Source: Pseudothermotoga hypogea DSM 11164 = NBRC 106472
GTDB taxonomy: Bacteria; Thermotogota; Thermotogae; Thermotogales; DSM-5069
Assembly (NCBI RefSeq): GCF_000816145.1
Contig: NZ_CP007141.1
Span: 1,550,001-1,614,000 of the forward strand
DNA length: 64,000 bases
Reading direction: 5' to 3'
Below the pieces are notes generated by a model. The model was not told the DNA's origin. It made no database searches and was given only the letters and a program-made list of their open reading frames with translations. Shown here piece after piece: positions 1-64,000 of this stretch; positions within the stretch are counted from its first letter, which is position 1, and each line of letters opens with the position of its first letter. A program made the position numbers and the translations under genes.

Positions 1-2303
1 ACGTGGTCGACTTCTTCCAAGTACTGTCTCCAGTTGTCATCCACAACGCGCAGGATCAGAAACCTCAAGAATCTATCGTACTCTTCTCCGATCTCTTCCT
101 TTTTGGCAGTGTACGCTTTCTTCAACTGCTGCAAGAGATACTCTTTCACTTCCCCAGAGGAGTCGAACCTTGCTCCGTCAAGGTTGATTATACCCCTTGG
201 TAGAACGAGCAAAGAAGCTTTCAATCCCTCTAAGTCCCATTCTCTGCCGTTGCAATAACTTTCGATTCTTCTCTCAACAAAGTCTTCCATGAACCTGTCC
301 AGATGCTCTTCTATGTTCTTTCCCTGTAAAATCCAGTCCCTCAGGGAGTAGACGTAGTTTCTCTGAGCGTCCAGCACGGTATCCATTTCCATCAAGTGTT
401 TTCTTATGGAGAAGTTGATGCCCTCGACCTTCTTCTGTACCATCTCGACGAGCCTTGTGAGTAAAGGATGTTCGATGGGTTCTCCTGGTTTTATCTTCAA
501 AACGTTCATGACCTTTTCGAGCTGTTCGGCACCGAAGATCCTCAGTAGATCGTCTTCGAGAGACAGATAGAACCTCGATTCACCAGGATCGCCCTGTCTA
601 CCCGAGCGTCCCCTCAGCTGGTTGTCGATGCGTCGGCTCTCGTGCCTTTCTGTACCTATGACACACAGTCCCCCGAGCTCTGCGACGCCTTCACCGAGCT
701 TTATGTCCGTTCCACGACCGGCCATGTTCGTTGCGATCGTGACGGCACCTTTTTCTCCGGCCTTGGCTATGATTTCCGCCTCTTTTTCGTGGTACTTCGC
801 GTTCAAAACTTGGTGCGGTATTCCAAGCTTCTTCAACATGCTGCTCAGCAATTCGCTCTTCTCTATAGACGTCGTCCCAACGAGCACGGGTTGGCCCTTC
901 TTGTGACGCTCGACGATGTCATTGATTATCGCGGCGTACTTCTCCGCTTGGGTTCTGTAGATCACATCGTCATGGTCTGTCCTTATCATGGGCTTGTGCG
1001 TCGGAATGACGACAACTTCCATGTTGTAAATTTGTTTGAACTCTTCCTCTTCAGTCTTGGCGGTCCCAGTCATGCCCGCCAATTTTTCGTACATTCTGAA
1101 GTAGTTCTGGAAGGTTATGGTCGCATAGGTGATCGATTCTTCTTTTATGGCTACGCCTTCTTTGGCCTCGATCGCCTGGTGCAAACCTCCACTGTAGCGT
1201 CTCCCAAACAAAAGTCTTCCGGTGAACTCGTCGACGATGACAACCTCACCGTTCATCACAACATAATCGACATCCCTCTTGTACAGATGCAGTGCTTTAA
1301 GCGCGTTCAACAGGTGGTACAACTGGTTCGCATTTGCAGGATTGTACAAATTCTCAACACCTATCAATTTTTCGGCCTTCTCGATGCCTTTCTCTGTGAG
1401 GACCACGGTCCTGACCTTCTCGTCCACCGTGAAATCCACGTCCTTGACGAACTTCTTCGCCAACGATGCGAACTGTCTGTAGACGGATGCTCCGGTTTTG
1501 GAAGGGCCAGATATGATCAGAGGCGTTCTTGCTTCGTCTATGAGTATGCTGTCGACCTCGTCGACTATGGCGTAGAAGTGTCCCCTCTGAACTTTGTCGC
1601 TGAGATCGTAAACGAGGTTGTCCCTGAGATAATCGAAGCCGAACTCGTTGTTCGTTCCGTACGTGATGTCGCACTCGTACGCCTGTCTTCTGGAGATCTC
1701 CACCAGTTGAACCTCGAAAGCCTGAACGGCACGAGGATCCTTCATAGAGTCCTTAAGAAACTCGCCATCGAAGTCTTCAGGCCAGACAGAAAGGTTTTCT
1801 TCGATCGCCGACTCGAACAACTCAGGGTTCTTCCAGACGACCTCGTAAGATTTTCCGAGCTGGTTTATCACGCCGACCCGCAGGCCCAGAAACAGATACA
1901 GTGGACCCATCCAGAGCGCGTCACGGCGAGCGAGATAATCGTTCACGGTGACCAGATGAACGTTCTTTTTCGTGAGAGAGTTGAAATATAAAGGCATCGT
2001 TGCGACGAGGGTCTTTCCTTCACCTGTCTTCATCTCCGCCACTTTACCTTCGTGCAGCGCGAAGGCGCCGAGCAATTGTTCATCGAACGGGTACATGCCC
2101 AAAACGCGCTTGGAGATGATTCTCGCCAGCGCAAAGGCGTCGTAGATGAGAGATTCGTCGAACTCGGCTTGCTTCAGTTGCAACGCGCGTTGTCTCAGTT
2201 CTGCGTTCGTCGCTTTCAGCAGAGCCTGTTCTTTCTGCTTCACTCTTTCAACCATCTTTCTGTAACGCTTCAAAAGCATCTTGTTTCTATCCAAGAAAAG
2301 CAT
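1..2303 (-). CDS. secA: Preprotein translocase ATPase SecA (partial, C-terminus outside window)
   Basis: SecA is the cytoplasmic motor that pushes unfolded secretory proteins through SecYEG using ATP. About 767 residues are visible, starting [17 protein letters not shown]; the C-terminus lies beyond the left edge. Visible motifs are Walker A MKTGEGKT near residues 91-98, [10 protein letters not shown], the [15 protein letters not shown] Walker B region, and the second motor domain with [22 protein letters not shown] and [21 protein letters not shown]. The ATG at 2303 follows a GGAGGT ribosome site that overlaps the stop of the upstream gene, so secA is the last visible gene of the minus-strand operon. 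Whether the metal-binding C-tail is present cannot be seen. Confidence 0.97.
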
Positions 2304-2306
2304 CTC

Positions 2307-3701
2307 TCACATGACCTCCATTCTGTAGACGAAAGATTGACCGTCGAACTGCTGGGTCAAAAAGAATTTGCCAACCGCGTTGATGCCCAGCATGGCTCTC
2401 AGAAGTGAACCTACGTCGACGAACACTCTGAGTATATCTTGACCTGCGTAGTTGCGCGAGATGTATTGATAAGTCACGTCATCTCTCACTCGTCTTCTGT
2501 TCGCGACTGTGTCGTACTGTGCTTTGCTCATGTTCGTCATGATGAGACGTCTGTCGGACTGGAAGAAACTCAGGAAACCATCCATTATGGGCAGTCTGAT
2601 TTCACTTCCGAAAGACCTTGCACCGTACTTGATCAGAAACGACAGGTCCAGGTCCTTAGACAGTTCGAAAATCGTGACCAGTCGGATCTGATCCCCGAAC
2701 AGATCACCCGTCATGTAGACACGCCCGGTGCTCGATTTGAGTATGTAGGAGACGATCTCGTAGATCTTTTTCACCTCGTCCTGAGCGCCCTGGAACCACT
2801 GAGATAGTGAATCTGCAAGATCCATTGGGCCCGCCGCGGTGGCAGAAAATGCGAAGTTCCCAATGAACGGCATGCCGAGCATACCCGTGGCTGAAGAGAC
2901 GTACTTTTCCATGCCCGTCGCCGATCTCAGCTGCTGGCGGACCTCTATCTTCAAAGACTCACCGCTTGGAACACCCAAGATGGTAACGTACTCTGTATCA
3001 ACATCGTTCGTCGAAACGAAGGGTCCTTTGAGGCGCAGCGTGTCTCTCTTAAAAAACCCGTACAGCCAAGCAGATTGGTTCAACAACTCCCTGACCGCTG
3101 GTTCTTCACTTTTCATCTGTAACTGTTCCAGATCGTAGGCATCTATAGCCTTCAAGAGGGCCGTTCGGCTACCAGAAATTACCAGATAACCTTCGTGCGC
3201 CGAAGCGAAAATCGCAACGTCCGTGTCGTGAAGGACCCAAATCTTTTCATTCTTTGTCATTTTCAGGTCCATCAACTTCGCCATGAGGCGAAGCAATTGC
3301 TCGGGTTTTGAAGACTTCATCACGATGATAGAGTTGCTGCCTATGTTCCGAAGCACCTGAAGATAATAGTTCAGATCCAGTGAGAAGAACTGTTCGAGAG
3401 CGAACTCGGTACCTTTTGCGGCGAATAGTATATCGTTCTCGAGCGCCTCGTACACGGAACTCATGGGCACTCCGACACTGATGCACGTGTTCTCCAACAG
3501 TGAAACGAAAAGGCTTTCCAGCGCAATCCTATCGTCCTTCAACATGAATCGAAACAGTGGAACACTGCTCAACTTGTCGTAATACAGCGAGTTACCTTTC
3601 AGGAGCACGAAAAAGTCGTAATCTCTTGGCACGAAAGACGTCACGTCTGCAACTGCGAAAACACATAGAAAAACGAGAAACACTGACCAGAATCGTCTCA
3701 T
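2307..3701 (-). CDS. Secreted protein of unknown function, upstream of secA
   Basis: A 464-residue protein I do not recognise. It begins MRRFWSVFLVFLCVFAVADV, a clear Sec signal peptide with cleavage expected near residue 19, and has no further obvious membrane helix, so it is probably periplasmic or toga-associated. The rest alternates short beta-type and amphipathic segments and has no catalytic motif I can name; a DUF3352-like relationship is possible but unproven. The ATG overlaps the tlyA stop (ATGA) behind a GGGGTAAGGT ribosome site, and the gene ends three bases before secA. Position suggests co-expression with the translocase, not a function. Confidence 0.8.
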   Translation of the reverse strand: MRRFWSVFLVFLCVFAVADVTSFVPRDYDFFVLLKGNSLYYDKLSSVPLFRFMLKDDRIALESLFVSLLENTCISVGVPMSSVYEALENDILFAAKGTEFALEQFFSLDLNYYLQVLRNIGSNSIIVMKSSKPEQLLRLMAKLMDLKMTKNEKIWVLHDTDVAIFASAHEGYLVISGSRTALLKAIDAYDLEQLQMKSEEPAVRELLNQSAWLYGFFKRDTLRLKGPFVSTNDVDTEYVTILGVPSGESLKIEVRQQLRSATGMEKYVSSATGMLGMPFIGNFAFSATAAGPMDLADSLSQWFQGAQDEVKKIYEIVSYILKSSTGRVYMTGDLFGDQIRLVTIFELSKDLDLSFLIKYGARSFGSEIRLPIMDGFLSFFQSDRRLIMTNMSKAQYDTVANRRRVRDDVTYQYISRNYAGQDILRVFVDVGSLLRAMLGINAVGKFFLTQQFDGQSFVYRMEVM

Positions 3702-4483
3702 ACCTTACCCCTGCCCCGCGATCGGGTCCAAGACGCTTCCACAATCTTTGAGACCGTTTCGACGTCGAGCTTGTTCGTATCTTTTCTTTTCAGATGGAGA
3801 AAGTATTCTATCTGACCCTTCCCACCTCGCACCGTACATTCGGCAAGTCCAGCGGGATGCAGATGGTTCATCTCTGCACACCGCGCGATGTCCAGCAAGA
3901 GCTCAATGTGCGCAGATTCAGACTGCTTGACGCTCTTGCCGACTTCGAATTGTGGTTTCACAAGTACTAACGCTTCCCCTTCTGGTTTGAGAATTCTGTC
4001 AATGGCTGGAAGTATCAATTTGAGCGAGATGAAAGAAACGTCGCACAGAACGATGTCGACTTTCTCTCCGAGGACCTCTTCTGTCAGGTATCGAGCGTTG
4101 AAGTTTTCGATCGCAACCACACGTGGGTCAGCTCTCAAAGATTCGTGTAATTGGTTCTCTCCGACGTCCACGGCAAAAACCTTCGCCGCGCCGCGCAAAA
4201 GTGCAAAGTGAGTAAAGCCACCCGTCGAGGCACCGATATCGCAAACTGTCTTGCCAGAGAAATCTATGTTGAAAGCCTTCCACGCGCTCTCGAGCTTTTC
4301 TCCCCCTCTGCTCACGTAGAAACGCTCCTGAGAGATCAAGATGTCCGCGTTCTCTTCAACGAACTTACCGGGCTTTGTGCAGGGCGAGCCGTTGACGAAA
4401 ACTCTGCCGAGTTTGATCAGATCGGCCGCTTGCGAACGACTCCTTGCGAAACCTCTCTTCAGGATCAATTCGTCGAGTCTCAA
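3698..4483 (-). CDS. tlyA: TlyA-family 2'-O-methyltransferase (S4 domain plus FtsJ-like domain)
   Basis: TlyA enzymes 2'-O-methylate cytidines in 16S and sometimes 23S rRNA using S-adenosylmethionine. An S4 RNA-binding domain fills about the first 60 residues ([19 protein letters not shown], then GRVFVNG), followed by a Rossmann methyltransferase with SAM motif VCDIGASTGGFTHFAL, the CDVSFISL motif and catalytic-type LVKPQFEVGK. I prefer TTG at 4483: family members begin M-RLD, the TTG overlaps the upstream stop (TTGA) and GGGTGGT lies upstream. An in-frame ATG at 4504 would add seven residues and lengthen the overlap. Length (about 261 aa) is normal. Confidence 0.92.
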   Translation of the reverse strand: MRLDELILKRGFARSRSQAADLIKLGRVFVNGSPCTKPGKFVEENADILISQERFYVSRGGEKLESAWKAFNIDFSGKTVCDIGASTGGFTHFALLRGAAKVFAVDVGENQLHESLRADPRVVAIENFNARYLTEEVLGEKVDIVLCDVSFISLKLILPAIDRILKPEGEALVLVKPQFEVGKSVKQSESAHIELLLDIARCAEMNHLHPAGLAECTVRGGKGQIEYFLHLKRKDTNKLDVETVSKIVEASWTRSRGRGKV

Positions 4484-5895
4484 CGTTTTTCTACCACCCA
4501 GCATCCTGACTCTTCAACCAGCACGATCCCCCAGTCGAAGAAACGTACCTTTCGAATATTTTCAAACTCGAAGGTTTGGTCAGTGTAGACTGTGGCCTTA
4601 GAACCTTCGAGCAAAACGCTGCCGCTCTGGCCTCTGACGAACCTTCCCTCGGTCTTCGCCAGAGTAATTATACCTTTCGAAGAGACACCGAGGTCTTGAC
4701 AGGGTAGTTCTTCCACCAGTTCACCCTTTTCGTTGAAGCGAAGAAGTCTTTCTCCAGAGCCAACATAGATTTCATTTCCATAAACCCCGATACCCCAACC
4801 GTTTGGAACAAACCTTTCCCAGAGCGTGCGTCGATTCTTCAGATCGATGGCTCTCACATAACTTGCGATGTCGAGCACGTAGAGTCTCTGATCGGCCCGT
4901 GCCCATTCGGTTATTGGCCCACTCACGCGCATGAACCAAGAAAGATCTACCGGAGCGATCATTCCGCAAGAAAGAACCAGTACATCACCGAATCGGCCCA
5001 CGACGGTCGTGGCAAAATTTGAACCTTCCGATCTCACGTTCACGCGCCAGGGGATTATGTGATCGTCCACAACGTCGAAAGGTTCTGCCAAAATCACTTT
5101 TCTGCCATCGGGAAAGAACAGCGCACCATCTTTATGCACGACGTAACCCTTGGATGTTTTGTAGACCATCTGAGCGTTCTCGAAGAACGCCGTGGTGGAA
5201 AGATTGGTATCTTCATCGATGTAAAAGATCCTGCCGTAGAAGTTGTAGAAGCCTTCTGGGACGAGTTTTTGCTCGTTGCCCACCGTGAGTGTCACCATTC
5301 TCTCTGGCACCTCGATCTTGACCGGCACGGGTTGGTTCTCGCGCTTTTCAACGACGATTCGATCCGTAACAAGGACGCGATAACCCACTTTTGGCCGATC
5401 GAGTTGAGAAGAAAACATTTCCTTCAGACGCTCTCTCAATTTGCTCTCAAACTCCTCTTCTTTCCAGAGCTGATCAGAATTGTCCCACTGCCAGTCCCTG
5501 TATATGAGTCTGATGTAACACAAACCCGATTGTTTTCTCACCTTTACGTAGAAAAGATCTCCAACTCCAACGAGTGTACCCGCTTCAAAAAGGCAATTCT
5601 CGACAGCTGTTTTCATCTCGCCTGGGCCATCGTAGAGCAGTGAGACGACTGGAATTCTCATCCATTCCTCTATCAAAAGAAGATCTTCCGTCGCCGGCTC
5701 CGTCTCACCAACGTAGTACAGGATTCCTCTGTCCTGGACGATGTACACTTCTGTGTTGAACAGATCGATTTTCTCAACCTCGAAAGCCGTCAGAACTCCA
5801 CAGAGTAGAAGTACAAGCCATGTGCAGGTGCGGTAGCTGGAGCGAGCGATCTGTTTTTGGCCTCGAGCACCTCTTTCAACTTCTCTGGCTCCCAC
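4480..5895 (-). CDS. Secreted or membrane-anchored protein with propeller-like C-terminus, function unknown
   Basis: About 471 residues if it starts at GTG 5895. A hydrophobic signal or anchor ([13 protein letters not shown]) sits at residues 26-38 after an Arg-rich stretch. The N-terminal half is unrecognised; the C-terminal half has strand repeats such as [17 protein letters not shown] and [16 protein letters not shown] that resemble PQQ-type beta-propeller blades. The start is odd: between GTG 5895 and the hydrophobic core there is no other ATG, GTG or TTG in frame, so the gene would overlap the 3' end of truA by 106 bp with only a weak ribosome site. It then overlaps tlyA at TTGA. Function unknown. 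Confidence 0.72.
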
Positions 5896-6524
5896 TGTCC
5901 CGTCCCCACCTTCACCAGAGCTCCCACGATGTTTCTGACCATCCTACGCGCGAAGGAACGGCCTTCCACGCGAATCAGTATTATCCTGTTTCTCAGACGC
6001 ATTATCCTGATTCTGTAAATGGTACGCACTGTGCTCTCATTAGCTTCCACTTTGACAAAGCTTCTGAAGTCGTGTTCTCCTTCAAGATATCTTGCAGCCT
6101 GACGCATTTTTTCGACGTCCAGTTTGTAGGGGAACCACCAGGTGTAGTTTCTCAAGAACAGGTTCGGCTCGGGGGCGTTGTATATGAAGTAATGGTATAT
6201 GCGCCTCTTCGCCTCGAAGCGTGGATGAAAATTTTTGTCAACCTCGACGACTTTCTTGACGTACACATCGTCCGGCAGATTAGCGTTGAGCGCATTCTTC
6301 ATACTCGTCTCATCTATATCGATGGGACTGTCAAACACGATAGCCTGACCGATCGCGTGCACTCCGGTGTCGGTTCTTCCTGAGACCAGAACTGTGGTCC
6401 TGGACTTGAATATTCTTTCCAGGGCTGTTTCGATGACGCCCTGCACGGTTCTAACGCCGGGCTGCGATTGAAAACCAAAGAAATTTGTCCCATCGTACGA
6501 GATCACTGCCATGAACCGTTTCAC
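5790..6524 (-). CDS. truA: tRNA pseudouridine(38-40) synthase TruA
   Basis: TruA converts uridines 38-40 in the tRNA anticodon arm to pseudouridine. The protein (about 244 aa) shows [22 protein letters not shown] at its N-terminus (quoted in part: [13 protein letters not shown]), the catalytic [10 protein letters not shown] loop with the nucleophilic Asp, [19 protein letters not shown] and C-terminal [14 protein letters not shown] chose GTG 6524 ([12 protein letters not shown]) because AAAGGAGGAAACG lies directly upstream; TTG 6527 is also possible. The start is only 22 bases downstream of the 3' end of the RNase P RNA gene, so the two are probably on one transcript. Confidence 0.95.
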
Positions 6525-6546
6525 CAACGTTTCCTCCTTTAAAATC

Positions 6547-6877
6547 ACGGAGAGGGACTGTAAGCCGGATTCTGTCGAGGGTGGTCATCTATCTGGGGAG
6601 AGCGTTTCCGCCCTCCTCAAGCGGCCTACCCGGGGTTATGGGCGGGCCACCCACCCCTGCTCGGCCTTGCTCCGGGTGGGGGTTACCGAGCCATCGGGTC
6701 ACCCCGATGCTGGTGAGCTCTTACCTCACCTTTTCACCCTTGCCCTCTTCGGGCGGTTTGAAGTTTCTGTGGCCCTTTCCGAGGATCGCTCCTCCTGGGT
6801 ATTACCCAGCACCCTGCCCTGTGGAGTCCGGACTTTCCTCGAGCCAATCAGGCCCGCGACCACCCATCCCTCTCCGT
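6547..6877 (-). ncRNA. rnpB: RNase P RNA (bacterial type A)
   Basis: RNase P RNA is the ribozyme that cuts the 5' leader from pre-tRNAs. On the minus strand the RNA starts ACGGAGAGGGATGGGTGG at 6877 and its 3' end CCCTCTCCGT at 6547 pairs with it as helix P1. Conserved type-A signatures are readable: GAGGAAAGTCCGGACTCC with CAGGGCAGG (CR-I), GGGTAATACCCAG, the GAGTAAG-type region GGTGAGGTAAGAGC, the P15 loop region containing GGCCGCTTGAG, and ATCCGGCTTACAG near the 3' end. About 331 nt, close to the size known for Thermotoga. It sits 4 bases after the fmt stop and 22 bases before truA, so it is probably processed from an mRNA unless it has its own promoter inside fmt. Confidence 0.96.
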
Positions 6878-6881
6878 GGAG

Positions 6882-7784
6882 TCAAACGTGAAATCTATCA
6901 TTGATCTTGATCAATCTACCGTTGTAGGCTTCAAAGAACGTCATTTTCCTCTTGCCGGGAAATTGAACGTGCGAGATGAGAACAAGACCCGTAGAGGTCG
7001 CTACGAATGCCCCGTCTCGGTTTATGCGAATCACCGTTCCTGGTACATTTGTCGAGCAGGGTTCGATCGCCCTGACCCCGAAGAGCTTAACACACTGTCC
7101 GTTCAAAAAGGTCCTCGCTCCTGGTCTTGAGTCGTAAGCCCTTATCTTGTCCTTCACTCGCTCTGCAGGTTGTGCAAAATCTACAAGAAGATCCTTCTCC
7201 TCGATCTTCGGAGCATAGCTGGCCTGCGACTCATCTTGCGGAACGAGATCGTGAGAGAATGGATTTTTCAAAAATTCGACCAACATCTGACAGCCGAGGT
7301 TCAAAAGCTTCGCTTCCACCTCGTCGAAGGTTTCGAACTCTTCTATTTCTACACTCTCCTGCATGACGATTGGACCCGCATCCAGCTGATCGGTCAGTTT
7401 GAAGATTGTCACCCCGGTCGATTCCTCACCGTTCTCTATCGCGCGCTGTATCGGCGCAGCTCCCCGATACTTTGGAAGCAACGAAGGATGGACGTTGTAG
7501 AACGGTAACATGTCAAGGTATTTCCTGGGAATAATCTTTCCGTACGCGACGACAATGCAGATATCTATGTTGAGAACGTCAAAGGGGACCTGTTTGAGCT
7601 GCTCGTAGACTGGTATCTTGGCTTGCTGTGCAAGAACCTTCACCGGGCTCGGCGTCAGTCTCAAACCACGACCAAAAGGTTTGTCGGCCTGCGTGACCAC
7701 CGCAACGACGTCTAAACCTTCCTTCAGCAGCGTTTCTAAGTGTTTTGCAGCGAAGTGCGGTGTTCCAAGGAAGAGTATTCTCAT
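6882..7784 (-). CDS. fmt: Methionyl-tRNA formyltransferase
   Basis: Fmt formylates initiator Met-tRNA using 10-formyl-tetrahydrofolate. The protein (about 300 aa) starts MRILFLGTPHFAA and carries the formyltransferase signature VVAYGKIIP then NVHPSLLPKYRGAAPIQ, with the catalytic Asn-His-Asp arrangement continuing through TGVTIFKLTDQLDAGPI; the C-terminal domain contains DSRPGARTFLNGQCVKLF. ATG 7784 was chosen over GTG 7793 because AGGTGA lies six bases before it. Its mate def overlaps upstream (GTGA around 7790), the usual def-fmt pair. The stop at 6882 nearly touches rnpB. Confidence 0.97.
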   Translation of the reverse strand: MRILFLGTPHFAAKHLETLLKEGLDVVAVVTQADKPFGRGLRLTPSPVKVLAQQAKIPVYEQLKQVPFDVLNIDICIVVAYGKIIPRKYLDMLPFYNVHPSLLPKYRGAAPIQRAIENGEESTGVTIFKLTDQLDAGPIVMQESVEIEEFETFDEVEAKLLNLGCQMLVEFLKNPFSHDLVPQDESQASYAPKIEEKDLLVDFAQPAERVKDKIRAYDSRPGARTFLNGQCVKLFGVRAIEPCSTNVPGTVIRINRDGAFVATSTGLVLISHVQFPGKRKMTFFEAYNGRLIKINDRFHV

Positions 7785-7789
7785 TTGTC

Positions 7790-8287
7790 TCACCTTTGAT
7801 GCACCGAGCGCTTCACTATGTCCAGCAATTTCTCGCGGATCGCAGCCCTTCTCTCTGGAGGTATCAGATCGATGAAGAGTATCCCATCGAGATGATCGTA
7901 CTCGTGTTGAACAATCCGCGCACTGTAATCGATGAACTTTTCTTCGTGTTCGACTCCGTTTTCATCTGTGTACTTCACGATCACTTCTTTACTGCGCTCC
8001 ACGTTTTCAAAGATTTCCGGAACGCTCAGACAACCCTCCTCACCGACAACTTTTTCTTCGCTCTTGTAGACAATCTTAGGATTTATCATGGCCCTCGGTG
8101 TGCCATCGTCCATCACGATTATCCTGAGAGATACCCCCACCTGTGGGGCGGCCAAACCGACGCCGTCCTCAGCGTACATGACTTCGAACATGTCTTTGAT
8201 GATACTCAAAACGTTCTCATCTATCTGAGAGACTTCCTTGGCCTTCTTTCTGAGCACTGGATCTCCAAGGAGCCTTATCTTTCTCAT
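7790..8287 (-). CDS. def: Peptide deformylase
   Basis: Peptide deformylase removes the N-formyl group from nascent proteins. The 165-residue protein has all three family motifs: GVGLAAPQ (motif 1), EGCLSVPE (motif 2, metal-binding Cys) and QHEYDHLDG (motif 3, two metal-binding His and the catalytic Glu). Start ATG 8287 follows GGGAGGT with eight-base spacing. The N-terminal 71 bp overlap the 3' end of surE, and the stop overlaps the start region of fmt, so the three genes are translationally coupled. Confidence 0.97.
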   Translation of the reverse strand: MRKIRLLGDPVLRKKAKEVSQIDENVLSIIKDMFEVMYAEDGVGLAAPQVGVSLRIIVMDDGTPRAMINPKIVYKSEEKVVGEEGCLSVPEIFENVERSKEVIVKYTDENGVEHEEKFIDYSARIVQHEYDHLDGILFIDLIPPERRAAIREKLLDIVKRSVHQR

Positions 8288-9035
8288 TTTCGCTTACCTC
8301 CCTCAACTTCTCGAGCAATCGCTCGTGTGTCATGAAAACTGTTATCGGTGTGACGGCGACGTAACCTTCTCTCACTACCACGTAGTCACAATCGGCTCTT
8401 TCGTCGTCCTCCACGACATCGCCGTACATCCAGTAATAGGTGTTTCCCATTGGATCGACCCTTGCCTCGAACCGGTCCGCGTATCTCCTTGCGCTCTGAC
8501 GGGCCGCCTTCCAGCCTCTGATCTCGCCGGCCGGGAAGTTCAAGCTCAACGCGGTGAACCTTTCGAGGATTGAAAAGTCAAATTCTTCGACGAAATCCAT
8601 GGTGAACCTCGCCGCTCTTTTGTAGTCGAAATCTTCGACGGCAGGAGCTGACAGAGCGAGGGAAGGTATCCCAAGGAGTGCACCCTCTATGGCACCGGAC
8701 ACGGTACCCGAATAAACGATGTCGGTGCCGAGGTTGTAACCAAAGTTTATGCCGCTGATCACCAAATCTATGTTCTTTTCACCTATGACTTCCACTCCGA
8801 GTTTCACGCAGTCCGCGGGAGTTCCCGTCGTAGCGTACACGGGTATATGTTCGAAGACCTTCACGCGCTTCACCCAAATCGGCATCCTCACGGTTATCGC
8901 ATGACCCGTGGCGCTCTGTTCAGATTCCGGCGCCACGACCAAAACGTCGTGTCTTTCGGAAAGAACTTCTGCGAGTGTCAAAAGACCGACGGATGTGACA
9001 CCGTCGTCGTTGGTGAGCAGGATGCGCAAGTTCAT
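8217..9035 (-). CDS. surE: 5'/3'-nucleotidase SurE
   Basis: SurE is a metal-dependent nucleotide phosphatase linked to stationary-phase survival. Motifs: MNLRILLTNDDGV at the start with the metal-binding Asp pair, VVAPESEQSATGHAIT, GTPADCVKLG, SGINFGYNLGTDIVYSGTVSGA and ALS. The start is ATG 9035 (behind GAGGTG), not an upstream in-frame start at 9119. The C-terminus extends about 24 residues past REVSENEKD and overlaps def by 71 bp; that tail (KDKAPWRSSAQKEGQG) looks like read-through of def sequence rather than a conserved part. First gene of the minus-strand operon that runs to secA; a TGGTAAAAT promoter lies just upstream. Confidence 0.94.
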   Translation of the reverse strand: MNLRILLTNDDGVTSVGLLTLAEVLSERHDVLVVAPESEQSATGHAITVRMPIWVKRVKVFEHIPVYATTGTPADCVKLGVEVIGEKNIDLVISGINFGYNLGTDIVYSGTVSGAIEGALLGIPSLALSAPAVEDFDYKRAARFTMDFVEEFDFSILERFTALSLNFPAGEIRGWKAARQSARRYADRFEARVDPMGNTYYWMYGDVVEDDERADCDYVVVREGYVAVTPITVFMTHERLLEKLREVSENEKDKAPWRSSAQKEGQGSLSDR

Positions 9036-9054
9036 CACCTCACGTCGCAGCAAG

Positions 9055-9063
9055 ATTTTACCA
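9055..9063 (-). promoter_or_regulatory. Extended -10 promoter element for surE operon
   Basis: On the minus strand TGGTAAAAT (TG, one base, TAAAAT) ends about 20 bases before the surE ATG, placing a transcription start near 9048 and a short leader. No good -35 hexamer is seen at 16-18 bases. The same TGn-hexamer arrangement recurs at other starts in this window. Confidence 0.5.
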
Positions 9064-9107
9064 CAAAATTCATGACCATCTCGCGAAGGAAAGCTTTCTT
9101 CATCACA

Positions 9108-9116
9108 TGTTACAAT
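9108..9116 (+). promoter_or_regulatory. Extended -10 promoter element for mnmG operon
   Basis: TGTTACAAT fits the TGnTATAAT extended -10 form. It predicts a start of transcription near 9123 and a leader of about 25 nt before the mnmG TTG at 9148. The -35 region is not recognisable. It is divergent from the surE element 45 bases away, so the 112-bp gap serves both operons. Confidence 0.55.
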
Positions 9117-9147
9117 CAATTGTTGAACAAGACCAGAGGTGAGAAAG

Positions 9148-11040
9148 TTGAGAGAGTCTTACGACGTGGTTGTCGTCGGTGCGGGGCATGCCGGAGTTGA
9201 GGCAGCCCTCGTCACCGCAAGGTGTGGCTTCAAGACCCTTCTGATAACTTCCAACCTCGACAGGGTAGCCTGGGCTTCCTGCAACCCTGCCATCGGTGGC
9301 CCTGCCAAAGGCATTGTAGTGAGGGAAATCGACGCGCTCGGTGGAGAGATGGCGAAGACGACGGATAGAACGATGATAAACGTGAGAATGCTTAATATCA
9401 GCAAAGGTGCTTCCGTGCGCGCACTGCGCGCACAGATCGACAAGGTCGGATACAGCCTGACGATGAAGAAAACGTTGGAACAGACCCAAAACCTTTTCTT
9501 GAAGCAGTCGGAGGTGTGCGATCTCATCGTCGAAGACGGTCAAATAAAAGCGATCGTGGACAAACTTGGCATAGTTTACGAGGCGCGTGCAGTCATACTG
9601 ACCACCGGGACGTTCCTGAACGGGAAGATTTTCATAGGTCGACAGACCTTCGAGGCTGGTAGGCTCGGAGATTTTCCAGCCAAGGGACTCTCGGAGGCTC
9701 TGATGAGGCTCGGTTTTAGAATCGGAAGGTTCAAAACGGGCACACCTGCGCGGGTTCTCGGCAAGACGATCGATTTCAGTAAGATGAAGCGTCAGGACAC
9801 CGCGGATGAACCACTCTGTTTCTCCTACTTCAGCGAGCCGAAGGTCTTGCCGAAGGATTATCCCTGCTGGCTCACTTATACGAACGAAAAGACGAAGAAG
9901 ATCATCCAGGAAAACCTGGCCTTCTCTCCGCTCTATGGTGAGGTCAAACTCATCTCGGGGAAGGGGCCAAGGTATTGCCCATCGATAGAAGACAAGGTGG
10001 TGAAGTTTCCGGAAAAGAGCTCGCACCAGATCTTTGTCGAACCCGAAGGAAGGGACACCGACGAGTACTATTTGAACGGCCTGAGCACGAGCTTGCCGTA
10101 TCAGGCACAAATCGAAATGATAAGGACCATACCTGGGCTTGAAAACGTGCACATCGTGAGACCTGCGTACGCGATCGAGTACGATTACATAGATCCCACA
10201 CAACTTTACCACACTCTGGAGAGTAAGATCGTTGAGGGTCTGTTCTTCGCTGGGCAAATCAACGGCACGAGCGGTTACGAAGAGGCTGCAGGTCAAGGAT
10301 TGATCGCGGCCATGAACGCCGTACAGAAGCTCAGAGGCGAAGAACCCATATACGTGGATAGATCGGAAGCGTACATAGGTGTGATGATAGATGATTTGGT
10401 GACGAAGGGCGTGGATGAACCTTACAGATTGCTGACGTCTCGCGCTGAGTACAGGTTGTTGCTCAGACACGACAACGCCCACTTGAGATTGGCAGAGAAA
10501 GGTTATCGCATGGGGCTCGTACCCAAGTGGTTCTACGAAAAGGTGCTACGATTGAAACAGGAGATCGAAAAACAAGTCAAAAGATTGAAGCAAACCATTG
10601 TAACACCGACGAACCAAGTGAACGAGTTGTTGGTCCAAATCGGCACACAACCTCTTCGTCAACCGTCGTCCCTGTTCACCTTGATGAAGCGACAAAACGT
10701 CAACTACGAAAAGATCAAGGTGCTCGATCCATCACCCATAGAGGATGTGGAAGTGATAGAACAGGTCGAACTCTCGGCGAAGTACGAAGACTACATAGAG
10801 AAAATGGTGAAAGAAGCCGAGATGTTGAAGAATCTCGATGAAGTGAGAATTCCACAGGACCTTGACTACTCGAAGGTAGTCAACCTTTCGTACGAAGCGC
10901 GAGAAAAACTCTCACGTGAAAGACCGAAGACACTGTTACAGGCGTGCAGAATACCGGGCATCACTCCGTCCGACGTAGCTGCCCTCGCGTTCTACCTGAA
11001 GGCTGGCAAGAGGGGAGAAAGAGGCGAAGAGGATGAGTGA
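9148..11040 (+). CDS. mnmG: tRNA uridine-5-carboxymethylaminomethyl modification enzyme MnmG (GidA)
   Basis: MnmG is the FAD- and NADH-dependent partner of MnmE that installs the cmnm5/nm5 group on wobble U34 of tRNA. About 630 aa. FAD-binding [14 protein letters not shown] lies near the N-terminus, followed by [57 protein letters not shown] and the C-terminal MnmE-binding helical domain ([18 protein letters not shown]). TTG 9148 is preferred to GTG 9139 because AGAGGTGA sits at proper spacing before it and homologs have a short N-terminus before YDV. It overlaps rel by eight bases. First gene of a plus-strand operon ending at 18856. Confidence 0.97.
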
Positions 11041-13174
11041 TGAGATGAAAACTGTTTCCGATATATTGAAGCTCTCGACGAGGAACTTCACTGAGGAAGA
11101 CAAAGAAAAACTGGCCAAAGCGTACAGATTGGCCTGCTATGCGCACGAGGGAATGTTCAGGGAATCCGGAGAACCTTTCCTGAGCCATCCTTTGGAAGTG
11201 TGCAAGATACTCGCTTCGATGAACGTCGACATTGAAACGTTGATTTCGGCCTTGCTCCACGATGCAGTTGAGGACAGTCAGGGACGGGTGAAACTGGAAG
11301 ACATCGAAAAAATGTTCGGAAAGCAGGTTGCGCGCATAGTGGACGGTGTCACGAAAGTGAGCAGGATCAACGCTCCGGTGGATTCAGCGGACTCGATCCT
11401 CAAATTGGAAACGATCCAGAAGATGCTCTTCGCCATGGCGGAGGACATCAGAGTCATCGTGGTGAAACTCGCCGACAGATTGCACAACATGAGGACCATC
11501 GATTTCGTGAAGGACGAACAGAAAAAGATTTACAAAGCGAAAGAAACGCTCGAAATCTACGCCCCTATCGCACACAAGCTGGGCATATACACAATAAAAT
11601 GGGAACTGGAGGATCTGTCCTTCAAGACGTTGAACCGGAACGAGTACAACAGGATCAAGATGCTCGTGGCCGAGAGAAGGAAGGAAAGAGAGCAGCGGAT
11701 AAACGAGTACGTGAAGACGTTGAAGGAAGCTTTGCGGCAGAGTGGTATCGAGGCGCACGTCGAGGGAAGGTTCAAACACTACTACAGCATATGGCAGAAA
11801 TTGAACCAAAAAGGGAAAGAATTCGACGAAATCTACGATTTGTTTGGGATCAGGGCCATCGTGAACGACGTAGTGACGTGTTACAGCGTTCTCGGGATAG
11901 TGCACAGTCTTTGGAAACCGCTTCCCGGTAGGATCAAGGATTACATCGCATCACCCAAGTCGAACGGCTACAGATCACTGCACACGACGGTCATCACCGG
12001 TTACGGTGAACCTTTAGAAGTACAGATAAGAGACTGGGAAATGCACGCCGAAGCCGAGTACGGTCTCATAGCACACTGGATATACAAAGAGCAAATCAAC
12101 GTCAAGACCATGCAGAAATGGGTTACACAACTGCTCGAGTGGAGAAAAGAGCTCACCAAGAACCTCACGGGTCTGGAAGAACTGAAGAAGGAACTTGAGA
12201 TAGATGAAGTGTTCGTCTTCACACCCAAGGGAGAAGTGAAACATTTGCCCCGTGGTGCAACGCCGATCGACTTTGCTTATGCAGTGCACACGGAGATCGG
12301 TCACAGGTTCGGCGGGGCCAAAGTGAACGGCCGACTCGTTCCCATAGATTACGAACTCAAAAATGGAGACATCGTCGAGATCATTGTGAACAAGTCGGGC
12401 AGGCCAAGCTTGGACTGGTTGAAATACGCAAAGTCCCCTCGCACGAAAGCCAAGATAAGAAAGTTCTTCAGAGAGCAACTTCAAAGCGAGCTCGTTGAGA
12501 GGGGCAAGGACGTGCTGAGGAGGATCAGCAAGCAGTTCGCAAAACCCATCGAAGAAATCCTGAAAACACCCGAGATGAAGAAGTATCTTCAGTCTCAGGG
12601 TATAGACGAAACTGAGTTCTTCAGCAGGATCGGTGAAGGTACGATAGGTCCCAAAGAACTTGTCAGGCTCCTCAGCCCCCTGGCAGAAGAGAGTGAGCGG
12701 AAGGTTTCGAAACGTTCCAAAAGCAAGGCTCGGATAGGTGCAGATGTCGAAATCGACGGTTTGAAGAACATAGAGATCCACCTGGCAAAGTGCTGTGGGC
12801 CAGTTCCCGGGGACGACATCGTTGGCGTCGTGAGCAGGAAGGGTATCACAATACACACCGCGAGCTGCAAAAATGTGAAGGATGTGGACCCGGAAAAAGT
12901 CTTCAACGCGCGCTGGAACGGACAGACTCAAAATCGCTATCAAACCACGCTCAGAGTGGAGTTCAGAGACAAGGCGGAGATCGGTAAGCTGGTTCAGGCT
13001 CTGGAGAGCAAAGGAGCAAGCGTCGTCAGAGCAGAACTCGTGTCGACGAGGTGGAACTACTCTGTGGCTTCACTGACGGTGATGGTGACTGATACGAACC
13101 AGCTCGATGAGGCGAGACAAATATTGGAAAATAATCCCGTCGTTGTGCGTGTCGAGAGGGGGAAGAGCTCTTGA
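11033..13174 (+). CDS. rel: Bifunctional (p)ppGpp synthetase/hydrolase (Rel/SpoT family)
   Basis: Makes and degrades the stringent alarmone (p)ppGpp. 713 aa with the full long-RSH order: HD hydrolase domain (HD at residues 76-77, ED at 80-81, in LLHDAVED), synthetase domain ([39 protein letters not shown]), TGS domain ([24 protein letters not shown] in part), a zinc-finger-type segment with [12 protein letters not shown], and a C-terminal ACT domain. The hydrolase residues are intact, so a bifunctional enzyme is expected. ATG 11033 overlaps mnmG; the stop overlaps dtd at TTGA. Confidence 0.97.
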
Positions 13175-13620
13175 GGGCAGTTGTACAGAGGGTTCACAGA
13201 GCGAGCGTCACTGTTGATGGTGAACTGGTGGGTCGCATCGAGAAAGGTTTGCTGGTCTATCTGGGCGTGGGTAAGAACGATACGGAGAAAGACGTGGATT
13301 GGATGTGCGAAAAAATCGCAAATTTGAGGGTATTCGAGGATGAGAATGGCAAGATGAATTTGAGCCTTCTGCAGGTGAACGGTGAGCTGTTGGTGATATC
13401 TCAGTTCACCCTCTATGGAGATTGCAGACGAGGAAGGCGTCCTTCTTTTGACGAAGCTGCTCCACCAGAGATGGGTGAAAAGTTTTACGAACTGTTCGTT
13501 GAAAAGATGCGAGGGCAAGTGAGAAAAGTTGAGAAGGGTATCTTCGGAGCGCATATGGAGATCGAATCGATCAACGACGGTCCTGTGACAATTCTGCTCG
13601 ACAGCGAGAGGAGATTCTGA
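13171..13620 (+). CDS. dtd: D-aminoacyl-tRNA deacylase
   Basis: Dtd hydrolyses D-amino acids (and glycine mischarged on tRNA-Ala) from tRNA. 149 aa, usual length. It begins [18 protein letters not shown] and carries the two active-site motifs, SQFTLYGD and the C-terminal NDGPVTI (Gly-cisPro-type loop). Start TTG 13171 overlaps the rel stop (TTGA). Genes rel and dtd are commonly adjacent in bacteria, which supports the assignment. Confidence 0.96.
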
Positions 13621-14183
13621 TGCTTTTGCACGTTTGCTGTGCTCCGGATGCTACGGTGGCCGTGGAACGATTGAGGATGGCGAAGATTGAACCAGTGTTG
13701 TTCTTCTACAATCCCAACATCGAACCCGAAGAGGAGTTCGACAGACGCTTACAGGCTGTAGTGAAGCTATCTCAGCTATGCAATCTGAAACTCATCGCGT
13801 TGGAAAAAGGTAAAGAGGAATGGCACAAGTCTGTCGCAGATTTTTTGAACCTTGGGGAAAGATCAAAACGTTGTGAAGAATGCATAAGGCACCGGTTGAT
13901 CGTGACCGCCCAGTTCGCGAGCGATATGGGCTACGGCGTTTTTGCCACGACGTTGACCACGAGCCCAAAAAAGGATGCGAAACTGATAAACTCCATCGGA
14001 GCGGAGCTGGAAAAGCAGTTTAAAATCTCCTACATGCCGAGCGATTTCAAGAAAAAAGATGGCTTTCTCAGAAGCGTTCAACTGAGCAGAGAACTCGGAC
14101 TCTACCGACAGAACTACTGCGGTTGTTTGAGATCTTTGCAAGAGAGGGAGGAAAAGAATGCGTTGCGTGCTCGCCAACGCTGA
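13620..14183 (+). CDS. queH: Epoxyqueuosine reductase QueH
   Basis: QueH performs the last step of queuosine synthesis in tRNA (epoxyqueuosine to queuosine), an iron-sulfur alternative to cobalamin-dependent QueG. 187 aa. The characteristic cysteines are visible: CC at residues 6-7 in LHVCCAPD, CEEC in RSKRCEECIRHR, and CGC in QNYCGCLRS near the end; the central TTLTTSPKKDAKLIN segment is also typical of the family (formerly DUF208). ATG 13620 shares a base with the dtd stop (TGATG). queA, acting one step earlier in the same pathway, is in this window at 36253. Confidence 0.93.
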   Translation: MLLHVCCAPDATVAVERLRMAKIEPVLFFYNPNIEPEEEFDRRLQAVVKLSQLCNLKLIALEKGKEEWHKSVADFLNLGERSKRCEECIRHRLIVTAQFASDMGYGVFATTLTTSPKKDAKLINSIGAELEKQFKISYMPSDFKKKDGFLRSVQLSRELGLYRQNYCGCLRSLQEREEKNALRARQR

Positions 14184-14955
14184 AGGGATCATCAGAGATG
14201 ATATCGGAATTGGGAACGAGATGCTCGACTACGTTCGGTTGGTCCTGCAATCAAACACATCAGTCTCGGTTCGGTCGCACGGCCAAGAAATCCTTTTGAC
14301 GTGCATCGAAACCGTCGCAGGAAGGCTGGTACTCGGTTTGCTGAAAGACGAGTCTCTCGGCGATGCTGTGCGATGTTACGTTGATCAGTTGCTGTTGAGT
14401 GAAAGGCGCTGGCCCGACAGCGTTGAACAACTCGCCAGTCAGATTGACGCGTGGCGTGGAAAAAGGTACGTGGGCCTGCTCCGCGCTATGGATTTTGCTC
14501 AGCGTTACGCGGCGAGAGAAAGGCTGAGTTCGGTGGCGATCGGCACACTGAACGTCGGAGAACACGATCTGTACATCTTCTCGACGAATGTATTGCCAGC
14601 ACTCCTGAATGCGAAACTGTGCGTGTCGAGTGCCTGTGAAGATCCAAGAGAAGCGATTCGTGAAGCTTTGTTGCTTGACAGATACGTGGTGGGTGAGGGA
14701 ACATTCTTTTACGAAAGACTGTTCGAGTACGAACTGAACGTCAAGATAGACGACTCTGACTTGGAAACAATCGCTCAGAGGTTGATCTCCAAAGATTTAC
14801 GGAGCTTCGCGACGAGGCTAAACACTTCACTGACCGAGGCTTTCCAACTGCAGAGAGAACTTGAGGACAAATATCTGCTGAGGTTCGACATCGGACTGGA
14901 ATGCCACGCTTACGCTCGGGGACTTGCGAGAGGAAGGCAGGGTGAGAGAGGATGA
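14158..14955 (+). CDS. Hypothetical protein between queH and an anti-sigma kinase gene
   Basis: 265 residues, soluble, no signal peptide or membrane helix, not recognised. The N-terminal part (MRCVLANAEGIIRDD) is mixed alpha/beta; the C-terminal third is helical (SFATRLNTSLTEAFQLQRELEDKYLL). Start ATG 14158 has a strong GGGAGGAAAAG ribosome site and overlaps queH by 26 bp; the stop overlaps the next gene by 4 bp. The link to the downstream HATPase suggests a possible role in the same regulatory pathway, but this is only from position. Confidence 0.75.
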   Translation: MRCVLANAEGIIRDDIGIGNEMLDYVRLVLQSNTSVSVRSHGQEILLTCIETVAGRLVLGLLKDESLGDAVRCYVDQLLLSERRWPDSVEQLASQIDAWRGKRYVGLLRAMDFAQRYAARERLSSVAIGTLNVGEHDLYIFSTNVLPALLNAKLCVSSACEDPREAIREALLLDRYVVGEGTFFYERLFEYELNVKIDDSDLETIAQRLISKDLRSFATRLNTSLTEAFQLQRELEDKYLLRFDIGLECHAYARGLARGRQGERG

Positions 14956-15368
14956 ATGATTGGCTCGTTGCTATGTTCAATTCCAATCCTCTGAACACGA
15001 GAATGGCGCGCAATGTCGTGAAGAGTTTCCTGACACAGCGCGGCATCGCAGAGGAAGACGTGTGGGATCTGGAGATCGCCATCAACGAAGCCTTGACGAA
15101 CGTCATAAGGCACACGTACAGAGGCGATCAAACCAAACCAATAAAGATTTCGATTCTCTGGGATGGTGAGGAACTGAAGGTTTTCATCAGAGATTACGGT
15201 GATCACGTTGATCCCAAACTGCTGAAGCCCAGGTTACCGGATCCCGAACGAGAAGGCGGATTCGGGCTCTACATAATCCACAGAGTGTTCGACTCTGTCG
15301 AATTTTCGAACGTGTGTCGGGGTAATCTGTTGGTTTTGAAAAAGAAAGTGAGAGGTCGAGTCTGTTGA
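14952..15368 (+). CDS. Anti-sigma factor / serine-protein kinase, RsbW-SpoIIAB type HATPase
   Basis: 138 aa GHKL-type ATPase of the RsbW/SpoIIAB class, which bind a sigma factor or phosphorylate an antagonist protein. The N-box is EIAINEALTNVIRHTY (about residues 41-56), the G1 box is IRDYGD and the G2-like box is GGFGLYIIHRVFD. No sigma factor or STAS antagonist gene lies next to it, so its partner is unknown. The same hypothetical gene plus HATPase plus trmFO order is tight (4-bp overlaps on both sides). Confidence 0.85.
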   Translation: MNDWLVAMFNSNPLNTRMARNVVKSFLTQRGIAEEDVWDLEIAINEALTNVIRHTYRGDQTKPIKISILWDGEELKVFIRDYGDHVDPKLLKPRLPDPEREGGFGLYIIHRVFDSVEFSNVCRGNLLVLKKKVRGRVC

Positions 15369-16654
15369 AGGTTCACGTTGTCGGTGCAGGTCTCGCTGGC
15401 TCAGAAGTAGCTTATCAGCTTGCGATAAGGGGTATCGAAGTGATCTTGCACGAAATGAGGCCCGCCAAGATGACACCGGTGCACAGAACGGGTTTCTTCG
15501 CCGAACTCGTGTGTAGCAATTCCCTCAAATCGGAAGAACTCCACAACGCATCGGGTTTGTTGAAACGAGAGATGGAACTGTTTGGTTCTTTGACGCTGAG
15601 AATCGCGAAGGAATGCCGTGTACCTGCCGGTAAAGCGCTGGCCGTGAACCGCGAAAGATTTTCCACAAGGGTGACAGAAGAGGTCTTAAAGAGTGGAGTT
15701 CAACTCGTAGTGGAAGAAGTCAGCGAGATACCTGACGATGGCAACGTATGGGTGATCGCGACGGGCCCAGCCACGAGTGAATCTCTCGCGAATTGGCTGA
15801 ATGAGAAACTCGGAAACGCTCTGTATTTTTTCGACGCCGTGGCTCCCATAATCGCTGCGGACAGCATAGATTATTCCAAAGTCTTCTTCGCTGACCGCTA
15901 CGGTGCGGGAACGAGCGATTACATCAACTGTCCCATGAACGAAGAACAGTACGAAAGATTCTACGAGGCCCTGCTGAGCGCAGAGGTTGTACCTATTGAA
16001 GGGTTCGACAGTTGCATGCTCTTCGAACGATGCAAACCGATAGAGGAGATCGCGAGGTCTGGAAAGATGTCTCTGCTCTTTGGACCTCTGAGGCCCGTAG
16101 GCTTGATAGATCCGAGAACCAATAGACAACCGTACGCGGTCGTTCAATTGCGAAAGGAAAATGTCGAAGGTACGATGTACAATATAGTGGGCTTTCAAAC
16201 GAGGTTGAAGTGGCCAGAACAGAAACGAGTGATAAGACTCATTCCCGGGCTGGAGAATGCCGAGATCCTCAGGTACGGTGTGATGCACAGAAACTTCTAT
16301 GTGAATTCGAGGAAGGTCTTGGATTGCCATTTTCGATTGAAGGGAACAGAGAAAATTTTCTTTGCCGGTCAGATAACGGGTGTGGAGGGATACGTGGAAT
16401 CGGCGGCGAGCGGTCTTTACGTGGCGCTGAACATCTACAGATACCTGAAAAGACAGAGCTTGCTCAAACTTCCGACAACCACGATGATGGGTTCGCTCTT
16501 TGATTATGTTTGCAACGGTATCGCGGATCAACTCCAGCCCATGTACGCGAACTATGGTTTGTTGAAGGACAGCAGAGACAGACAGAGAGCAGCGGAGAGG
16601 TCTCTGAGGGACTTGGAAAGATTCCTCGTTGAGGCAGGTTGGAGAGAGGGATAG
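15365..16654 (+). CDS. trmFO: tRNA (uracil-54-C5)-methyltransferase, folate/FAD-dependent TrmFO
   Basis: TrmFO makes ribothymidine 54 in the tRNA T-loop using methylenetetrahydrofolate and reduced FAD. 429 aa, normal length. The FAD dinucleotide motif is VHVVGAGLAGSEVAYQLA; then HRTGFFAELVCSNSLKSE (catalytic Cys region), AGKALAVNRERF, FDAVAPIIAADSIDY, FERCKPIEEIAR, FGPLRPVGLIDPRT, GFQTRLKWPEQKRV and the C-terminal FAGQITGVEGYVESAASGL. Start TTG 15365 overlaps the previous stop. It is a homolog of MnmG, encoded 4 kb upstream in the same operon. Confidence 0.97.
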   Translation: MKVHVVGAGLAGSEVAYQLAIRGIEVILHEMRPAKMTPVHRTGFFAELVCSNSLKSEELHNASGLLKREMELFGSLTLRIAKECRVPAGKALAVNRERFSTRVTEEVLKSGVQLVVEEVSEIPDDGNVWVIATGPATSESLANWLNEKLGNALYFFDAVAPIIAADSIDYSKVFFADRYGAGTSDYINCPMNEEQYERFYEALLSAEVVPIEGFDSCMLFERCKPIEEIARSGKMSLLFGPLRPVGLIDPRTNRQPYAVVQLRKENVEGTMYNIVGFQTRLKWPEQKRVIRLIPGLENAEILRYGVMHRNFYVNSRKVLDCHFRLKGTEKIFFAGQITGVEGYVESAASGLYVALNIYRYLKRQSLLKLPTTTMMGSLFDYVCNGIADQLQPMYANYGLLKDSRDRQRAAERSLRDLERFLVEAGWREG

Positions 16655-16659
16655 GGCCG

Positions 16660-18060
16660 ATGAAGGTACAAGTGAAGGTTTCTCAGGATGCCATGGAGGC
16701 TCACATGATAGTGTCGGCGGAACCGAACGAGGAGATCAGCAAAGAAGATTTGCTCTCTCAACTCAAATCTCACGGTGTCGTCTACGGTATCATGGAAGAC
16801 GCGATTGAGAACATCGTGAAGTCGAAAATCTTCGACAAGCCCGTGCTCGTTGCCGTCGGGAAAAAGCCTGTAGACGGAAAAGATGGGCAGATCGTGATCA
16901 TCAAACCGGAGCAGACCGAAGATGGACAGAGTATTGCCGATAAAGGGAAAATCGACCTGAGGGAACTTCCTGCACGTATGAGAACGATCGTGAAGGCTGG
17001 TCAGACTGTGGCTGAGATCATCCCACCAACCGAGGGAGAAGAGGGCCGAAACGTGCTCGGCAGGGTCCTGAAACCCAAGGTAGGAAAACCTCCGCAGCTG
17101 AAACTTGGCAGGAACGTGAGACTCATCGAAGATGGAAAGAAGGTCGTTGCTGCGGTGGACGGCATCCTTATCGCAGCGACGGATGGTACTATAGACGTCA
17201 ACGAGGTTTTGAACGTTCAAGGCGATGTAGATTATTCCACCGGGAACATCGATTTTCCTGGTGAAGTGCGGATAAAAGGCGATGTGAAACCCGGCTTCAC
17301 TGTGAAGGCGAAAGGTGACGTCGTCGTTGGCGGTGTCGTAGAGGCGGCCACTGTGGTTTCTTTCGAAGGTAGTGTCTCGGCCTTAGGCATAAAGGGCAGG
17401 GAAAAAGGCATCGTCAAGGCGAAGGAAGAGGTCCGGGCGAAATTTGTGGAGAACGCGGTAGTGGAGGCTGGAAAGGCCGTCATTGTCGACGGTCCGATCA
17501 CGAACTCGCAAATAAAGGCCGGGGAAAAGGTTATTGCCAAGGGCAGCAAGGGCGTCATCGTGGGTGGAACGATCTCGGCAGGATTTTACGTTGAGGCTGA
17601 AGAGATCGGTTCTGAACTTGGTGTGAGTACACATGTAGAGGTTGGGGTGGAGCCGGAAGAAAGAGAAAGAATGAAAGTGCTGAAGGCTCAGCTTGAGCTC
17701 GATAGAGAAAATTTGAGCAAACTCGTCGCCGTTTATAAAACACTCAAAGAAATCATGGACAGAAACCAGGGCAAACTTCCCCCGGACAAGATAGAACTTT
17801 TCAGAAAAGTCGGCCAGAGCATGATAAATCTGAGAAACAACATAGAACTGGCGGAAAGAGAGCTCGAAGAGATCCAAAGGCGTATGAGGGAGAAGTACAT
17901 GTTCGCCAAAGTTATCGCAAGGAGAGTTTTGCATCCCGGTGTGGAAATATGCATCTTCGACAAGAGATATTACAACGACAAGTCTCTTCAGAAAGTTTTG
18001 CTGGTCCTTGAAGACGAGCAGGTGAGAGTTGGGGGTTATTCCGGTGATAGTGAAGTTTGA
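16660..18060 (+). CDS. FapA family protein (DUF342, polymer-forming beta-helix)
   Basis: 466 aa if started at ATG 16660 (an in-frame TTG at 16639 lies inside trmFO and is less likely). Family layout: N-terminal domain with FDKPVLVAVGKKPVDGKDG, a flexible-hub segment PTEGEEGRNVLGR, then a glycine-rich right-handed beta-helix (GDVDYSTGNIDFPGEVRIKG, VKAKGDVVVGGVVEAA, VIVDGPITNSQIKAG, GVIVGGTISAG), and a C-terminal coiled coil (ERERMKVLKAQLELDRENL onward). DUF342 proteins in other bacteria influence cell-surface, polar or flagellar functions, but none is assigned here. Not secreted by sequence. Confidence 0.88.
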   Translation: MKVQVKVSQDAMEAHMIVSAEPNEEISKEDLLSQLKSHGVVYGIMEDAIENIVKSKIFDKPVLVAVGKKPVDGKDGQIVIIKPEQTEDGQSIADKGKIDLRELPARMRTIVKAGQTVAEIIPPTEGEEGRNVLGRVLKPKVGKPPQLKLGRNVRLIEDGKKVVAAVDGILIAATDGTIDVNEVLNVQGDVDYSTGNIDFPGEVRIKGDVKPGFTVKAKGDVVVGGVVEAATVVSFEGSVSALGIKGREKGIVKAKEEVRAKFVENAVVEAGKAVIVDGPITNSQIKAGEKVIAKGSKGVIVGGTISAGFYVEAEEIGSELGVSTHVEVGVEPEERERMKVLKAQLELDRENLSKLVAVYKTLKEIMDRNQGKLPPDKIELFRKVGQSMINLRNNIELAERELEEIQRRMREKYMFAKVIARRVLHPGVEICIFDKRYYNDKSLQKVLLVLEDEQVRVGGYSGDSEV

Positions 18061-18856
18061 ACCTCGCTTCAGGTCCATGGTCTGGGGTAATCCAAAATTG
18101 AACAGGCTGTTCAACATAGAAACCTCGCCGTTCATAGGTGAAGTGTGGCTCCTGTCCGATTTGGAACCGTTCGTGACGAGTGCGGTGGATCAAGAAAAAA
18201 CGAGTTTGAAGAAGTTGATGAAGGACTTCGACATGGATTTTCCACGTTTTCCAGTGTTGATCAAACTCGTTTCGCCCGCACAGTGGCTCTCGATACAGGT
18301 GCATCCGGACGATACAATTGCGCGAGCAGTTGAGAACGAACCTTGGGGTAAAACAGAGTGTTGGTACTTCGTTGAACCTGGCAAGATTGCCGTGGTACCG
18401 AACGGTACGGTCTTGAAAAACTGTTCAGAGCCTTCAGAAATTTCTGAACATTTGGTCTATCTGGACATGCGCGCCGGGGATCTCTTTTTCGTCCCTGCAG
18501 GATTGATACACACGCTTGGACCCGAGAGCGTCGTCGTTGAGATCCAACAAGCCTCCGATCTGACATACAGGATATACGATTGGGGTAGGAAGAGAGAGAC
18601 TCACATCGAGAAAGCGTCGATGGCGGTCAAGGATTTTCGAATCGAAGAGTTGATACATAGGAACTTTGAGAAATTGAACTGTGGGACTTTCAGCGTTCAC
18701 CACACCTTTGGCCGAACACACTTGATAGGTCTATCGATCGTCGTCTTTCTGAAGGAAGGATTCGTGGCCCAAATCGCGACTAAAGCTTACGAGACGTTCA
18801 TCATAGCGGATGAAACGATAGAAGGTGAAGCGCTCGTCGTGAAAATCGAGAAATGA
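18044..18856 (+). CDS. Type I mannose-6-phosphate isomerase family protein
   Basis: Zinc-dependent cupin enzyme that interconverts mannose 6-phosphate and fructose 6-phosphate. About 270 aa, the short bacterial form. Motifs: KFEPRFRSMVWGN at the start, WLLSD, FPVLIKLVSPAQWLSIQVHPDD with metal-binding Gln and His, GKTECWYFVEPG, GDLFFVPAGLIHTLG and VVEIQQASDLTYRIYDWGR. Starts considered: TTG 18029, GTG 18044 and GTG 18050; 18044 has GGGGG eight bases upstream, while 18050 would give the more typical M-KFEP start. It overlaps the fapA end. Last gene of the operon, followed by a terminator hairpin. Confidence 0.88.
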   Translation: MIVKFEPRFRSMVWGNPKLNRLFNIETSPFIGEVWLLSDLEPFVTSAVDQEKTSLKKLMKDFDMDFPRFPVLIKLVSPAQWLSIQVHPDDTIARAVENEPWGKTECWYFVEPGKIAVVPNGTVLKNCSEPSEISEHLVYLDMRAGDLFFVPAGLIHTLGPESVVVEIQQASDLTYRIYDWGRKRETHIEKASMAVKDFRIEELIHRNFEKLNCGTFSVHHTFGRTHLIGLSIVVFLKEGFVAQIATKAYETFIIADETIEGEALVVKIEK

Positions 18857-18860
18857 AAAC

Positions 18861-18886
18861 ACGTCGCTGGGCAAAGCCAGCGACGT
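18861..18886. terminator. Bidirectional rho-independent terminator between manA-like gene and acpP
   Basis: A perfect 10-bp inverted repeat, ACGTCGCTGG and CCAGCGACGT with loop GCAAAG, fills the 30 bases between two convergent genes. On the plus side it is followed by TTCATTCTTCC, on the minus side by GTTTTCATTTC, so it can stop both transcripts. Confidence 0.85.
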
Positions 18887-19150
18887 TCATTCTTCCTCTT
18901 CGCTCTCCTCTTCTTCCTCTTCAGCCAACCTTATCTTCTCGTACAACTCCTTGAAGATATCCCTCACGGTGCGTATCTTCTCGAGTTCTTCGTCCGGTAT
19001 CGTGACACCGAACTCGTCCTCGATCGCCATTGCCAGATCCACGAGGTCGAGAGAGTCTGCGTCCAGATCGTCAATGAGGTCTGCGTCGTCCGTGACCTCG
19101 TCGATTTCCACACCCAGTTTGTCAGCGATTATTTCTTTGATCCTTTCCAT
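18887..19150 (-). CDS. acpP: Acyl carrier protein
   Basis: Acyl carrier protein holds growing fatty acyl chains on a phosphopantetheine arm. 87 aa from ATG 19150, which follows AAGGAGG; the in-frame GTG at 19168 overlaps that site and is rejected. The attachment serine is Ser33 in DADSLDLVDLAMAIEDEFG. It ends with a long acidic tail (AEEEEEESEEEE) beyond the normal fold, which is longer than in most ACPs. It has its own strong promoter and is followed by a bidirectional terminator, so it is monocistronic. Confidence 0.97.
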   Translation of the reverse strand: MERIKEIIADKLGVEIDEVTDDADLIDDLDADSLDLVDLAMAIEDEFGVTIPDEELEKIRTVRDIFKELYEKIRLAEEEEEESEEEE

Positions 19151-19202
19151 GAGTTCCTCCTTATCCACTGCTGTCTCCCTCCCGTCGATCTCGAGTCACG
19201 AT

Positions 19203-19233
19203 ATTATAAAGCATCACTCGCGAGGAATGTCAA
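19203..19233 (-). promoter_or_regulatory. Sigma-A type promoter of acpP
   Basis: On the minus strand a perfect TTGACA (19233-19228) is followed after 19 bases by a perfect TATAAT (19208-19203). Spacing is two bases longer than ideal (18 if the -10 is read as TTATAA). Predicted start of transcription is near 19196, giving a leader of about 45 nt to the ATG at 19150. Confidence 0.75.
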
Positions 19234-19251
19234 GAGGGAAAATTTGAAAAT

Positions 19252-20625
19252 TCAACAGGAAAGCTTCTCAGAAAGCTTCAAAGTGAGCTCTGCGAGTCGT
19301 TCTATCGAAACTTTCTCGAAACCCTTCACATACGTCTTCACATTGCCCTTCAAAGGCTCTACCCAGCGATGTGGCAGTGAATTTGCGCCTATCATCACAC
19401 CTAAGACGGTGCCAACTTCTCCCGCGTTGCAATCGACGTCGAAACCCATCTTCAGCACGATCTCCATAGTCTCATCGAAGTTGCCTTCAGTGAACCAGAG
19501 TGCCGTCACGACACAACAAGCGTTCGGATAAACGTGGATCCAGTTGTAGTCTTTGAACTCTTCCTCTATCCACTCTCTGACCTGCCTAAAAGAATCACAG
19601 CTTTTACACCGGTCGATGGCTTTTCTCAAAACGTCTGCAAACTCGCTGCGCCGAGGGATATAATCCAGAGATTTCAAAAGGAGCTTTCTCGGATCTTTGA
19701 ACACGAACGCGAGCGATGTGAGCACAGCACTGTGCATTCCACCATAAACACCGTTACCGGAGTGGGAGATGACTGAATCCATGTGTGCGAGCCTTGCGGC
19801 TTCGTAAGGTTTTCCCGGACAAATCAGGCCATAGAGCATGCACCTCATCTGAGCGCCTATCCACTCTTGAAAGGGATTTCTGAATCTGCCGGAATTCGGC
19901 GGGAAAATGCCCCTTTTGAGGTTCTCGAGCGCGATGTACTCGGCACTCCAACCGAACGGGATGTGTTTGAGCCAGAACAAACCGATCTGCCTCGAAGACG
20001 GTTTCCTCAAGCGGGAAAGCGCTTCGATCGCTACGATCTCGTACACAATGTCGTCGTTGTAACCACCCTCTTCTTCAACGTAGTTTGTAAGATCTTCTCT
20101 GGAAACGAATTCGAGCTCCTTACCAAAGAAACCTTCGAACTTGGTACCCATGCTTGCGGCACTGATCTGTCCCAGCCATCCTCCGAGCACAGAACTGTAC
20201 AGACGGGAAGCTTCGACGTCGAAGTTCTCACGAGAGATTTGCGCTGATATTTCCTTCCAGGAGAGGGGACGTTCAAACGTGTGATAGGCATGATCCTTCA
20301 AAATCGGTGCTCGAGACAGCTCATCGAATATCAACGCTGTTGTCGCTTTGAGATGCTCGATCTGTCCCTCCTCGAAGAGCTTCAGACCTTCCTCGAAAAG
20401 TTTCTCCGCACGGGACACGTCCCGTCCCATGTTTTCTACAGACTGTATCGCACCCGCGATGAGGCATTCAGGAGCTCCGGAACCCGGAACCCTGCTGGAC
20501 CAGAACATGGATACCAGATCCCTGGGAAAGATCTCATACTCTCCCACCGATTTCCATTCGGATCGCCAGTTCAAATCGAGCTTTGCGCTTCTTCTGAGCT
20601 CATGTTCGTACTGCCAGGCCTTCAT
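19252..20625 (-). CDS. ADP-ribosylglycohydrolase (DraG) family protein
   Basis: 457 aa from ATG 20625 (behind AAGGAGG, overlapping the upstream permease stop as ATGA). Family members remove ADP-ribose from proteins or cleave N-glycosidic bonds of related nucleotides with two Mg ions. Recognisable elements: GGWLGQISAASMGTKFEG (in place of the usual GDALG region, about mid-protein), GGYNDDIVYE with the paired Asp metal ligands, SHSGNGVYGGM, and the C-terminal DVDCNAGEVGTVLGVMIGA corresponding to the family DTDTNA motif. About 140 N-terminal residues precede the catalytic fold and are unrecognised. It ends a nucleoside-type transporter operon, suggesting that the substrate is an imported or salvaged riboside. 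Confidence 0.85.
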   Translation of the reverse strand: MKAWQYEHELRRSAKLDLNWRSEWKSVGEYEIFPRDLVSMFWSSRVPGSGAPECLIAGAIQSVENMGRDVSRAEKLFEEGLKLFEEGQIEHLKATTALIFDELSRAPILKDHAYHTFERPLSWKEISAQISRENFDVEASRLYSSVLGGWLGQISAASMGTKFEGFFGKELEFVSREDLTNYVEEEGGYNDDIVYEIVAIEALSRLRKPSSRQIGLFWLKHIPFGWSAEYIALENLKRGIFPPNSGRFRNPFQEWIGAQMRCMLYGLICPGKPYEAARLAHMDSVISHSGNGVYGGMHSAVLTSLAFVFKDPRKLLLKSLDYIPRRSEFADVLRKAIDRCKSCDSFRQVREWIEEEFKDYNWIHVYPNACCVVTALWFTEGNFDETMEIVLKMGFDVDCNAGEVGTVLGVMIGANSLPHRWVEPLKGNVKTYVKGFEKVSIERLAELTLKLSEKLSC

Positions 20626-21512
20626 GAAATCTTCAACCTCCTTGCATAACTGTACAATACGAAAAGTGTCGCAAGGTACGGAAGCATGGCTGTGAACTGG
20701 GGTGGCACGGCATACCTCTGAAGCAGTAGGCCCAGATTCTCCAGAAGTCCAAAGGCAAAAGACATCAACAGGATAGGAACGGGTCTGCCACGAACCAAAA
20801 TGATGATCGCAAGAGATATCCATCCACGACCGTTGGACATGTTTTCGGAGAACAGTGTTACGTAGCCGAGCGAGAGATAAACACCTGCCAGGGCAGAGAA
20901 AATCCCACAGAGTACCGCGCTCCAGAGTTTGAGTCTGCCGATATTCAAACCGACGGAAGCGACGGCGGCTGGCTCTTCGCCGGTGGCCCTCAGCCTCAGG
21001 CCGAATCTGGTTCGGTATAGAACCAGATGGCAAACAAACGCAGCCAACACCGCGACGAAAACGAGGAAGGGATGTGAAGACAAAACCGCTCCGAGAAAAG
21101 GAACTTTCTCGATCATGGGCAATCTGACCTTCGGTATGGGTGGTATGGTCTGCGAAATGAAAGCACCCTTGACCTGGAAGGTGGCCCTCAACGAGTAGGT
21201 TGTCCAACCCAAAGCGAGCATGTTTATTCCTATTCCTGTTATGAACTCGTCGACTTTCAAAGCGATCGCAAACAGTGAGAATATGCCTGCCAAAACGAGT
21301 CCACTCAACAGCGCAAACAACATGCCGTAGAGCCAGTGTCCAAACCTGTATGCACCGTAGACTGCATAGTAAGCGCCCATCAACATCATGCCTTCCATCG
21401 CGATGTTGAAAACGTTGGCGTGGTAGCTGAACATGCCACCAAAGGCCGCCAGAGCTATCGGTGTTGCACTGCTCAACGCCGCGTGGAGAAGTTGAACAAC
21501 GATCGCACCCAC
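20622..21512 (-). CDS. ABC transporter permease, nucleoside (NupQ/BmpC-like) family
   Basis: 296 aa integral membrane protein of the branched-chain/ribose permease superfamily, in the subgroup that serves BMP-type nucleoside importers. Hydrophobic segments cover most of the protein; conserved family pieces include NVFNIAMEGMMLMGAYYAV near the N-terminus and GLRLRATGEEPAAVASVGLNI (cytoplasmic coupling loop), then GRGWISLAIIILVRG. It starts one base after the stop of the partner permease and overlaps the glycohydrolase gene by 4 bp. Confidence 0.9.
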   Translation of the reverse strand: MGAIVVQLLHAALSSATPIALAAFGGMFSYHANVFNIAMEGMMLMGAYYAVYGAYRFGHWLYGMLFALLSGLVLAGIFSLFAIALKVDEFITGIGINMLALGWTTYSLRATFQVKGAFISQTIPPIPKVRLPMIEKVPFLGAVLSSHPFLVFVAVLAAFVCHLVLYRTRFGLRLRATGEEPAAVASVGLNIGRLKLWSAVLCGIFSALAGVYLSLGYVTLFSENMSNGRGWISLAIIILVRGRPVPILLMSFAFGLLENLGLLLQRYAVPPQFTAMLPYLATLFVLYSYARRLKIS

Positions 21513-21513
21513 A

Positions 21514-22560
21514 TCACTTCACCAGCTTGCCGAGTTCTCGCTTTGCCGTGAGCCAGTCGGTGAGGCTGGCGAGGCCAGAACGCGTTCCAACGAGCGTGAG
21601 TACTATTATCGACTGCAAGAACATCACGAATTCCGAAGGCACGGATGTCTCAAACTCCATACCCACCGCCCCGTTCTTCAGAAAACCTATGAAGAGAGCG
21701 TAGAAGAGCGTTTGAAAAACACCGTTGTTCGCCATGATCGCGATCATGACTCCGTCCCAACCAAAGTTGGCACCTATTCCCTTGGTGAACCTGTGTTGAG
21801 TACCGTTGAGTATCAGCAGCGCACCGGCAAGACCCGAGAGAAAACCGCTGAAAAGTAAGACTAAGGTCGTGTCGTTCTCCACATCGCATCCACCGACGGT
21901 GGCGAAGAGTTTGTTGTAACCCATCATGCGTGCTTCATAACCCCGCCAAGTTTTCCACGCGAACCACCAGCACAAAAGAACCATGAAGAGAGCGACGAAG
22001 AACGCAACGTTCACATCGAACACGCTCGTCATGAAGTACTCACGCCTTATCAAACGTGTTGCCGGTACGTAGGCCTTCGGGTCCAGGAAAGGGTAAGTCG
22101 CCAGATACAGCGTCATGTACTCAGCTAAGAAGTTGAGCATAAGCGTGGAGATGAATTCGTCCATCCTGTACCTTCGTTTGAAAAACGCCGCAAGCCCGGC
22201 CCACGCCGCGCCAGCGAGTCCACCGAGGATTGCCAACAAGGGAACGGCCAGCCAGCTTGGCAACCTCAGATACACTCCAAGCACCGCACACACCAGAGCG
22301 CCCCAGAGAAACTGGCCGTGTTGACCAAGGTTCACGACACCGGACATGAAGGCGATAGAGGCTGAGAGACCGGTCAAAATGAGTGGAAAGGCCGCATTCA
22401 ACGTGTTGGAGAAGGAGAACCAAGAACCCAGACCGTACTGGTAGAGTGCTCCGTAGACCTCAAGCGGAGAACTGTGGTGCAGAAGGACGAAAATCGCCGC
22501 GACCAAGAAGGCGAATACTATCGCGAGGATCGTTTGAAAGATGGACCTCACATGGCTCAC
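21514..22560 (-). CDS. ABC transporter permease, nucleoside (NupP/YufP-like) family
   Basis: 348 aa, second permease of the pair. The N-terminal segment IFQTILAIVFAFLVAAIFVLL is a membrane helix, followed by family-typical NLGQHGQFLWGALVCAVLG, FKRRYRMDEFISTLMLNFLAEY and GIGANFGWDGVMIAIMANNG. Start overlaps the end of the ATPase gene by 4 bp. The complex would move a nucleoside-type substrate from the BMP binding protein into the cell. Confidence 0.9.
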   Translation of the reverse strand: MSHVRSIFQTILAIVFAFLVAAIFVLLHHSSPLEVYGALYQYGLGSWFSFSNTLNAAFPLILTGLSASIAFMSGVVNLGQHGQFLWGALVCAVLGVYLRLPSWLAVPLLAILGGLAGAAWAGLAAFFKRRYRMDEFISTLMLNFLAEYMTLYLATYPFLDPKAYVPATRLIRREYFMTSVFDVNVAFFVALFMVLLCWWFAWKTWRGYEARMMGYNKLFATVGGCDVENDTTLVLLFSGFLSGLAGALLILNGTQHRFTKGIGANFGWDGVMIAIMANNGVFQTLFYALFIGFLKNGAVGMEFETSVPSEFVMFLQSIIVLTLVGTRSGLASLTDWLTAKRELGKLVK

Positions 22561-24065
22561 GCGCTTACCCCCAGCATGTGATAACCGACGACGGTTTTGT
22601 CGACGGTTCGAGGATCCAGCTCGGCCACAATGCGACCCGAGCGCATCACGTAGATCCTGTCCGAAAGGTCCATCAACTCGTCCAGATCTGCACTCACGAG
22701 CAACACGGCCTTGTTGGATTCTCTCAACATGAGCACCTGATCTCGCAGGTACTGCGTCGAGGCCACATCGAGACCCCTGGTGGGCTGGTCAAGCACGATG
22801 AGCTGTCTGTTCAGAGATATCTCTCTTGCGACGACCACTTTCTGTTGGTTACCACCCGATAGGTTCTGCACTTTCTCGAAAGGACTCCTGCAAACGATTT
22901 CGAAATCTTTTATGAGTCGGGAAGCAAGACCTTTTGCCACAGATTTATCGAGCAACCATTTTCTCCTCAACGGAGGATTCATGTGGTGCGTCATGATGAG
23001 ATTTTCCGTGATAGTGGCTTTGAGTGCGAGTCCCACGTTCTTTCTATCCTGCGGTACGTAGGCTATGAAGGAACGCCTCCGTCTCAAATCAAGGCTTGTC
23101 ACGTCTTTACCCAAGATATTTATGCTACCCGAGCTCGGTTTTCTCAGGCCGATCAAAACCTCGATCAGTTCGTTTTGACCGTTTCCCTCTACACCTGCGA
23201 TTCCCACAACTTCGCCCGCATGCACGGTGAGATTCACACCATCAAGAAGTTTCTTCCCATTGGTTCTATCGACCAACGACAGATCCTTCACCACTAAGAC
23301 GGGATCACCTGCGGATCGGCGCGTTTTGATCGAAACGAGCTCAATTCTCTTACCAACCATCATCTCTGCAAGTTGGGCAGCGTTGATACTTCCATCGTTC
23401 TTAACGGTGGTGATCTTCTCGCCTTTTCTGAGCACGGTGATCCTGTCGGAGATCTTCAGAACCTCGTCCAGTTTGTGACTAACAAAAACGATCGTCTTTC
23501 CTCTGTCTCTGAGCCTGAACATCTCGTCGAAGAGTTCCTCGCTCTCCTGGGGTGTGAGGGCCGCGGTGGGCTCGTCCAGGATCAAGATGTCCACGTTCCT
23601 GTAAAGTTGCTTGAGTATCTCCACTTTTTGACGTCCCGCAACGGAGAGTTCCTGGGTTATGGCGTTCACGTCAACGTTCAAGCCGAACCTTTCTGCGAGC
23701 TGTTTGACTATCTGTGAGGATTTCTGTGGCTGGAAAAGGCCGAAACGGGACGGCTCCGAACCGAGAACCACGTTTTCGTACACCCTCAAAGAACCAACCA
23801 GTGCGAGCTCCTGATGGACCATACCTATCCCGAGCCGTGCGGCCACGACCGGGCTGTTGATCTGCACTCTCTGTCCGTTCATGCGTATCTCACCGAACGA
23901 GGGTCTAATCAGGCCTGATAGGATCTTCATAAGTGTGGATTTTCCTGCTCCGTTTTCTCCAACGAGTGCGTGTATCTCACCACGCTCGAGCGAGAAATCC
24001 ACATGCTTGAGCGCCACCACGTTCGGTGGATAGACTTTGCATATATCGATCATCTCAACGAGCAA
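22557..24065 (-). CDS. ABC transporter ATP-binding protein, duplicated cassette (NupO/YufO-like)
   Basis: 502 aa with two ABC cassettes in one chain, as usual for BMP-type nucleoside and ribose importers. First cassette: Walker A GENGAGKSTLMK, signature LSVAGRQKVEIL, Walker B LILDEPTAAL. Second cassette: degenerate Walker A GVEGNGQNELIE, signature LSGGNQQKVVVA and LIVLDQPTRGLD. Only the first site looks fully competent, which is normal for the family. Start TTG 24065 is supported by GAGGTGA six bases upstream; an ATG four codons later is the alternative. Confidence 0.94.
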   Translation of the reverse strand: MLVEMIDICKVYPPNVVALKHVDFSLERGEIHALVGENGAGKSTLMKILSGLIRPSFGEIRMNGQRVQINSPVVAARLGIGMVHQELALVGSLRVYENVVLGSEPSRFGLFQPQKSSQIVKQLAERFGLNVDVNAITQELSVAGRQKVEILKQLYRNVDILILDEPTAALTPQESEELFDEMFRLRDRGKTIVFVSHKLDEVLKISDRITVLRKGEKITTVKNDGSINAAQLAEMMVGKRIELVSIKTRRSAGDPVLVVKDLSLVDRTNGKKLLDGVNLTVHAGEVVGIAGVEGNGQNELIEVLIGLRKPSSGSINILGKDVTSLDLRRRRSFIAYVPQDRKNVGLALKATITENLIMTHHMNPPLRRKWLLDKSVAKGLASRLIKDFEIVCRSPFEKVQNLSGGNQQKVVVAREISLNRQLIVLDQPTRGLDVASTQYLRDQVLMLRESNKAVLLVSADLDELMDLSDRIYVMRSGRIVAELDPRTVDKTVVGYHMLGVSA

Positions 24066-24076
24066 AACACTTCACC

Positions 24077-25066
24077 TCAAGGCCTGTACGGTTCTACCTT
24101 TATCTCTCCACTTGCCATCTTGTTCTGTATGTCGATGATCTTTTGAACCACATCCTCTGGCAGTATCTTTCTCGTGTATTCGTCGATCGCGAGGCCCACC
24201 ATGCCTTCCTTCACACCGAAGCTGTAGACCTTCCCACGCTCGAAGGTTCCATCGAGGATCATCTTGAATATGGTATAGATCGACTTGCCCACTTCCTTGA
24301 GATCGCTCGTGATCACGTGTCCTGGAACCAGCGGGTTTTGGTTGCTGTCCACACCGATGGCGTACTTACCCACTTCCTTGGCCGCCTGAAGGACGCCAAA
24401 ACCTGTGAGCGCAGCGATCTGGAAAACCACATCGGCACCTTCCGCGTAAAGCTGGAGCGCAGCCTGTTTGCCCTTCGCCGGATCGTCCCATGTACCGACG
24501 TAGATCACCTTCACCTGAACCTCTGGATCGATGAACTTCGCGCCCTGCTCGTAACCGTAGACGAAGGATCTTATCACTATGTCGTCGTCTCCACCGACGG
24601 CACCGATGATCTTCTCTGGGTTGATGCCGGGCAAGTTCGTCATCGTCGTGACCATGGCCGCAACAACACCCGCAAGGAAGGCACCTTCCTCTTCACGGTA
24701 GTCGACGCTGGAGATGATGCCCTTTTCGTCCTGCACAACTGTGTCGATGTTCACCCAGATCTTGTTCGGGAACTTCATCGCGACCTGCTTGAGTTCTTCC
24801 TCGAAGCCATAGGATATGACGAATATCACGTCCGCCCACTGTGCGGCTGTCACCAAACTTGGATAGTAGAGTGAAGGATCGAAGTTGCATTCTATGACCC
24901 TTGTCTGAACCTTGAAGTCTTCCTCAAGCTTCTTGATCCCTGCGTACCCAGAATCGTAGAAAGACTGATCTCCGAGCGAACCGTTTATCACGTACGCCAC
25001 GCGACTCGGTTTGGCGAGCAAGAGCGTCGAAAGCAACAGCACGACGAGAAAAAGAAACTTCTTCAT
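24077..25066 (-). CDS. BMP-family (PnrA-like) nucleoside-binding protein of ABC importer
   Basis: 329 aa periplasmic binding protein. ATG 25066 (MKKFLFLVVLLLSTLLLAKP) follows AGGAGGTG, and the N-terminus is a Sec signal with cleavage after LLLA; there is no lipobox cysteine. Family motifs: VAYVINGSLGDQSFYDSGYAG, the DYREEEGAFLAGVVAA segment, GAVGGDDDIVIRSFVYGYEQGA, and GADVVFQIAALTGFGVLQAA. PnrA-type proteins bind purine nucleosides; exact specificity is not readable here. It lies 25 bp after ecfT and 11 bp before the ATPase gene. Confidence 0.93.
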   Translation of the reverse strand: MKKFLFLVVLLLSTLLLAKPSRVAYVINGSLGDQSFYDSGYAGIKKLEEDFKVQTRVIECNFDPSLYYPSLVTAAQWADVIFVISYGFEEELKQVAMKFPNKIWVNIDTVVQDEKGIISSVDYREEEGAFLAGVVAAMVTTMTNLPGINPEKIIGAVGGDDDIVIRSFVYGYEQGAKFIDPEVQVKVIYVGTWDDPAKGKQAALQLYAEGADVVFQIAALTGFGVLQAAKEVGKYAIGVDSNQNPLVPGHVITSDLKEVGKSIYTIFKMILDGTFERGKVYSFGVKEGMVGLAIDEYTRKILPEDVVQKIIDIQNKMASGEIKVEPYRP

Positions 25067-25091
25067 GCACAACACCTCCTGAAAAGTAATT

Positions 25092-25859
25092 TTACCATCG
25101 TAGAAACTTTGAGACAAACAACAGAGTGATCATCAGCAAGGGCAAAGAATCGGGCCAGGACAGTTTCAAAGGTTTATAGAGTGTCGGTTTGCTGGAAATA
25201 TTGTACTTTCTCATCTCCAGAGATACAGACAGAGATTCTGCACGCTTCAAACTGAAGAAAAGCAGAGGTACAACTATGGACTCGAGAGACTTCAGCGCTC
25301 GCACGGGGTTCTTCGTCCGCCAAGTTTGGCCACGCAACGTCTGAGCCGTCCTGATCCTTTCCATCTGTTCAAAGAGGATTGGTATCTGCGTGAGGGCGAG
25401 CATGATCATCAGCGAGATTTTTCGCGCAACCTTTTTCATACCCAGGCCTCTGAGGATGACTTCGAAAGCCCTCGCGAGCATCACGTTAGAGGTGGTTCTG
25501 AAGATGAGTGAGGTTGCCAGAATGCTGAAACTCACAAGAAGAACTGATCTCGACGCTCGAACCAGCGAGCCCGTAAGGTTTGCACTGGCAAACGGGATAA
25601 TTTGTACAAAAAAGATGATCAGCAAAAACCATTTGAATTTCAACAGATCGAACAGAAAGATCCTGAGGCCAACTCTCGATAGAAGCATCAGGATCGACAA
25701 TGTTGAGAAGAGTGTGATATAATTAAAAGTTGAACGTGAAGTGAAGAAAAGCGCTAATGCCACGATGAGATACACGATCTTGAGCACGGGATTGATCGCG
25801 TGGACAAGCGAGTCTTTGTAGGTGTATTTGCCGAAGCCTTCCAAGGGATCACCACGCAA
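25092..25859 (-). CDS. ecfT: Energy-coupling factor transporter transmembrane protein EcfT
   Basis: EcfT is the membrane scaffold linking an S component to the two EcfA ATPases in vitamin ECF transporters. 255 aa from TTG 25859; TTG 25844 is a good alternative (GGTGAT upstream). Seen: KDSLVHAINPVLKIVYLIVAL at the start (the usual DSxxHxLxPxxKL), several hydrophobic helices, and the coupling motif region SVSLEMRKYNISS corresponding to the Ala-Arg-Gly box. No ecfA or S-component gene lies nearby. It heads the nucleoside importer operon, an unusual partner. Confidence 0.88.
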   Translation of the reverse strand: MRGDPLEGFGKYTYKDSLVHAINPVLKIVYLIVALALFFTSRSTFNYITLFSTLSILMLLSRVGLRIFLFDLLKFKWFLLIIFFVQIIPFASANLTGSLVRASRSVLLVSFSILATSLIFRTTSNVMLARAFEVILRGLGMKKVARKISLMIMLALTQIPILFEQMERIRTAQTLRGQTWRTKNPVRALKSLESIVVPLLFFSLKRAESLSVSLEMRKYNISSKPTLYKPLKLSWPDSLPLLMITLLFVSKFLRW

Positions 25860-25863
25860 CCAT

Positions 25864-25890
25864 TAAAGTTTTCTTTCACATGGACGATTA
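25864..25890 (+). promoter_or_regulatory. Sigma-28 (FliA) type promoter of the flgM operon
   Basis: TAAAGTTT at 25864-25871 is identical to the sigma-28 -35 consensus; after exactly 11 bases comes GACGATTA (25883-25890), matching 6 of 8 positions of GCCGATAA. A start near 25897 would give a short leader with the GAGGAGGG ribosome site of flgM. Predicted from sequence only. Confidence 0.8.
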
Positions 25891-25892
25891 TA
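25887..25892 (-). promoter_or_regulatory. -10 hexamer of the divergent ecfT operon promoter
   Basis: A perfect TATAAT on the minus strand (25892-25887) lies about 28 bases before the ecfT TTG at 25859 and overlaps the sigma-28 -10 on the other strand. No convincing -35 is seen. It is the best candidate start for the ecfT-bmp-nup-glycohydrolase operon. Confidence 0.5.
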
Positions 25893-25912
25893 CAAGACGA
25901 GGAGGGAAATTC

Positions 25913-26173
25913 ATGCAGGAGATCAATGGCGTCGGAAGGCCGTTTCAGATTCAGCAACCAGCCCCTCCGGAGAAGACCGAGAGAAAGCCCCGCACCGAAG
26001 GCGAGTCTTTGAACGTTGGGGAGAAAACGAACATAGTCGAGCTGCTGAAAGAAGCGAAGGAAACTCCAGAAGTACGTGAAAAACTCGTAGAACAGCTCAA
26101 AATCGCGATAGAACAAGGCACCTACACGATCGATCCGGGGAGGATAGCAAAGCACATAATGAGGCAGTTGTGA
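25913..26173 (+). CDS. flgM: Anti-sigma-28 factor FlgM
   Basis: FlgM binds sigma-28 (FliA) until the hook is complete, then is exported. 86 aa from ATG 25913 (GAGGAGGG upstream; an in-frame start at 25880 would overlap the promoter). The N-terminus is Pro- and charge-rich and likely disordered; the C-terminal sigma-binding helices are recognisable as VREKLVEQLKIAIEQGTY followed by IDPGRIAKHIM. Next to flgN, flgK and flgL, as in many bacteria, and preceded by a sigma-28 promoter, which implies the usual feedback loop. Confidence 0.93.
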   Translation: MQEINGVGRPFQIQQPAPPEKTERKPRTEGESLNVGEKTNIVELLKEAKETPEVREKLVEQLKIAIEQGTYTIDPGRIAKHIMRQL

Positions 26174-26177
26174 TTCG

Positions 26178-26636
26178 ATGGAACGGTTGCTTTCGATCCT
26201 CGAAAAAGAGGAACGTGTTTTGTTGCAGATTGAGGACGAGCTCGCTCGCTGCGAGCATTTTTTGTTGAAAAAGGACGTTTCGCTCGTCGAGAAGGGACTC
26301 GTTCGACTCGAAGATCTCCTTGAGGAGTTCTCACGCCTTGAGAACAGTCGCAGGGACTTCTTCGAAGCGATGAAACGAGAACTTGGGTTGGGCGAGTCAG
26401 CGAGTTTTTTCGATTTCTGCAAACAAGATTCCGCCCTGATGGAAAGGTTGTTCAAACTGGTCGATCGCCTCAAGGACCTTTCGCACAGGATCGAAAGGAT
26501 TCGTAGCCTCTCAGAATTCCATCAGGCGTATTTCGATTTTTTGAAAAAACTTTTGAACCCTCCTTCTCTTCCCACCTACGATTCCAAAGCCCGCCTCGGC
26601 TCACAGGAAGGAAGGAATTTCAAGGCCGAAGGTTGA
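26178..26636 (+). CDS. flgN: FlgN-like export chaperone for hook-associated proteins
   Basis: 152 aa, almost entirely helical and charged, with heptad-like patterns (LLSILEKEERVLLQIEDELA and later LMERLFKLVDRLKDLSHRIE). FlgN binds FlgK and FlgL before export. Sequence identity in this family is low, so the call rests on size, helical character, and position directly between flgM and flgK. Starts 4 bases after the flgM stop. Confidence 0.8.
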   Translation: MERLLSILEKEERVLLQIEDELARCEHFLLKKDVSLVEKGLVRLEDLLEEFSRLENSRRDFFEAMKRELGLGESASFFDFCKQDSALMERLFKLVDRLKDLSHRIERIRSLSEFHQAYFDFLKKLLNPPSLPTYDSKARLGSQEGRNFKAEG

Positions 26637-26639
26637 TCT

Positions 26640-26647
26640 GCCGATAA
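26640..26647 (+). promoter_or_regulatory. Possible internal sigma-28 -10 element before flgK
   Basis: GCCGATAA, an exact match to the sigma-28 -10 consensus, lies in the 60-bp gap between flgN and flgK, 49 bases before the flgK ATG. The corresponding -35 position (26621-26628, CAAGGCCG) matches TAAAGTTT poorly, so this may be a weak or accessory promoter. Confidence 0.4.
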
Positions 26648-26685
26648 AAATTAGGAGAGAATTTGAAGCTGAGAGAAAAATTAGG
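26646..26685 (+). repeat. 10-bp direct repeat in the flgK leader
   Basis: AAAAATTAGG occurs at 26646-26655 and again at 26676-26685, 30 bases apart, in the leader before flgK. The second copy runs into the ribosome site (AGGTAGGTGA). The AGGA next to the first copy and the repeat could be a binding site for a leader-binding regulator such as CsrA, encoded downstream; this is inference. Confidence 0.5.
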
Positions 26686-26696
26686 TAGGTGATGCG

Positions 26697-29285
26697 ATGG
26701 CCAATTTGAGCCTCTTTGGAAGTTTGAACACCGCACTGCTTGGTGTTTACACGCACAAGCTGGCCATGAACGTTGTGGGACACAACATAGCGAATGCGAA
26801 CACCGATGGCTATTCGCGTCAACGTCCAGTGATCGAGCCGACGCCCCCTATACCCCTCACGACGTTGACGCAACCGTCCATACCCCTGATGCTTGGAACC
26901 GGTTCGCAAGTGAGGGACATACAGCGTGTGAGGGACATGTTTTTAGATATCCAGTTTCGTCAGGTCTCGAACAGGTACAACTATTGGAACAGCATCTTTT
27001 CGAACCTTCACTTTTTCGAACAACTCTTGGCAGAACCTGGGCAGAACGGTATAAGAAACTTGTACGACGCGTTCTCGCTCTCCTTCGAAGAGGTGATGAG
27101 TGATCCTGCAAGCGTTGCCGCAAAGAGACAGATCGTGTCCCGTGCCCAAGAGCTCGTCGATGGAATCAAAGACCTCTACTCGAGACTCGAACAGCTCCGT
27201 GAGGACATAAACAAAGAGATCTCACTGTTGGCAGACAAAATAAACCAGCTCGTTGCAAGGCTCAGACAGATCAACGAACAGGTACGTATCGCGATCGCGC
27301 TCAAGACAACGCCGAACGATATGTTAGACGAGAGGGACAGAATCTTGGACGAGCTTGCCAACTACGGGAACATAAACTACAGAGAAACGGAAGATGGCCA
27401 AGTGATGCTCATGTTCGGTGATCAAGTCGTGCTCTCAGGCTCGGTCCAAAACCCCGTGAGGGCCCTGGAAAGGCCTTACGGTAAGGGCTTCTACGAACTG
27501 TTCGTGGGTCAGACGAAGCTTAATCTCTCTGATGGCAAGCTAAAGGCGCTCATCGATTTGAGAGATTCAATCATAGTCAAGTACATGCTCTATCTGGACG
27601 AGTTTGCGTTGAACTTGACCGATAAGCTGAACCTCATCCACCGTTCGGGATTCGATGCCTCCGGAAAAACGACGAACTTGAACTTCTTCGTTCTCAATCC
27701 GGCGTTGGAAACAACAGATCCTGCCATCTTCAGGATCGCTGGAAACAGGAGGATGCTGTCTGGACCTATTCTTTTTGTCACTGGCATGAACAACCGTACA
27801 GAAGATGAGATAAGAAACACGGTGCTCACACAGGATGGCAAGTTGGTGTTCTTCGATAACAACGATGCAGAAGAGCTCGAAATCAACGCGGGAGATAAAG
27901 TGGATGATCTGCTCTTGAAGAGTTGGCCGAGTTGGTTGAGTTTGAACGTAGGCCAACATCAACCAACGTCTTCTTCCAACGCGTACAGGTTGTACTTCGA
28001 AGGTACAAAGAACCTGAACGATGTTTTGATCATAGACACCAAATCTAACGTTCTGAAGAATCTCGGTTTCGAAACCCAACAGAAAACCTTCGTGACCTTC
28101 GACGATCTTTCGAACTTGGCTCAAGGCACATACACGTTGACCTTCGAAGAAACGCTCCCAGACGGCACGAAGCAGAGCGAGAGTTTGACGTTGACGATCG
28201 ATTCCGCCACGACACTCGTATCGATCAGAGATGAGATCAACACGCAACTGAGCAACATTAGAGCCTTCATCGTTGACGGTGCTCTCGTACTGACTGTCAC
28301 CAGCCAGCTGGAATTCGACTGGAGCAGGGTGCAGATCAAAGACGAGATGGGCTTTCTGACTCAGGTCAGAGCGCAGAACAAGATTTTCGAAGTGCTAAAG
28401 CCATTGCCAACGTTAGAAAACGTCTTCCACGGTTCGACGAACTTCGATCCTTCGCAAGGCTATCAGCTGTTCATCAACAACACACAGATACACATCGATC
28501 CAGCCGTGGACACGCTACAAAGCTTAGTGAAGAAGATCAACGAACTCAGTACTGGATTGATCGCAGACCTCACACCACACAACGCCTTCGTTCTTCGAGC
28601 TGGAAGGAGCTTCGAGTTCGACTTGAGAAGTTTCAACATAACTGGTCCAAAAGGTTTGTTCGAAGCTTTGGGTTTGATAGACACAGATGGCGATCCAGCG
28701 AGTTTCGACGCTGACTGGAACGAGGAATACAGTCTCATCTCTAAGAGCGACGATATCAGCAGTTTGCGCTCGAAACTCAGCGTGAGTGAACTGTTCACAA
28801 TAAACAGAAGAGAGAGAACTGAACCGTTCTATTTCGTTCCCAGCTGGGACGTATCGAGTGTTTTGAAAGCGAACGCCGAAGCACTCGCGGTTGACCTTGG
28901 TAAGGCGCTGTCCAACGACGTTTGGAACGCACTGTCGATACTTCCGATCGGATCGAGCAACGTTGACGCAGTCAGGTACATTCGCGATGCGAAGTACGAG
29001 AAGCTGCTCGCAGACGGCAAGGAGAGTTTCTTCGAATACTTCGGTGGCGTGATCGCCGAGCTGGGAGTCGAGTCGGAAACGGCACAGAAGATGAGGGACA
29101 ACAGTGAAGCTCTGAAGTTGGAGATAGATCAAGAAAGAGAGAGAGTCAAGGGTGTTTCGCTGGACGAAGAGATGGCTAACATGATCAAATACCAACACGC
29201 GTTCGCTGCGGCGGCGCGTGTGATCACGGCCGTCGACGAGATGATCGGCAGAGTGATCGACAAACTCGGTGTGGTGGGAAGGTGA
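26697..29285 (+). CDS. flgK: Flagellar hook-associated protein 1 FlgK
   Basis: FlgK forms the first junction ring between hook and filament. 862 aa, larger than the roughly 550 aa of enteric FlgK. N-terminal rod/hook motif MANLSLFGSLNTALLGVYTHKLAMNVVGHNIANANTDGYSRQ (in part) with the NIANANTDGYSRQ signature at about residues 30-42, a coiled-coil segment (LEQLREDINKEISLLADKIN), a large central insert with Ser/Thr-rich beta domains, and the C-terminal helix SLDEEMANMIKYQHAFAAAARVITAVDEM typical of FlgK. Ribosome site AGGTGATGCG precedes the ATG. Confidence 0.95.
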   Translation: MANLSLFGSLNTALLGVYTHKLAMNVVGHNIANANTDGYSRQRPVIEPTPPIPLTTLTQPSIPLMLGTGSQVRDIQRVRDMFLDIQFRQVSNRYNYWNSIFSNLHFFEQLLAEPGQNGIRNLYDAFSLSFEEVMSDPASVAAKRQIVSRAQELVDGIKDLYSRLEQLREDINKEISLLADKINQLVARLRQINEQVRIAIALKTTPNDMLDERDRILDELANYGNINYRETEDGQVMLMFGDQVVLSGSVQNPVRALERPYGKGFYELFVGQTKLNLSDGKLKALIDLRDSIIVKYMLYLDEFALNLTDKLNLIHRSGFDASGKTTNLNFFVLNPALETTDPAIFRIAGNRRMLSGPILFVTGMNNRTEDEIRNTVLTQDGKLVFFDNNDAEELEINAGDKVDDLLLKSWPSWLSLNVGQHQPTSSSNAYRLYFEGTKNLNDVLIIDTKSNVLKNLGFETQQKTFVTFDDLSNLAQGTYTLTFEETLPDGTKQSESLTLTIDSATTLVSIRDEINTQLSNIRAFIVDGALVLTVTSQLEFDWSRVQIKDEMGFLTQVRAQNKIFEVLKPLPTLENVFHGSTNFDPSQGYQLFINNTQIHIDPAVDTLQSLVKKINELSTGLIADLTPHNAFVLRAGRSFEFDLRSFNITGPKGLFEALGLIDTDGDPASFDADWNEEYSLISKSDDISSLRSKLSVSELFTINRRERTEPFYFVPSWDVSSVLKANAEALAVDLGKALSNDVWNALSILPIGSSNVDAVRYIRDAKYEKLLADGKESFFEYFGGVIAELGVESETAQKMRDNSEALKLEIDQERERVKGVSLDEEMANMIKYQHAFAAAARVITAVDEMIGRVIDKLGVVGR

Positions 29286-29289
29286 TCGT

Positions 29290-30180
29290 ATGAGGATTAC
29301 AGACAGGATGACGAGTGACAGGGTTCTGTACAACATTCAAAAGACCATTACACAGATCGCGAAGTTACACGATGAGATCTCTTCTGGTTCCAAGGTGAGA
29401 TATCCCAGTGACGATGCGGTTCTGGCGACAAGATCGTCAAACCTCGACAGCAGATTGCGCGAACTGCAGCAGTACGAGCGCAACGTGAACTACGTACAGA
29501 ACTTGGTCAAAGGGTACGATACATCAATTCAGCAAGTGAGTGAGCTTTATCAGAGGATCAGAGAGTTGCTCGTCCAAGCGTCAAACGGAACGCTCACCGC
29601 AGATCAGAGAAACGCCATTTCTGAGGAGATCAAGCGTATCAAGCAGCAGCTGATTCAGATCGCGAACACGCAGGTCGGCTCAGACTACATCTTTGCAGGG
29701 CTGGATGGCAGTAAACCTCCGGTGAGCGAAGATGGAGAGATTATGGTGAAGCCAGAGGCGCTGAGGAGCAGAACGACGATGGTGCTGGGTTATCCTTTAG
29801 AGTTCGGAATCAACGTCAAGGATATCTTCGTGACCGACGGGAATCAGAGCGTGTTCAGCTTGATAGACATGACTTTGAAGGCTTTGGAGAGGAACGATCC
29901 AAAATTTCTGAGCGACGTGGCCCTTGCGGGGGTGAACTATCTGGAAAAGTCTGTGTCGGAGAACCTTGCGAAGGTCGGAGCAACACAGAGGATGGTTGAA
30001 GCTGCGGCGAACAGGATCGTTGATCTGAACAACTTCATGACCGAACATTTGTCCAAAGAACGCGATGTGGACATCACCGAAGCGGTCACGGAGCTTTCGA
30101 TGAAACAAGCCGTGCTCAACGCGGCACTCAAATCGGCGGCAAACCTCCTGAGGAGCACGTTGGTCGATTACATCTCTTAG
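29290..30180 (+). CDS. flgL: Flagellar hook-associated protein 3 FlgL
   Basis: FlgL is the second hook-filament junction protein. 296 aa from ATG 29290, behind AAGGTGATCG. Flagellin-like N-terminus (MRITDRMTSDRVLYNIQKT, SSGSKVRYPSDDAV), long helix with NVNYVQNLVKGYDTSIQQVSE, IANTQVGSDYIFAG which is the FlgL signature, and a flagellin-like C-terminal helix ending LLRSTLVDYIS. An upstream in-frame GTG inside flgK is rejected. Four bases after flgK. Confidence 0.95.
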   Translation: MRITDRMTSDRVLYNIQKTITQIAKLHDEISSGSKVRYPSDDAVLATRSSNLDSRLRELQQYERNVNYVQNLVKGYDTSIQQVSELYQRIRELLVQASNGTLTADQRNAISEEIKRIKQQLIQIANTQVGSDYIFAGLDGSKPPVSEDGEIMVKPEALRSRTTMVLGYPLEFGINVKDIFVTDGNQSVFSLIDMTLKALERNDPKFLSDVALAGVNYLEKSVSENLAKVGATQRMVEAAANRIVDLNNFMTEHLSKERDVDITEAVTELSMKQAVLNAALKSAANLLRSTLVDYIS

Positions 30181-30190
30181 GGGTGAGACG

Positions 30191-30658
30191 ATGCTCTGTG
30201 AAACGAAGGTTGGAGAGGTGGAAGTCAGCGAATCGAAGATATTGGTTTTCGAAAGAGGTATCCCGGGTTTTGAACATCTTCGCAAATTCACCATCGTAGA
30301 GTTGGAACAAACCAAACCTTTCCGCTGGCTTGTTTCGCTCGAAGATGCGAACGTGGCCTTGCCCATCGTTAATCCCTGGCTCGTGAGGGTGGACTACTCT
30401 TTCGATTTGAGCGAGGCGGACAGGGAAGAACTCAAGCTCGAAAGTTCCGATGAAATAGAGGTCTGGGTGGTGGTCACGATACCTGCCGGTGTGCCGAGCG
30501 AAGCGAGTGTAAACCTCTTTGCCCCCATTGTGATCAACAAGAGCAGGAATCTGGCAAAACAGGTTCTTCTCGAGGGAAGCGAGTACAAACTCAGGCATAG
30601 AATCAGCGAGGAACTCGAAAGGAGCAATGAGATTCTCAAAAGGATGCAGAAGGAGTGA
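30191..30658 (+). CDS. fliW: Flagellar assembly factor FliW
   Basis: FliW binds flagellin and CsrA, releasing CsrA from its mRNA targets when flagellin is exported. 155 aa. Typical pieces: FERGIPGFEHLRKFTIVE (in part), WLVSLEDANVALPIVNPW, and NLFAPIVINKSRNLAKQVLLEGSEY near the C-terminus. Ribosome site GGGGTGAGACG before ATG 30191. Directly followed by csrA, as in Bacillus and Thermotoga-type genomes. Confidence 0.96.
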   Translation: MLCETKVGEVEVSESKILVFERGIPGFEHLRKFTIVELEQTKPFRWLVSLEDANVALPIVNPWLVRVDYSFDLSEADREELKLESSDEIEVWVVVTIPAGVPSEASVNLFAPIVINKSRNLAKQVLLEGSEYKLRHRISEELERSNEILKRMQKE

Positions 30659-30664
30659 GCTTGC

Positions 30665-30916
30665 ATGCTCGTATTCTCGAGAAAGGTGGGGGAAAGCTTC
30701 ATCATCGGTGACGAGATCGAGGTGGTGGTGCTCAAGATAGAAGGTTCAGAGGTGAAGATAGGTATCTCCGCTCCCAAACATGTTAAAATATACAGGACGG
30801 AGATATACAAAAAGATTGTCGAGGAAAACCTGAGAGCGTCGAGCGTGAGTGTCGATTCGCTGAAGGGGGTCAAAGTGATTGATCAGAATAGACGAGGGAT
30901 TGATCAGACACCTTGA
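30665..30916 (+). CDS. csrA: Carbon storage regulator CsrA
   Basis: CsrA is an RNA-binding dimer that represses translation at GGA motifs. 83 aa: [20 protein letters not shown] with the RNA-binding first strand, [18 protein letters not shown], and a C-terminal helix. The C-terminus extends to [13 protein letters not shown], about ten residues past the usual end, overlapping gatC by 38 bp. Genetic coupling to fliW indicates control of flagellin or hook-protein translation. Confidence 0.96.
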
Positions 30917-31169
30917 AAGCCTTGCAAGATTGCAGTTGAGCGACGAGCAGCGCAGATCGATCGAGAAGGACATGCGTGAGATACTCTCCTACATGGAATT
31001 GCTGAACGAGGTGGACGTGAATGGTGTCGAGCCCATGTACACACCCATTGAGTCGAACAGTGATCTCAGACCCGATGAAGTCAGACCCTTCGAAGATGTG
31101 GAAGCCATAAAGATGAACTTCCCGAAGCGAAGAGACGGGCACATCGTTGTGCCGGGAATACATGCTTGA
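30879..31169 (+). CDS. gatC: Aspartyl/glutamyl-tRNA(Asn/Gln) amidotransferase subunit C
   Basis: GatC stabilises the GatAB amidotransferase that makes Gln-tRNA(Gln) or Asn-tRNA(Asn). 96 aa; the family pattern [36 protein letters not shown] (quoted in part: [11 protein letters not shown]) and the C-terminal [15 protein letters not shown] are clear. TTG 30879 lies inside the csrA 3' end, behind GGGGGTCAAAG. gatA and gatB are not in this window. Confidence 0.93.
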
Positions 31170-31489
31170 ACTGGAAGGAAGCCGAAGAGGCCGCTGCTAA
31201 GTTCCTCAAGAGGAAGGGTTACAGAATAATCGAGCGTAACTACAGAACACGTTTCGGCGAGATAGACATAGTGGCGAGGTACGGTGGGTACCTCGTTTTT
31301 GTTGAAGTTAAGAGTGGAAAGAGCGAGTACTTTCCGCGAACACGCGTGGACCTTTCTAAAGTCAAAAGAATAGAACTTGCTGTCAACGAATACTTGCTCA
31401 AGCACAAAATCAAATACGAAGCTCTGCGCATCGATGTCGTAGAAGTCAGCGAGAAAGGTATCGAGCACTTCGAAGGCGTCCAGTTTTGA
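31166..31489 (+). CDS. UPF0102 / YraN family nuclease-like protein
   Basis: 107 aa member of the YraN family (restriction-endonuclease-like fold, physiological role unsettled). The core motif is visible: [34 protein letters not shown], with the E-I-D and E-V-K acidic/lysine residues of the nuclease-type site (in part: FGEIDIVA and VFVEVKSG). TTG 31166 overlaps the gatC stop; the stop overlaps the region just before smpB. Confidence 0.9.
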
Positions 31490-31503
31490 GGAGGTTCTTC
31501 ACC

Positions 31504-31953
31504 ATGGAAATCATCGCGGTGAACAAAAAGGCGAGAGATTACCACATAATAGAGACCTACGAGGCGGGCATAGAGCTCAAGGGTACAGAGGTGAAGTCTC
31601 TAAGGGAGAAGAACGTTTCTTTTAAAGATTCTTTTTGCCGCATCAAGGATGGCGAGGTGTATCTGTTGAACCTGCACATCAGCCCTTACAAACACGCGAG
31701 CCATTTCAACCACGATCCGGAAAGACCAAGAAGGTTGTTGCTGCACAAGCGTGAGATAAAGCGATTGGCCGGTAGACTCAGCGCCGGCGGTTTCACCCTC
31801 ATACCAACAAAACTTTACTTCAACGACAAGGGCATCGCTAAGGTCGAGATAGCACTCGCAAAGGGTAAGAGGAAGTACGATAAGCGTGAGGAGATAAGAG
31901 AGAGGGAACTTGAAAGAAAATTGAGAGAATACGTGAAGTACAGGGGAAGATAA
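31504..31953 (+). CDS. smpB: SsrA-binding protein SmpB
   Basis: SmpB brings tmRNA to stalled ribosomes. 149 aa from ATG 31504, preceded by GAGGAGG; the in-frame TTG at 31486 is part of that ribosome site region and is rejected. Motifs: [26 protein letters not shown] (in part), [40 protein letters not shown], and the basic C-terminal tail [16 protein letters not shown]. No ssrA gene is recognised in the window. Confidence 0.97.
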
Positions 31954-31956
31954 AGG

Positions 31957-32829
31957 TTGGAACTTTCAGTCGACAGGGACAACGCGTACGGAAGGCTGGA
32001 CAAGTTCCTGAGAAAGCAACTCAAAAGCGTGCCTCTTTCGGAGATATACAAGCTGTTGCGAACCGGAAAGATCGTCGTGAACGGAAAGATCATCAGAGAT
32101 CCCGCTTACGAACTCGAGCCGGGTGATAGTGTACGCATCGACGATGATCTGTCGAGGTATTCGCGACAAACCGTCTCGGTGAGGCCCGTTCCACTGAAAC
32201 TCGACATCATCTACGAAGACGAAGACATGCTTGCGCTCAACAAGAAAGCCGGTATCGCACTGCACCCCGGGGACAAGACCAGAGGCACCACACTCATACA
32301 CGGTCTCATGTTCTACGGCAGGCAGAAGGGCTTCACACCGCATCTGGTGCACAGGCTCGATAGAGACACGTCCGGGGTCCTCTTAGTCGCGAAGAACAAC
32401 AGAAGTGCGAGGATTCTCAGTCACATGTTCAGAGAACGATTGCTCGACAAAGAATACATCGCACTCGTCGCAGGAAGACTGCATGGACACGGAAGGATAG
32501 AACTTCCAATAGATGGACAGGAAGCCGTCAGTGAATACGAAGTTCTGGAGAAGTTCGAACAGGCCACCTTGGTCCGCGTGATTCTACACACGGGAAGGAC
32601 TCATCAGATCAGGAGGCACTTCGCCGCGCTGGGAAATCCCGTCGTTGGAGACACGATCTACGGTAACAGGAACGTGAACCACCAATTTCGTGAGGCTTAC
32701 GGGCTCAGAAGGCAGTTCTTGCACTGTATAAGGATCAGTTTCATGCACCCAAGCAAACCTGAGAGGATCACACTGAAGGCACCACTGCCGAAAGATCTTG
32801 AAGAAGTGCTCGAGAGGTTGAGAACATGA
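31957..32829 (+). CDS. RluA-family RNA pseudouridine synthase (S4 domain)
   Basis: 290 aa, most like RluD/RluC-type enzymes that modify 23S rRNA. An N-terminal S4 domain (RLDKFLRKQLKSVPLSEIYKLLRTGKIVVNGK in part) is followed by the catalytic core with HRLDRDTSGVLLVAKN; the catalytic Asp is residue 135. Then PIDGQEAVSEYEVLE and HTGRTHQIRRHFAALGNPVVGD. TTG 31957 is the only reasonable start, three bases after the smpB stop. Exact rRNA target is not assigned. Confidence 0.93.
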   Translation: MELSVDRDNAYGRLDKFLRKQLKSVPLSEIYKLLRTGKIVVNGKIIRDPAYELEPGDSVRIDDDLSRYSRQTVSVRPVPLKLDIIYEDEDMLALNKKAGIALHPGDKTRGTTLIHGLMFYGRQKGFTPHLVHRLDRDTSGVLLVAKNNRSARILSHMFRERLLDKEYIALVAGRLHGHGRIELPIDGQEAVSEYEVLEKFEQATLVRVILHTGRTHQIRRHFAALGNPVVGDTIYGNRNVNHQFREAYGLRRQFLHCIRISFMHPSKPERITLKAPLPKDLEEVLERLRT

Positions 32830-34067
32830 AATGGTCAGTGGTTTTCTTGATCCTCTCGTGTCAATGTTTGGCCGCACAGTTGCTCATCAACACCTTTGAT
32901 ATGAGCGCGTATCTGTTCATGGACGGTGAGCGATTGCAATTCAAAGCCCAGTGTCCTGAGGATATGAAGTTGACCGACGAGATCGTGGACCTCTACGAAC
33001 CGATCAATCTGACTGTGAATTACATTCCCATGCCCGATGTGCCGTTGTTGATAAGTCAGCAGGGCTTCACCGTTGGCACAAAGATGGCGGACATCGTGGT
33101 ACCCGAAGAGATGTTCATAAAGCTCTCTCACATGGTGGAATCCGGTAAGAAAGTGGAGCTTCTGGTGGACAGATACCCTATAGAGATCTATCCAGACAGG
33201 ATAAAGGTAGTCGAGCCCGTCAGTAAAGAAAAGATCGAGTTCTTCTTGAGCCACTTCTTCGAAAAAGTTCCGAGAGTGCCAGGAATCGGAGAACACAGCT
33301 TGCACTGGACGAGCAATTATCAACTTGTTGTTTCGTATTTTCCCGGGCTCGGCGGCGTCGTGATGGCGATCTTCGAAGACGGACCTTTCGAGCTCACGTT
33401 TGCCGAGAACGATAATCAGACGAAGGGACTCTGCATAGCTTTAGCACCAGGGCAGCACACCCTTGAGATCGTCTCTCTCAACGACGCGACCCGCTTGACA
33501 CTGAATTTCCCAGAATGGGAGATCCGGTTCGAAAGCGATGAGATTGAACTCGGAACAGTCTGTGAAGACAGTTTCCTCTTTCCTTCAGGCTTGCAACCTG
33601 GTGAACGCTTCCTGTACCCGGGAAGGTACGTCGCTCTGCACTTTTCTGACGAACAGCTCGTTGTCCGTGACTTCCGTGTGAAGGACACGATGCCACCGAA
33701 ACTGACGATGAACGTCAGATGGCTGGACTCGATGTGCCAGATTCAGATGGACGTGGAAGATTTTTCAGTCTTCGAGAACTTTCTCTACGTGGACGGAGAG
33801 AAGATCGACATGCAGAGAGGTGTTCTGACACTTTCTTCTGGAAAGCACACCTTGATCGGAGTGGCTGCGGATGTGTTTGGAAACGTTGCCTATGCCGTCA
33901 GAATCCTGGAGAGACTGACAGAGATGGCTGTGTTTTCACAAGAGAAAGTTGTAAACATCGGAGGTTTCAGATTTTTCTCGCCGTATTTGAGATGGCAACT
34001 TTTCGAAGCTCCATCCTTCGAGGTGAAAGTGAATGAAAGAACCCTCCAGATTGAAAAAAGTCGCTGA
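32826..34067 (+). CDS. Secreted protein of unknown function
   Basis: 413 aa, not recognised. MKWSVVFLILSCQCLAAQ is a Sec signal peptide, possibly lipoprotein-like because of Cys residues at 12 and 14, but the lipobox is poor. The mature part is predicted to be mainly beta strands with repeats of short hairpins, and the C-terminus contains an Ig-like pattern (KLTMNVRWLDSMCQIQMDVEDFS, then LSSGKHTLIGVAADVFGNVAYAVR, quoted in pieces). ATG overlaps the upstream stop, and its 3' end overlaps the next gene by 35 bp. Confidence 0.75.
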   Translation: MKWSVVFLILSCQCLAAQLLINTFDMSAYLFMDGERLQFKAQCPEDMKLTDEIVDLYEPINLTVNYIPMPDVPLLISQQGFTVGTKMADIVVPEEMFIKLSHMVESGKKVELLVDRYPIEIYPDRIKVVEPVSKEKIEFFLSHFFEKVPRVPGIGEHSLHWTSNYQLVVSYFPGLGGVVMAIFEDGPFELTFAENDNQTKGLCIALAPGQHTLEIVSLNDATRLTLNFPEWEIRFESDEIELGTVCEDSFLFPSGLQPGERFLYPGRYVALHFSDEQLVVRDFRVKDTMPPKLTMNVRWLDSMCQIQMDVEDFSVFENFLYVDGEKIDMQRGVLTLSSGKHTLIGVAADVFGNVAYAVRILERLTEMAVFSQEKVVNIGGFRFFSPYLRWQLFEAPSFEVKVNERTLQIEKSR

Positions 34068-35337
34068 AATTGCCTTCTTTGTTTCGGCACTGGTGTGCTT
34101 GGTGATCTTCGTACCAAGCAGGTTCGTGGCTGACAAGAGAGATCTTGCCTACACATTGGGAATCTCGATCGACGATGATAGGATCATGCTACCTTCTGGA
34201 AAGATCGTTTACGTCATAGATCCAGCAGAACGGATCGAGCCGTACATGGAGTACGTGACGTTCCGGGGCGACTTCAGCGGTTACGAGGCAAAAACCTACG
34301 CGGATCAGGCGGACCTTTATGGTGTTTGGATCGGTATGCTCGAGTTCAACGACAGTGCCAGCTTTGTGAAGAAGATCCAGTTACTCCGAAAACAACCTGA
34401 AAGGTTCTTCAGAATACACACCGTCCGACAGGAAGAAGTCGAGAAGATGAGACTCACCGAGTCAATGATTTATTACAGGTTCAGGAGGGCGATACTGGAA
34501 CGCAGTATCGACATGATCTGGATCCAGTCACTCGAAAACGTGAACGTGGAACGAATACTCGAAAGGATAGAGCGCCAGTTTGGAAAACCCAAAGCGGTTC
34601 CTTCACCAAACATTGGTTCGTTCAAACTTCAGTGGCTCGCTTTTTTGTCTATGGTTCTGCTTTTATTCTCACAAAAGCCCCTGCTCGGGATCTTCACCGC
34701 ACCATTCTGGTTTTGGAACCAATCCATCGCCGTCTCAGTAGTTTCCATAATCGCGACCGTTCTTCTATACTCCTACAGGGAAAAACATCTCTTGCCCGTA
34801 CTGTATCTGATCCTCGGTCTGCTTACCAACGCTGCACTCTGGGATTTTTGGCATGTGAACGATCTTGACGTGTACAGGGGCGTGAAGCTTTCTCTTTCAC
34901 TTCTTCCATTCTTCGTCCTCGTGAAGAGCGTGCTGAGAGAATGGAAGTGGTTGAAAAAATACTGGTTAGCAGGCGTCACGGTGGTGGCAGTCGCAGGTTT
35001 CTACTATCTGTCACGGTCCGGGAACACGGCCTTCGTTGCTTACTTCGAAAGGCAGTTCCGTGACATACTCGAAGGATTGCTTTGGGTGAGACCGAGGTTC
35101 AAAGAGATTGTGGGCTATCCTGCGTTCGCTTTGTGGTTGAGCTTTCCAAACTTCAAATGGTCCTTCGTTCTTGAACTGCTCGCGAGTGTTGCGCTGGTTT
35201 CCACCTTCAACACTTTCTGTCACATAAAGACCCCATTGATGGTTTCTCTCTACAGATCCATCTTCTCCATTGCGGTAGGATACGCGACACTTTTCGTGAT
35301 TCGAAAGGTGAAACAACGTGCAGCTCAACGTTTATGA
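34033..35337 (+). CDS. Polytopic membrane protein, DUF5693-like
   Basis: 434 aa. One N-terminal helix (IAFFVSALVCLVIFVP) is followed by an extracytoplasmic domain of about 170 residues and then a C-terminal block of about nine membrane helices. The block contains FYYLSRSGN, then LEGLLWVRPRFKEIVGYPAFAL, a pattern I associate with DUF5693 proteins of Firmicutes and Thermotogae. Function unknown; in other genomes such genes lie near cell-envelope genes. The start is ATG 34033 inside the upstream gene and the stop overlaps the next start. Confidence 0.78.
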   Translation: MKEPSRLKKVAEIAFFVSALVCLVIFVPSRFVADKRDLAYTLGISIDDDRIMLPSGKIVYVIDPAERIEPYMEYVTFRGDFSGYEAKTYADQADLYGVWIGMLEFNDSASFVKKIQLLRKQPERFFRIHTVRQEEVEKMRLTESMIYYRFRRAILERSIDMIWIQSLENVNVERILERIERQFGKPKAVPSPNIGSFKLQWLAFLSMVLLLFSQKPLLGIFTAPFWFWNQSIAVSVVSIIATVLLYSYREKHLLPVLYLILGLLTNAALWDFWHVNDLDVYRGVKLSLSLLPFFVLVKSVLREWKWLKKYWLAGVTVVAVAGFYYLSRSGNTAFVAYFERQFRDILEGLLWVRPRFKEIVGYPAFALWLSFPNFKWSFVLELLASVALVSTFNTFCHIKTPLMVSLYRSIFSIAVGYATLFVIRKVKQRAAQRL

Positions 35338-36256
35338 TCCAAGCTTTCTCACAAGGCTCAGAATATTGCAAATCAAAAGAAAAAACCAGCTGGAATACCT
35401 GCGCCGGCTCCGCGACGAAGATGGGGCAGCAATATTGTTCTTACAGAATTCACTGGGACCAATCAAATCTGCACAGGCCTCCGAGAAACTTTTAAAATCC
35501 CTGCGTTCGCTCGTGTACGGTCCCGGAACGATGATCGACAAACTGAGAAACTTCGCGAAGATCAACGACTCGATTGAAATCGCTGGACTGGAACCCTTCT
35601 TCTGGCTGAGACCAAGACGGTTTCCTCCCCCGTCGTACGAGCTGATGGAGCTGATAAACGACAGAGACATTCTGAACTTCGTGAAGCGTGCCAGACAATT
35701 GCTCTCAGAGTCGAAATTGGAAGATTTTCTCGAACTTCAGGCTGCCCTCATGAGGGGTGGAAACGAAGGTTTGGACTGGCTCGTCGAGCAGATCAATTCT
35801 GTTCGAATCACACACATGAGTGAACTGGAAACACTCGTCGAGCTCTTCAGAGAACTTGACGAGTTTTCCAAAGCGGATGTCTTGTCCAGGTTGAAGTGTC
35901 ATGTTTACGTCAAGACGGCGCTTTTGAAAAGACCTGTGCGAGCTGTGGTCCTGGACGGAAGCAACATTGCAAGGTTGAGAGGTAAGCTCTCGGACATAGA
36001 TTTTGTTCTGGAAAGGCTTGCAAACTTTGAAGAGTTTTATTATCCTTATTATCTGGTGTTCGACAGGAATATCAAATACATCTTCACCGAAGAGAATGAA
36101 TGGTTCTACGCGGAAAGAACGTACTTTCACTCTCCTGCGGACGAACTCATCATATCCATTGCGCTTGAAAAGAACGCCGTGGTCGTGAGCAACGACAAAT
36201 TCGAGGAGTGGAACTGCAAGATAGAGCGACTGGATCTCAGGAGGCTGTTCGAATGA
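35318..36256 (+). CDS. NYN/PIN-like ribonuclease-domain protein
   Basis: 312 aa. The N-terminal two-thirds is helical and unrecognised (LTRLRILQIKRKNQLEYLRRLR). The last third matches a Zc3h12a-like NYN (PIN-fold) RNase domain: AVVLDGSNIARLRG with Asp213 and Asn216, YLVFDRNIKYIF, SPADELIISIAL with an acidic residue, and VVSNDKFEEWN with a second Asp. This is the expected set of acidic metal ligands, so it may be an active RNase. Start GTG 35318 overlaps the membrane protein; stop overlaps queA (ATGA). Confidence 0.78.
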   Translation: MQLNVYDPSFLTRLRILQIKRKNQLEYLRRLRDEDGAAILFLQNSLGPIKSAQASEKLLKSLRSLVYGPGTMIDKLRNFAKINDSIEIAGLEPFFWLRPRRFPPPSYELMELINDRDILNFVKRARQLLSESKLEDFLELQAALMRGGNEGLDWLVEQINSVRITHMSELETLVELFRELDEFSKADVLSRLKCHVYVKTALLKRPVRAVVLDGSNIARLRGKLSDIDFVLERLANFEEFYYPYYLVFDRNIKYIFTEENEWFYAERTYFHSPADELIISIALEKNAVVVSNDKFEEWNCKIERLDLRRLFE

Positions 36257-37245
36257 AGGTGTCTGACTTCGACTACGAACTCCCCGAAGAACTGATCGCC
36301 CAAACGCCCATCGAACCCCGAGATAGTTCCAGGTTGATGGTCGTTCACAGGGCCTCGGGCTCTATAGAGCACAGGATCTTCCGGGAGATTCTCGAGTATC
36401 TGACTTGCAACGATGTGTTGGTGCTGAACAACAGCAAGGTGATCCCCGCAAGACTTTTCGGTCAGCTTGAAAACAGGCAGGTCGAGATATTGCTGGTGCA
36501 GAAAGTGAACGAAAGAGTCTGGAAATGCCTGGTGAGGCCTGGCAAAAAAATCAAACCAAAGGTTGTAGTGCAACTGAACGAAGGCATCCTGGCGAGATGC
36601 CTGGACAAGTGCGAAGAAGGGATGCGACTGATCGAATTCAGCGTGAACGACGAGGAACTGTTAAGGATGGGAGAGGCGCCCATCCCACCCTATGTTCGAA
36701 CAAAGATACCACTTGAAAGATACCAGACAGTCTACGCCAAAGTGGCTGGTTCTGTGGCTGCCCCCACAGCTGGTTTTCACTTCACAGAAACACTTCTGGA
36801 GAGGATCCGTTCTCTCGGTGTGAAGATAGTGGAGATCACACTCCATGTGGGCATCGGTACCTTCAGACCGGTGAAGACGGAGAACGTGGAGGAACACAGA
36901 ATGCACGCTGAGCGTTACTCAATACCCCTGGATGTGGTCGAAACCATAGAGAAAGCGAAATCGGAAGGTGGCAGGATCATCGCGGTGGGAACGACGGTAG
37001 CAAGGACGCTCGAGACCTTCGCTCGTACGAATCTCAGAGAGGGTGAGACGGATCTGTTCATCTACCCTCCGTTTGAATTCAAGATTGTGGACGCACTCAT
37101 CACGAACTTTCATCTACCACGATCCACCCTTCTGATGCTCGTGGCTGCTTTCGCCGGTTATGAACTGACGATGAAGGCTTACAAAGAAGCTGTGGAAAAG
37201 CGATACAGATTCTATTCCTTCGGAGATGCCATGTTCATCCTCTGA
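36253..37245 (+). CDS. queA: S-adenosylmethionine:tRNA ribosyltransferase-isomerase QueA
   Basis: QueA transfers the ribosyl of S-adenosylmethionine to preQ1-modified tRNA, giving epoxyqueuosine, which QueH then reduces. 330 aa from ATG 36253 (MKVSDFDYELPEELIAQTP); an upstream in-frame ATG at 36208 lies within the previous gene. Motifs: RDSSRLMVVHR, LVLNNSKVIPARLFG, TVYAKVAGSVAAPTAGFHFT, LHVGIGTFRPV, and NFHLPRSTLLMLVAAFAG. Family length is normal. Confidence 0.97.
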   Translation: MKVSDFDYELPEELIAQTPIEPRDSSRLMVVHRASGSIEHRIFREILEYLTCNDVLVLNNSKVIPARLFGQLENRQVEILLVQKVNERVWKCLVRPGKKIKPKVVVQLNEGILARCLDKCEEGMRLIEFSVNDEELLRMGEAPIPPYVRTKIPLERYQTVYAKVAGSVAAPTAGFHFTETLLERIRSLGVKIVEITLHVGIGTFRPVKTENVEEHRMHAERYSIPLDVVETIEKAKSEGGRIIAVGTTVARTLETFARTNLREGETDLFIYPPFEFKIVDALITNFHLPRSTLLMLVAAFAGYELTMKAYKEAVEKRYRFYSFGDAMFIL

Positions 37246-37272
37246 GTGTATAGTAATGTGGGAGCGAGAACG

Positions 37273-38229
37273 ATGAGGCTGAGACTCGATCTAAGCCGAG
37301 AATTCTCCAACAGAGAGATCTTCTTCAAGTTCGTCGAGCTTCCAACGGGAGAACTTCTTGAGTTCCTTAAAGACAGCTTTCCGCACGTGAGTCTCGATGC
37401 GGAGGACGAAGAGACTGGACTTTCAGGGACGAGCCGCTTGCGAAGCGGTGAGAAATCTCTTCAGGAAGAACTCATGGAGCTCATCGTTTTGCTTCGGCTC
37501 GATGAGGAAGAGGAACACATCGCAGAGTACATAATATACAATCTTGACGATTCTGGAAAGCTTCTGGTGGAAAAAAGAGAGATCTGCGAAAAATTCTCGA
37601 TAACGCAGGAAAAACTGGAAAATTTGATCGAAGCCATCAAGAGCGTTGGGCCTGAGGGCCTGTTCGAAGGCTGTGTTTCAGGCTTTGGGGAAAGCGCGTC
37701 GTACGTGAGACCGGACCTGGTGATCCGAGACGATCTGTCTGTGCAGGTCAGGGAGATTGCCATCTACTTCGGCGGTTTCAACAAGAAGATAGAAAAGATC
37801 TTCCTTTACCTCAACGAGTTGCTGCAGCGCAGAAAGGAGATACTGCTCTCTCTTGGAAACATGATCGTCAGAAAGAACGTGAATTTCTTGCTTGGAAAAT
37901 CGAGCTATCCTAACAAGATCAAGCTCATCGATGCCGCAGAGGAACTGGAACTGCACGTTTCCACCGTTTCGAGGGCCGTTTCTGCCAAGTATGTTAAAAC
38001 GCCTGTAGGCACTTTCCCGATGCGCGTATTCTTCGGTCGGAACGTCGAAGTGAAATTCCTGTTACCCTTGCTCTGCGAACTGCTGAGAAACAATCCCAAC
38101 TCGACCGACGAGGAACTGAGACGTTCTCTGAAGGAACACGGTATCGAGCTGAGCAGACGCACCGTGAACAAATACAGGAACATTATCGGAGGCATCATCC
38201 ATGAGGAGCGCTCTGTTTCTGAACGGTGA
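37273..38229 (+). CDS. rpoN: RNA polymerase sigma-54 factor (RpoN), short form
   Basis: 318 aa from ATG 37273 (an in-frame GTG at 37246 is less likely). The core-binding and DNA-binding parts are recognisable: LQEELMELIVLLRLDEEEEHIAEYIIYNLDDSGKL (in part), a helix-turn-helix region (KLIDAAEELELHVSTVSRAVSAKYVKTPVG in part) and the RpoN box SRRTVNKYRN near the C-terminus. The N-terminal activator-responsive region I is short and lacks the Gln-rich LQxQ pattern of most sigma-54 proteins. No sigma-54 activator gene is seen in the window. Ribosome site GGGAGCGA. Confidence 0.88.
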   Translation: MRLRLDLSREFSNREIFFKFVELPTGELLEFLKDSFPHVSLDAEDEETGLSGTSRLRSGEKSLQEELMELIVLLRLDEEEEHIAEYIIYNLDDSGKLLVEKREICEKFSITQEKLENLIEAIKSVGPEGLFEGCVSGFGESASYVRPDLVIRDDLSVQVREIAIYFGGFNKKIEKIFLYLNELLQRRKEILLSLGNMIVRKNVNFLLGKSSYPNKIKLIDAAEELELHVSTVSRAVSAKYVKTPVGTFPMRVFFGRNVEVKFLLPLLCELLRNNPNSTDEELRRSLKEHGIELSRRTVNKYRNIIGGIIHEERSVSER

Positions 38230-38830
38230 TTGTGAGGACTTCGAAAGTGTAGATCTGGAAGACTACGACCTCATCATAGCGGTGGACGGAGGGGCAAAAA
38301 GATTCTTGAAAGCCGGTCTGGTGCCGGATTTGTTCGTTGGAGACGGCGACTCGCTGGACGAGTCCGATCTCAACGAACTGAAAGCGCTCGGCTGTGAAGT
38401 GCTTTTGTTCCCGAAAGAGAAGGACGAGATAGACACCGAGCTCGCGCTCAGAAAGGCGATCGAAAGAGGGGCAAAGGAAATAGACATTTTCTGCTGGATG
38501 GGCGAGAGGCTGGACATGCTTCTGGCGCTGATGTACCTGATGGGTTCTTTCAACGTCAAAATCACCGCAAAGAGTCGGAAACTGATCGTGGGCGTTGTTT
38601 CCACAGAGTTGGAACTCGAAGCGAATCCGAACGAGAAATGGTCCATCATCCCAATCGCCGGAGATGCGTACGGAGTCACACTGAAGGGGTTCAAGTACGA
38701 GATCGCTAACAAAAACATGCCATGCGACCATCCTTACGGGGTGAGCAACATCGCGATCTTGCCGCGAGTCAAAATATCGGTTGAACGGGGAAAGGTGGCG
38801 TACTTCAGATGGTTGAAAGAACCGTCGTGA
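38201..38830 (+). CDS. thiN: Thiamine pyrophosphokinase
   Basis: Transfers pyrophosphate from ATP to thiamine. 209 aa. Motifs: IIAVDGGAKRFLKAGLVPDLFVGDGDSLDE (in part: DGGAKRF and DLFVGDGDSL), FPKEKDEIDTELALRKAIE, and GFKYEIANKNMPCDHPYGVSN in the C-terminal thiamine-binding domain. ATG 38201 lies 29 bp inside rpoN; the stop overlaps dxr. Confidence 0.93.
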   Translation: MRSALFLNGDCEDFESVDLEDYDLIIAVDGGAKRFLKAGLVPDLFVGDGDSLDESDLNELKALGCEVLLFPKEKDEIDTELALRKAIERGAKEIDIFCWMGERLDMLLALMYLMGSFNVKITAKSRKLIVGVVSTELELEANPNEKWSIIPIAGDAYGVTLKGFKYEIANKNMPCDHPYGVSNIAILPRVKISVERGKVAYFRWLKEPS

Positions 38831-39888
38831 TCGTCGGCATGACGGGTTCCATGGGTAGTCAGGCGTTAGAAGTGATCAAGAAAATGGGATCCTTCCGAGT
38901 CTTGGCGGGAACGTACCACTCCAGTTTCGACAAAGCCCAAAGTCTCGCGAAAGAATATGCGGTTGAAAAGCTAATCTGCACCAAAGATGGTTACGAAGAA
39001 CTTGAAGCCTTTCTCGAACAGCGCAGGCCAGACATCGTGATGGTTTGCATCCCAGGTTTTGCGAGCCTTCCCGTCACGCTCAAGGCGTTACGAACGTCGA
39101 AGAGGGTTTTGCTCGCGAGCAAGGAGGCACTCGTGTGCGGTGGTTGGCTCGTCAAAGAGGCGATGAAAGAAACGTCCTGCGAGCTGATTCCTCTCGACAG
39201 CGAGCACAGCGCCGTGATGCAGCTCTACGAACCTTCAGTGGAGGGAATCTTGCTGACGTCGTCCGGTGGAGCGTTGAGAGACTGGAAGTTGGAGGATTTG
39301 GATAGGGCAAAGCCTGAAGACGTTCTGAGACATCCTGTCTGGAAGATGGGCAAGAGAATAACGATAGATTCTGCGACCATGGTGAACAAAGGTTTCGAGG
39401 TCTTAGAAGCGTGCGAGCTGTTCCAGTTGCAGGCAAGCCAAGTAGAAGTGCTCATCCACAGAGAAGGTTTGGTCCACGCCGCGGTGTTTCTGAAAGATGG
39501 AACGATTAAGATGCATCTGGGTTTTCCCGACATGAGAGTTCCGATCGCCTATGGACTCACGTATCCGGACAGACGCTACGAACACAGAAAATGGCCGAAC
39601 TTCGCCGAAACACAGCTCAGATTTCAGCAAGTTGAAAAGTGTCGCTATCCCGCCTTTTATCTTGCTTACGAAATCGAAAACGATTACGCTAAAAGGACTG
39701 CGTACAACGCCGCTGATGAAGTGTGTGTGGAGGCGTTCCTTCAGGGTCGAATAAGGTTCACGGACATTGCCAGAGTCCTTGCGAAGGTCGTTGAAAAGAT
39801 CGAAGGTACTCCGAGGGACTTGCAGGATCTGAAGGACGTAGATGAAGCGAGTAGGAAGCTCGCAGAAGAGGTGATCGAATGGCTGTAG
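38809..39888 (+). CDS. dxr: 1-deoxy-D-xylulose 5-phosphate reductoisomerase
   Basis: Second enzyme of the MEP isoprenoid pathway (DXP to MEP, NADPH-dependent). 359 aa. NADPH motif VIVGMTGSMGSQALEVI, ASKEALVCGG, PLDSEHSAVMQL (catalytic metal-binding Asp-Ser-Glu), ILTSSGGALRDW, HPVWKMGKRITIDSATMVNKGFE (in part), and MHLGFPDMRVPIAYGLTYP. The usual GSTGSIG is GMTGSMG here. ATG 38809 lies inside thiN; 10-bp overlap with rseP. dxr, rseP and ispG form a widespread gene trio. Confidence 0.96.
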   Translation: MVERTVVIVGMTGSMGSQALEVIKKMGSFRVLAGTYHSSFDKAQSLAKEYAVEKLICTKDGYEELEAFLEQRRPDIVMVCIPGFASLPVTLKALRTSKRVLLASKEALVCGGWLVKEAMKETSCELIPLDSEHSAVMQLYEPSVEGILLTSSGGALRDWKLEDLDRAKPEDVLRHPVWKMGKRITIDSATMVNKGFEVLEACELFQLQASQVEVLIHREGLVHAAVFLKDGTIKMHLGFPDMRVPIAYGLTYPDRRYEHRKWPNFAETQLRFQQVEKCRYPAFYLAYEIENDYAKRTAYNAADEVCVEAFLQGRIRFTDIARVLAKVVEKIEGTPRDLQDLKDVDEASRKLAEEVIEWL

Positions 39889-41366
39889 TGTACTTCTTGA
39901 TCGTGTTCATGGCTGTGGTTGTTGTACACGAGCTTGGTCATTTTGTGTTTGCGAAACTGTTCAGGGTGGACGTACATGAGTTCGCCATAGGTTTTGGCCC
40001 GAAGATCTACCAGAAAAAGTTCAGGAAAACGCTTTTCAGGATAAACGTTTTCCCGCTCGGTGGTTACGTGAAGCTTGCAGGTGAAGACCCCACAGAAGCG
40101 CAGAACCCGCAGAGTTTGTACTCAAAACCGGCGTGGCAAAGACTTTTCATCTTCCTCGCCGGGCCTCTCTTCTCCATATTGGCAGGCTACATGCTCTTTG
40201 TCCTCATCGTCTCGATGTGGGGCGTGCCCGCGATATCGATAGCTTACGTTGAGCCAGGCAAGCCTGCGCACGAAGCAGGCCTCAGAGACGGAGACATAAT
40301 CTTGAAGATCAACGGCAGGAGGGTTTACGACAGTTACACCGTCAGCCAGACGATAAGGAAGGGTAACCCGGTGGAACTGACCGTGCTCAGGAACGGAGAA
40401 AAGATCGTTATAAATGCCGCACCAAAGTTGTTCGAAGAATCTCATTTCATGTTGCTGAAAGACGTGGTCGGAGACGTTCAAGTGGGAACGAGCATCAACT
40501 CGGTGGCGGGAAAACCTCTGAACCCGGCGCAGCTTTCGAGCCTTGTGGAGAACTACGTGTCGGTGGAAACGGACGCTGGGACGTTCAGAGGGTTACTGAA
40601 ACAGTACCAGTACGATCCTCCAAAATACGCACTCGGTTTTTACTTCGCCACGGTCTCGAACGTTTTCAGAAAAGATTTCGATGTTTTCAAGAGGGGCGAC
40701 GTGCTATTGAGTGTTGAAGATATCACGGTGAAAAACAACGTGGACCTCTCGAGGATCTATCAACTCGTGCTTGCACAAGAAACAGGCTTTTACATCGAAG
40801 TTCAACATGACCGCATCGTCTGGGCCAGGCGCGGTTTACCCGACGAAGTGTCTGTGACGTTGATGAGAGACGATCGAGAGATCCAACTGAAGATTCCTTC
40901 TTCACTAATCAAGAACGTGCTCGAAACAGCAGGTCTGTTCGAACCAAAGACAAGCAACTTGAGACCTGCAAACGCTTTCGAAGTGATCGCCGTTGCTGTG
41001 GACAGATGCAACAACGTTCTCGTCACAATGTACAGATCGTTGTTTGGTGTCTTCCGTGGCAGGGAAGCTGGTGGTGTCGTTGGACCCGTTGGATTGGTTG
41101 CGTTCATCGGGGAAACGGCGAAGGCCGGACTCGAACCTGTGCTGACCCTCGTTGCGCTGATCACGATGAGCTTGGGCATCTTCAACTTGTTGCCGTTGCC
41201 CGCCCTGGATGGTGGTAGGATCGTCTTCTCCTTGATCGAGCTGTTGAGCAGAAAGAAGGTCAAACCCGAACTGGAGAACCTGATACACTTCATCGGTTTT
41301 TTGCTGCTCATCGCGCTGATGGTCTTCGTCACGTTCGGCGATATAGGCAGGTTGATGGGAAGATGA
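39879..41366 (+). CDS. rseP: Site-2 membrane metalloprotease RseP
   Basis: Intramembrane zinc protease that cuts anti-sigma factors and signal-peptide remnants. 495 aa. HELGH at residues 17-21 in the first membrane helix is the active-site motif; a third zinc ligand, Asp444, lies in [17 protein letters not shown] domain follows the first helices ([24 protein letters not shown] in part), and a second PDZ-like segment with [17 protein letters not shown] is visible. Last helices are [17 protein letters not shown]. ispG overlaps by 4 bp. Confidence 0.94.
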
Positions 41367-42412
41367 GCAGAGTTGTGAAGGTGGGGAAAGTTTTCATCGG
41401 AAAGGGTTATCCAGTGTCCATTCAGTCCATGACGAACACGAAGACCAGTGACGTCGATGCCACCGTGAAGCAAATAAAAGAGCTTGTCGTGGCCGGTTGT
41501 GAGATAGTGAGAGTTGCCGTAGTAGACTTAGAGAGTGCGAGGTCGATAAGAAAAATCAAGCAGCTTCTCGATTTCGACGTTCCGATAGTGGCGGACGTCC
41601 ATTACGATCATCGCCTCGCAATAGAGGCGATCAAGAGTGGCGCAGACAAGGTGAGGATAAATCCAGGCAACATAGGTCAAGATTGGAAAGTCAAAGAGCT
41701 CGTCGAAGTTGCGAAAGAGCGTTCCATTCCCATAAGGGTTGGTGCGAACAGTGGTTCTTTGCGAAAGGACTTCGAGCAGAAGTACGATCGAATCACAGCT
41801 CTTGCAGAATCTGCCCTCTACGAGGTGCGATTGCTCGAGAGACTCGGTTTTTTCGACATCGTCATCTCGGTCAAGAGCACAGACGTTCTGGAAACAGTCA
41901 AAGCGAACGAGTACGTTGCCTCGAAGGTGGAATATCCTCTGCACATAGGACTCACGGAGGCTGGCGTTGGAGAAACGGCGATTGTGAAATCTTCAATCGC
42001 GATAGGACACCTTTTACTCGAGGGTATCGGAAACACCGTCAGGGTTTCGATAGCGGGAGATCCCATAAAGGAAGTGATCGTGGCGCGCAGGATCCTCGCT
42101 TCTTTAGGTTTAAGAAAGGCAGGTCAGGTCATCGCCTGTCCGACCTGTGGCAGGTGTGAGATAGATGTGGAGAAAATCGCGAAGACGATCGAACCGCTTG
42201 TGGAGAAAACCGATTTGACTGTTGCGGTCATGGGGTGCATCGTGAACGGAGTTGGCGAAGGAAGGCATGCCGACATTGGAGTTGCTGGAACCAAGCAAAA
42301 GGCTGTGATATTCGAATCTGGAAGGATCGTGAAAACGATCCCGTCGGACACGATCGTCGACGAACTGATTAAGCTCATTGAGCAAAAGGTGAAAACCTCC
42401 CCGAAGGCGTGA
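41363..42412 (+). CDS. ispG: 4-hydroxy-3-methylbut-2-en-1-yl diphosphate synthase (flavodoxin)
   Basis: Penultimate MEP pathway enzyme with a 4Fe-4S cluster. 349 aa. N-terminal TIM barrel begins [50 protein letters not shown] is a clear signature (in part: RINPGNIG). Cluster cysteines are in [13 protein letters not shown] and [10 protein letters not shown]-terminal [12 protein letters not shown] and [15 protein letters not shown] overlaps rseP. The stop is followed at once by a terminator hairpin, so this is the last gene of the long plus-strand run that begins at flgM. Confidence 0.97.
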
Positions 42413-42425
42413 CACCTTCGGGGAG
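42397..42425. terminator. Bidirectional rho-independent terminator after ispG
   Basis: An 11-bp perfect stem, CTCCCCGAAGG and CCTTCGGGGAG, with loop CGTGACA covers the end of ispG. Plus side is followed by ATCTCTCACTC, minus side by a T-rich TTTTCACCTTTTG stretch, so it also serves the convergent gene ending at 42431. Confidence 0.85.
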
Positions 42426-42430
42426 ATCTC

Positions 42431-43489
42431 TCACTCAGTCAAGAGTATAACCCCGTTAATCCCGTCGTTCTCGTTGTAAGTGATCACGACCATTTGATCG
42501 TACCTGCTGAGAACGATCAAGCCTGGTGTGTAGTGTTTCAGAGTGAACGTTTGTTGCTTCGATGCGTAGTCTGGATTCGCCCAGCCACCGACTTCCCACT
42601 GCCAAGACGTGTTGTCGAAAGAAAAGTGTGTGATTTCAACGGGTTGGTTCGAGAGTGCCGTGACAGTGAGATTGATCCCTCGAGCTCGGCTCATGCAGAA
42701 ACCCTTCGTTTCTTTGGCTCGCGACCAGTCCTGAGAAGATTGGAACACGATCACACCGAGCCGTCCATCGTTCTCTTTGCCCATGATCAACGCGAGCTTG
42801 TCGTAACGGCCAATCATCATCATGAACATCTCGTAGTGGGGTATCTTGTACCGTTTTGTCCTCGCCGCATAAGCTGGGGAAGCCCAACCACCAACTTCGT
42901 CGTGGGTGTATCTACCTTCGACCCAAATGCCCACTTCCACCGGCTGACCCAGGGAGCTGATCACGAAATCGTTACCCTGTCGCTCGACTCTCGCAACCGA
43001 TGGTATCTCGAAGCTCGTGAAAGCACCCCCTTTGAGGACTCTGTATCCTACTCGACCATCGTTTTCTCTCAGAAACACGGCGTAGATGTTTTCGTATCTG
43101 GCGAGCAAGAGCAGACACGTTCGATAGTGTGGTAATGGTAGATACCTTGGATTCTGCACGAACTCTGCTTGAGCCCATCCTCCGACCTCGGTCTTGAAGA
43201 AACAGCTACCATCCCAAGGAGGATCAAAGTTCGAGCCCTTCATGACGAAGTTTGTAGATGGATGTTGAGGCGTTCCGGTGTTGTCGATGATCAAATAAGA
43301 GACTTCCACCGGCATGTTTCGATTCAGCGCTCGCACTTCGATGACGTAGTCGGTGGGATAGGGATACTGCCTCGACATGTTGCTGAGCACACGCACTTTG
43401 ACCCAACCATCGTTGATGAGAATCGCTGGCTGTGCACAGAGAAACGTTGAAAGCAAAATAAACGCCACGAACCACACGCACCTTTTCAT
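42431..43489 (-). CDS. Secreted protein with three EVGGWA repeats, function unknown
   Basis: 352 aa from ATG 43489 (GGGGGG six bases upstream). MKRCVWFVAFILLSTFLCAQP is a Sec signal peptide. The mature protein consists of three repeats of about 90-110 residues, each with PVEV or PVEI followed about 30-60 residues later by EVGGWA, then HY, LLLL-type hydrophobics, RY(D/E) and ENDG. Examples are EVGGWAQAEF, EVGGWASPAY and EVGGWANPDY, followed by RENDGRVG, KENDGRLG and NENDGINGV. This is an apparent beta-rich repeat domain I cannot name. Secretion and repeats suggest a surface or toga role. Confidence 0.78.
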   Translation of the reverse strand: MKRCVWFVAFILLSTFLCAQPAILINDGWVKVRVLSNMSRQYPYPTDYVIEVRALNRNMPVEVSYLIIDNTGTPQHPSTNFVMKGSNFDPPWDGSCFFKTEVGGWAQAEFVQNPRYLPLPHYRTCLLLLARYENIYAVFLRENDGRVGYRVLKGGAFTSFEIPSVARVERQGNDFVISSLGQPVEVGIWVEGRYTHDEVGGWASPAYAARTKRYKIPHYEMFMMMIGRYDKLALIMGKENDGRLGVIVFQSSQDWSRAKETKGFCMSRARGINLTVTALSNQPVEITHFSFDNTSWQWEVGGWANPDYASKQQTFTLKHYTPGLIVLSRYDQMVVITYNENDGINGVILLTE

Positions 43490-43573
43490 GGCCATCCCCC
43501 CTTTGCCGGGATACTCTTTCACAATCTTAGACATGACGTATTAAAAAACGGTTAGAGACCCTGAGACTGGTAT

Positions 43574-43602
43574 TTGAAAAGATCCGAAGCGGATGTTATA
43601 CT
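43574..43602 (+). promoter_or_regulatory. Sigma-A type promoter of the ABC-2 exporter operon
   Basis: TTGAAA (43574-43579), 17-base spacer, TATACT (43597-43602), with TG one base upstream of the -10 as an extended element. Predicted start near 43609, about 15 bases before TTG 43624. Confidence 0.8.
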
Positions 43603-43623
43603 GCACATGAAGGGGGAAAGACT

Positions 43624-44535
43624 TTGAGCGTTCTGGAGGTCAAGAATCTTAAGAAATACTATGGAAACGTTAAAGCAGTTGATGGCGTGTCGTTCACAAT
43701 GGAACAGGGACAGATCGTGGCCCTGCTTGGACCGAACGGTGCAGGCAAGACGACGACGATCGAGATCATCGAAGGTTTGAGGAAGAAGGACGAGGGGGAG
43801 ATATTCTACTTCGGTAGAAAAGTCGAGACCATTGACGAAGAGATCAAGAAGATACTCGGTGTACAGCTTCAAAAGAGCGCTTTTCTGGATAATTTGACCG
43901 TTAAAGAAACACTCGAACTCTTCGCTGGACTTTACGGAATATCCCTCAAAGCTTCTCAACTCAGAGAATTGATCGAAATGTTCATGCTTCAAGAGAAGAT
44001 GAACTCACGTGTGAAGGCTCTTTCGGGTGGTCAAATGCAGAGACTGGCGCTCGCCGTTGCCCTGGTGAACGATCCGAAAATCGTCTTTTTAGACGAGCCC
44101 ACGACCGGGCTGGATCCGCAAGCGAGGAGACACGTGTGGCAGATCGTGAGAGGCCTTGTAGAGAAGGGAAAAACCGTACTCTTGACGACCCACTACATGG
44201 AGGAGGCCGAAGAGCTGGCCGATTACGTTTTGATAATGGACCACGGAAAGATCATAGCCGAAGGCACAGTCGATGACCTGATAAAGATGCTGAACATGGA
44301 CAGTTATCTGGAGTTCGTTGTCGAAAAACCGGAGGTGTTCCTGGAAAGAATGCCGGGGGCGAGAATGCTCAACGATGAAAAAATAACGGTTCCGACTAAG
44401 AAAGTCGAGGACGATGTGCAGAAGATATTCGTCTTGGCAAAGAACGAAGGTCTAAGCGTCGAAAACCTCGTGGTCAGAAGACCGAACCTGGAGGACGTTT
44501 TCTTGAGCTTGACTGGCAGGCATCTGAGAGACTGA
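43624..44535 (+). CDS. ABC exporter ATP-binding protein (ABC-2 type, DrrA/NatA-like)
   Basis: 303 aa ATPase for the two permeases downstream. Walker A GPNGAGKTTTIEI, Q-loop GVQLQKSAF, signature LSGGQMQRLALAVAL, Walker B IVFLDEPTTGLDP, H-loop TTHYMEEAEELADY. A C-terminal extension of about 80 residues is typical of this exporter class. TTG 43624 follows AAGGGGGAAAG. Substrate unknown; the class includes drug, lipid and peptide exporters. Confidence 0.94.
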   Translation: MSVLEVKNLKKYYGNVKAVDGVSFTMEQGQIVALLGPNGAGKTTTIEIIEGLRKKDEGEIFYFGRKVETIDEEIKKILGVQLQKSAFLDNLTVKETLELFAGLYGISLKASQLRELIEMFMLQEKMNSRVKALSGGQMQRLALAVALVNDPKIVFLDEPTTGLDPQARRHVWQIVRGLVEKGKTVLLTTHYMEEAEELADYVLIMDHGKIIAEGTVDDLIKMLNMDSYLEFVVEKPEVFLERMPGARMLNDEKITVPTKKVEDDVQKIFVLAKNEGLSVENLVVRRPNLEDVFLSLTGRHLRD

Positions 44536-44545
44536 GGTGGTTTGC

Positions 44546-45706
44546 TTGTTCAAATTGGCGAAGGCCTTTCTTCTGGACAGCGTGAGGGATTTCAACGGGA
44601 TCTTCTGGCCATTTGTTTTTCCTCTTTTTTTGTTCTTCGTTTTGACCTCGGTTTTTTGGAGTGGAGGTTCGACGGAGAGTGTGAGCTTCAAAGTCGGTGT
44701 GGTTTTCGAAGAGCGTTTGGTGGGATTCGCCGAGTTTTTGAACCAAGTTTTGAAGGCGGTTCAACCTGAGCCATTTCAACTGAGCGAATACGACACCTTG
44801 GAGAAAGCTCTGGAGGATTTGAAAAAGAAAAAACTCGACGTCGTCTTGAAGGTTCCTTCAGGTTTCAGTGGAAGACTCACCTGGGTTGTTTTGACGAAAC
44901 AGGATAGAAACCTGCCCGAGTTGGAAGTACATTGTTTGAAAGCCCATCAGGAATCAGAGATGGCAGCTCAGTTGCTTCAGACGATCTTCGAGCAAGCGAA
45001 CTTGGAATTCTTCAAGCGAGCAGGCTTGGCCAGATCCTACGTTGAGGTTCAGATCCAAGAAAAACCCGTGTCGAACGTGGAAGAAAGCGACTTTCACTAT
45101 CCGACCTATCTCTTCCCAGCAGTGATTCTGATGTCTTGGTTGGCGATATGTCTGTTCAATCTTCCGCTGAACATCCTTTACAACAGAGAGGTTGGAATCA
45201 ACAAAAGGTTCTTCACGTGTGGAGTGAAACCTTTCGAGTATTTCACATCGTTGCTTCTGTCGATGGGTTTCATAATGATGATCTCCTGCGTGTTGATATA
45301 CGTTTTTGGAATGATGGTCTACAGAGTGCAGCCTTCCTGTCTCTCTCTTGAGTTTATCCTCAAACTTTTGTTCACGATGATGGTTTTCTTCAGCCTGGGC
45401 ATAATGATCACAGCCTTGTTCAAGAAGAGTTCGTCCGCTCTGGTAGTCAGCCAGATCATGAACCAGATTTTGATGTTCTTGGGAGGTTTCTACTTTCCAC
45501 TCTTGAACTTCGGCTTACCAAAGCCTTTGGAGTGGATCTGTTTGGCGTTACCGACGACCTACTTGGTCGAGGATCTGAGGAAGAGCCTGGGACAGAACGT
45601 GTACTCTTTCAGTTCGCTTCAAACCTTCTTGGTTCCATCCGTATGGTTCGTGCTATCTCTGGTTTTGTTCGTCGTCAATTTCAAGAGGGTGATGGGTTAT
45701 GAGTGA
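44546..45706 (+). CDS. ABC-2 type exporter permease (first)
   Basis: 386 aa from TTG 44546, supported by GAGGTGG; GTG 44537 is an overlapping alternative. N-terminal helix (NGIFWPFVFPLFLFFVLTSVFW in part), a large extracytoplasmic domain of about 150 residues, then five membrane helices ending SVWFVLSLVLFVVNF, the ABC-2 permease layout. The C-terminal loop LNFGLPKPLEWICLALPTTYLVEDLR is typical (in part: ALPTTYLVEDLR). Confidence 0.9.
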   Translation: MFKLAKAFLLDSVRDFNGIFWPFVFPLFLFFVLTSVFWSGGSTESVSFKVGVVFEERLVGFAEFLNQVLKAVQPEPFQLSEYDTLEKALEDLKKKKLDVVLKVPSGFSGRLTWVVLTKQDRNLPELEVHCLKAHQESEMAAQLLQTIFEQANLEFFKRAGLARSYVEVQIQEKPVSNVEESDFHYPTYLFPAVILMSWLAICLFNLPLNILYNREVGINKRFFTCGVKPFEYFTSLLLSMGFIMMISCVLIYVFGMMVYRVQPSCLSLEFILKLLFTMMVFFSLGIMITALFKKSSSALVVSQIMNQILMFLGGFYFPLLNFGLPKPLEWICLALPTTYLVEDLRKSLGQNVYSFSSLQTFLVPSVWFVLSLVLFVVNFKRVMGYE

Positions 45707-46751
45707 GCTCTTAACGCTTGTGAAACTTCTGTTTCTGGATTCTGCGAGGAACAGGCTGGAAATGTTTTTCAGCATTCTGTTTCCCGTGGTTTTCTTGATA
45801 ATCTTTGGTTTCGTGTTCGGCTCGACCAGTGAGTCTGCACGTACCGTGGGAATCGCTCAGCTGAACGAAGATGTGTTGAAAGAACTTGAAGGGGTTGGAA
45901 AATGGCGCTTCAAATTTTTCTCGGATCGTGAAGCGTTGGTGTCTGCTATCCAAAAGGGTGAGCTTTCGATCGGACTGAGCATGAACGGTTCCAACGTTGA
46001 GCTCTTTTACAACGAAAGGAACACGAATGTCGTTGGGGAAGTCAAAATGCTCCAGATCGTTGTGAAGAGTATTTTGGAGAAGAAACTGAACAACGCGCGT
46101 TCTTATTTCACGGTTTCGAGGATGGAGCACAGTCCTTCGGGAAAAAAGATCACGACTTTTGAGTACATTCTGACCGGTGTCATAGCGATCTCGGTTCTCT
46201 CGAACGGCATGTTCTCTATGATAACCGTGTTCGGCAATTACAGAAAGAGAGGTGCTTTGAGAAGAATAATCCTGACGCCCGTTAAACCAGTGAAGATAGT
46301 TTCTGCTGTGGCTTTCGTACGAGTTCTCATGAGTTTCCTCTCTTTGTTCATGACCTTGTTCCTTGCCCGACTGTTTTTCAACGCCGGCATACCGTTCAAC
46401 TGGTTCAAGTTGATTCTGACCTTAGTGTTCTCCACCTTGGGCATGATGGCGTTGGGATTGCTACTGACGGCGATCTTCAAACAACCTCAGACTGCTTCGA
46501 ACGTCGCTTCTCTGTTAAACACGATCATGATGTTCTTCGCTGGTGTGTATTTCCCCGTTCACTGGATGCCATCTTACGTGAGGTGGCTCGCTTATGTTTT
46601 GCCTGTGAAGTATGTTGCCGATCTGGTCAGGGCTTCCGCGGGATTCCAACTCATGAATTCGCATATCTTTTGGGGAATAAACGCGCTTTTCCTGATCTGT
46701 GGTTTGACAATGCTGACTGTCGCTGCTAACCTTTTCTTGAAATCCGAATGA
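45699..46751 (+). CDS. ABC-2 type exporter permease (second)
   Basis: 350 aa paralogue of the preceding permease with the same layout: N-terminal helix [19 protein letters not shown], extracytoplasmic domain, five C-terminal helices and the loop [21 protein letters not shown]. It overlaps the first permease by 8 bp. The two subunits probably form a heterodimer with the ATPase encoded at 43624. Confidence 0.92.
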
Positions 46752-46764
46752 GGAGGGATTCAAA

Positions 46765-46962
46765 ATGAACTGCGTGAACAAGGAGAAGAACCTCAAAAGG
46801 TGCAACTGTTCTTATCCGGGATGCCCAAGAAAGGGCATCTGTTGTGAGTGCCTGGCCTACCACAGGAGCAGTGGAGAACTTCCTGCGTGTTATTTCTCAA
46901 ACGATGTGGAGAAAACCTGGGATAGATCCATAGAGAACTTCGTGAGAACCAGAAAGGTCTGA
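46765..46962 (+). CDS. Small cysteine-rich protein, DUF6485-like
   Basis: 65 aa with seven or eight Cys in a compact pattern: [20 protein letters not shown], then RKGICCEC and PACYF. The pattern suggests zinc or iron-sulfur binding, but no role is known. It lies 14 bp after the exporter permease behind AGGAGGG, so it is probably translated from the same mRNA. A DUF6485 relationship is recalled from the family pattern and not checked. Confidence 0.8.
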
Positions 46963-46980
46963 GACTCAAAAAAATACCTC

Positions 46981-47010
46981 TTGAATCTTTCTGGAGGTCT
47001 ATGATATACT
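46981..47010 (+). promoter_or_regulatory. Promoter of tRNA-Asp
   Basis: TTGAAT (46981-46986), 18-base spacer, TATACT (47005-47010), with TGA just before the -10 as an extended element. Predicted start near 47017, 12 bases before the tRNA. Confidence 0.75.
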
Positions 47011-47028
47011 AAGTATCGCTGGAGAGTC

Positions 47029-47107
47029 GGGGACGTGGTGCAGCCTGGTTTAGCATGCCGGTCTGTCACACCGGTGGTCGCGGGTTCAAATCCCGTCGTC
47101 CCCGCCA
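47029..47107 (+). tRNA. tRNA-Asp (anticodon GTC)
   Basis: Cloverleaf readable by eye: acceptor GGGGACG pairs with CGTCCCC, discriminator G and encoded CCA; D arm with TGGTTTAGCA; anticodon stem CCGGT/ACCGG enclosing CTGTCAC, so the anticodon is GTC (Asp); T arm GCGGG-TTCAAAT-CCCGT. The long D-loop gives 79 nt including CCA. Confidence 0.97.
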
Positions 47108-47108
47108 G

Positions 47109-47134
47109 GGGAGGGCATTGGTGCCCTCCCTTTG
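47109..47134 (+). terminator. Terminator of tRNA-Asp
   Basis: GGGAGGGCA (47109-47117) and TGCCCTCCC (47122-47130) form a perfect 9-bp stem with a TTGG loop, followed by TTTGTG. Starts two bases after the tRNA CCA. Confidence 0.85.
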
Positions 47135-47143
47135 TGTTATAAT
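47135..47143 (+). promoter_or_regulatory. Extended -10 promoter element for the 47161 gene pair
   Basis: TGTTATAAT is a perfect TGnTATAAT element just after the tRNA terminator, giving a start near 47150 and a leader of about 10 nt that contains the GAGGTGAA ribosome site. The -35 region would lie within the terminator and is not a good match. Confidence 0.6.
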
Positions 47144-47160
47144 TTCTTCGAGGTGAACGA

Positions 47161-47694
47161 GTGAGGCTTCTCGTTGGAAGGCAGATTGTGCTGAGCGAAT
47201 TTTTCCACGTTGACCTTGCGGTCTCCTGGGTGGAGCAACCGATCGCCGGTGCGAACTTCTACCTGCTCGGAAGTGAGAGAGGTTACATCCTGCTTTCCAA
47301 TTTTTCCGAGGAGACAAGCTACGGCTCTGGTTTTCACTTGCTCGAACTCCCGCAAGGACTGTTCGCAGTGGCAACGGGTTTCATGAACTGGAGGTACGCA
47401 AAAAAGGCTGCCGACCTTGGTGCCAACGTTCTGTTCGTCTTTCAGGATGTGTCAAAACCGGAAGAACTGTTGTTGGCCAAAACGATCTGCTGGGGCTCGA
47501 GTAGAGAGTTCAACGTACCCATCGTGTTGTTGGCAAAACACGGTGACGCGACCCACCTCTTCTTCTGTGTGCCAGGTCAGGGTAGGGAGCACTCTGGGAT
47601 ACTCTTCGATGCCACTTCCTCGTGTGTTGTTGAGCTCGACGTGTCTCGAACAGACTCCGGCAAGACCTTCAGTGTGAAGAGCCTCGCCAGCTGA
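47161..47694 (+). CDS. Hypothetical protein, first of a two-gene unit
   Basis: 177 aa, not recognised. Start GTG 47161 behind a strong GAGGTGAACGA site. No signal peptide or membrane helix. Predicted alpha/beta; segments such as GSERGYILLSNF, AADLGANVLFVFQDVS, PIVLLAKHGDATHLFFCVPG are strand-like, and Cys residues at CWGSS, FFCVPG and SSCVVE are isolated. The next gene follows 7 bases after the stop, so they are probably expressed together. Confidence 0.65.
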   Translation: MRLLVGRQIVLSEFFHVDLAVSWVEQPIAGANFYLLGSERGYILLSNFSEETSYGSGFHLLELPQGLFAVATGFMNWRYAKKAADLGANVLFVFQDVSKPEELLLAKTICWGSSREFNVPIVLLAKHGDATHLFFCVPGQGREHSGILFDATSSCVVELDVSRTDSGKTFSVKSLAS

Positions 47695-47701
47695 GGGAAA
47701 T

Positions 47702-48526
47702 ATGAATCCTTTCTCTGTGCGATTCTGGAAGCTACTAAGAGGTTTGCCGCCTTCACGAAAACGTTCTGAACCAAATAACGTTGTCCGAGCAGCCGTGTTG
47801 CAACTTGAGTACGACCCCAGCCTGAGAAATGGCAGGGTCTTTGCGGATTTTTTTCTCTCGATCCTTTCAAAGATTTCGAGTTTTATGCCTCACGTGGTCG
47901 TTTTCCCGGCGCTCACGGATCTGTTCTTCGTCAACGGTATCTGGTCCCTTCCTTTTTTTAAAAGATTCCCGAAGAACGGACTCGGCATTCCGGATCCTGT
48001 TACACAACAGTGCGAATGGTTCATGGCTGAAGTCTCGAGGAAGATGAACTGTGTGGTAGCGTTCGGCACGGTACACGGATTGAAGCTCTGCGGTCAGGGT
48101 AGGTTCATTGCTGAAAAGAGAGTCTTGGTAAAGGATCGGGGCCTGGCGCTCGTACCGAAACGCTGGCTCACGAACAGCGAGTTTCTTTCCAGTCTGGTGG
48201 AAGATGGGATCAGGATCGTAGTGACACCCACAAGCGGGAGCAACGTTTACAACGAGTGGGACGACAAGTATCACTTCTGGTCACACGCGCAAATGGTGGG
48301 ATATTACAGTCTCAAAGCGACTCTTGTTGGAAAAGTGGCCCGCAATCGTCTGAAGGATAAGGCCTGCGTCTGTGGTCCCATTCCCATCACCCAGAACCAC
48401 GACGGATACATCGTGAGAAACGAATCTTTGGAAGGTAGTGCCGTGCTCTTAGCGGAGTTGGACATGGAAAAGCTCGAAAACTTTCTCACCGAGCAGAGGA
48501 ACAAGTTCAACTCTCTGATACAATGA
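47702..48526 (+). CDS. Nitrilase-superfamily-like protein lacking the catalytic residues
   Basis: 274 aa. The layout matches the carbon-nitrogen hydrolase fold: VVRAAVLQLEYDPS near residue 27, then PHVVVFPALTDLF, NCVVAFGTVHG, LVPKRWL, GIRIVVTPTSGSN, and HAQMVGYYSLKATLVGKVARN, corresponding to the usual FPE, K, C and PS...RAxEN positions. However the Glu of FPEL is Ala70, and there is no Cys in the stretch before TPTSGSN where the nucleophile normally lies. It may be a non-catalytic homologue or a different enzyme on the same fold. ATG 47702 behind GAGGGA. Confidence 0.6.
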   Translation: MNPFSVRFWKLLRGLPPSRKRSEPNNVVRAAVLQLEYDPSLRNGRVFADFFLSILSKISSFMPHVVVFPALTDLFFVNGIWSLPFFKRFPKNGLGIPDPVTQQCEWFMAEVSRKMNCVVAFGTVHGLKLCGQGRFIAEKRVLVKDRGLALVPKRWLTNSEFLSSLVEDGIRIVVTPTSGSNVYNEWDDKYHFWSHAQMVGYYSLKATLVGKVARNRLKDKACVCGPIPITQNHDGYIVRNESLEGSAVLLAELDMEKLENFLTEQRNKFNSLIQ

Positions 48527-48612
48527 AAAAAAAATAAAAGGCCCCGCTCAGGGGGCTGAGATTTCCTATTCATTTCTCTTCTCTCTTGAAGATCCATCGA
48601 TCAGTCCGAGAT
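48527..48612 (+). other. Noncoding gap with weak hairpin between the nitrilase-like gene and the IS element
   Basis: After the stop comes an A-rich run, then hairpin GCCCC-GCTCAG-GGGGC at 48541-48556 followed by moderately T-rich sequence. This could be a weak terminator. No gene is seen here; the element end begins near 48613. Confidence 0.4.
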
Positions 48613-48658
48613 TTGACACTCCCAATCCCCTGAAGGGGATGGGATTCTTAGCAGCTCT

Positions 48659-49591
48659 TTAGGCTGCCTTCCACGGAGCATTTGATACTCCATGGCCACA
48701 GAGGTGTGGTTTGAACCTTACACCTCTGACGGGTGCCAATCCCGCTACTACTTGGAACTTCTTCCCAAGATACCTCTGCCAGATGTTTATCGCTCCTACT
48801 CCGTCCCTGTGATAACTAAATCCACAACTTTTACACTCATAGTTGCGACCAACCGCATGATTCTTGCTACCACATACAGGACAGACCTGAATCCCCAGTA
48901 GCTGTGCTTTGTAGGTTATCATGTCCACCATCTTCCTGAAACACCACTGATGAACTTTTTGATTAAAGTTATCGTTCCCTTCTACACGCTCTCGAATGTT
49001 TGTGACATCGCCAATCATGATGGTTGCAATCTTTCTTTGTGCACATATGCCAAGAAAGTTGCTGGTTATCTTGTGCAGTATGTCCGTTATTTGATGCTTT
49101 GCAAGGTGAAGATAATATTTCTCAGCCTCATACACAAGTCTTACTTGCCTAATTGTTGTACCGGCTGGCAGTGTCGTTTGTATCAAAATTGGCTTTTGAC
49201 TACTACCCATTGAAAGTTTCAGAACCCCTTCTGGTGAAAGTTTTATAGCAGTATCTTTCCAGATGAACGGCATAAACCTTTTCTTCTTATGTGGTGGTCT
49301 CAACTGTGGGTTTGTCTTGACTGCAGTAAAGTAACTGTTAAGCGCCTGAAAGTATTGCTGAACTATAGCCTGTTTGGAATGGGTATGGATATCGATAGTG
49401 CTACTCCAACGCAGGATATATTTTTGTGCTGCTCCTGGTGAAAGCCAGAAACCTTTCTTGCTTTTTACTTTCTTGACCAGCGACATGGTTTTGTTGTAGA
49501 TTCGACCAGCGAGTCTGTTCAGCTCAGAACACAGAGGATACAATTCTCTCGGAACAGGCACTTTATAAGTTCTGACTATATATCTTGACAT
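48659..49591 (-). CDS. TnpB-like protein with internal deletions, predicted nuclease-dead
   Basis: TnpB is the RNA-guided DNA nuclease of IS200/IS605 elements and ancestor of Cas12. This copy has 310 aa, against about 400 in typical TnpB. The N-terminal part (to YYLHL, residue 163) and the helical part (ILHKIT, MIGDVTNIRERVEG) resemble the family, and the zinc finger CPVC...CKSC (Cys 237, 240, 253, 256) and HRDGVGAINI (RuvC-III Asp263) are present. Missing are the segment between residues 163 and 165 that normally carries RuvC-I Asp (VDLGE), and the segment before CPVC that normally carries the relocated catalytic Glu (xDExYTSQ). The frame is open with no stop. ATG 49591; an extended -10 lies upstream. 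Confidence 0.72.
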   Translation of the reverse strand: MSRYIVRTYKVPVPRELYPLCSELNRLAGRIYNKTMSLVKKVKSKKGFWLSPGAAQKYILRWSSTIDIHTHSKQAIVQQYFQALNSYFTAVKTNPQLRPPHKKKRFMPFIWKDTAIKLSPEGVLKLSMGSSQKPILIQTTLPAGTTIRQVRLVYEAEKYYLHLAKHQITDILHKITSNFLGICAQRKIATIMIGDVTNIRERVEGNDNFNQKVHQWCFRKMVDMITYKAQLLGIQVCPVCGSKNHAVGRNYECKSCGFSYHRDGVGAINIWQRYLGKKFQVVAGLAPVRGVRFKPHLCGHGVSNAPWKAA

Positions 49592-49608
49592 TGTTTCGCC
49601 CTATGCAA

Positions 49609-49617
49609 TTTATAACA
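49609..49617 (-). promoter_or_regulatory. Possible extended -10 element for the TnpB-like gene
   Basis: On the minus strand TGTTATAAA lies about 20 bases before the tnpB ATG at 49591, within the element's left end. No clear -35. Suggests the gene can still be transcribed. Confidence 0.4.
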
Positions 49618-49665
49618 CATGCTAATAACGAACAAGCTCCTTACCCATTCCCCTGAAGGAGAAGG

Positions 49666-49853
49666 GCTTGCGGAACACTATTTTCTGTCATGGGTATGAC
49701 GCTTTCTGTCCACATTCCCGCAAGTGTACCACCGAGCGCGAACCAGGTTCCTCCTGAAGGTCCAGAAACGAACCTCAATTGGGCTGGCCATTTCTGGGCC
49801 ACACCTACGCTCAACAGGCTAACCACGAGCAAAACGATCAACAACTTCCTCAT
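49666..49853 (-). pseudogene. 5' fragment of a TRAP transporter TAXI-family binding protein gene
   Basis: From ATG 49853 (GGGAGGTGAGCGC upstream) reading on the minus strand: MRKLLIVLLVVSLLSVGVAQ is a signal peptide, then LRFVSGPSGGTWFALGGTLAGMW, the start of a TAXI solute-binding protein (in part: GPSGGTWFALGG). After about MTEN the sequence runs into the element's left end and a stop follows. Most of the gene (about 250 residues) is absent from the window. The fragment is most easily explained by insertion of the element with loss of the distal part. Confidence 0.75.
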
Positions 49854-49891
49854 GCGCTCACCTCCCAAGAGATTGCGGTTCAACAGTTAAC

Positions 49892-49900
49892 ATTGTACCA
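49892..49900 (-). promoter_or_regulatory. Extended -10 element of the TAXI gene fragment
   Basis: TGGTACAAT on the minus strand lies about 40 bases before the ATG at 49853. It fits TGnTAnAAT. No clear -35. Confidence 0.45.
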
Positions 49901-49909
49901 ATTGCCTAT

Positions 49910-50833
49910 TCAGAAGAATCTACACACGAATGCCGAGAGCACACCAGAAGCTAAGGGGGCCAACAGCCACGCACTCATCATTGACAGCACGGTTTTCCAA
50001 CTCGAAAGCTTGATACCTCTTGCATAACCTGCTCCTATCACCCCACCCACGATGGCTTGCGAAGCCGCAACGGGTATCCCGACAAAACTGAAGGTAAAGA
50101 GAGTGGTGGCCTGAGCGAGCATCGCAACGAGCGATGAGAAATGATCGAGTGCAACGATCTGTTTTCCAACCGTGTCTATGACCTTCCTACTGCTGAAAAT
50201 GACACCTAAGGCGATGGAAGAACCACCGAGCAATGCGGCCAGCTCTAAGGAAGAGAGATGAATCAGCACCGGACCCGTGACGTTCGCAACGTTGTTGGCA
50301 CCCAGCGCGTACGCATCGTACAGCCCTGCGAGCCACGAAGCGATGTAAACGAATATGTCTTGAAACTGAGTTCGGTGAATTTTTCTGAAAAAGAACGCGA
50401 GCACGTGATAGATGAAAAAGGCAGTCAGAGCGGCAAAAAGGGGCGTCAAGACCCAAGACAGCAGGAATCGTGCAACTATGTGCCAGTTCATACTTGCGAC
50501 TCCTACACGTACCAGTCCTGCTCCGACCATACCGCCAAAGACAGTCTGGGTGGCCGAGGCCGGGAAACCAAGTCTTGTCAGTGCAAGCATGGTTAATCCC
50601 GCACACAAAAGCACTATCGCACCATCATACGCATAGTTTGAACCCAGCGAGGAAAGATTTTTCAACCCCTCGCTTCCATTGATCAGTGCGCCGAGCACGA
50701 CGAAAACAGAGCCAATCAACGCAACTTTTCTATGGCTGAAAACACCCGATGCGATACCAGGCCCAAAGATGGACGCTGTGTTGTTCGCGCCGAGGATCCA
50801 ACCCAGAAAAATTGCCGAGAGCACGTACAGCAT
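49910..50833 (-). CDS. Inorganic phosphate transporter, PiT family
   Basis: Low-affinity phosphate symporter. 307 aa with about ten membrane helices in two inverted halves. The duplicated signature is visible: GWILGANNTASIFGPGIASG near the N-terminus and AYALGANNVANVTGPVL in the middle, with FPASATQTVFGGMVGAGLV and PVAASQAIVGGVIGAGYARG as the matching second motifs. ATG 50833 follows GAGGTGGTA. No phoU-like partner is adjacent. Reverse gyrase lies upstream on the same strand. Confidence 0.94.
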   Translation of the reverse strand: MLYVLSAIFLGWILGANNTASIFGPGIASGVFSHRKVALIGSVFVVLGALINGSEGLKNLSSLGSNYAYDGAIVLLCAGLTMLALTRLGFPASATQTVFGGMVGAGLVRVGVASMNWHIVARFLLSWVLTPLFAALTAFFIYHVLAFFFRKIHRTQFQDIFVYIASWLAGLYDAYALGANNVANVTGPVLIHLSSLELAALLGGSSIALGVIFSSRKVIDTVGKQIVALDHFSSLVAMLAQATTLFTFSFVGIPVAASQAIVGGVIGAGYARGIKLSSWKTVLSMMSAWLLAPLASGVLSAFVCRFF

Positions 50834-50871
50834 CCATTACCACCTCACGGTGCCACGACAGTGTGAACAGT

Positions 50872-50880
50872 ATTTTAGCA
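50872..50880 (-). promoter_or_regulatory. Extended -10 promoter element for the PiT gene
   Basis: TGCTAAAAT on the minus strand, in the 52-bp gap after reverse gyrase, predicts a start near 50865 and a 32-nt leader. Upstream TTGAAA is too close to be the -35. Confidence 0.45.
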
Positions 50881-50885
50881 CCGTT

Positions 50886-53800
50886 TCAAGAGAAAAGTTC
50901 ACTCAGTCTGAGAGATCTGATGAGTTCCTGATGATCCATCTCACCACGCTCTATGAGGTCTGATTTTTCCTCGAGCTCCCGCGTCAGTAACTCACTGGCG
51001 AAGTTGGGATAGTGCTCGTTCAGCCACAAGAAAACTCGACGTCCAAGTGCAGTGGCGAACAAGTACTCTCCTCTTTGAACTATGTATCCTCTCTCGAGCA
51101 GATTCTGCACGATCTTCGCGTACGTAGACGGCCTCCCAAGGCCCCTCTCCTGCATCTGTTTTATGAGGCTTCCTTGCGTGAAAGGAACCATCTTGGGTAC
51201 GAGCTTGATGTCGACTGAAGCTACGAACGGTTTGCCTTCCAGATGTTGCACTTTGAATGGCAATATCAGATCGAAGCCGTGCTCAATGATGCCGTCGACG
51301 AGTTCCCATTCGAAAGTGTTAGAGGCCAGCTCGAGTCGGAGCTTCTTCTTCAAGACTTTGGTTGGTTTCATCTGCGAAGCGAGAAACTTCCTGTAGATCG
51401 CGTCGTACACGAACAAAGACTGTTTTGGATTAGAGAAACTGACCTTTCCAAGTTCAATCCAGAGTCGAAGTTCTTCGGTTTTCAAACGTTTCGTTATCCT
51501 TATGCATTCATGAGCACCCTCTGATGGATAGCGGCGCGGATGAAAGAGCTCTCGTGAGAAATCTTCTGAAATGATCTGCTCGGCAAGCTTGATCCCTGCC
51601 TCTGAGACAGTGAAACTATCGGTCCTGTGGTAAGTGATGAGCCCTTGTTCAAACAGTTCTTGAAGGATGTCCATGAGCATCGAAGAAGAGACTCTTCCTG
51701 CGAGCTCGCTCAAGATCGTTGCGGTGTTGTAAGGTTTGGGTGGTTGGAGGTCTTGTTCGAACTGCCCAACAATGCTCAGCTTCTTTCCGGCCAGCTCGCT
51801 TACGAGCTTCTTGGCAGCAAGCGGATTATCCATTTCGAAACTGAGCCACACACTGTTTTGAACCTCGTCTCGAACGAGCAGTTTCACAAGCGCTTTTCTC
51901 TGCTTCACAAGCTCGGTCCGTTCGATGACCCACCCCAAGACAGGTGTTTGCACCCTGCCGGCGGAGAGGTCGTACCTCTTGAAAGCACGCCACAGTCTGC
52001 TCGAAAGTTCGAATCCAACCCATCTGTCCAGTATCCGTCGGGCTATTTGCGCTTTCACCAGATTCTCGTCGACCGTTCTCGTAACGTCAATTGCACGTGT
52101 GAATGCGTTCTTGGTGACTTCGTGAAATTCGGCACGCCGGATGTTGCCGTTGAAGGGCCTCAAAGCCAAGGTCAAGTCGTAAGCGATCTTTTCCCCTTCG
52201 GCGTCAGGGTCTGTGGCGATCAAGATTTCATCGAACTGTACTGCGAGCTTTCTGAACGCGCTGATCAGTTTCAGTTTGTCCTGGATCTTGGCATGTTTCT
52301 TGGAACAAGTCTGGTTCGTCGTCTGTTCCCGACACTCCTCGCAGACCTTGATCGATGCGTAGATCGGCACATAATGGTCACCTTGTTCTAAGATACCGTA
52401 CAAACCTTCGTTCTCAACCAGGTCAAACACATGACCGAGCGAGGCCGTTATGGCGATCAAACGATCCCCCGTTGTCGTTTCCCACACTAACACATCGTCG
52501 ACGAACCTCATCTGCGGAGTACCGAAAAAACGCGCGATAGTTCGAGCCTTGTTCGGAGATTCAACGATCACCAGGCTCGACTTCACCGAGATCTGTGTAG
52601 GCATCTTCGCGGAAAAAAGCTTCACGATCTTGTTGCGATCTTCGTCGACTCTCTCGAGCTCTTGCTGCCAGTCAACGTCTTCTGCGTGTACGAAATCGAT
52701 CTCATCGAAGAACAGTCTCAGCCTCTTTTTGAGATTGTTGAACAACTTTTCGTTCCAAAAAATCACAAGACTAATTCCTCGACTCACACCACCAGCGAAC
52801 ATGCGCGAAGTTCTGCCTGAAGCTTGAACGTACGTTGCCGCATCCGCAAGGCTGATGAACAAATCACTATCATTCTCTTCAATCAGCACATCGTTGGAAC
52901 TTTTTAGTTTCTCCAAGATCTCTTCTTTGCTCAACTGTTCGCTGAGAAATTTCGCAATTTCCTGTGACTGATCGATGGTTCTTCTACGCTTCGAAATTAT
53001 CCAAGACAGGTATTTCTCTATCCTCTCGTCTTGAACGAGATTCCTCAGAGCCACGAGTAAAGCACGCTGAACGTTCTCGTTCTCGAATCTCATGGGAAAA
53101 GACACGTGTGGAACATTCAAGAAGATGGCATATCGTACAACGTCCGGTAAATCGAGCCCACGGACCAAAACGTTGTTGGGCATGGAAATCCCCACGGCGA
53201 CTTTGAACTTCTTTTTTCTGAACTCCCCCGGGTCGAACTCTTCGTAACTCACCGCCTCGATCTTGTGCTTCCTCAACCAGGACACGATCTTGTCGACACC
53301 CTCTTTACCAAACCTTGAACTGATGTAGATGAAACCACCATCTCCGAGCTTTCTGATCCATTCCACCAATCGTTCAAGCGCTTCTTCTTCGTTCCCAACA
53401 TGCAGATAAGTGTCCAGAACGTTTCTGAGAGAAATGCGAACGGGCGAAACATCAAAGCCGAGAAGCTCTTTGAAAAGTACCGCGCGGTTCGTCTTTGGTC
53501 TGAGCGTTGCCGAAGACACCACCAAGATACCTTTTGGTTTAGGCTCTTCCTGAAGCTGGTTTCTAACGGCCAGATCTATCTGCCGCTGGGTGAAACCGAG
53601 CAGTCTGAGCACTTTGTCCACATTCTTGCCAGATTTCAAAAGAGAGTCTGTGTCATCGACGAAGATGAAATCGAATCTTTTATCTTCGAGTGCATCGAAA
53701 TTTCTCGAAAGAAACATGTTCGTCGTAATGAGAACATCGAAATCGCCCTTCCGAATTCTCTCTTTCTCGCTCTCTCTACCCGTGTACGCGATTACCCTTT

Positions 53801-54218
53801 TGTTCGAAAGAGATTCGCAGCGTTGCTTGACCTGCTTAACAAGTACACGGGTTGGAACGAGGATGTAAGCTTTGCCCTCAAGGAAACAGGCCATGGCCGC
53901 ACCGAAAGTGGTCTTGCCCACTCCAGTAGGCGCAACGATGGCAAAACTTTGACCCTGGAATATTCGTTTTGCCCAGTGCCTTTGAAGTGACCACGGAGGG
54001 TTGCCGACACCGAGGTGAAAGAATTCAGCAAAGCGTCGCTCTTTTTCCATCAGTTCACAAACACTTTCATAGAACTGTCTTTTTTCCAGCAGTTCGCACA
54101 GATCACCTTCCTTTGGCTCTGGAAGGCACCGCTCACACACCAGACCCTTTTCGAGTCTTTCGGCATCGATTCGTCCACCGCAGTTTGGACAGAGTGACTC
54201 GAAAACCGCGAAGATCAC
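50886..54218 (-). CDS. rgy: Reverse gyrase
   Basis: Introduces positive supercoils into DNA and is a marker of hyperthermophiles and extreme thermophiles. 1110 aa, normal size. Order: N-terminal zinc finger (CPNCGG...CERC), helicase-like half with Walker A APTGVGKTTFGAA, FVDDTDSLL (DEAD-type box as VDD) and GRTSRMFAGG, then topoisomerase I half with Toprim VIVESPNKARTIARFFG, ATDPDAEGEKIAYDL, and the active-site tyrosine in GLITYHRTDSF. The insert CEECREQTTNQTCSKKHAK looks like the second zinc finger. GTG 54218 follows GGGGGTGAAC. Confidence 0.97.
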   Translation of the reverse strand: MIFAVFESLCPNCGGRIDAERLEKGLVCERCLPEPKEGDLCELLEKRQFYESVCELMEKERRFAEFFHLGVGNPPWSLQRHWAKRIFQGQSFAIVAPTGVGKTTFGAAMACFLEGKAYILVPTRVLVKQVKQRCESLSNKRVIAYTGRESEKERIRKGDFDVLITTNMFLSRNFDALEDKRFDFIFVDDTDSLLKSGKNVDKVLRLLGFTQRQIDLAVRNQLQEEPKPKGILVVSSATLRPKTNRAVLFKELLGFDVSPVRISLRNVLDTYLHVGNEEEALERLVEWIRKLGDGGFIYISSRFGKEGVDKIVSWLRKHKIEAVSYEEFDPGEFRKKKFKVAVGISMPNNVLVRGLDLPDVVRYAIFLNVPHVSFPMRFENENVQRALLVALRNLVQDERIEKYLSWIISKRRRTIDQSQEIAKFLSEQLSKEEILEKLKSSNDVLIEENDSDLFISLADAATYVQASGRTSRMFAGGVSRGISLVIFWNEKLFNNLKKRLRLFFDEIDFVHAEDVDWQQELERVDEDRNKIVKLFSAKMPTQISVKSSLVIVESPNKARTIARFFGTPQMRFVDDVLVWETTTGDRLIAITASLGHVFDLVENEGLYGILEQGDHYVPIYASIKVCEECREQTTNQTCSKKHAKIQDKLKLISAFRKLAVQFDEILIATDPDAEGEKIAYDLTLALRPFNGNIRRAEFHEVTKNAFTRAIDVTRTVDENLVKAQIARRILDRWVGFELSSRLWRAFKRYDLSAGRVQTPVLGWVIERTELVKQRKALVKLLVRDEVQNSVWLSFEMDNPLAAKKLVSELAGKKLSIVGQFEQDLQPPKPYNTATILSELAGRVSSSMLMDILQELFEQGLITYHRTDSFTVSEAGIKLAEQIISEDFSRELFHPRRYPSEGAHECIRITKRLKTEELRLWIELGKVSFSNPKQSLFVYDAIYRKFLASQMKPTKVLKKKLRLELASNTFEWELVDGIIEHGFDLILPFKVQHLEGKPFVASVDIKLVPKMVPFTQGSLIKQMQERGLGRPSTYAKIVQNLLERGYIVQRGEYLFATALGRRVFLWLNEHYPNFASELLTRELEEKSDLIERGEMDHQELIRSLRLSELFS

Positions 54219-54243
54219 GAGTTCACCCCCAGCTCAAGGTTAG

Positions 54244-54252
54244 ATTGTAACA
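54244..54252 (-). promoter_or_regulatory. Extended -10 promoter element for reverse gyrase
   Basis: TGTTACAAT on the minus strand, immediately after the xylanase terminator, predicts a start near 54237 and a 19-nt leader before GTG 54218. No separate -35 is evident because that region is the terminator hairpin. Confidence 0.6.
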
Positions 54253-54275
54253 GAAAAAGCCCCGCAAGCGGGGCA
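54252..54275 (-). terminator. Rho-independent terminator of the xylanase gene
   Basis: On the minus strand GCCCCGCTTGCGGGGC forms a hairpin followed by TTTTTCTG, 23 bases after the xylanase stop. A classic terminator. Confidence 0.88.
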
Positions 54276-54297
54276 GAATGATGAAAAGAGAAGAGTT

Positions 54298-55341
54298 TCA
54301 GCGCCCTTTGCTCACTTTGGCTTCGAGCACCCTTTTTATCGCAAAATACGCAGGTTTGGGGTTGTAATCTTTATCAAAGATCAGAGCGTGGTCGTAGCCT
54401 GCGAAAAAGCCCGGTACCCAAGAATACTTGTCCGTGAAACCCCAGAACTGTATGGCTTGGACCGCAGGATTCTCCAAGCAGATTTCGAAGATCTTCGCGT
54501 AGATTTCTGCCTGCCTGTCCAAGTCTTTTTGAGTTGCGCTCTTGGGTATTCTCACATCCATTTCCGTGATGTAGAGCTTCAAACCGAGATCAGCGAACCT
54601 CTTCAAGTTGTTTCTGAAACTGTCATAGTCTATTCCGTTGATGTCTATGTGCATTTGAAAACCGATGCCGTCTATCGGTACACCTTTTTCTTTCAGTTCC
54701 TTGATTAGCTGGTAGGTGAAGTTCGATTTGGGATTGATCGTTTCTATGTTGTAGTCGTTGTATATAAGGATCGCTTCCGGATCGGCTTGTCTTGCCCACA
54801 CGAACGCCTTTTCGATGTACTCGGGTCCTATAGTCTTGTACCAAATGGTCTCTCTGTAACTGCCCATGTCGCTGACCGCTTCGTTCACCACGTCCCAAAT
54901 CTTCACCCTTCCTCTGAAGTGACCAACGACTGTTTTGATGTGGTCCTCAAGGACTTTCAGGAGTTCTTCTTTGGTCCATTGTCTGTTCAACCAGAACGGG
55001 AGCTGGTTGTGCCAAACCAGGGTGTGACCATGAACGAGCATGTTGTTTTCCAAAGCGAACTCGACATGACGCTCTGCGTAACTGAAGTTGTACCTGTCAG
55101 GCTCCGGATGAATACTATCCCACTTCATCTGGTTCTCGGGCGTGAGTATGTTGAATTCCCTCCTCGCCATCTCCATATATCTGTTGGAATCCGGAATAGT
55201 CCAAAAATGGTTGATAGAGGCATAACCGATGTAGATGCCGAGTTTCTCGGCTAATGACCTCAAGGATTCTCCCTCCAATCCATTCGATGCGGAGCAAGTT
55301 GCTACAAGCACCAAGACAACCGCGAAGAACAACTTCCTCAC
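54298..55341 (-). CDS. xynB: Endo-1,4-beta-xylanase, glycoside hydrolase family 10
   Basis: Secreted GH10 enzyme that cuts the xylan backbone. 347 aa from GTG 55341 (GGGGGTGAAGTC upstream), the length I recall for Thermotoga XynB. VRKLFFAVVLVLVATCSAS is a signal peptide, possibly a lipoprotein since Cys follows. The TIM barrel shows NQMKWDSIHPEPDRYNF, HGHTLVWHNQLPFWL, WDVVNEAVSD with acid/base Glu154, and YITEMDVR with nucleophile Glu260; QFWGFTDKYSWVPG follows. Divergent from the xylo-oligosaccharide importer, with its own promoter. Confidence 0.95.
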   Translation of the reverse strand: MRKLFFAVVLVLVATCSASNGLEGESLRSLAEKLGIYIGYASINHFWTIPDSNRYMEMARREFNILTPENQMKWDSIHPEPDRYNFSYAERHVEFALENNMLVHGHTLVWHNQLPFWLNRQWTKEELLKVLEDHIKTVVGHFRGRVKIWDVVNEAVSDMGSYRETIWYKTIGPEYIEKAFVWARQADPEAILIYNDYNIETINPKSNFTYQLIKELKEKGVPIDGIGFQMHIDINGIDYDSFRNNLKRFADLGLKLYITEMDVRIPKSATQKDLDRQAEIYAKIFEICLENPAVQAIQFWGFTDKYSWVPGFFAGYDHALIFDKDYNPKPAYFAIKRVLEAKVSKGR

Positions 55342-55382
55342 GACTTCACCCCCTGTGAACAAGTTTGAGTTTCTACCAGCCG

Positions 55383-55412
55383 ATTGTAACATCGTGTGTG
55401 CGAGAGAGACAA
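55383..55412 (-). promoter_or_regulatory. Promoter of the xylanase gene
   Basis: On the minus strand TTGTCT (55412-55407), 18-base spacer, and TACAAT (55388-55383) preceded by TGT as an extended -10. Predicted start near 55376, about 35 nt before GTG 55341. Confidence 0.6.
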
Positions 55413-55478
55413 AGTGAGAAAGAGTGAGATATTGAACGAAAAGGAAAGATTCGGGATAAAAATCGCAAATGGCGGGTG

Positions 55479-55507
55479 TTCATGCACGAAAATGGTCCGT
55501 AACGGAC
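55479..55507. promoter_or_regulatory. Two inverted repeats in the divergent xylan promoter region
   Basis: GTCCGTAACGGAC at 55495-55507 is a perfect 6-bp dyad around one base, ending two bases before the likely -35 of the importer promoter. TTCATGCACGAA at 55479-55490 is a second, nearly perfect dyad. Either could bind a xylan-responsive repressor; no regulator gene is in the window. Confidence 0.5.
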
Positions 55508-55508
55508 T

Positions 55509-55538
55509 TTGTAAGCGATAATACATTTCCGTTATAAT
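55509..55538 (+). promoter_or_regulatory. Promoter of the xylo-oligosaccharide importer operon
   Basis: TTGTAA (55509-55514), 18-base spacer, TATAAT (55533-55538). Predicted start near 55545, leader about 30 nt with GAGGGGGTG before ATG 55576. The dyad GTCCGTAACGGAC lies directly upstream of the -35. Confidence 0.7.
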
Positions 55539-55575
55539 TTTTGCAGGAAGAAACCAAAAACGAGGGGGTGTACGC

Positions 55576-57450
55576 ATGAGGAAAGTACTGCTGGTAGTAA
55601 CACTGCTCTTAGCCTGCTTGACCCTGGCGCAACTTGCGGCCAACGTGCCAAGACATGAGACGTTCATCGCCAACCAGCTGACGGGACGTGTCGGAACACC
55701 AGGCAACTTCAACCTCTGGGCAGGATGGCGCTGGCAAGACAGAGGCATTCAGAACCTGCTGCTTGAACCGCTGTGGTGTGTGGAGTACGCGACCGGTGAG
55801 ATCATCAACGCCTTGGCGGCAGAACCACCGATCTACAACGCTGATTTCACCGAGCTCACGATCAAGTTGAGGAAAGGCGTTTACTGGAGCGATGGCGTGC
55901 CGTTCACGGCGGACGACGTGGTGTACACGATCGAACTCGTCAAGAAAGTTCCGGGCATGAGCTACAACGCACAGATGCAGTCCGTCGCAGAAGTGAAGAA
56001 GATCGATGACTACACCGTCGTGCTGAAACTCACCGAGCCAAATTCGAGGTTCCACACGTACCTGCTCGACAGGTGGGGCGCATTGAGGATACTTCCAAAA
56101 CATGTTTTCGAGAAAGTGGAGGATCCGATGACGTTCGAGTTCAACCCACCAGTTGGAACAGGACCCTACGTGCTCAAGGCGTACGATCCAGGTGGATACT
56201 GGACTCTGTGGGAGCTCAGAGAGGACTGGCAGAGAACACCCACCGGAATGCTCTATGGTAAACCCGCACCGAAGTACGTCTTGATCCAAACGTTCGGTAC
56301 AGCAGAACAGCAGGTGCTTGCCATGGCCAGACACGAACTTGACGCGGCGGACCTGACCATGGAAGGGCTCAGAGCCGTGCTGCAAAGAGTCAACACAGCG
56401 AGGGCCTGGAGACGGGACTATCCGTGGACTGTGAACATAGACCCGTGCGTGACAGGACTACATTTCAACAACGCAATCGAACCGTTCAACAATCGTGAGG
56501 TCAGATGGGCTTTGACGCTGGCCATCGACATCGTCGAGTATGCAGCGAACGCGTTCGACGGTGCAGTGACGCTGAGTCCGATCCATATACCGCTGACGAG
56601 CGCTTACTACGATTGGTACTTCACACGTATCGAAGAATGGCTCAAGTCCTTCGAACTTGACATCGGCGATGGACAGAAGTTCAAACCGTACGATCCAACC
56701 GCGGGACAGAGGCTCGCCGAGTATGCCAGAAAGAGGGGTTACAAGGTTCCAACAGATCCAGAGGAGATCAAGAAGATTTTCGGACCCGGCTGGTACAAAT
56801 ACGCGCCGGACGTGGCGGAGAAACTGCTGATCAAGAACGGTTTCAAGAGAGATCCCAAGACTGGAAAATGGCTGTTGCCGGATGGCAAACCCTGGACCAT
56901 CACGATCTTGACGACCACGAACCCTGCGCATCCAAGTTACAGAAACGGCTTCGCTGCTTCGCAGGCTTGGAAGAAGTTTGGAATCGATGTCACTGTCATG
57001 ACCAGTGATGCTCTGGCCACGTTGGGTCAACGTGGAGAGTTCGAAGTGACCACTGACTGGCCTGCTGCAGAGCCGTGGGGAGGTCACCCTGACCTGTTCA
57101 GAGTGCTGGACCCATTCAGTTCTCAGTACCTTGTGCCCATAGGAGAAAATGCACCATGGGGTAACTACGGACGTTGGAGCAACCCAAAGATGGACTCTGT
57201 CATTGCTAAGCTCAAGGACACCGATTGGAACGACACAGAAAGCATCATAAATGTGGGCTTAGAAGGTCTCAAGTTGTTGATCGAGGAAATGCCGACCATA
57301 CCGACATTCAACTATCCAGGTGTCGTGGCGTGGGACGAATACTACTGGACGAACTATCCAGGTGCCGAGAACATGTACTGTCAGCCGTACCATCACTGGC
57401 CAAACTTCAAGTACATGCTCCCATTCTTGAAGCCGACGGGTAGGAAATAA
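55576..57450 (+). CDS. Family-5 oligosaccharide/peptide ABC transporter binding protein (xylo-oligosaccharide type)
   Basis: 624 aa solute-binding protein of the DppA/OppA family, which in Thermotogae often binds sugars. MRKVLLVVTLLLACLTLAQ is a Sec signal peptide. Family features: GRVGTPGNFNLWAGW, LKLTEPNSRFHTYLLDRWG, FNPPVGTGPYVLKAYDPGGY, and LHFNNAIEPFNNREVRWAL (the domain-linking YFNT-like segment). Position beside GH10, GH3 and an acetyl esterase, in the order I recall for Thermotoga TM0071-TM0077, suggests xylo-oligosaccharides. Followed by a hairpin that may reduce transcription of the permeases. Confidence 0.93.
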   Translation: MRKVLLVVTLLLACLTLAQLAANVPRHETFIANQLTGRVGTPGNFNLWAGWRWQDRGIQNLLLEPLWCVEYATGEIINALAAEPPIYNADFTELTIKLRKGVYWSDGVPFTADDVVYTIELVKKVPGMSYNAQMQSVAEVKKIDDYTVVLKLTEPNSRFHTYLLDRWGALRILPKHVFEKVEDPMTFEFNPPVGTGPYVLKAYDPGGYWTLWELREDWQRTPTGMLYGKPAPKYVLIQTFGTAEQQVLAMARHELDAADLTMEGLRAVLQRVNTARAWRRDYPWTVNIDPCVTGLHFNNAIEPFNNREVRWALTLAIDIVEYAANAFDGAVTLSPIHIPLTSAYYDWYFTRIEEWLKSFELDIGDGQKFKPYDPTAGQRLAEYARKRGYKVPTDPEEIKKIFGPGWYKYAPDVAEKLLIKNGFKRDPKTGKWLLPDGKPWTITILTTTNPAHPSYRNGFAASQAWKKFGIDVTVMTSDALATLGQRGEFEVTTDWPAAEPWGGHPDLFRVLDPFSSQYLVPIGENAPWGNYGRWSNPKMDSVIAKLKDTDWNDTESIINVGLEGLKLLIEEMPTIPTFNYPGVVAWDEYYWTNYPGAENMYCQPYHHWPNFKYMLPFLKPTGRK

Positions 57451-57456
57451 CTCCAC

Positions 57457-57484
57457 GCTGGGGCGCCCGCGCCCCAGCATTTTC
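57457..57484 (+). terminator. Strong hairpin after the binding protein gene (partial terminator or mRNA stabiliser)
   Basis: GCTGGGGCGC and GCGCCCCAGC form a perfect 10-bp inverted repeat with only two bases between, followed by ATTTTC. It is in the 50-bp gap before the permease gene, as often seen after highly expressed binding protein genes, where it lowers downstream expression. Confidence 0.65.
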
Positions 57485-57500
57485 AAAGGAGGTCGGAGCT

Positions 57501-58508
57501 TTGAGATTCTTCAAAACGTATCTCCTTCCAAGAATTCTCATGTATTTTCTTGTGATCGTTGTTGGAGTCACGATCGTTTTCATCATACCCAGATTGCTCC
57601 CCATAGACCCCATCCAACAGATGATCGGACAGATCACCTCGACCGGGGCCTATCTGGACCCAAAGACGTTGGATTACATGATAGAAACACTCAAGGAACT
57701 GTACGGGTTGAAGGGTACACTTTGGGAACAGTACTGGGGTTTTTGGAGAAGATTGTTGAAGGGAGATTTCGGACCGTCTTATTATCAATTTCCTGTACCC
57801 GTCATCTCGCTGATAAGACAATCCTTGCCATGGACACTCGGGCTCTTGCTGACTACTACAGTGGTCTCCTGGATTTTGGGTAACGTCTTGGGAGCCCTGG
57901 GAGGTTATTTTCCTCAGAAAAGTTGGGCGAAAATCCTCGACGTGATCTCCATGGTAATAAGACCCATGCCTTACTATGTTCTGGCTTTGTCGTTGCTCTT
58001 ACTCTTCGCATACTTGATTCCAATCTTTCCTCTGGGTGGGGGGTTTCTCATAGGAGGCAGGATAAGTTTCGATCTTAGAAGCATTCTCATACTGCTCAAG
58101 CACGCTTTTCTACCGGCGATGTCTTTGATACTCATAGGTGTCTTTCTCTGGTTTCAGGCCATGAAGCTCGTTGTTCAAAGCGTGAAGAACGAAGACTTCG
58201 TCTCTTATGCACGGCTCGGAGGCCTGAGCCAATCAAAAATCGTGAGTAGATATGTCATGAGAAACGCGATGCTCCCGCAAATCACAGGTTTGGCCCTTTC
58301 GTTGGGCCAGATATTCAGTGGTGCACTGATCACGGAGATCGTTTTCTCTTACCCGGGTTTAGGCACGTTGCTTTACAATGCGATCTTCACGGGTGATTAC
58401 AACCTACTGATGGGCATAATGACCATGTCGATCTTCGTGATCACAACGAGCATCCTCGTGATAGATTTGCTCTATCCGATCTTCGATCCAAGGGTCAGGT
58501 ACAGATGA
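57501..58508 (+). CDS. Oligopeptide-type ABC transporter permease (DppB/OppB-like)
   Basis: 335 aa. TTG 57501 follows AAAGGAGGTCGGAGC. N-terminal helix RILMYFLVIVVGVTIVFIIPRLLP, then an ABC inner-membrane domain with five further helices; the EAA-type loop is FVSYARLGGLSQSKIVSRYVMRNAML (in part: YARLGGLSQSKIV). First of the two permeases of the xylo-oligosaccharide importer. Confidence 0.93.
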   Translation: MRFFKTYLLPRILMYFLVIVVGVTIVFIIPRLLPIDPIQQMIGQITSTGAYLDPKTLDYMIETLKELYGLKGTLWEQYWGFWRRLLKGDFGPSYYQFPVPVISLIRQSLPWTLGLLLTTTVVSWILGNVLGALGGYFPQKSWAKILDVISMVIRPMPYYVLALSLLLLFAYLIPIFPLGGGFLIGGRISFDLRSILILLKHAFLPAMSLILIGVFLWFQAMKLVVQSVKNEDFVSYARLGGLSQSKIVSRYVMRNAMLPQITGLALSLGQIFSGALITEIVFSYPGLGTLLYNAIFTGDYNLLMGIMTMSIFVITTSILVIDLLYPIFDPRVRYR

Positions 58509-58518
58509 GGTGAATACG

Positions 58519-59373
58519 ATGAGGACACTCAAAGATCTTCTAAGAGACGGTAGATTTAGGTTCGCGTTCACAGTGTTTCTGGTTCTTCTGGCTTTGTCTG
58601 TGATGTCCTTCTTTTCACCTTACGATCCCTACAGGTGGAACGTTGTGCCACGCGATCTTCCACCTCAGTGGCCACACGTGCTCGGCACGACCTCCACCGG
58701 TCAGGATCTTTTCTGGTTGCTCACCTTCGCTGTGCGTAACTCTCTAACAATGTCCTTGATTGCCAGCATGGTCTCACGTGTCATAGCCATCATCATCGGT
58801 TTGACGGCGGGTCATAAGGGTGGAAAGACTGAGAAAATTCTCATGTTCCTCAGTGATTCTTTCTTGATCATTCCTTTGCTTTTGATCATCCTCATGTTCG
58901 CAGTGATGGTCAAAGGTAGAATGAACCTACTCGGACTCGGACTGTTGCTCGGTGTGTTCGGTTGGGCATGGGACGCGAGAGTGATAAGATCGCAGGTGTT
59001 GAGTCTGCGTGAGAGGGATTTCACTTACACTGCCATCCTTTCGGGTTCTTCGACGTTAGCCATAGTTTTTAAGGAATATATGCCGTTCCTGATTCCTCTG
59101 GTATTCGCGACACTCATTGGAAACATGTCCTGGGCGATTGGGATGGAGATAGTCTTGGCGATTCTGGGTGTTTTGAATCTGGAAACACCGATGATCGGAA
59201 CGATGTTGTACTGGGCGATCAACTACCAATCGATTCTGTTGGGTTACTGGTGGTGGATCCTCACGCCTGTGACCACGAGTGTCTTCTTGTTCATCGCGCT
59301 CTATTTGATGTCTGTGAGCATCAGCGAATACCTCGATCCGCGAATGAGAATTCAAAGGATAGGTCGAGCCTGA
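58519..59373 (+). CDS. Oligopeptide-type ABC transporter permease (DppC/OppC-like)
   Basis: 284 aa from ATG 58519 (GAGGTGAATACG upstream); GTG 58510 overlaps that ribosome site. Motifs: LGTTSTGQDLFWLLTFAVRNS, ITAG-like GLTAGHKGGKTEKILMFLSD, and the coupling loop LREREFTYTAILSGSS-like sequence RERDFTYTAILSGSS. Six predicted helices. Partner of the permease at 57501. Confidence 0.93.
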   Translation: MRTLKDLLRDGRFRFAFTVFLVLLALSVMSFFSPYDPYRWNVVPRDLPPQWPHVLGTTSTGQDLFWLLTFAVRNSLTMSLIASMVSRVIAIIIGLTAGHKGGKTEKILMFLSDSFLIIPLLLIILMFAVMVKGRMNLLGLGLLLGVFGWAWDARVIRSQVLSLRERDFTYTAILSGSSTLAIVFKEYMPFLIPLVFATLIGNMSWAIGMEIVLAILGVLNLETPMIGTMLYWAINYQSILLGYWWWILTPVTTSVFLFIALYLMSVSISEYLDPRMRIQRIGRA

Positions 59374-59383
59374 GGTGTTGCGG

Positions 59384-60367
59384 ATGAAAAAGCTGATCGA
59401 AGTGAAGAAAATTAAGGCGTACTACGTTCTTGACATCTTCGGGAAGCAGAGGACCGTCAGAGCTGTGGATGGCGTGGATTTGGACGTTTTGGAAGGCTCA
59501 GTGCACGGAATAGCGGGCGAGAGCGGTTGTGGCAAAACCACACTGCTCAAAGTTCTTTTTGCAGCTATTGAGCCACCGCTGAGAATGATCGATGGGAAGG
59601 TGTACTACCTGAATGGCACGGGAACCATCGATCTTTACGCGATCGATGAGTCTGAAAGGAAGAAACTGAGATGGTCCTTTGCTTCCTATGTTCCCCAAGG
59701 CTCCATGAGTGTGCTCAATCCCGTCCTAAAGATAAAAGACACGTTCAGAGACTTCATTTCGAGTCATCTGAAAGGGAGAAGCAAGATTGAAGCGTACGAG
59801 ATGGCCAGAGAACACATTAGGGATTTGGGCTTGCCTCTCAAGATCTTGGATGCCTATCCACACCAGCTTTCCGGTGGCATGAGGCAGAGAGTCACCATCG
59901 CGCTCGCTACAGTCTTGAAACCTAAGGTCATCATCGCCGACGAACCCACCACAGCGTTGGACGTGGTAACTCAACGTGGCGTCATTCAGCTTTTGAAAGA
60001 CATACAGTCGCGGCAGGGTAGCGCGCTCGTTTTGGTCACGCACGATATGGGAGTGCACGCGAACATATCGGACATGCTGAGTGTGATGTATGCAGGAAAA
60101 ATCATAGAGGAGGGAAGGACTGAGGATCTGTTCGAGAATCCGAGACATCCTTACACGCAGTACCTCATCAAATCATTACCGAGATTCGGTGACAGATCGA
60201 AGAGGGAGAGCCCTCCGGGTAGCCCTCCTTCACTCTTCAATCTGCCTACGGGATGTGCGTTTCATCCACGCTGTCCGTTCAAGATGGTCAAGTGTGAAAA
60301 GGAAGAACCTGTGATCTTTAACGTGGGCGAATCACACAAGGTCGCATGCTGGCTCGCGGAGGGATGA
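59384..60367 (+). CDS. Oligopeptide-type ABC transporter ATPase (DppD/OppD-like)
   Basis: 327 aa from ATG 59384, preceded by GAGGTGTTGCGG; GTG 59375 is the alternative. Walker A GESGCGKTTLLK, signature LSGGMRQRVTIALA, Walker B VIIADEPTTALD, H-loop VTHDMG. C-terminal oligopeptide-specific domain with GCAFHPRCPFKMVKCEKEEP carrying the Cys pattern of a [4Fe-4S]-like cluster seen in this class (in part: HPRCPFKMVKC). Confidence 0.94.
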   Translation: MKKLIEVKKIKAYYVLDIFGKQRTVRAVDGVDLDVLEGSVHGIAGESGCGKTTLLKVLFAAIEPPLRMIDGKVYYLNGTGTIDLYAIDESERKKLRWSFASYVPQGSMSVLNPVLKIKDTFRDFISSHLKGRSKIEAYEMAREHIRDLGLPLKILDAYPHQLSGGMRQRVTIALATVLKPKVIIADEPTTALDVVTQRGVIQLLKDIQSRQGSALVLVTHDMGVHANISDMLSVMYAGKIIEEGRTEDLFENPRHPYTQYLIKSLPRFGDRSKRESPPGSPPSLFNLPTGCAFHPRCPFKMVKCEKEEPVIFNVGESHKVACWLAEG

Positions 60368-60370
60368 CAG

Positions 60371-61330
60371 TTGACGGAAATGCTGAGAGTTCTGAACCTG
60401 AGGAAGGTGTTCACCATCGGTGGTATCTTTTCCCGGGCGAAGATAATTGCGGTGAACGATGTGTCTTTCGAGATAAAGAAGGCAGAGATCTTCACGCTTG
60501 CGGGCGAGAGTGGTTGCGGCAAAACGACGATCGCAAAAATACTGTTAGGTTTCGAGCATCCCACAGGAGGAATCGTTGAATACAAGGGACGAAGGATAGA
60601 CAACATTAAACCCAACGAAAGATTCAGCTTGAGAAAGGAGATACAGGCGATCTTTCAGAACCCTTTTTCCACGTTCAACCCACTGAGAAAGGTTGACAGA
60701 TACTTTTTTGAAGCACTTCAAAACTTTGGGATCGCGAAGGAAGAAAGAGAGGCTGAGAAGATCGTCAGGGAAAAGCTGGAGGCTGTCGGCGTGGCGTACG
60801 AGGAGTTTCGTGAGAAGTATCCGAGCGAGTTCTCCGGAGGTCAGCTTCAGAGAATCTCCATTGCCCGGGCGCTCCTGACGAATCCGAGTTTGCTGATCGC
60901 AGACGAACCTGTTTCCATGGTCGATGCTTCCCTCAGAATGTCCATAGTGAACCTGTTCAAAGACTTACGCGACAGGTTCGGTCTGAGTATTCTCTACATA
61001 ACGCACGATCTTGCCACAGCGTACTACGTGAGCGATCGAATGGCGATAATGTTCCGCGGTGAGATCGTCGAGCTTGGTCCTGCGGAGAAAGTCTTGCAGG
61101 AGCCTAAGCATCCTTACACGCGACTGCTGAGAGACTCCGTCCCAGAACCGGATCCTTCAAAACGTTGGACTTCGAAGGTGTTACTCGCAGAACAGGAGCA
61201 CGAGGAATACCTGAGAATGGGCTGCAAATTTGCTGGAAGGTGCCCGAGTGCGATGGAAATCTGTAAGAGAGAATCGCCAATTCACTACGAGGTCGACGGG
61301 GTAAGGGTGAAGTGTTTCCTGTACCGTTGA
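60371..61330 (+). CDS. Oligopeptide-type ABC transporter ATPase (DppF/OppF-like)
   Basis: 319 aa, TTG 60371 behind GGAGGGATGAC. Walker A GESGCGKTTIAK, signature FSGGQLQRISIARAL, Walker B LLIADEPVSMVDASLR, H-loop ITHDLA, and the C-terminal GCKFAGRCPSAMEICKRESP, the second member of the usual ATPase pair. The 3' end overlaps a possible upstream start of the GH3 gene by 19 bp, but the preferred GH3 start is downstream. Confidence 0.94.
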   Translation: MTEMLRVLNLRKVFTIGGIFSRAKIIAVNDVSFEIKKAEIFTLAGESGCGKTTIAKILLGFEHPTGGIVEYKGRRIDNIKPNERFSLRKEIQAIFQNPFSTFNPLRKVDRYFFEALQNFGIAKEEREAEKIVREKLEAVGVAYEEFREKYPSEFSGGQLQRISIARALLTNPSLLIADEPVSMVDASLRMSIVNLFKDLRDRFGLSILYITHDLATAYYVSDRMAIMFRGEIVELGPAEKVLQEPKHPYTRLLRDSVPEPDPSKRWTSKVLLAEQEHEEYLRMGCKFAGRCPSAMEICKRESPIHYEVDGVRVKCFLYR

Positions 61331-61344
61331 AGGAGGGTGGTAAG

Positions 61345-63660
61345 GTGGAACTCTACAAGAGATCGGATTTACCCGCAGAGATCAGAGCGAGAGATTTGCT
61401 GTCGAAGATGACCTTAGAAGAAAAGATGATGCAGCTGGGTTCTGTCTGGGGGTACGAACTTCTTGACCAAGAGGGACGCTTCTCTGAAGAGAAGGCGAAC
61501 GAACTGTTGAGGCACGGCATAGGACAGATAACGAGACCCGGTGGGGCAACGAACCTGGAGCCAGCAGAGGTCGTCAAGTTTGTGAACCAAATTCAAAGAT
61601 ACCTGGTTGAAAGGACCAGACTTGGCGTTCCAGCGATGGTTCACGAAGAATGTCTCGCAGGGTACATGGGCTTGGGAGCAACGAACTTTCCGCAACCCAT
61701 AGCGATGGCGAGTACATGGGATCCTGACCTGATCCGCCGTGTGGCACACGCCATTGGAAGCGACATGAAGAAAGTTGGCGCACATCAGGGACTTGCGCCA
61801 GTGCTCGACGTGGTTAGAGATCCAAGGTGGGGAAGGACCGAAGAGAGCTTTGGCGAATCACCTTACCTCGTGGCACGTCTGGGCGTCGCCTACGTTGAAG
61901 GGATTCAAGAGAACGGTGTCATAGCGACCACGAAACACTTTGTTGCCTATGGTGCCTCTGAGGGTGGCAAGAACTGGGCGCCGAGCACTGTCGCTCCGAG
62001 GGAACTGCGTGAAGTTTTCATGTTTCCGTTCGAAGCAGCTGTTAAATGCGCCAACGTCATGTCGGTGATGAACTCTTACAGTGAGATCGACGGCGTTCCG
62101 TGTGCTTGCTCGGAGGAACTCTTGAGTGATGTGCTCAGGAAAGAGTGGGGTTTCAAAGGGATCGTAGTCTCTGACTATTTCGCCATCGATGTTTTGAGAA
62201 GTTACCACAGAATTGCCAGAGACAAAGGCCAAGCGGCGAAATTAGCCCTCCAGGCAGGTATCGATATAGAACTTCCCAGGATAGATTGCTACTATGAACT
62301 GAAAAGACTCGTTGAGACGGGTGAGGTTTCTGAAAGTGCTCTGGATGAAGCGGTCTACAGGGTATTACTGATGAAGTTCCGGCTTGGATTGTTTGAACAC
62401 CCTTATGTGGAAGATTGTGCCTCGTTACCAAAGCACGACGATCTTGCACTGGAAGTGGCGAGAAAATCGATCGTTCTTCTGAAAAACGATGGAATACTTC
62501 CTTTGAAGAAGAACCTCAGGGTCGCGTTGGTGGGGCCAAACGCGAAGAGTGTACGGAACATGTTCGGTGACTATTCTTATTACACACACATAAAGGCGCT
62601 ACTCGACACCGCCAATCTGGGATCGATCAACGCGCCGAGTTTCAATCTGAAGAGAGTGGATCAGATCGTCAACAAGGAACTGCAGCGCGTCATGAGTGTG
62701 TACGATGCGTTGAAGAGTGAAGGTGTCGATGTTGAATGGGCCGAAGGTTGCGGTGTGCTGGAAGGAGACGAAAGCACTATTCGTGAAGCAGTAAATCTGG
62801 CGGAGAAATGTGACGTGATCGTGGCTGTAATGGGCGACAGGTCTGGTTTGACGAAGGACTGTACATCGGGTGAGTCAAGGGACAGCGCGAATTTGAGGCT
62901 TCCCGGTCTACAGGAAAGATTGTTGCTGGAGCTTGCGAAGACGCACAAACCCATCGTGCTGGTGCTTTTGACCGGCAGACCGTACGCACTGGAAAGTGTC
63001 GAGGACAAAATGAGTGCGATACTGGAAGCGTGGTTGCCAGCGGAAGCCGGTGGACAAGCGATCGTGGACGTGTTGCTCGGCAGAGTGAACCCTTCTGGAA
63101 AGCTTCCGATCAGTTTTCCAAGAAGTGCTGGTCAGATTCCCGTGTTCCACTATGTGAAACCCTCTGGCGGTAGATCACACTGGCACAAAGACTACGTAGA
63201 TGAGCCGGTCGAGCCACTTTATCCGTTTGGACACGGTTTGTCCTACACGAAATTCGAGTACTCGAACTTTTACATCGAATCCAAGCGAGTTCCCACAGCC
63301 GGCGAGATCGTCCTGAAAGTAGACGTGAAAAACGTGGGAGAAAGAGAGGGAGAAGAAGTCGTTCAACTGTACGTTGGTCGAGAGCACGGTTCGGTGACAA
63401 GACCCTTGAAGGAACTGAAGGGTTTTGCGAGAGTGCATCTCGAGCCCGGTCAGAAGAAGACGGTGCAGTTCAAGATACATACCGATGTCCTTTCCTATTA
63501 CAACAGAAGGATGGAGCTCGTTGTCGAGCCTGGTGTGTACAGGTTCATGGTGGGCGCTTCATCTGTCGATATCAGGTTCTCGGATGAGGTGGAGTTGGTG
63601 GGCGAGGAGAGAAAGGTCCCAAGTCTGAGGAAATTTTTCAGTGAAACGGAGGTATTCTGA
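61345..63660 (+). CDS. Glycoside hydrolase family 3 beta-xylosidase/beta-glucosidase
   Basis: Intracellular GH3 enzyme (no signal peptide) that releases xylose or glucose from the non-reducing end of imported oligosaccharides. 771 aa from GTG 61345 (GGAGGGTGGTAAG upstream); TTG 61312 lies inside the previous gene. Order: (beta/alpha)8-like domain with GLAPVLDVVRDPRWGRTEESFGES (in part), KHFVAYG, nucleophile Asp277 in GIVVSDYFA, then the alpha/beta sandwich (AVMGDRSGL, GESRDSANLRLPGLQ) and a fibronectin-III-like C-terminal domain beginning near VKNVGEREGEEVVQLYVG. Closely matches my recollection of Thermotoga TM0076. Confidence 0.95.
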   Translation: MELYKRSDLPAEIRARDLLSKMTLEEKMMQLGSVWGYELLDQEGRFSEEKANELLRHGIGQITRPGGATNLEPAEVVKFVNQIQRYLVERTRLGVPAMVHEECLAGYMGLGATNFPQPIAMASTWDPDLIRRVAHAIGSDMKKVGAHQGLAPVLDVVRDPRWGRTEESFGESPYLVARLGVAYVEGIQENGVIATTKHFVAYGASEGGKNWAPSTVAPRELREVFMFPFEAAVKCANVMSVMNSYSEIDGVPCACSEELLSDVLRKEWGFKGIVVSDYFAIDVLRSYHRIARDKGQAAKLALQAGIDIELPRIDCYYELKRLVETGEVSESALDEAVYRVLLMKFRLGLFEHPYVEDCASLPKHDDLALEVARKSIVLLKNDGILPLKKNLRVALVGPNAKSVRNMFGDYSYYTHIKALLDTANLGSINAPSFNLKRVDQIVNKELQRVMSVYDALKSEGVDVEWAEGCGVLEGDESTIREAVNLAEKCDVIVAVMGDRSGLTKDCTSGESRDSANLRLPGLQERLLLELAKTHKPIVLVLLTGRPYALESVEDKMSAILEAWLPAEAGGQAIVDVLLGRVNPSGKLPISFPRSAGQIPVFHYVKPSGGRSHWHKDYVDEPVEPLYPFGHGLSYTKFEYSNFYIESKRVPTAGEIVLKVDVKNVGEREGEEVVQLYVGREHGSVTRPLKELKGFARVHLEPGQKKTVQFKIHTDVLSYYNRRMELVVEPGVYRFMVGASSVDIRFSDEVELVGEERKVPSLRKFFSETEVF

Positions 63661-64000
63661 GTGGCACAGTACGATCTGCCACTCGAGCAGTTGAGACAAT
63701 ACCTACCTGAGAGGAAAGAGGAACCGGACTTTGATGATTTCTGGCGGGAGACAATAAGTGAGAGCCTGGGGCGCTTCGAGCCACCAGTTTTTGAAGAAGT
63801 GGATTCTGGACTGAAACTGCTGAAGACTTACGATGTCACGTTCAGCGGATACATGGGTCAGAAGATCAAGGCATGGTTTATCGTCCCGAAGGACTTGAAG
63901 GATGAACTTCCATGTGTGGTCGAGTTCGTTGGTTATGGTGGTGGAAGAGGTTTTCCACACGACTGGCTACTCTACGTGTGTGCAAACTTCGTGCACCTCG
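63661..64000 (+). CDS. axeA: Acetyl xylan esterase / cephalosporin C deacetylase (partial, 5' end)
   Basis: Only the first 113 residues are in the window, from GTG 63661 immediately after the GH3 stop. MAQYDLPLEQLRQYLPER, then DFWRETISES, YDVTFSGYMGQKIKAW and GYGGGRGFPHDWLLY match the start of carbohydrate esterase family 7, which removes acetyl groups from xylo-oligosaccharides. The catalytic Ser (GGSQGG region) is beyond the right edge. Confidence 0.93.
   Translation, partial: MAQYDLPLEQLRQYLPERKEEPDFDDFWRETISESLGRFEPPVFEEVDSGLKLLKTYDVTFSGYMGQKIKAWFIVPKDLKDELPCVVEFVGYGGGRGFPHDWLLYVCANFVHL

Follow-up and report, generated by a model that had tools for sequence, protein, structure and literature searches.

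The sequence upstream of flgM contains what is very probably a working sigma-28 (FliA) promoter that would, to judge from its letters and their conservation, drive transcription of an operon consisting of flgM, flgN, flgK, flgL, fliW and csrA (Table 1). The E. coli sigma-28 consensus is TAAAGTTT-N11-GCCGATAA (PMC2859248), and the site, which ends 22 nt before the ATG of flgM at 25913, agrees with it at 14 of 16 positions. The first-pass annotation had described a near-consensus promoter at this location, with 8 of 8 matches at -35, an 11-base spacer and 6 of 8 matches at -10, and we find that its letters and coordinates are exact. The site is real and largely a textbook element, and the added value of the present analysis is comparative.

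Table 1. Positions of the genes and of the observed, candidate and predicted elements around the flgM promoter.
Feature	Position	Strand	Basis
cbiQ/ecfT-like transporter gene, divergent	25092..25859	-	PF02361, 62.3 bits
Candidate housekeeping promoter TCGACA-N18-TATAAT with TGA extended -10 (25715-25723)	25694..25723	+	11/12 consensus plus TGn
Sigma-28 -35 element TAAAGTTT	25864..25871	+	8/8 to consensus; conserved in same family
11-nt spacer TCTTTCACATG	25872..25882	+	spacing peak across relatives
Sigma-28 -10 element GACGATTA	25883..25890	+	6/8 to GCCGATAA, CGAT core intact
Candidate cbiQ -10 TATAAT, overlapping the sigma-28 -10 head-on	25887..25892	-	in 9/9 genomes of g1 and g4, not in g3
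Predicted transcription start, about 25897	25896..25898	+	promoter geometry only
Shine-Dalgarno AGGAGGG of flgM	25900..25906	+	sequence
flgM, anti-sigma-28 factor, 86 aa	25913..26173	+	PF04316, 46.8 bits vs cut-off 25
flgN, export chaperone	26178..26636	+	PF05130
Second candidate sigma-28 -10 GCCGATAA, weak -35	26640..26647	+	8/8; flgN-flgK gap, right after flgN stop
flgK, hook-filament junction protein	26697..29285	+	PF22638, PF06429
flgL, flagellin-like hook-filament junction protein	29290..30180	+	PF00669/PF00700
fliW	30191..30658	+	PF02623
csrA	30665..30916	+	PF02599

When both strands of the window (the whole stretch of 64,000 nucleotides analysed here) were scanned at all positions, the flgM site was the top match and the only one to reach 14/16 with an 11-nt spacer. 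The runners-up at this spacing were one site at 13/16 and seven at 12/16, and spacers of 8 to 14 nt other than 11 gave a maximum of 12/16. The window contains one copy of the pattern TAAAGTTT-N10-12-GNCGAT, which none of 100 shuffles of the window produced, and its N11 form is present as a single copy in the whole 2,165,416-base genome. At other places in the genome, copies with a single mismatch coincide with long open frames and were discounted. A looser pattern allowing three mismatches gave approximately 750 matches against approximately 600 in controls and is therefore uninformative. When the 9-mers of the 330 nt ahead of flgM are ranked by conservation across the 10 same-family genomes, the -10 of the flgM site comes first.

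The identity of the gene behind the site stood up to examination, in that the gene directly downstream matches the Pfam family PF04316. This match extends over residues 41-83, such that the C-terminal sigma-binding domain is present, and the protein also shows a weak match (E 0.007) to the FlgM of the solved FliA-FlgM entry 9wsf. By analogy with its family, it would be expected to bind and inhibit FliA and to be exported through the flagellum. An in-frame ATG at 25880, given as the start of flgM in the list of open reading frames, sits within the promoter and was rejected in favour of the true start at 25913. The gene is first in its cluster, in which successive genes are separated by gaps of 4, 60, 4, 10 and 6 nt. 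The largest of these was readable in nine same-family genomes, and all nine keep CGATAA followed by TTAGGA before flgK.

A cognate sigma factor is available. The presence of fliA had been proposed as a check on the promoter, and the genome does encode FliA, which scores 243 bits against TIGR02479 (cut-off 189.6) and aligns along its length with the E. coli FliA of the solved transcription complexes 6pmi/6pmj (E 6e-42). Region 2 contains LR-DW-PR in both proteins, as the recognition stretch of region 4 does ESRVSQ. More broadly, FlgM homologues were found in 50 of 61 Thermotogae genomes and in 50 of the 54 that have FliA. FliA falls below cut-off in the remaining seven (G005, G028, G030, G032, G039, G056 and G058), none of which has an FlgM match, although G005 is 71% complete and G039 carries a flagellin match. 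The other five, namely G028, G030, G032 (family f3, genus g11), G056 and G058, show no flagellin, FlgM or FliA match above cut-off and are probably non-flagellated lineages in which the whole system has been lost.

The first-pass annotation regarded the site as direct evidence that the sigma-28 consensus is used in this lineage. A single site is insufficient for that purpose, and it is the comparison across Thermotogae which supplies the support. Among 30 relatives, the best match to the E. coli consensus upstream of flgM is spaced by 11 nt in almost all genera, the sites in this comparison having been picked using the consensus itself. We also made an untrained count of TAAA-Nk-CGAT, with k from 8 to 27, in the regions upstream of flgM (n=29), flagellin (n=26) and, as a control, fliA (n=30). 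At the sigma-28 spacing of k=17 the pattern is present in 11/29 flgM and 22/26 flagellin regions and all other values of k give 0-3, counts which are not independent because many of the genomes compared are close kin. The same k=17 pattern is found upstream of fliA in 0/30 cases. A weight matrix built from flgM promoters alone recovers the flagellin promoters, with 62% scoring at least 12 as against 1% of shuffles, and places them about 75 to 125 nt upstream of the start codon in most genera; the conserved blocks in an alignment of the flagellin upstream regions are TAAA and CGAT. Many Thermotogae genera have the -35/11/-10 arrangement ahead of both flgM and flagellin, the -35 of flgM being weak in genera g6 and g8.

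Within this genome few genes are preceded by the strict motif. TAAA-N17-CGATWW is present in seven copies, of which only those of flgM and flagellin lie directly upstream of genes, and the remaining five are within long open frames. The flagellin promoter reads TAAAATCC-N11-GCCGATAT. The same motif had been anticipated before flagellin and motAB; this was borne out for flagellin and not for motAB, since the scan upstream of motA returned a poor match only. Scans upstream of fliD, cheA/cheW and the chemoreceptor genes of this genome likewise gave no convincing sigma-28 site, and from sequence the strict sigma-28 regulon appears to comprise the flgM operon and flagellin. The genome also has a CheW-domain match that is interrupted by a single TGA (G000:C1:1541275-1541676), possibly a frameshift or a pseudogene.

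Two further elements upstream of flgM, which like the conserved CGATAA before flgK had escaped the first-pass annotation, bear on how the operon might be controlled. A candidate housekeeping promoter is situated antisense within cbiQ, about 190 nt upstream of flgM, and its -10 region, TGRTAWAAT, is found 196-203 nt from flgM in 10/10 same-family genomes, where it outranks in conservation every other 9-mer of the cbiQ part. With synonymous codons drawn at random, the element would turn up by chance with a probability of 0.02-0.15 in each genome. These values are given genome by genome and not as a product, since the genomes are not independent samples and the frame taken for L060 is doubtful. 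Amino-acid constraint accounts for part of the conservation, and the case for the distal promoter is therefore moderate. Given such a conserved housekeeping-type promoter upstream, flgM is probably not under sigma-28 alone. The second element is a minus-strand TATAAT, kept in nine of the ten genomes, which is probably the -10 of the divergent cbiQ gene. The start of cbiQ is listed at 25859; the TTG at 25844, which follows GGTGAT, is a better candidate.

Each of these elements invites a different reading of the flgM site. The operon might be driven mainly by the housekeeping promoter at 25694-25723, with the sigma-28 site contributing little, and the quality of the distal match, its conservation, and the fact that a TGn element belongs to the T. 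maritima RpoD motif (PMC3636130) all speak for such an arrangement. We nevertheless consider it unlikely, as it leaves unexplained why TAAA-N17-CGAT, a motif that precedes flagellin as well, is so strictly conserved. It could similarly be argued that GATTATACAA is conserved as the reverse-strand TATAAT of cbiQ and that the -10 resembles a sigma-28 element only fortuitously, given that each of the nine genomes of g1 and g4 has TATAAT. Indeed, part of the -10 conservation within the family could be due to this overlap. As a full account, however, it is very improbable: it explains neither TAAAGTTT nor the fixed 11-nt spacing, genus g3 is without TATAAT and yet has GTCGATAA at the right spacing, and the flagellin promoters carry the same motif with no cbiQ overlap. 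Short motifs do of course arise by chance, and 12/16 sites are scattered across the window, but a site that is unique in the genome, directly before flgM and conserved across genera can scarcely be a coincidence, and we regard this last reading as refuted.

The likeliest arrangement is a two-promoter operon, in which weak early housekeeping expression is followed by sigma-28-dependent expression with FlgM as negative feedback. From the distal promoter the operon would be expressed early and at a low level. When FliA becomes free, RNA polymerase carrying it would bind TAAAGTTT-N11-GACGATTA and raise expression from the proximal promoter, starting near 25897, a position that is reasonable on promoter geometry and would give a leader of about 16 nt. 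If FlgM behaves as known members of its family do, it would bind FliA and restrain it until the hook is complete and FlgM has been exported, and the sigma-28 promoter would in this way close a negative feedback loop. Such a FlgM-FliA loop is known in Salmonella and Bacillus. A more elaborate scheme, which we put forward only tentatively and think less than an even prospect, has three nested promoters in the family (the cbiQ-antisense extended -10, the sigma-28 promoter sharing its -10 head-on with that of cbiQ, and a second sigma-28 promoter before flgK) together with a strict regulon reduced to the flgM operon and flagellin. Under that scheme, the shared -10 would cause the two polymerases to exclude each other.

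The flagellin transcripts display features of their own. In L054 and L087-L114 (L054 being the flagellin at about 1916233-1916750 of G000:C1, minus strand), a 5′ hairpin with a GGGC(G/C)CC cap is conserved in the mRNA leaders and is followed by GGA-bearing hairpins. A near-invariant CACANGGAGGTG is found at the ribosome site, and the leaders resemble CsrA targets. Taken with the presence of fliW and csrA in the flgM operon, this makes a FliW-CsrA-flagellin checkpoint likely. In B. subtilis, fliW-csrA lies downstream and flagellin is under CsrA control.

The organisation described here can be compared with several known systems. In E. coli and Salmonella, the upstream flgM promoter is located before flgA. 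The arrangement here is alike in that a second, non-sigma-28 promoter is likely to lie upstream of flgM; unlike in those species, this upstream promoter is antisense in an unrelated transporter gene, and the same cluster continues with flgK, flgL, fliW and csrA. The proximal promoter resembles their class 3 flgM promoter both in its consensus, TAAAGTTT-N11-GCCGATAA (PMC2859248), and in having flgM directly downstream, followed by flgN. The gene order and the position of the promoter are also those of the sigma-D operon of B. subtilis, where flgM-flgN-flgK-flgL are co-transcribed from a promoter before flgM and sigma-D controls late genes including hag (PMC4054197). Sigma-D also controls motAB in B. 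subtilis (PMC4054197), whereas we found no sigma-28 motif before motA in this genome.

Thermotogae form a deep branch in many bacterial trees. A transcriptome study of T. maritima published in 2013 detected no FliA motif in flagellar units (PMC3636130). In contrast, we find the motif in genus g5, which is probably Thermotoga itself, as TTAAGTTT-N11-CCCGATAA or TCAAATCT-N11-ACCGATAA before flgM and as TAAAATCC-N11-TCCGATTA before flagellin. Despite that report, promoters of the classical TAAA-N17-CGAT form precede flgM and flagellin across Thermotogae. A sigma-28 switch with FlgM feedback therefore appears to be used there, and exact sites are now available for start mapping.
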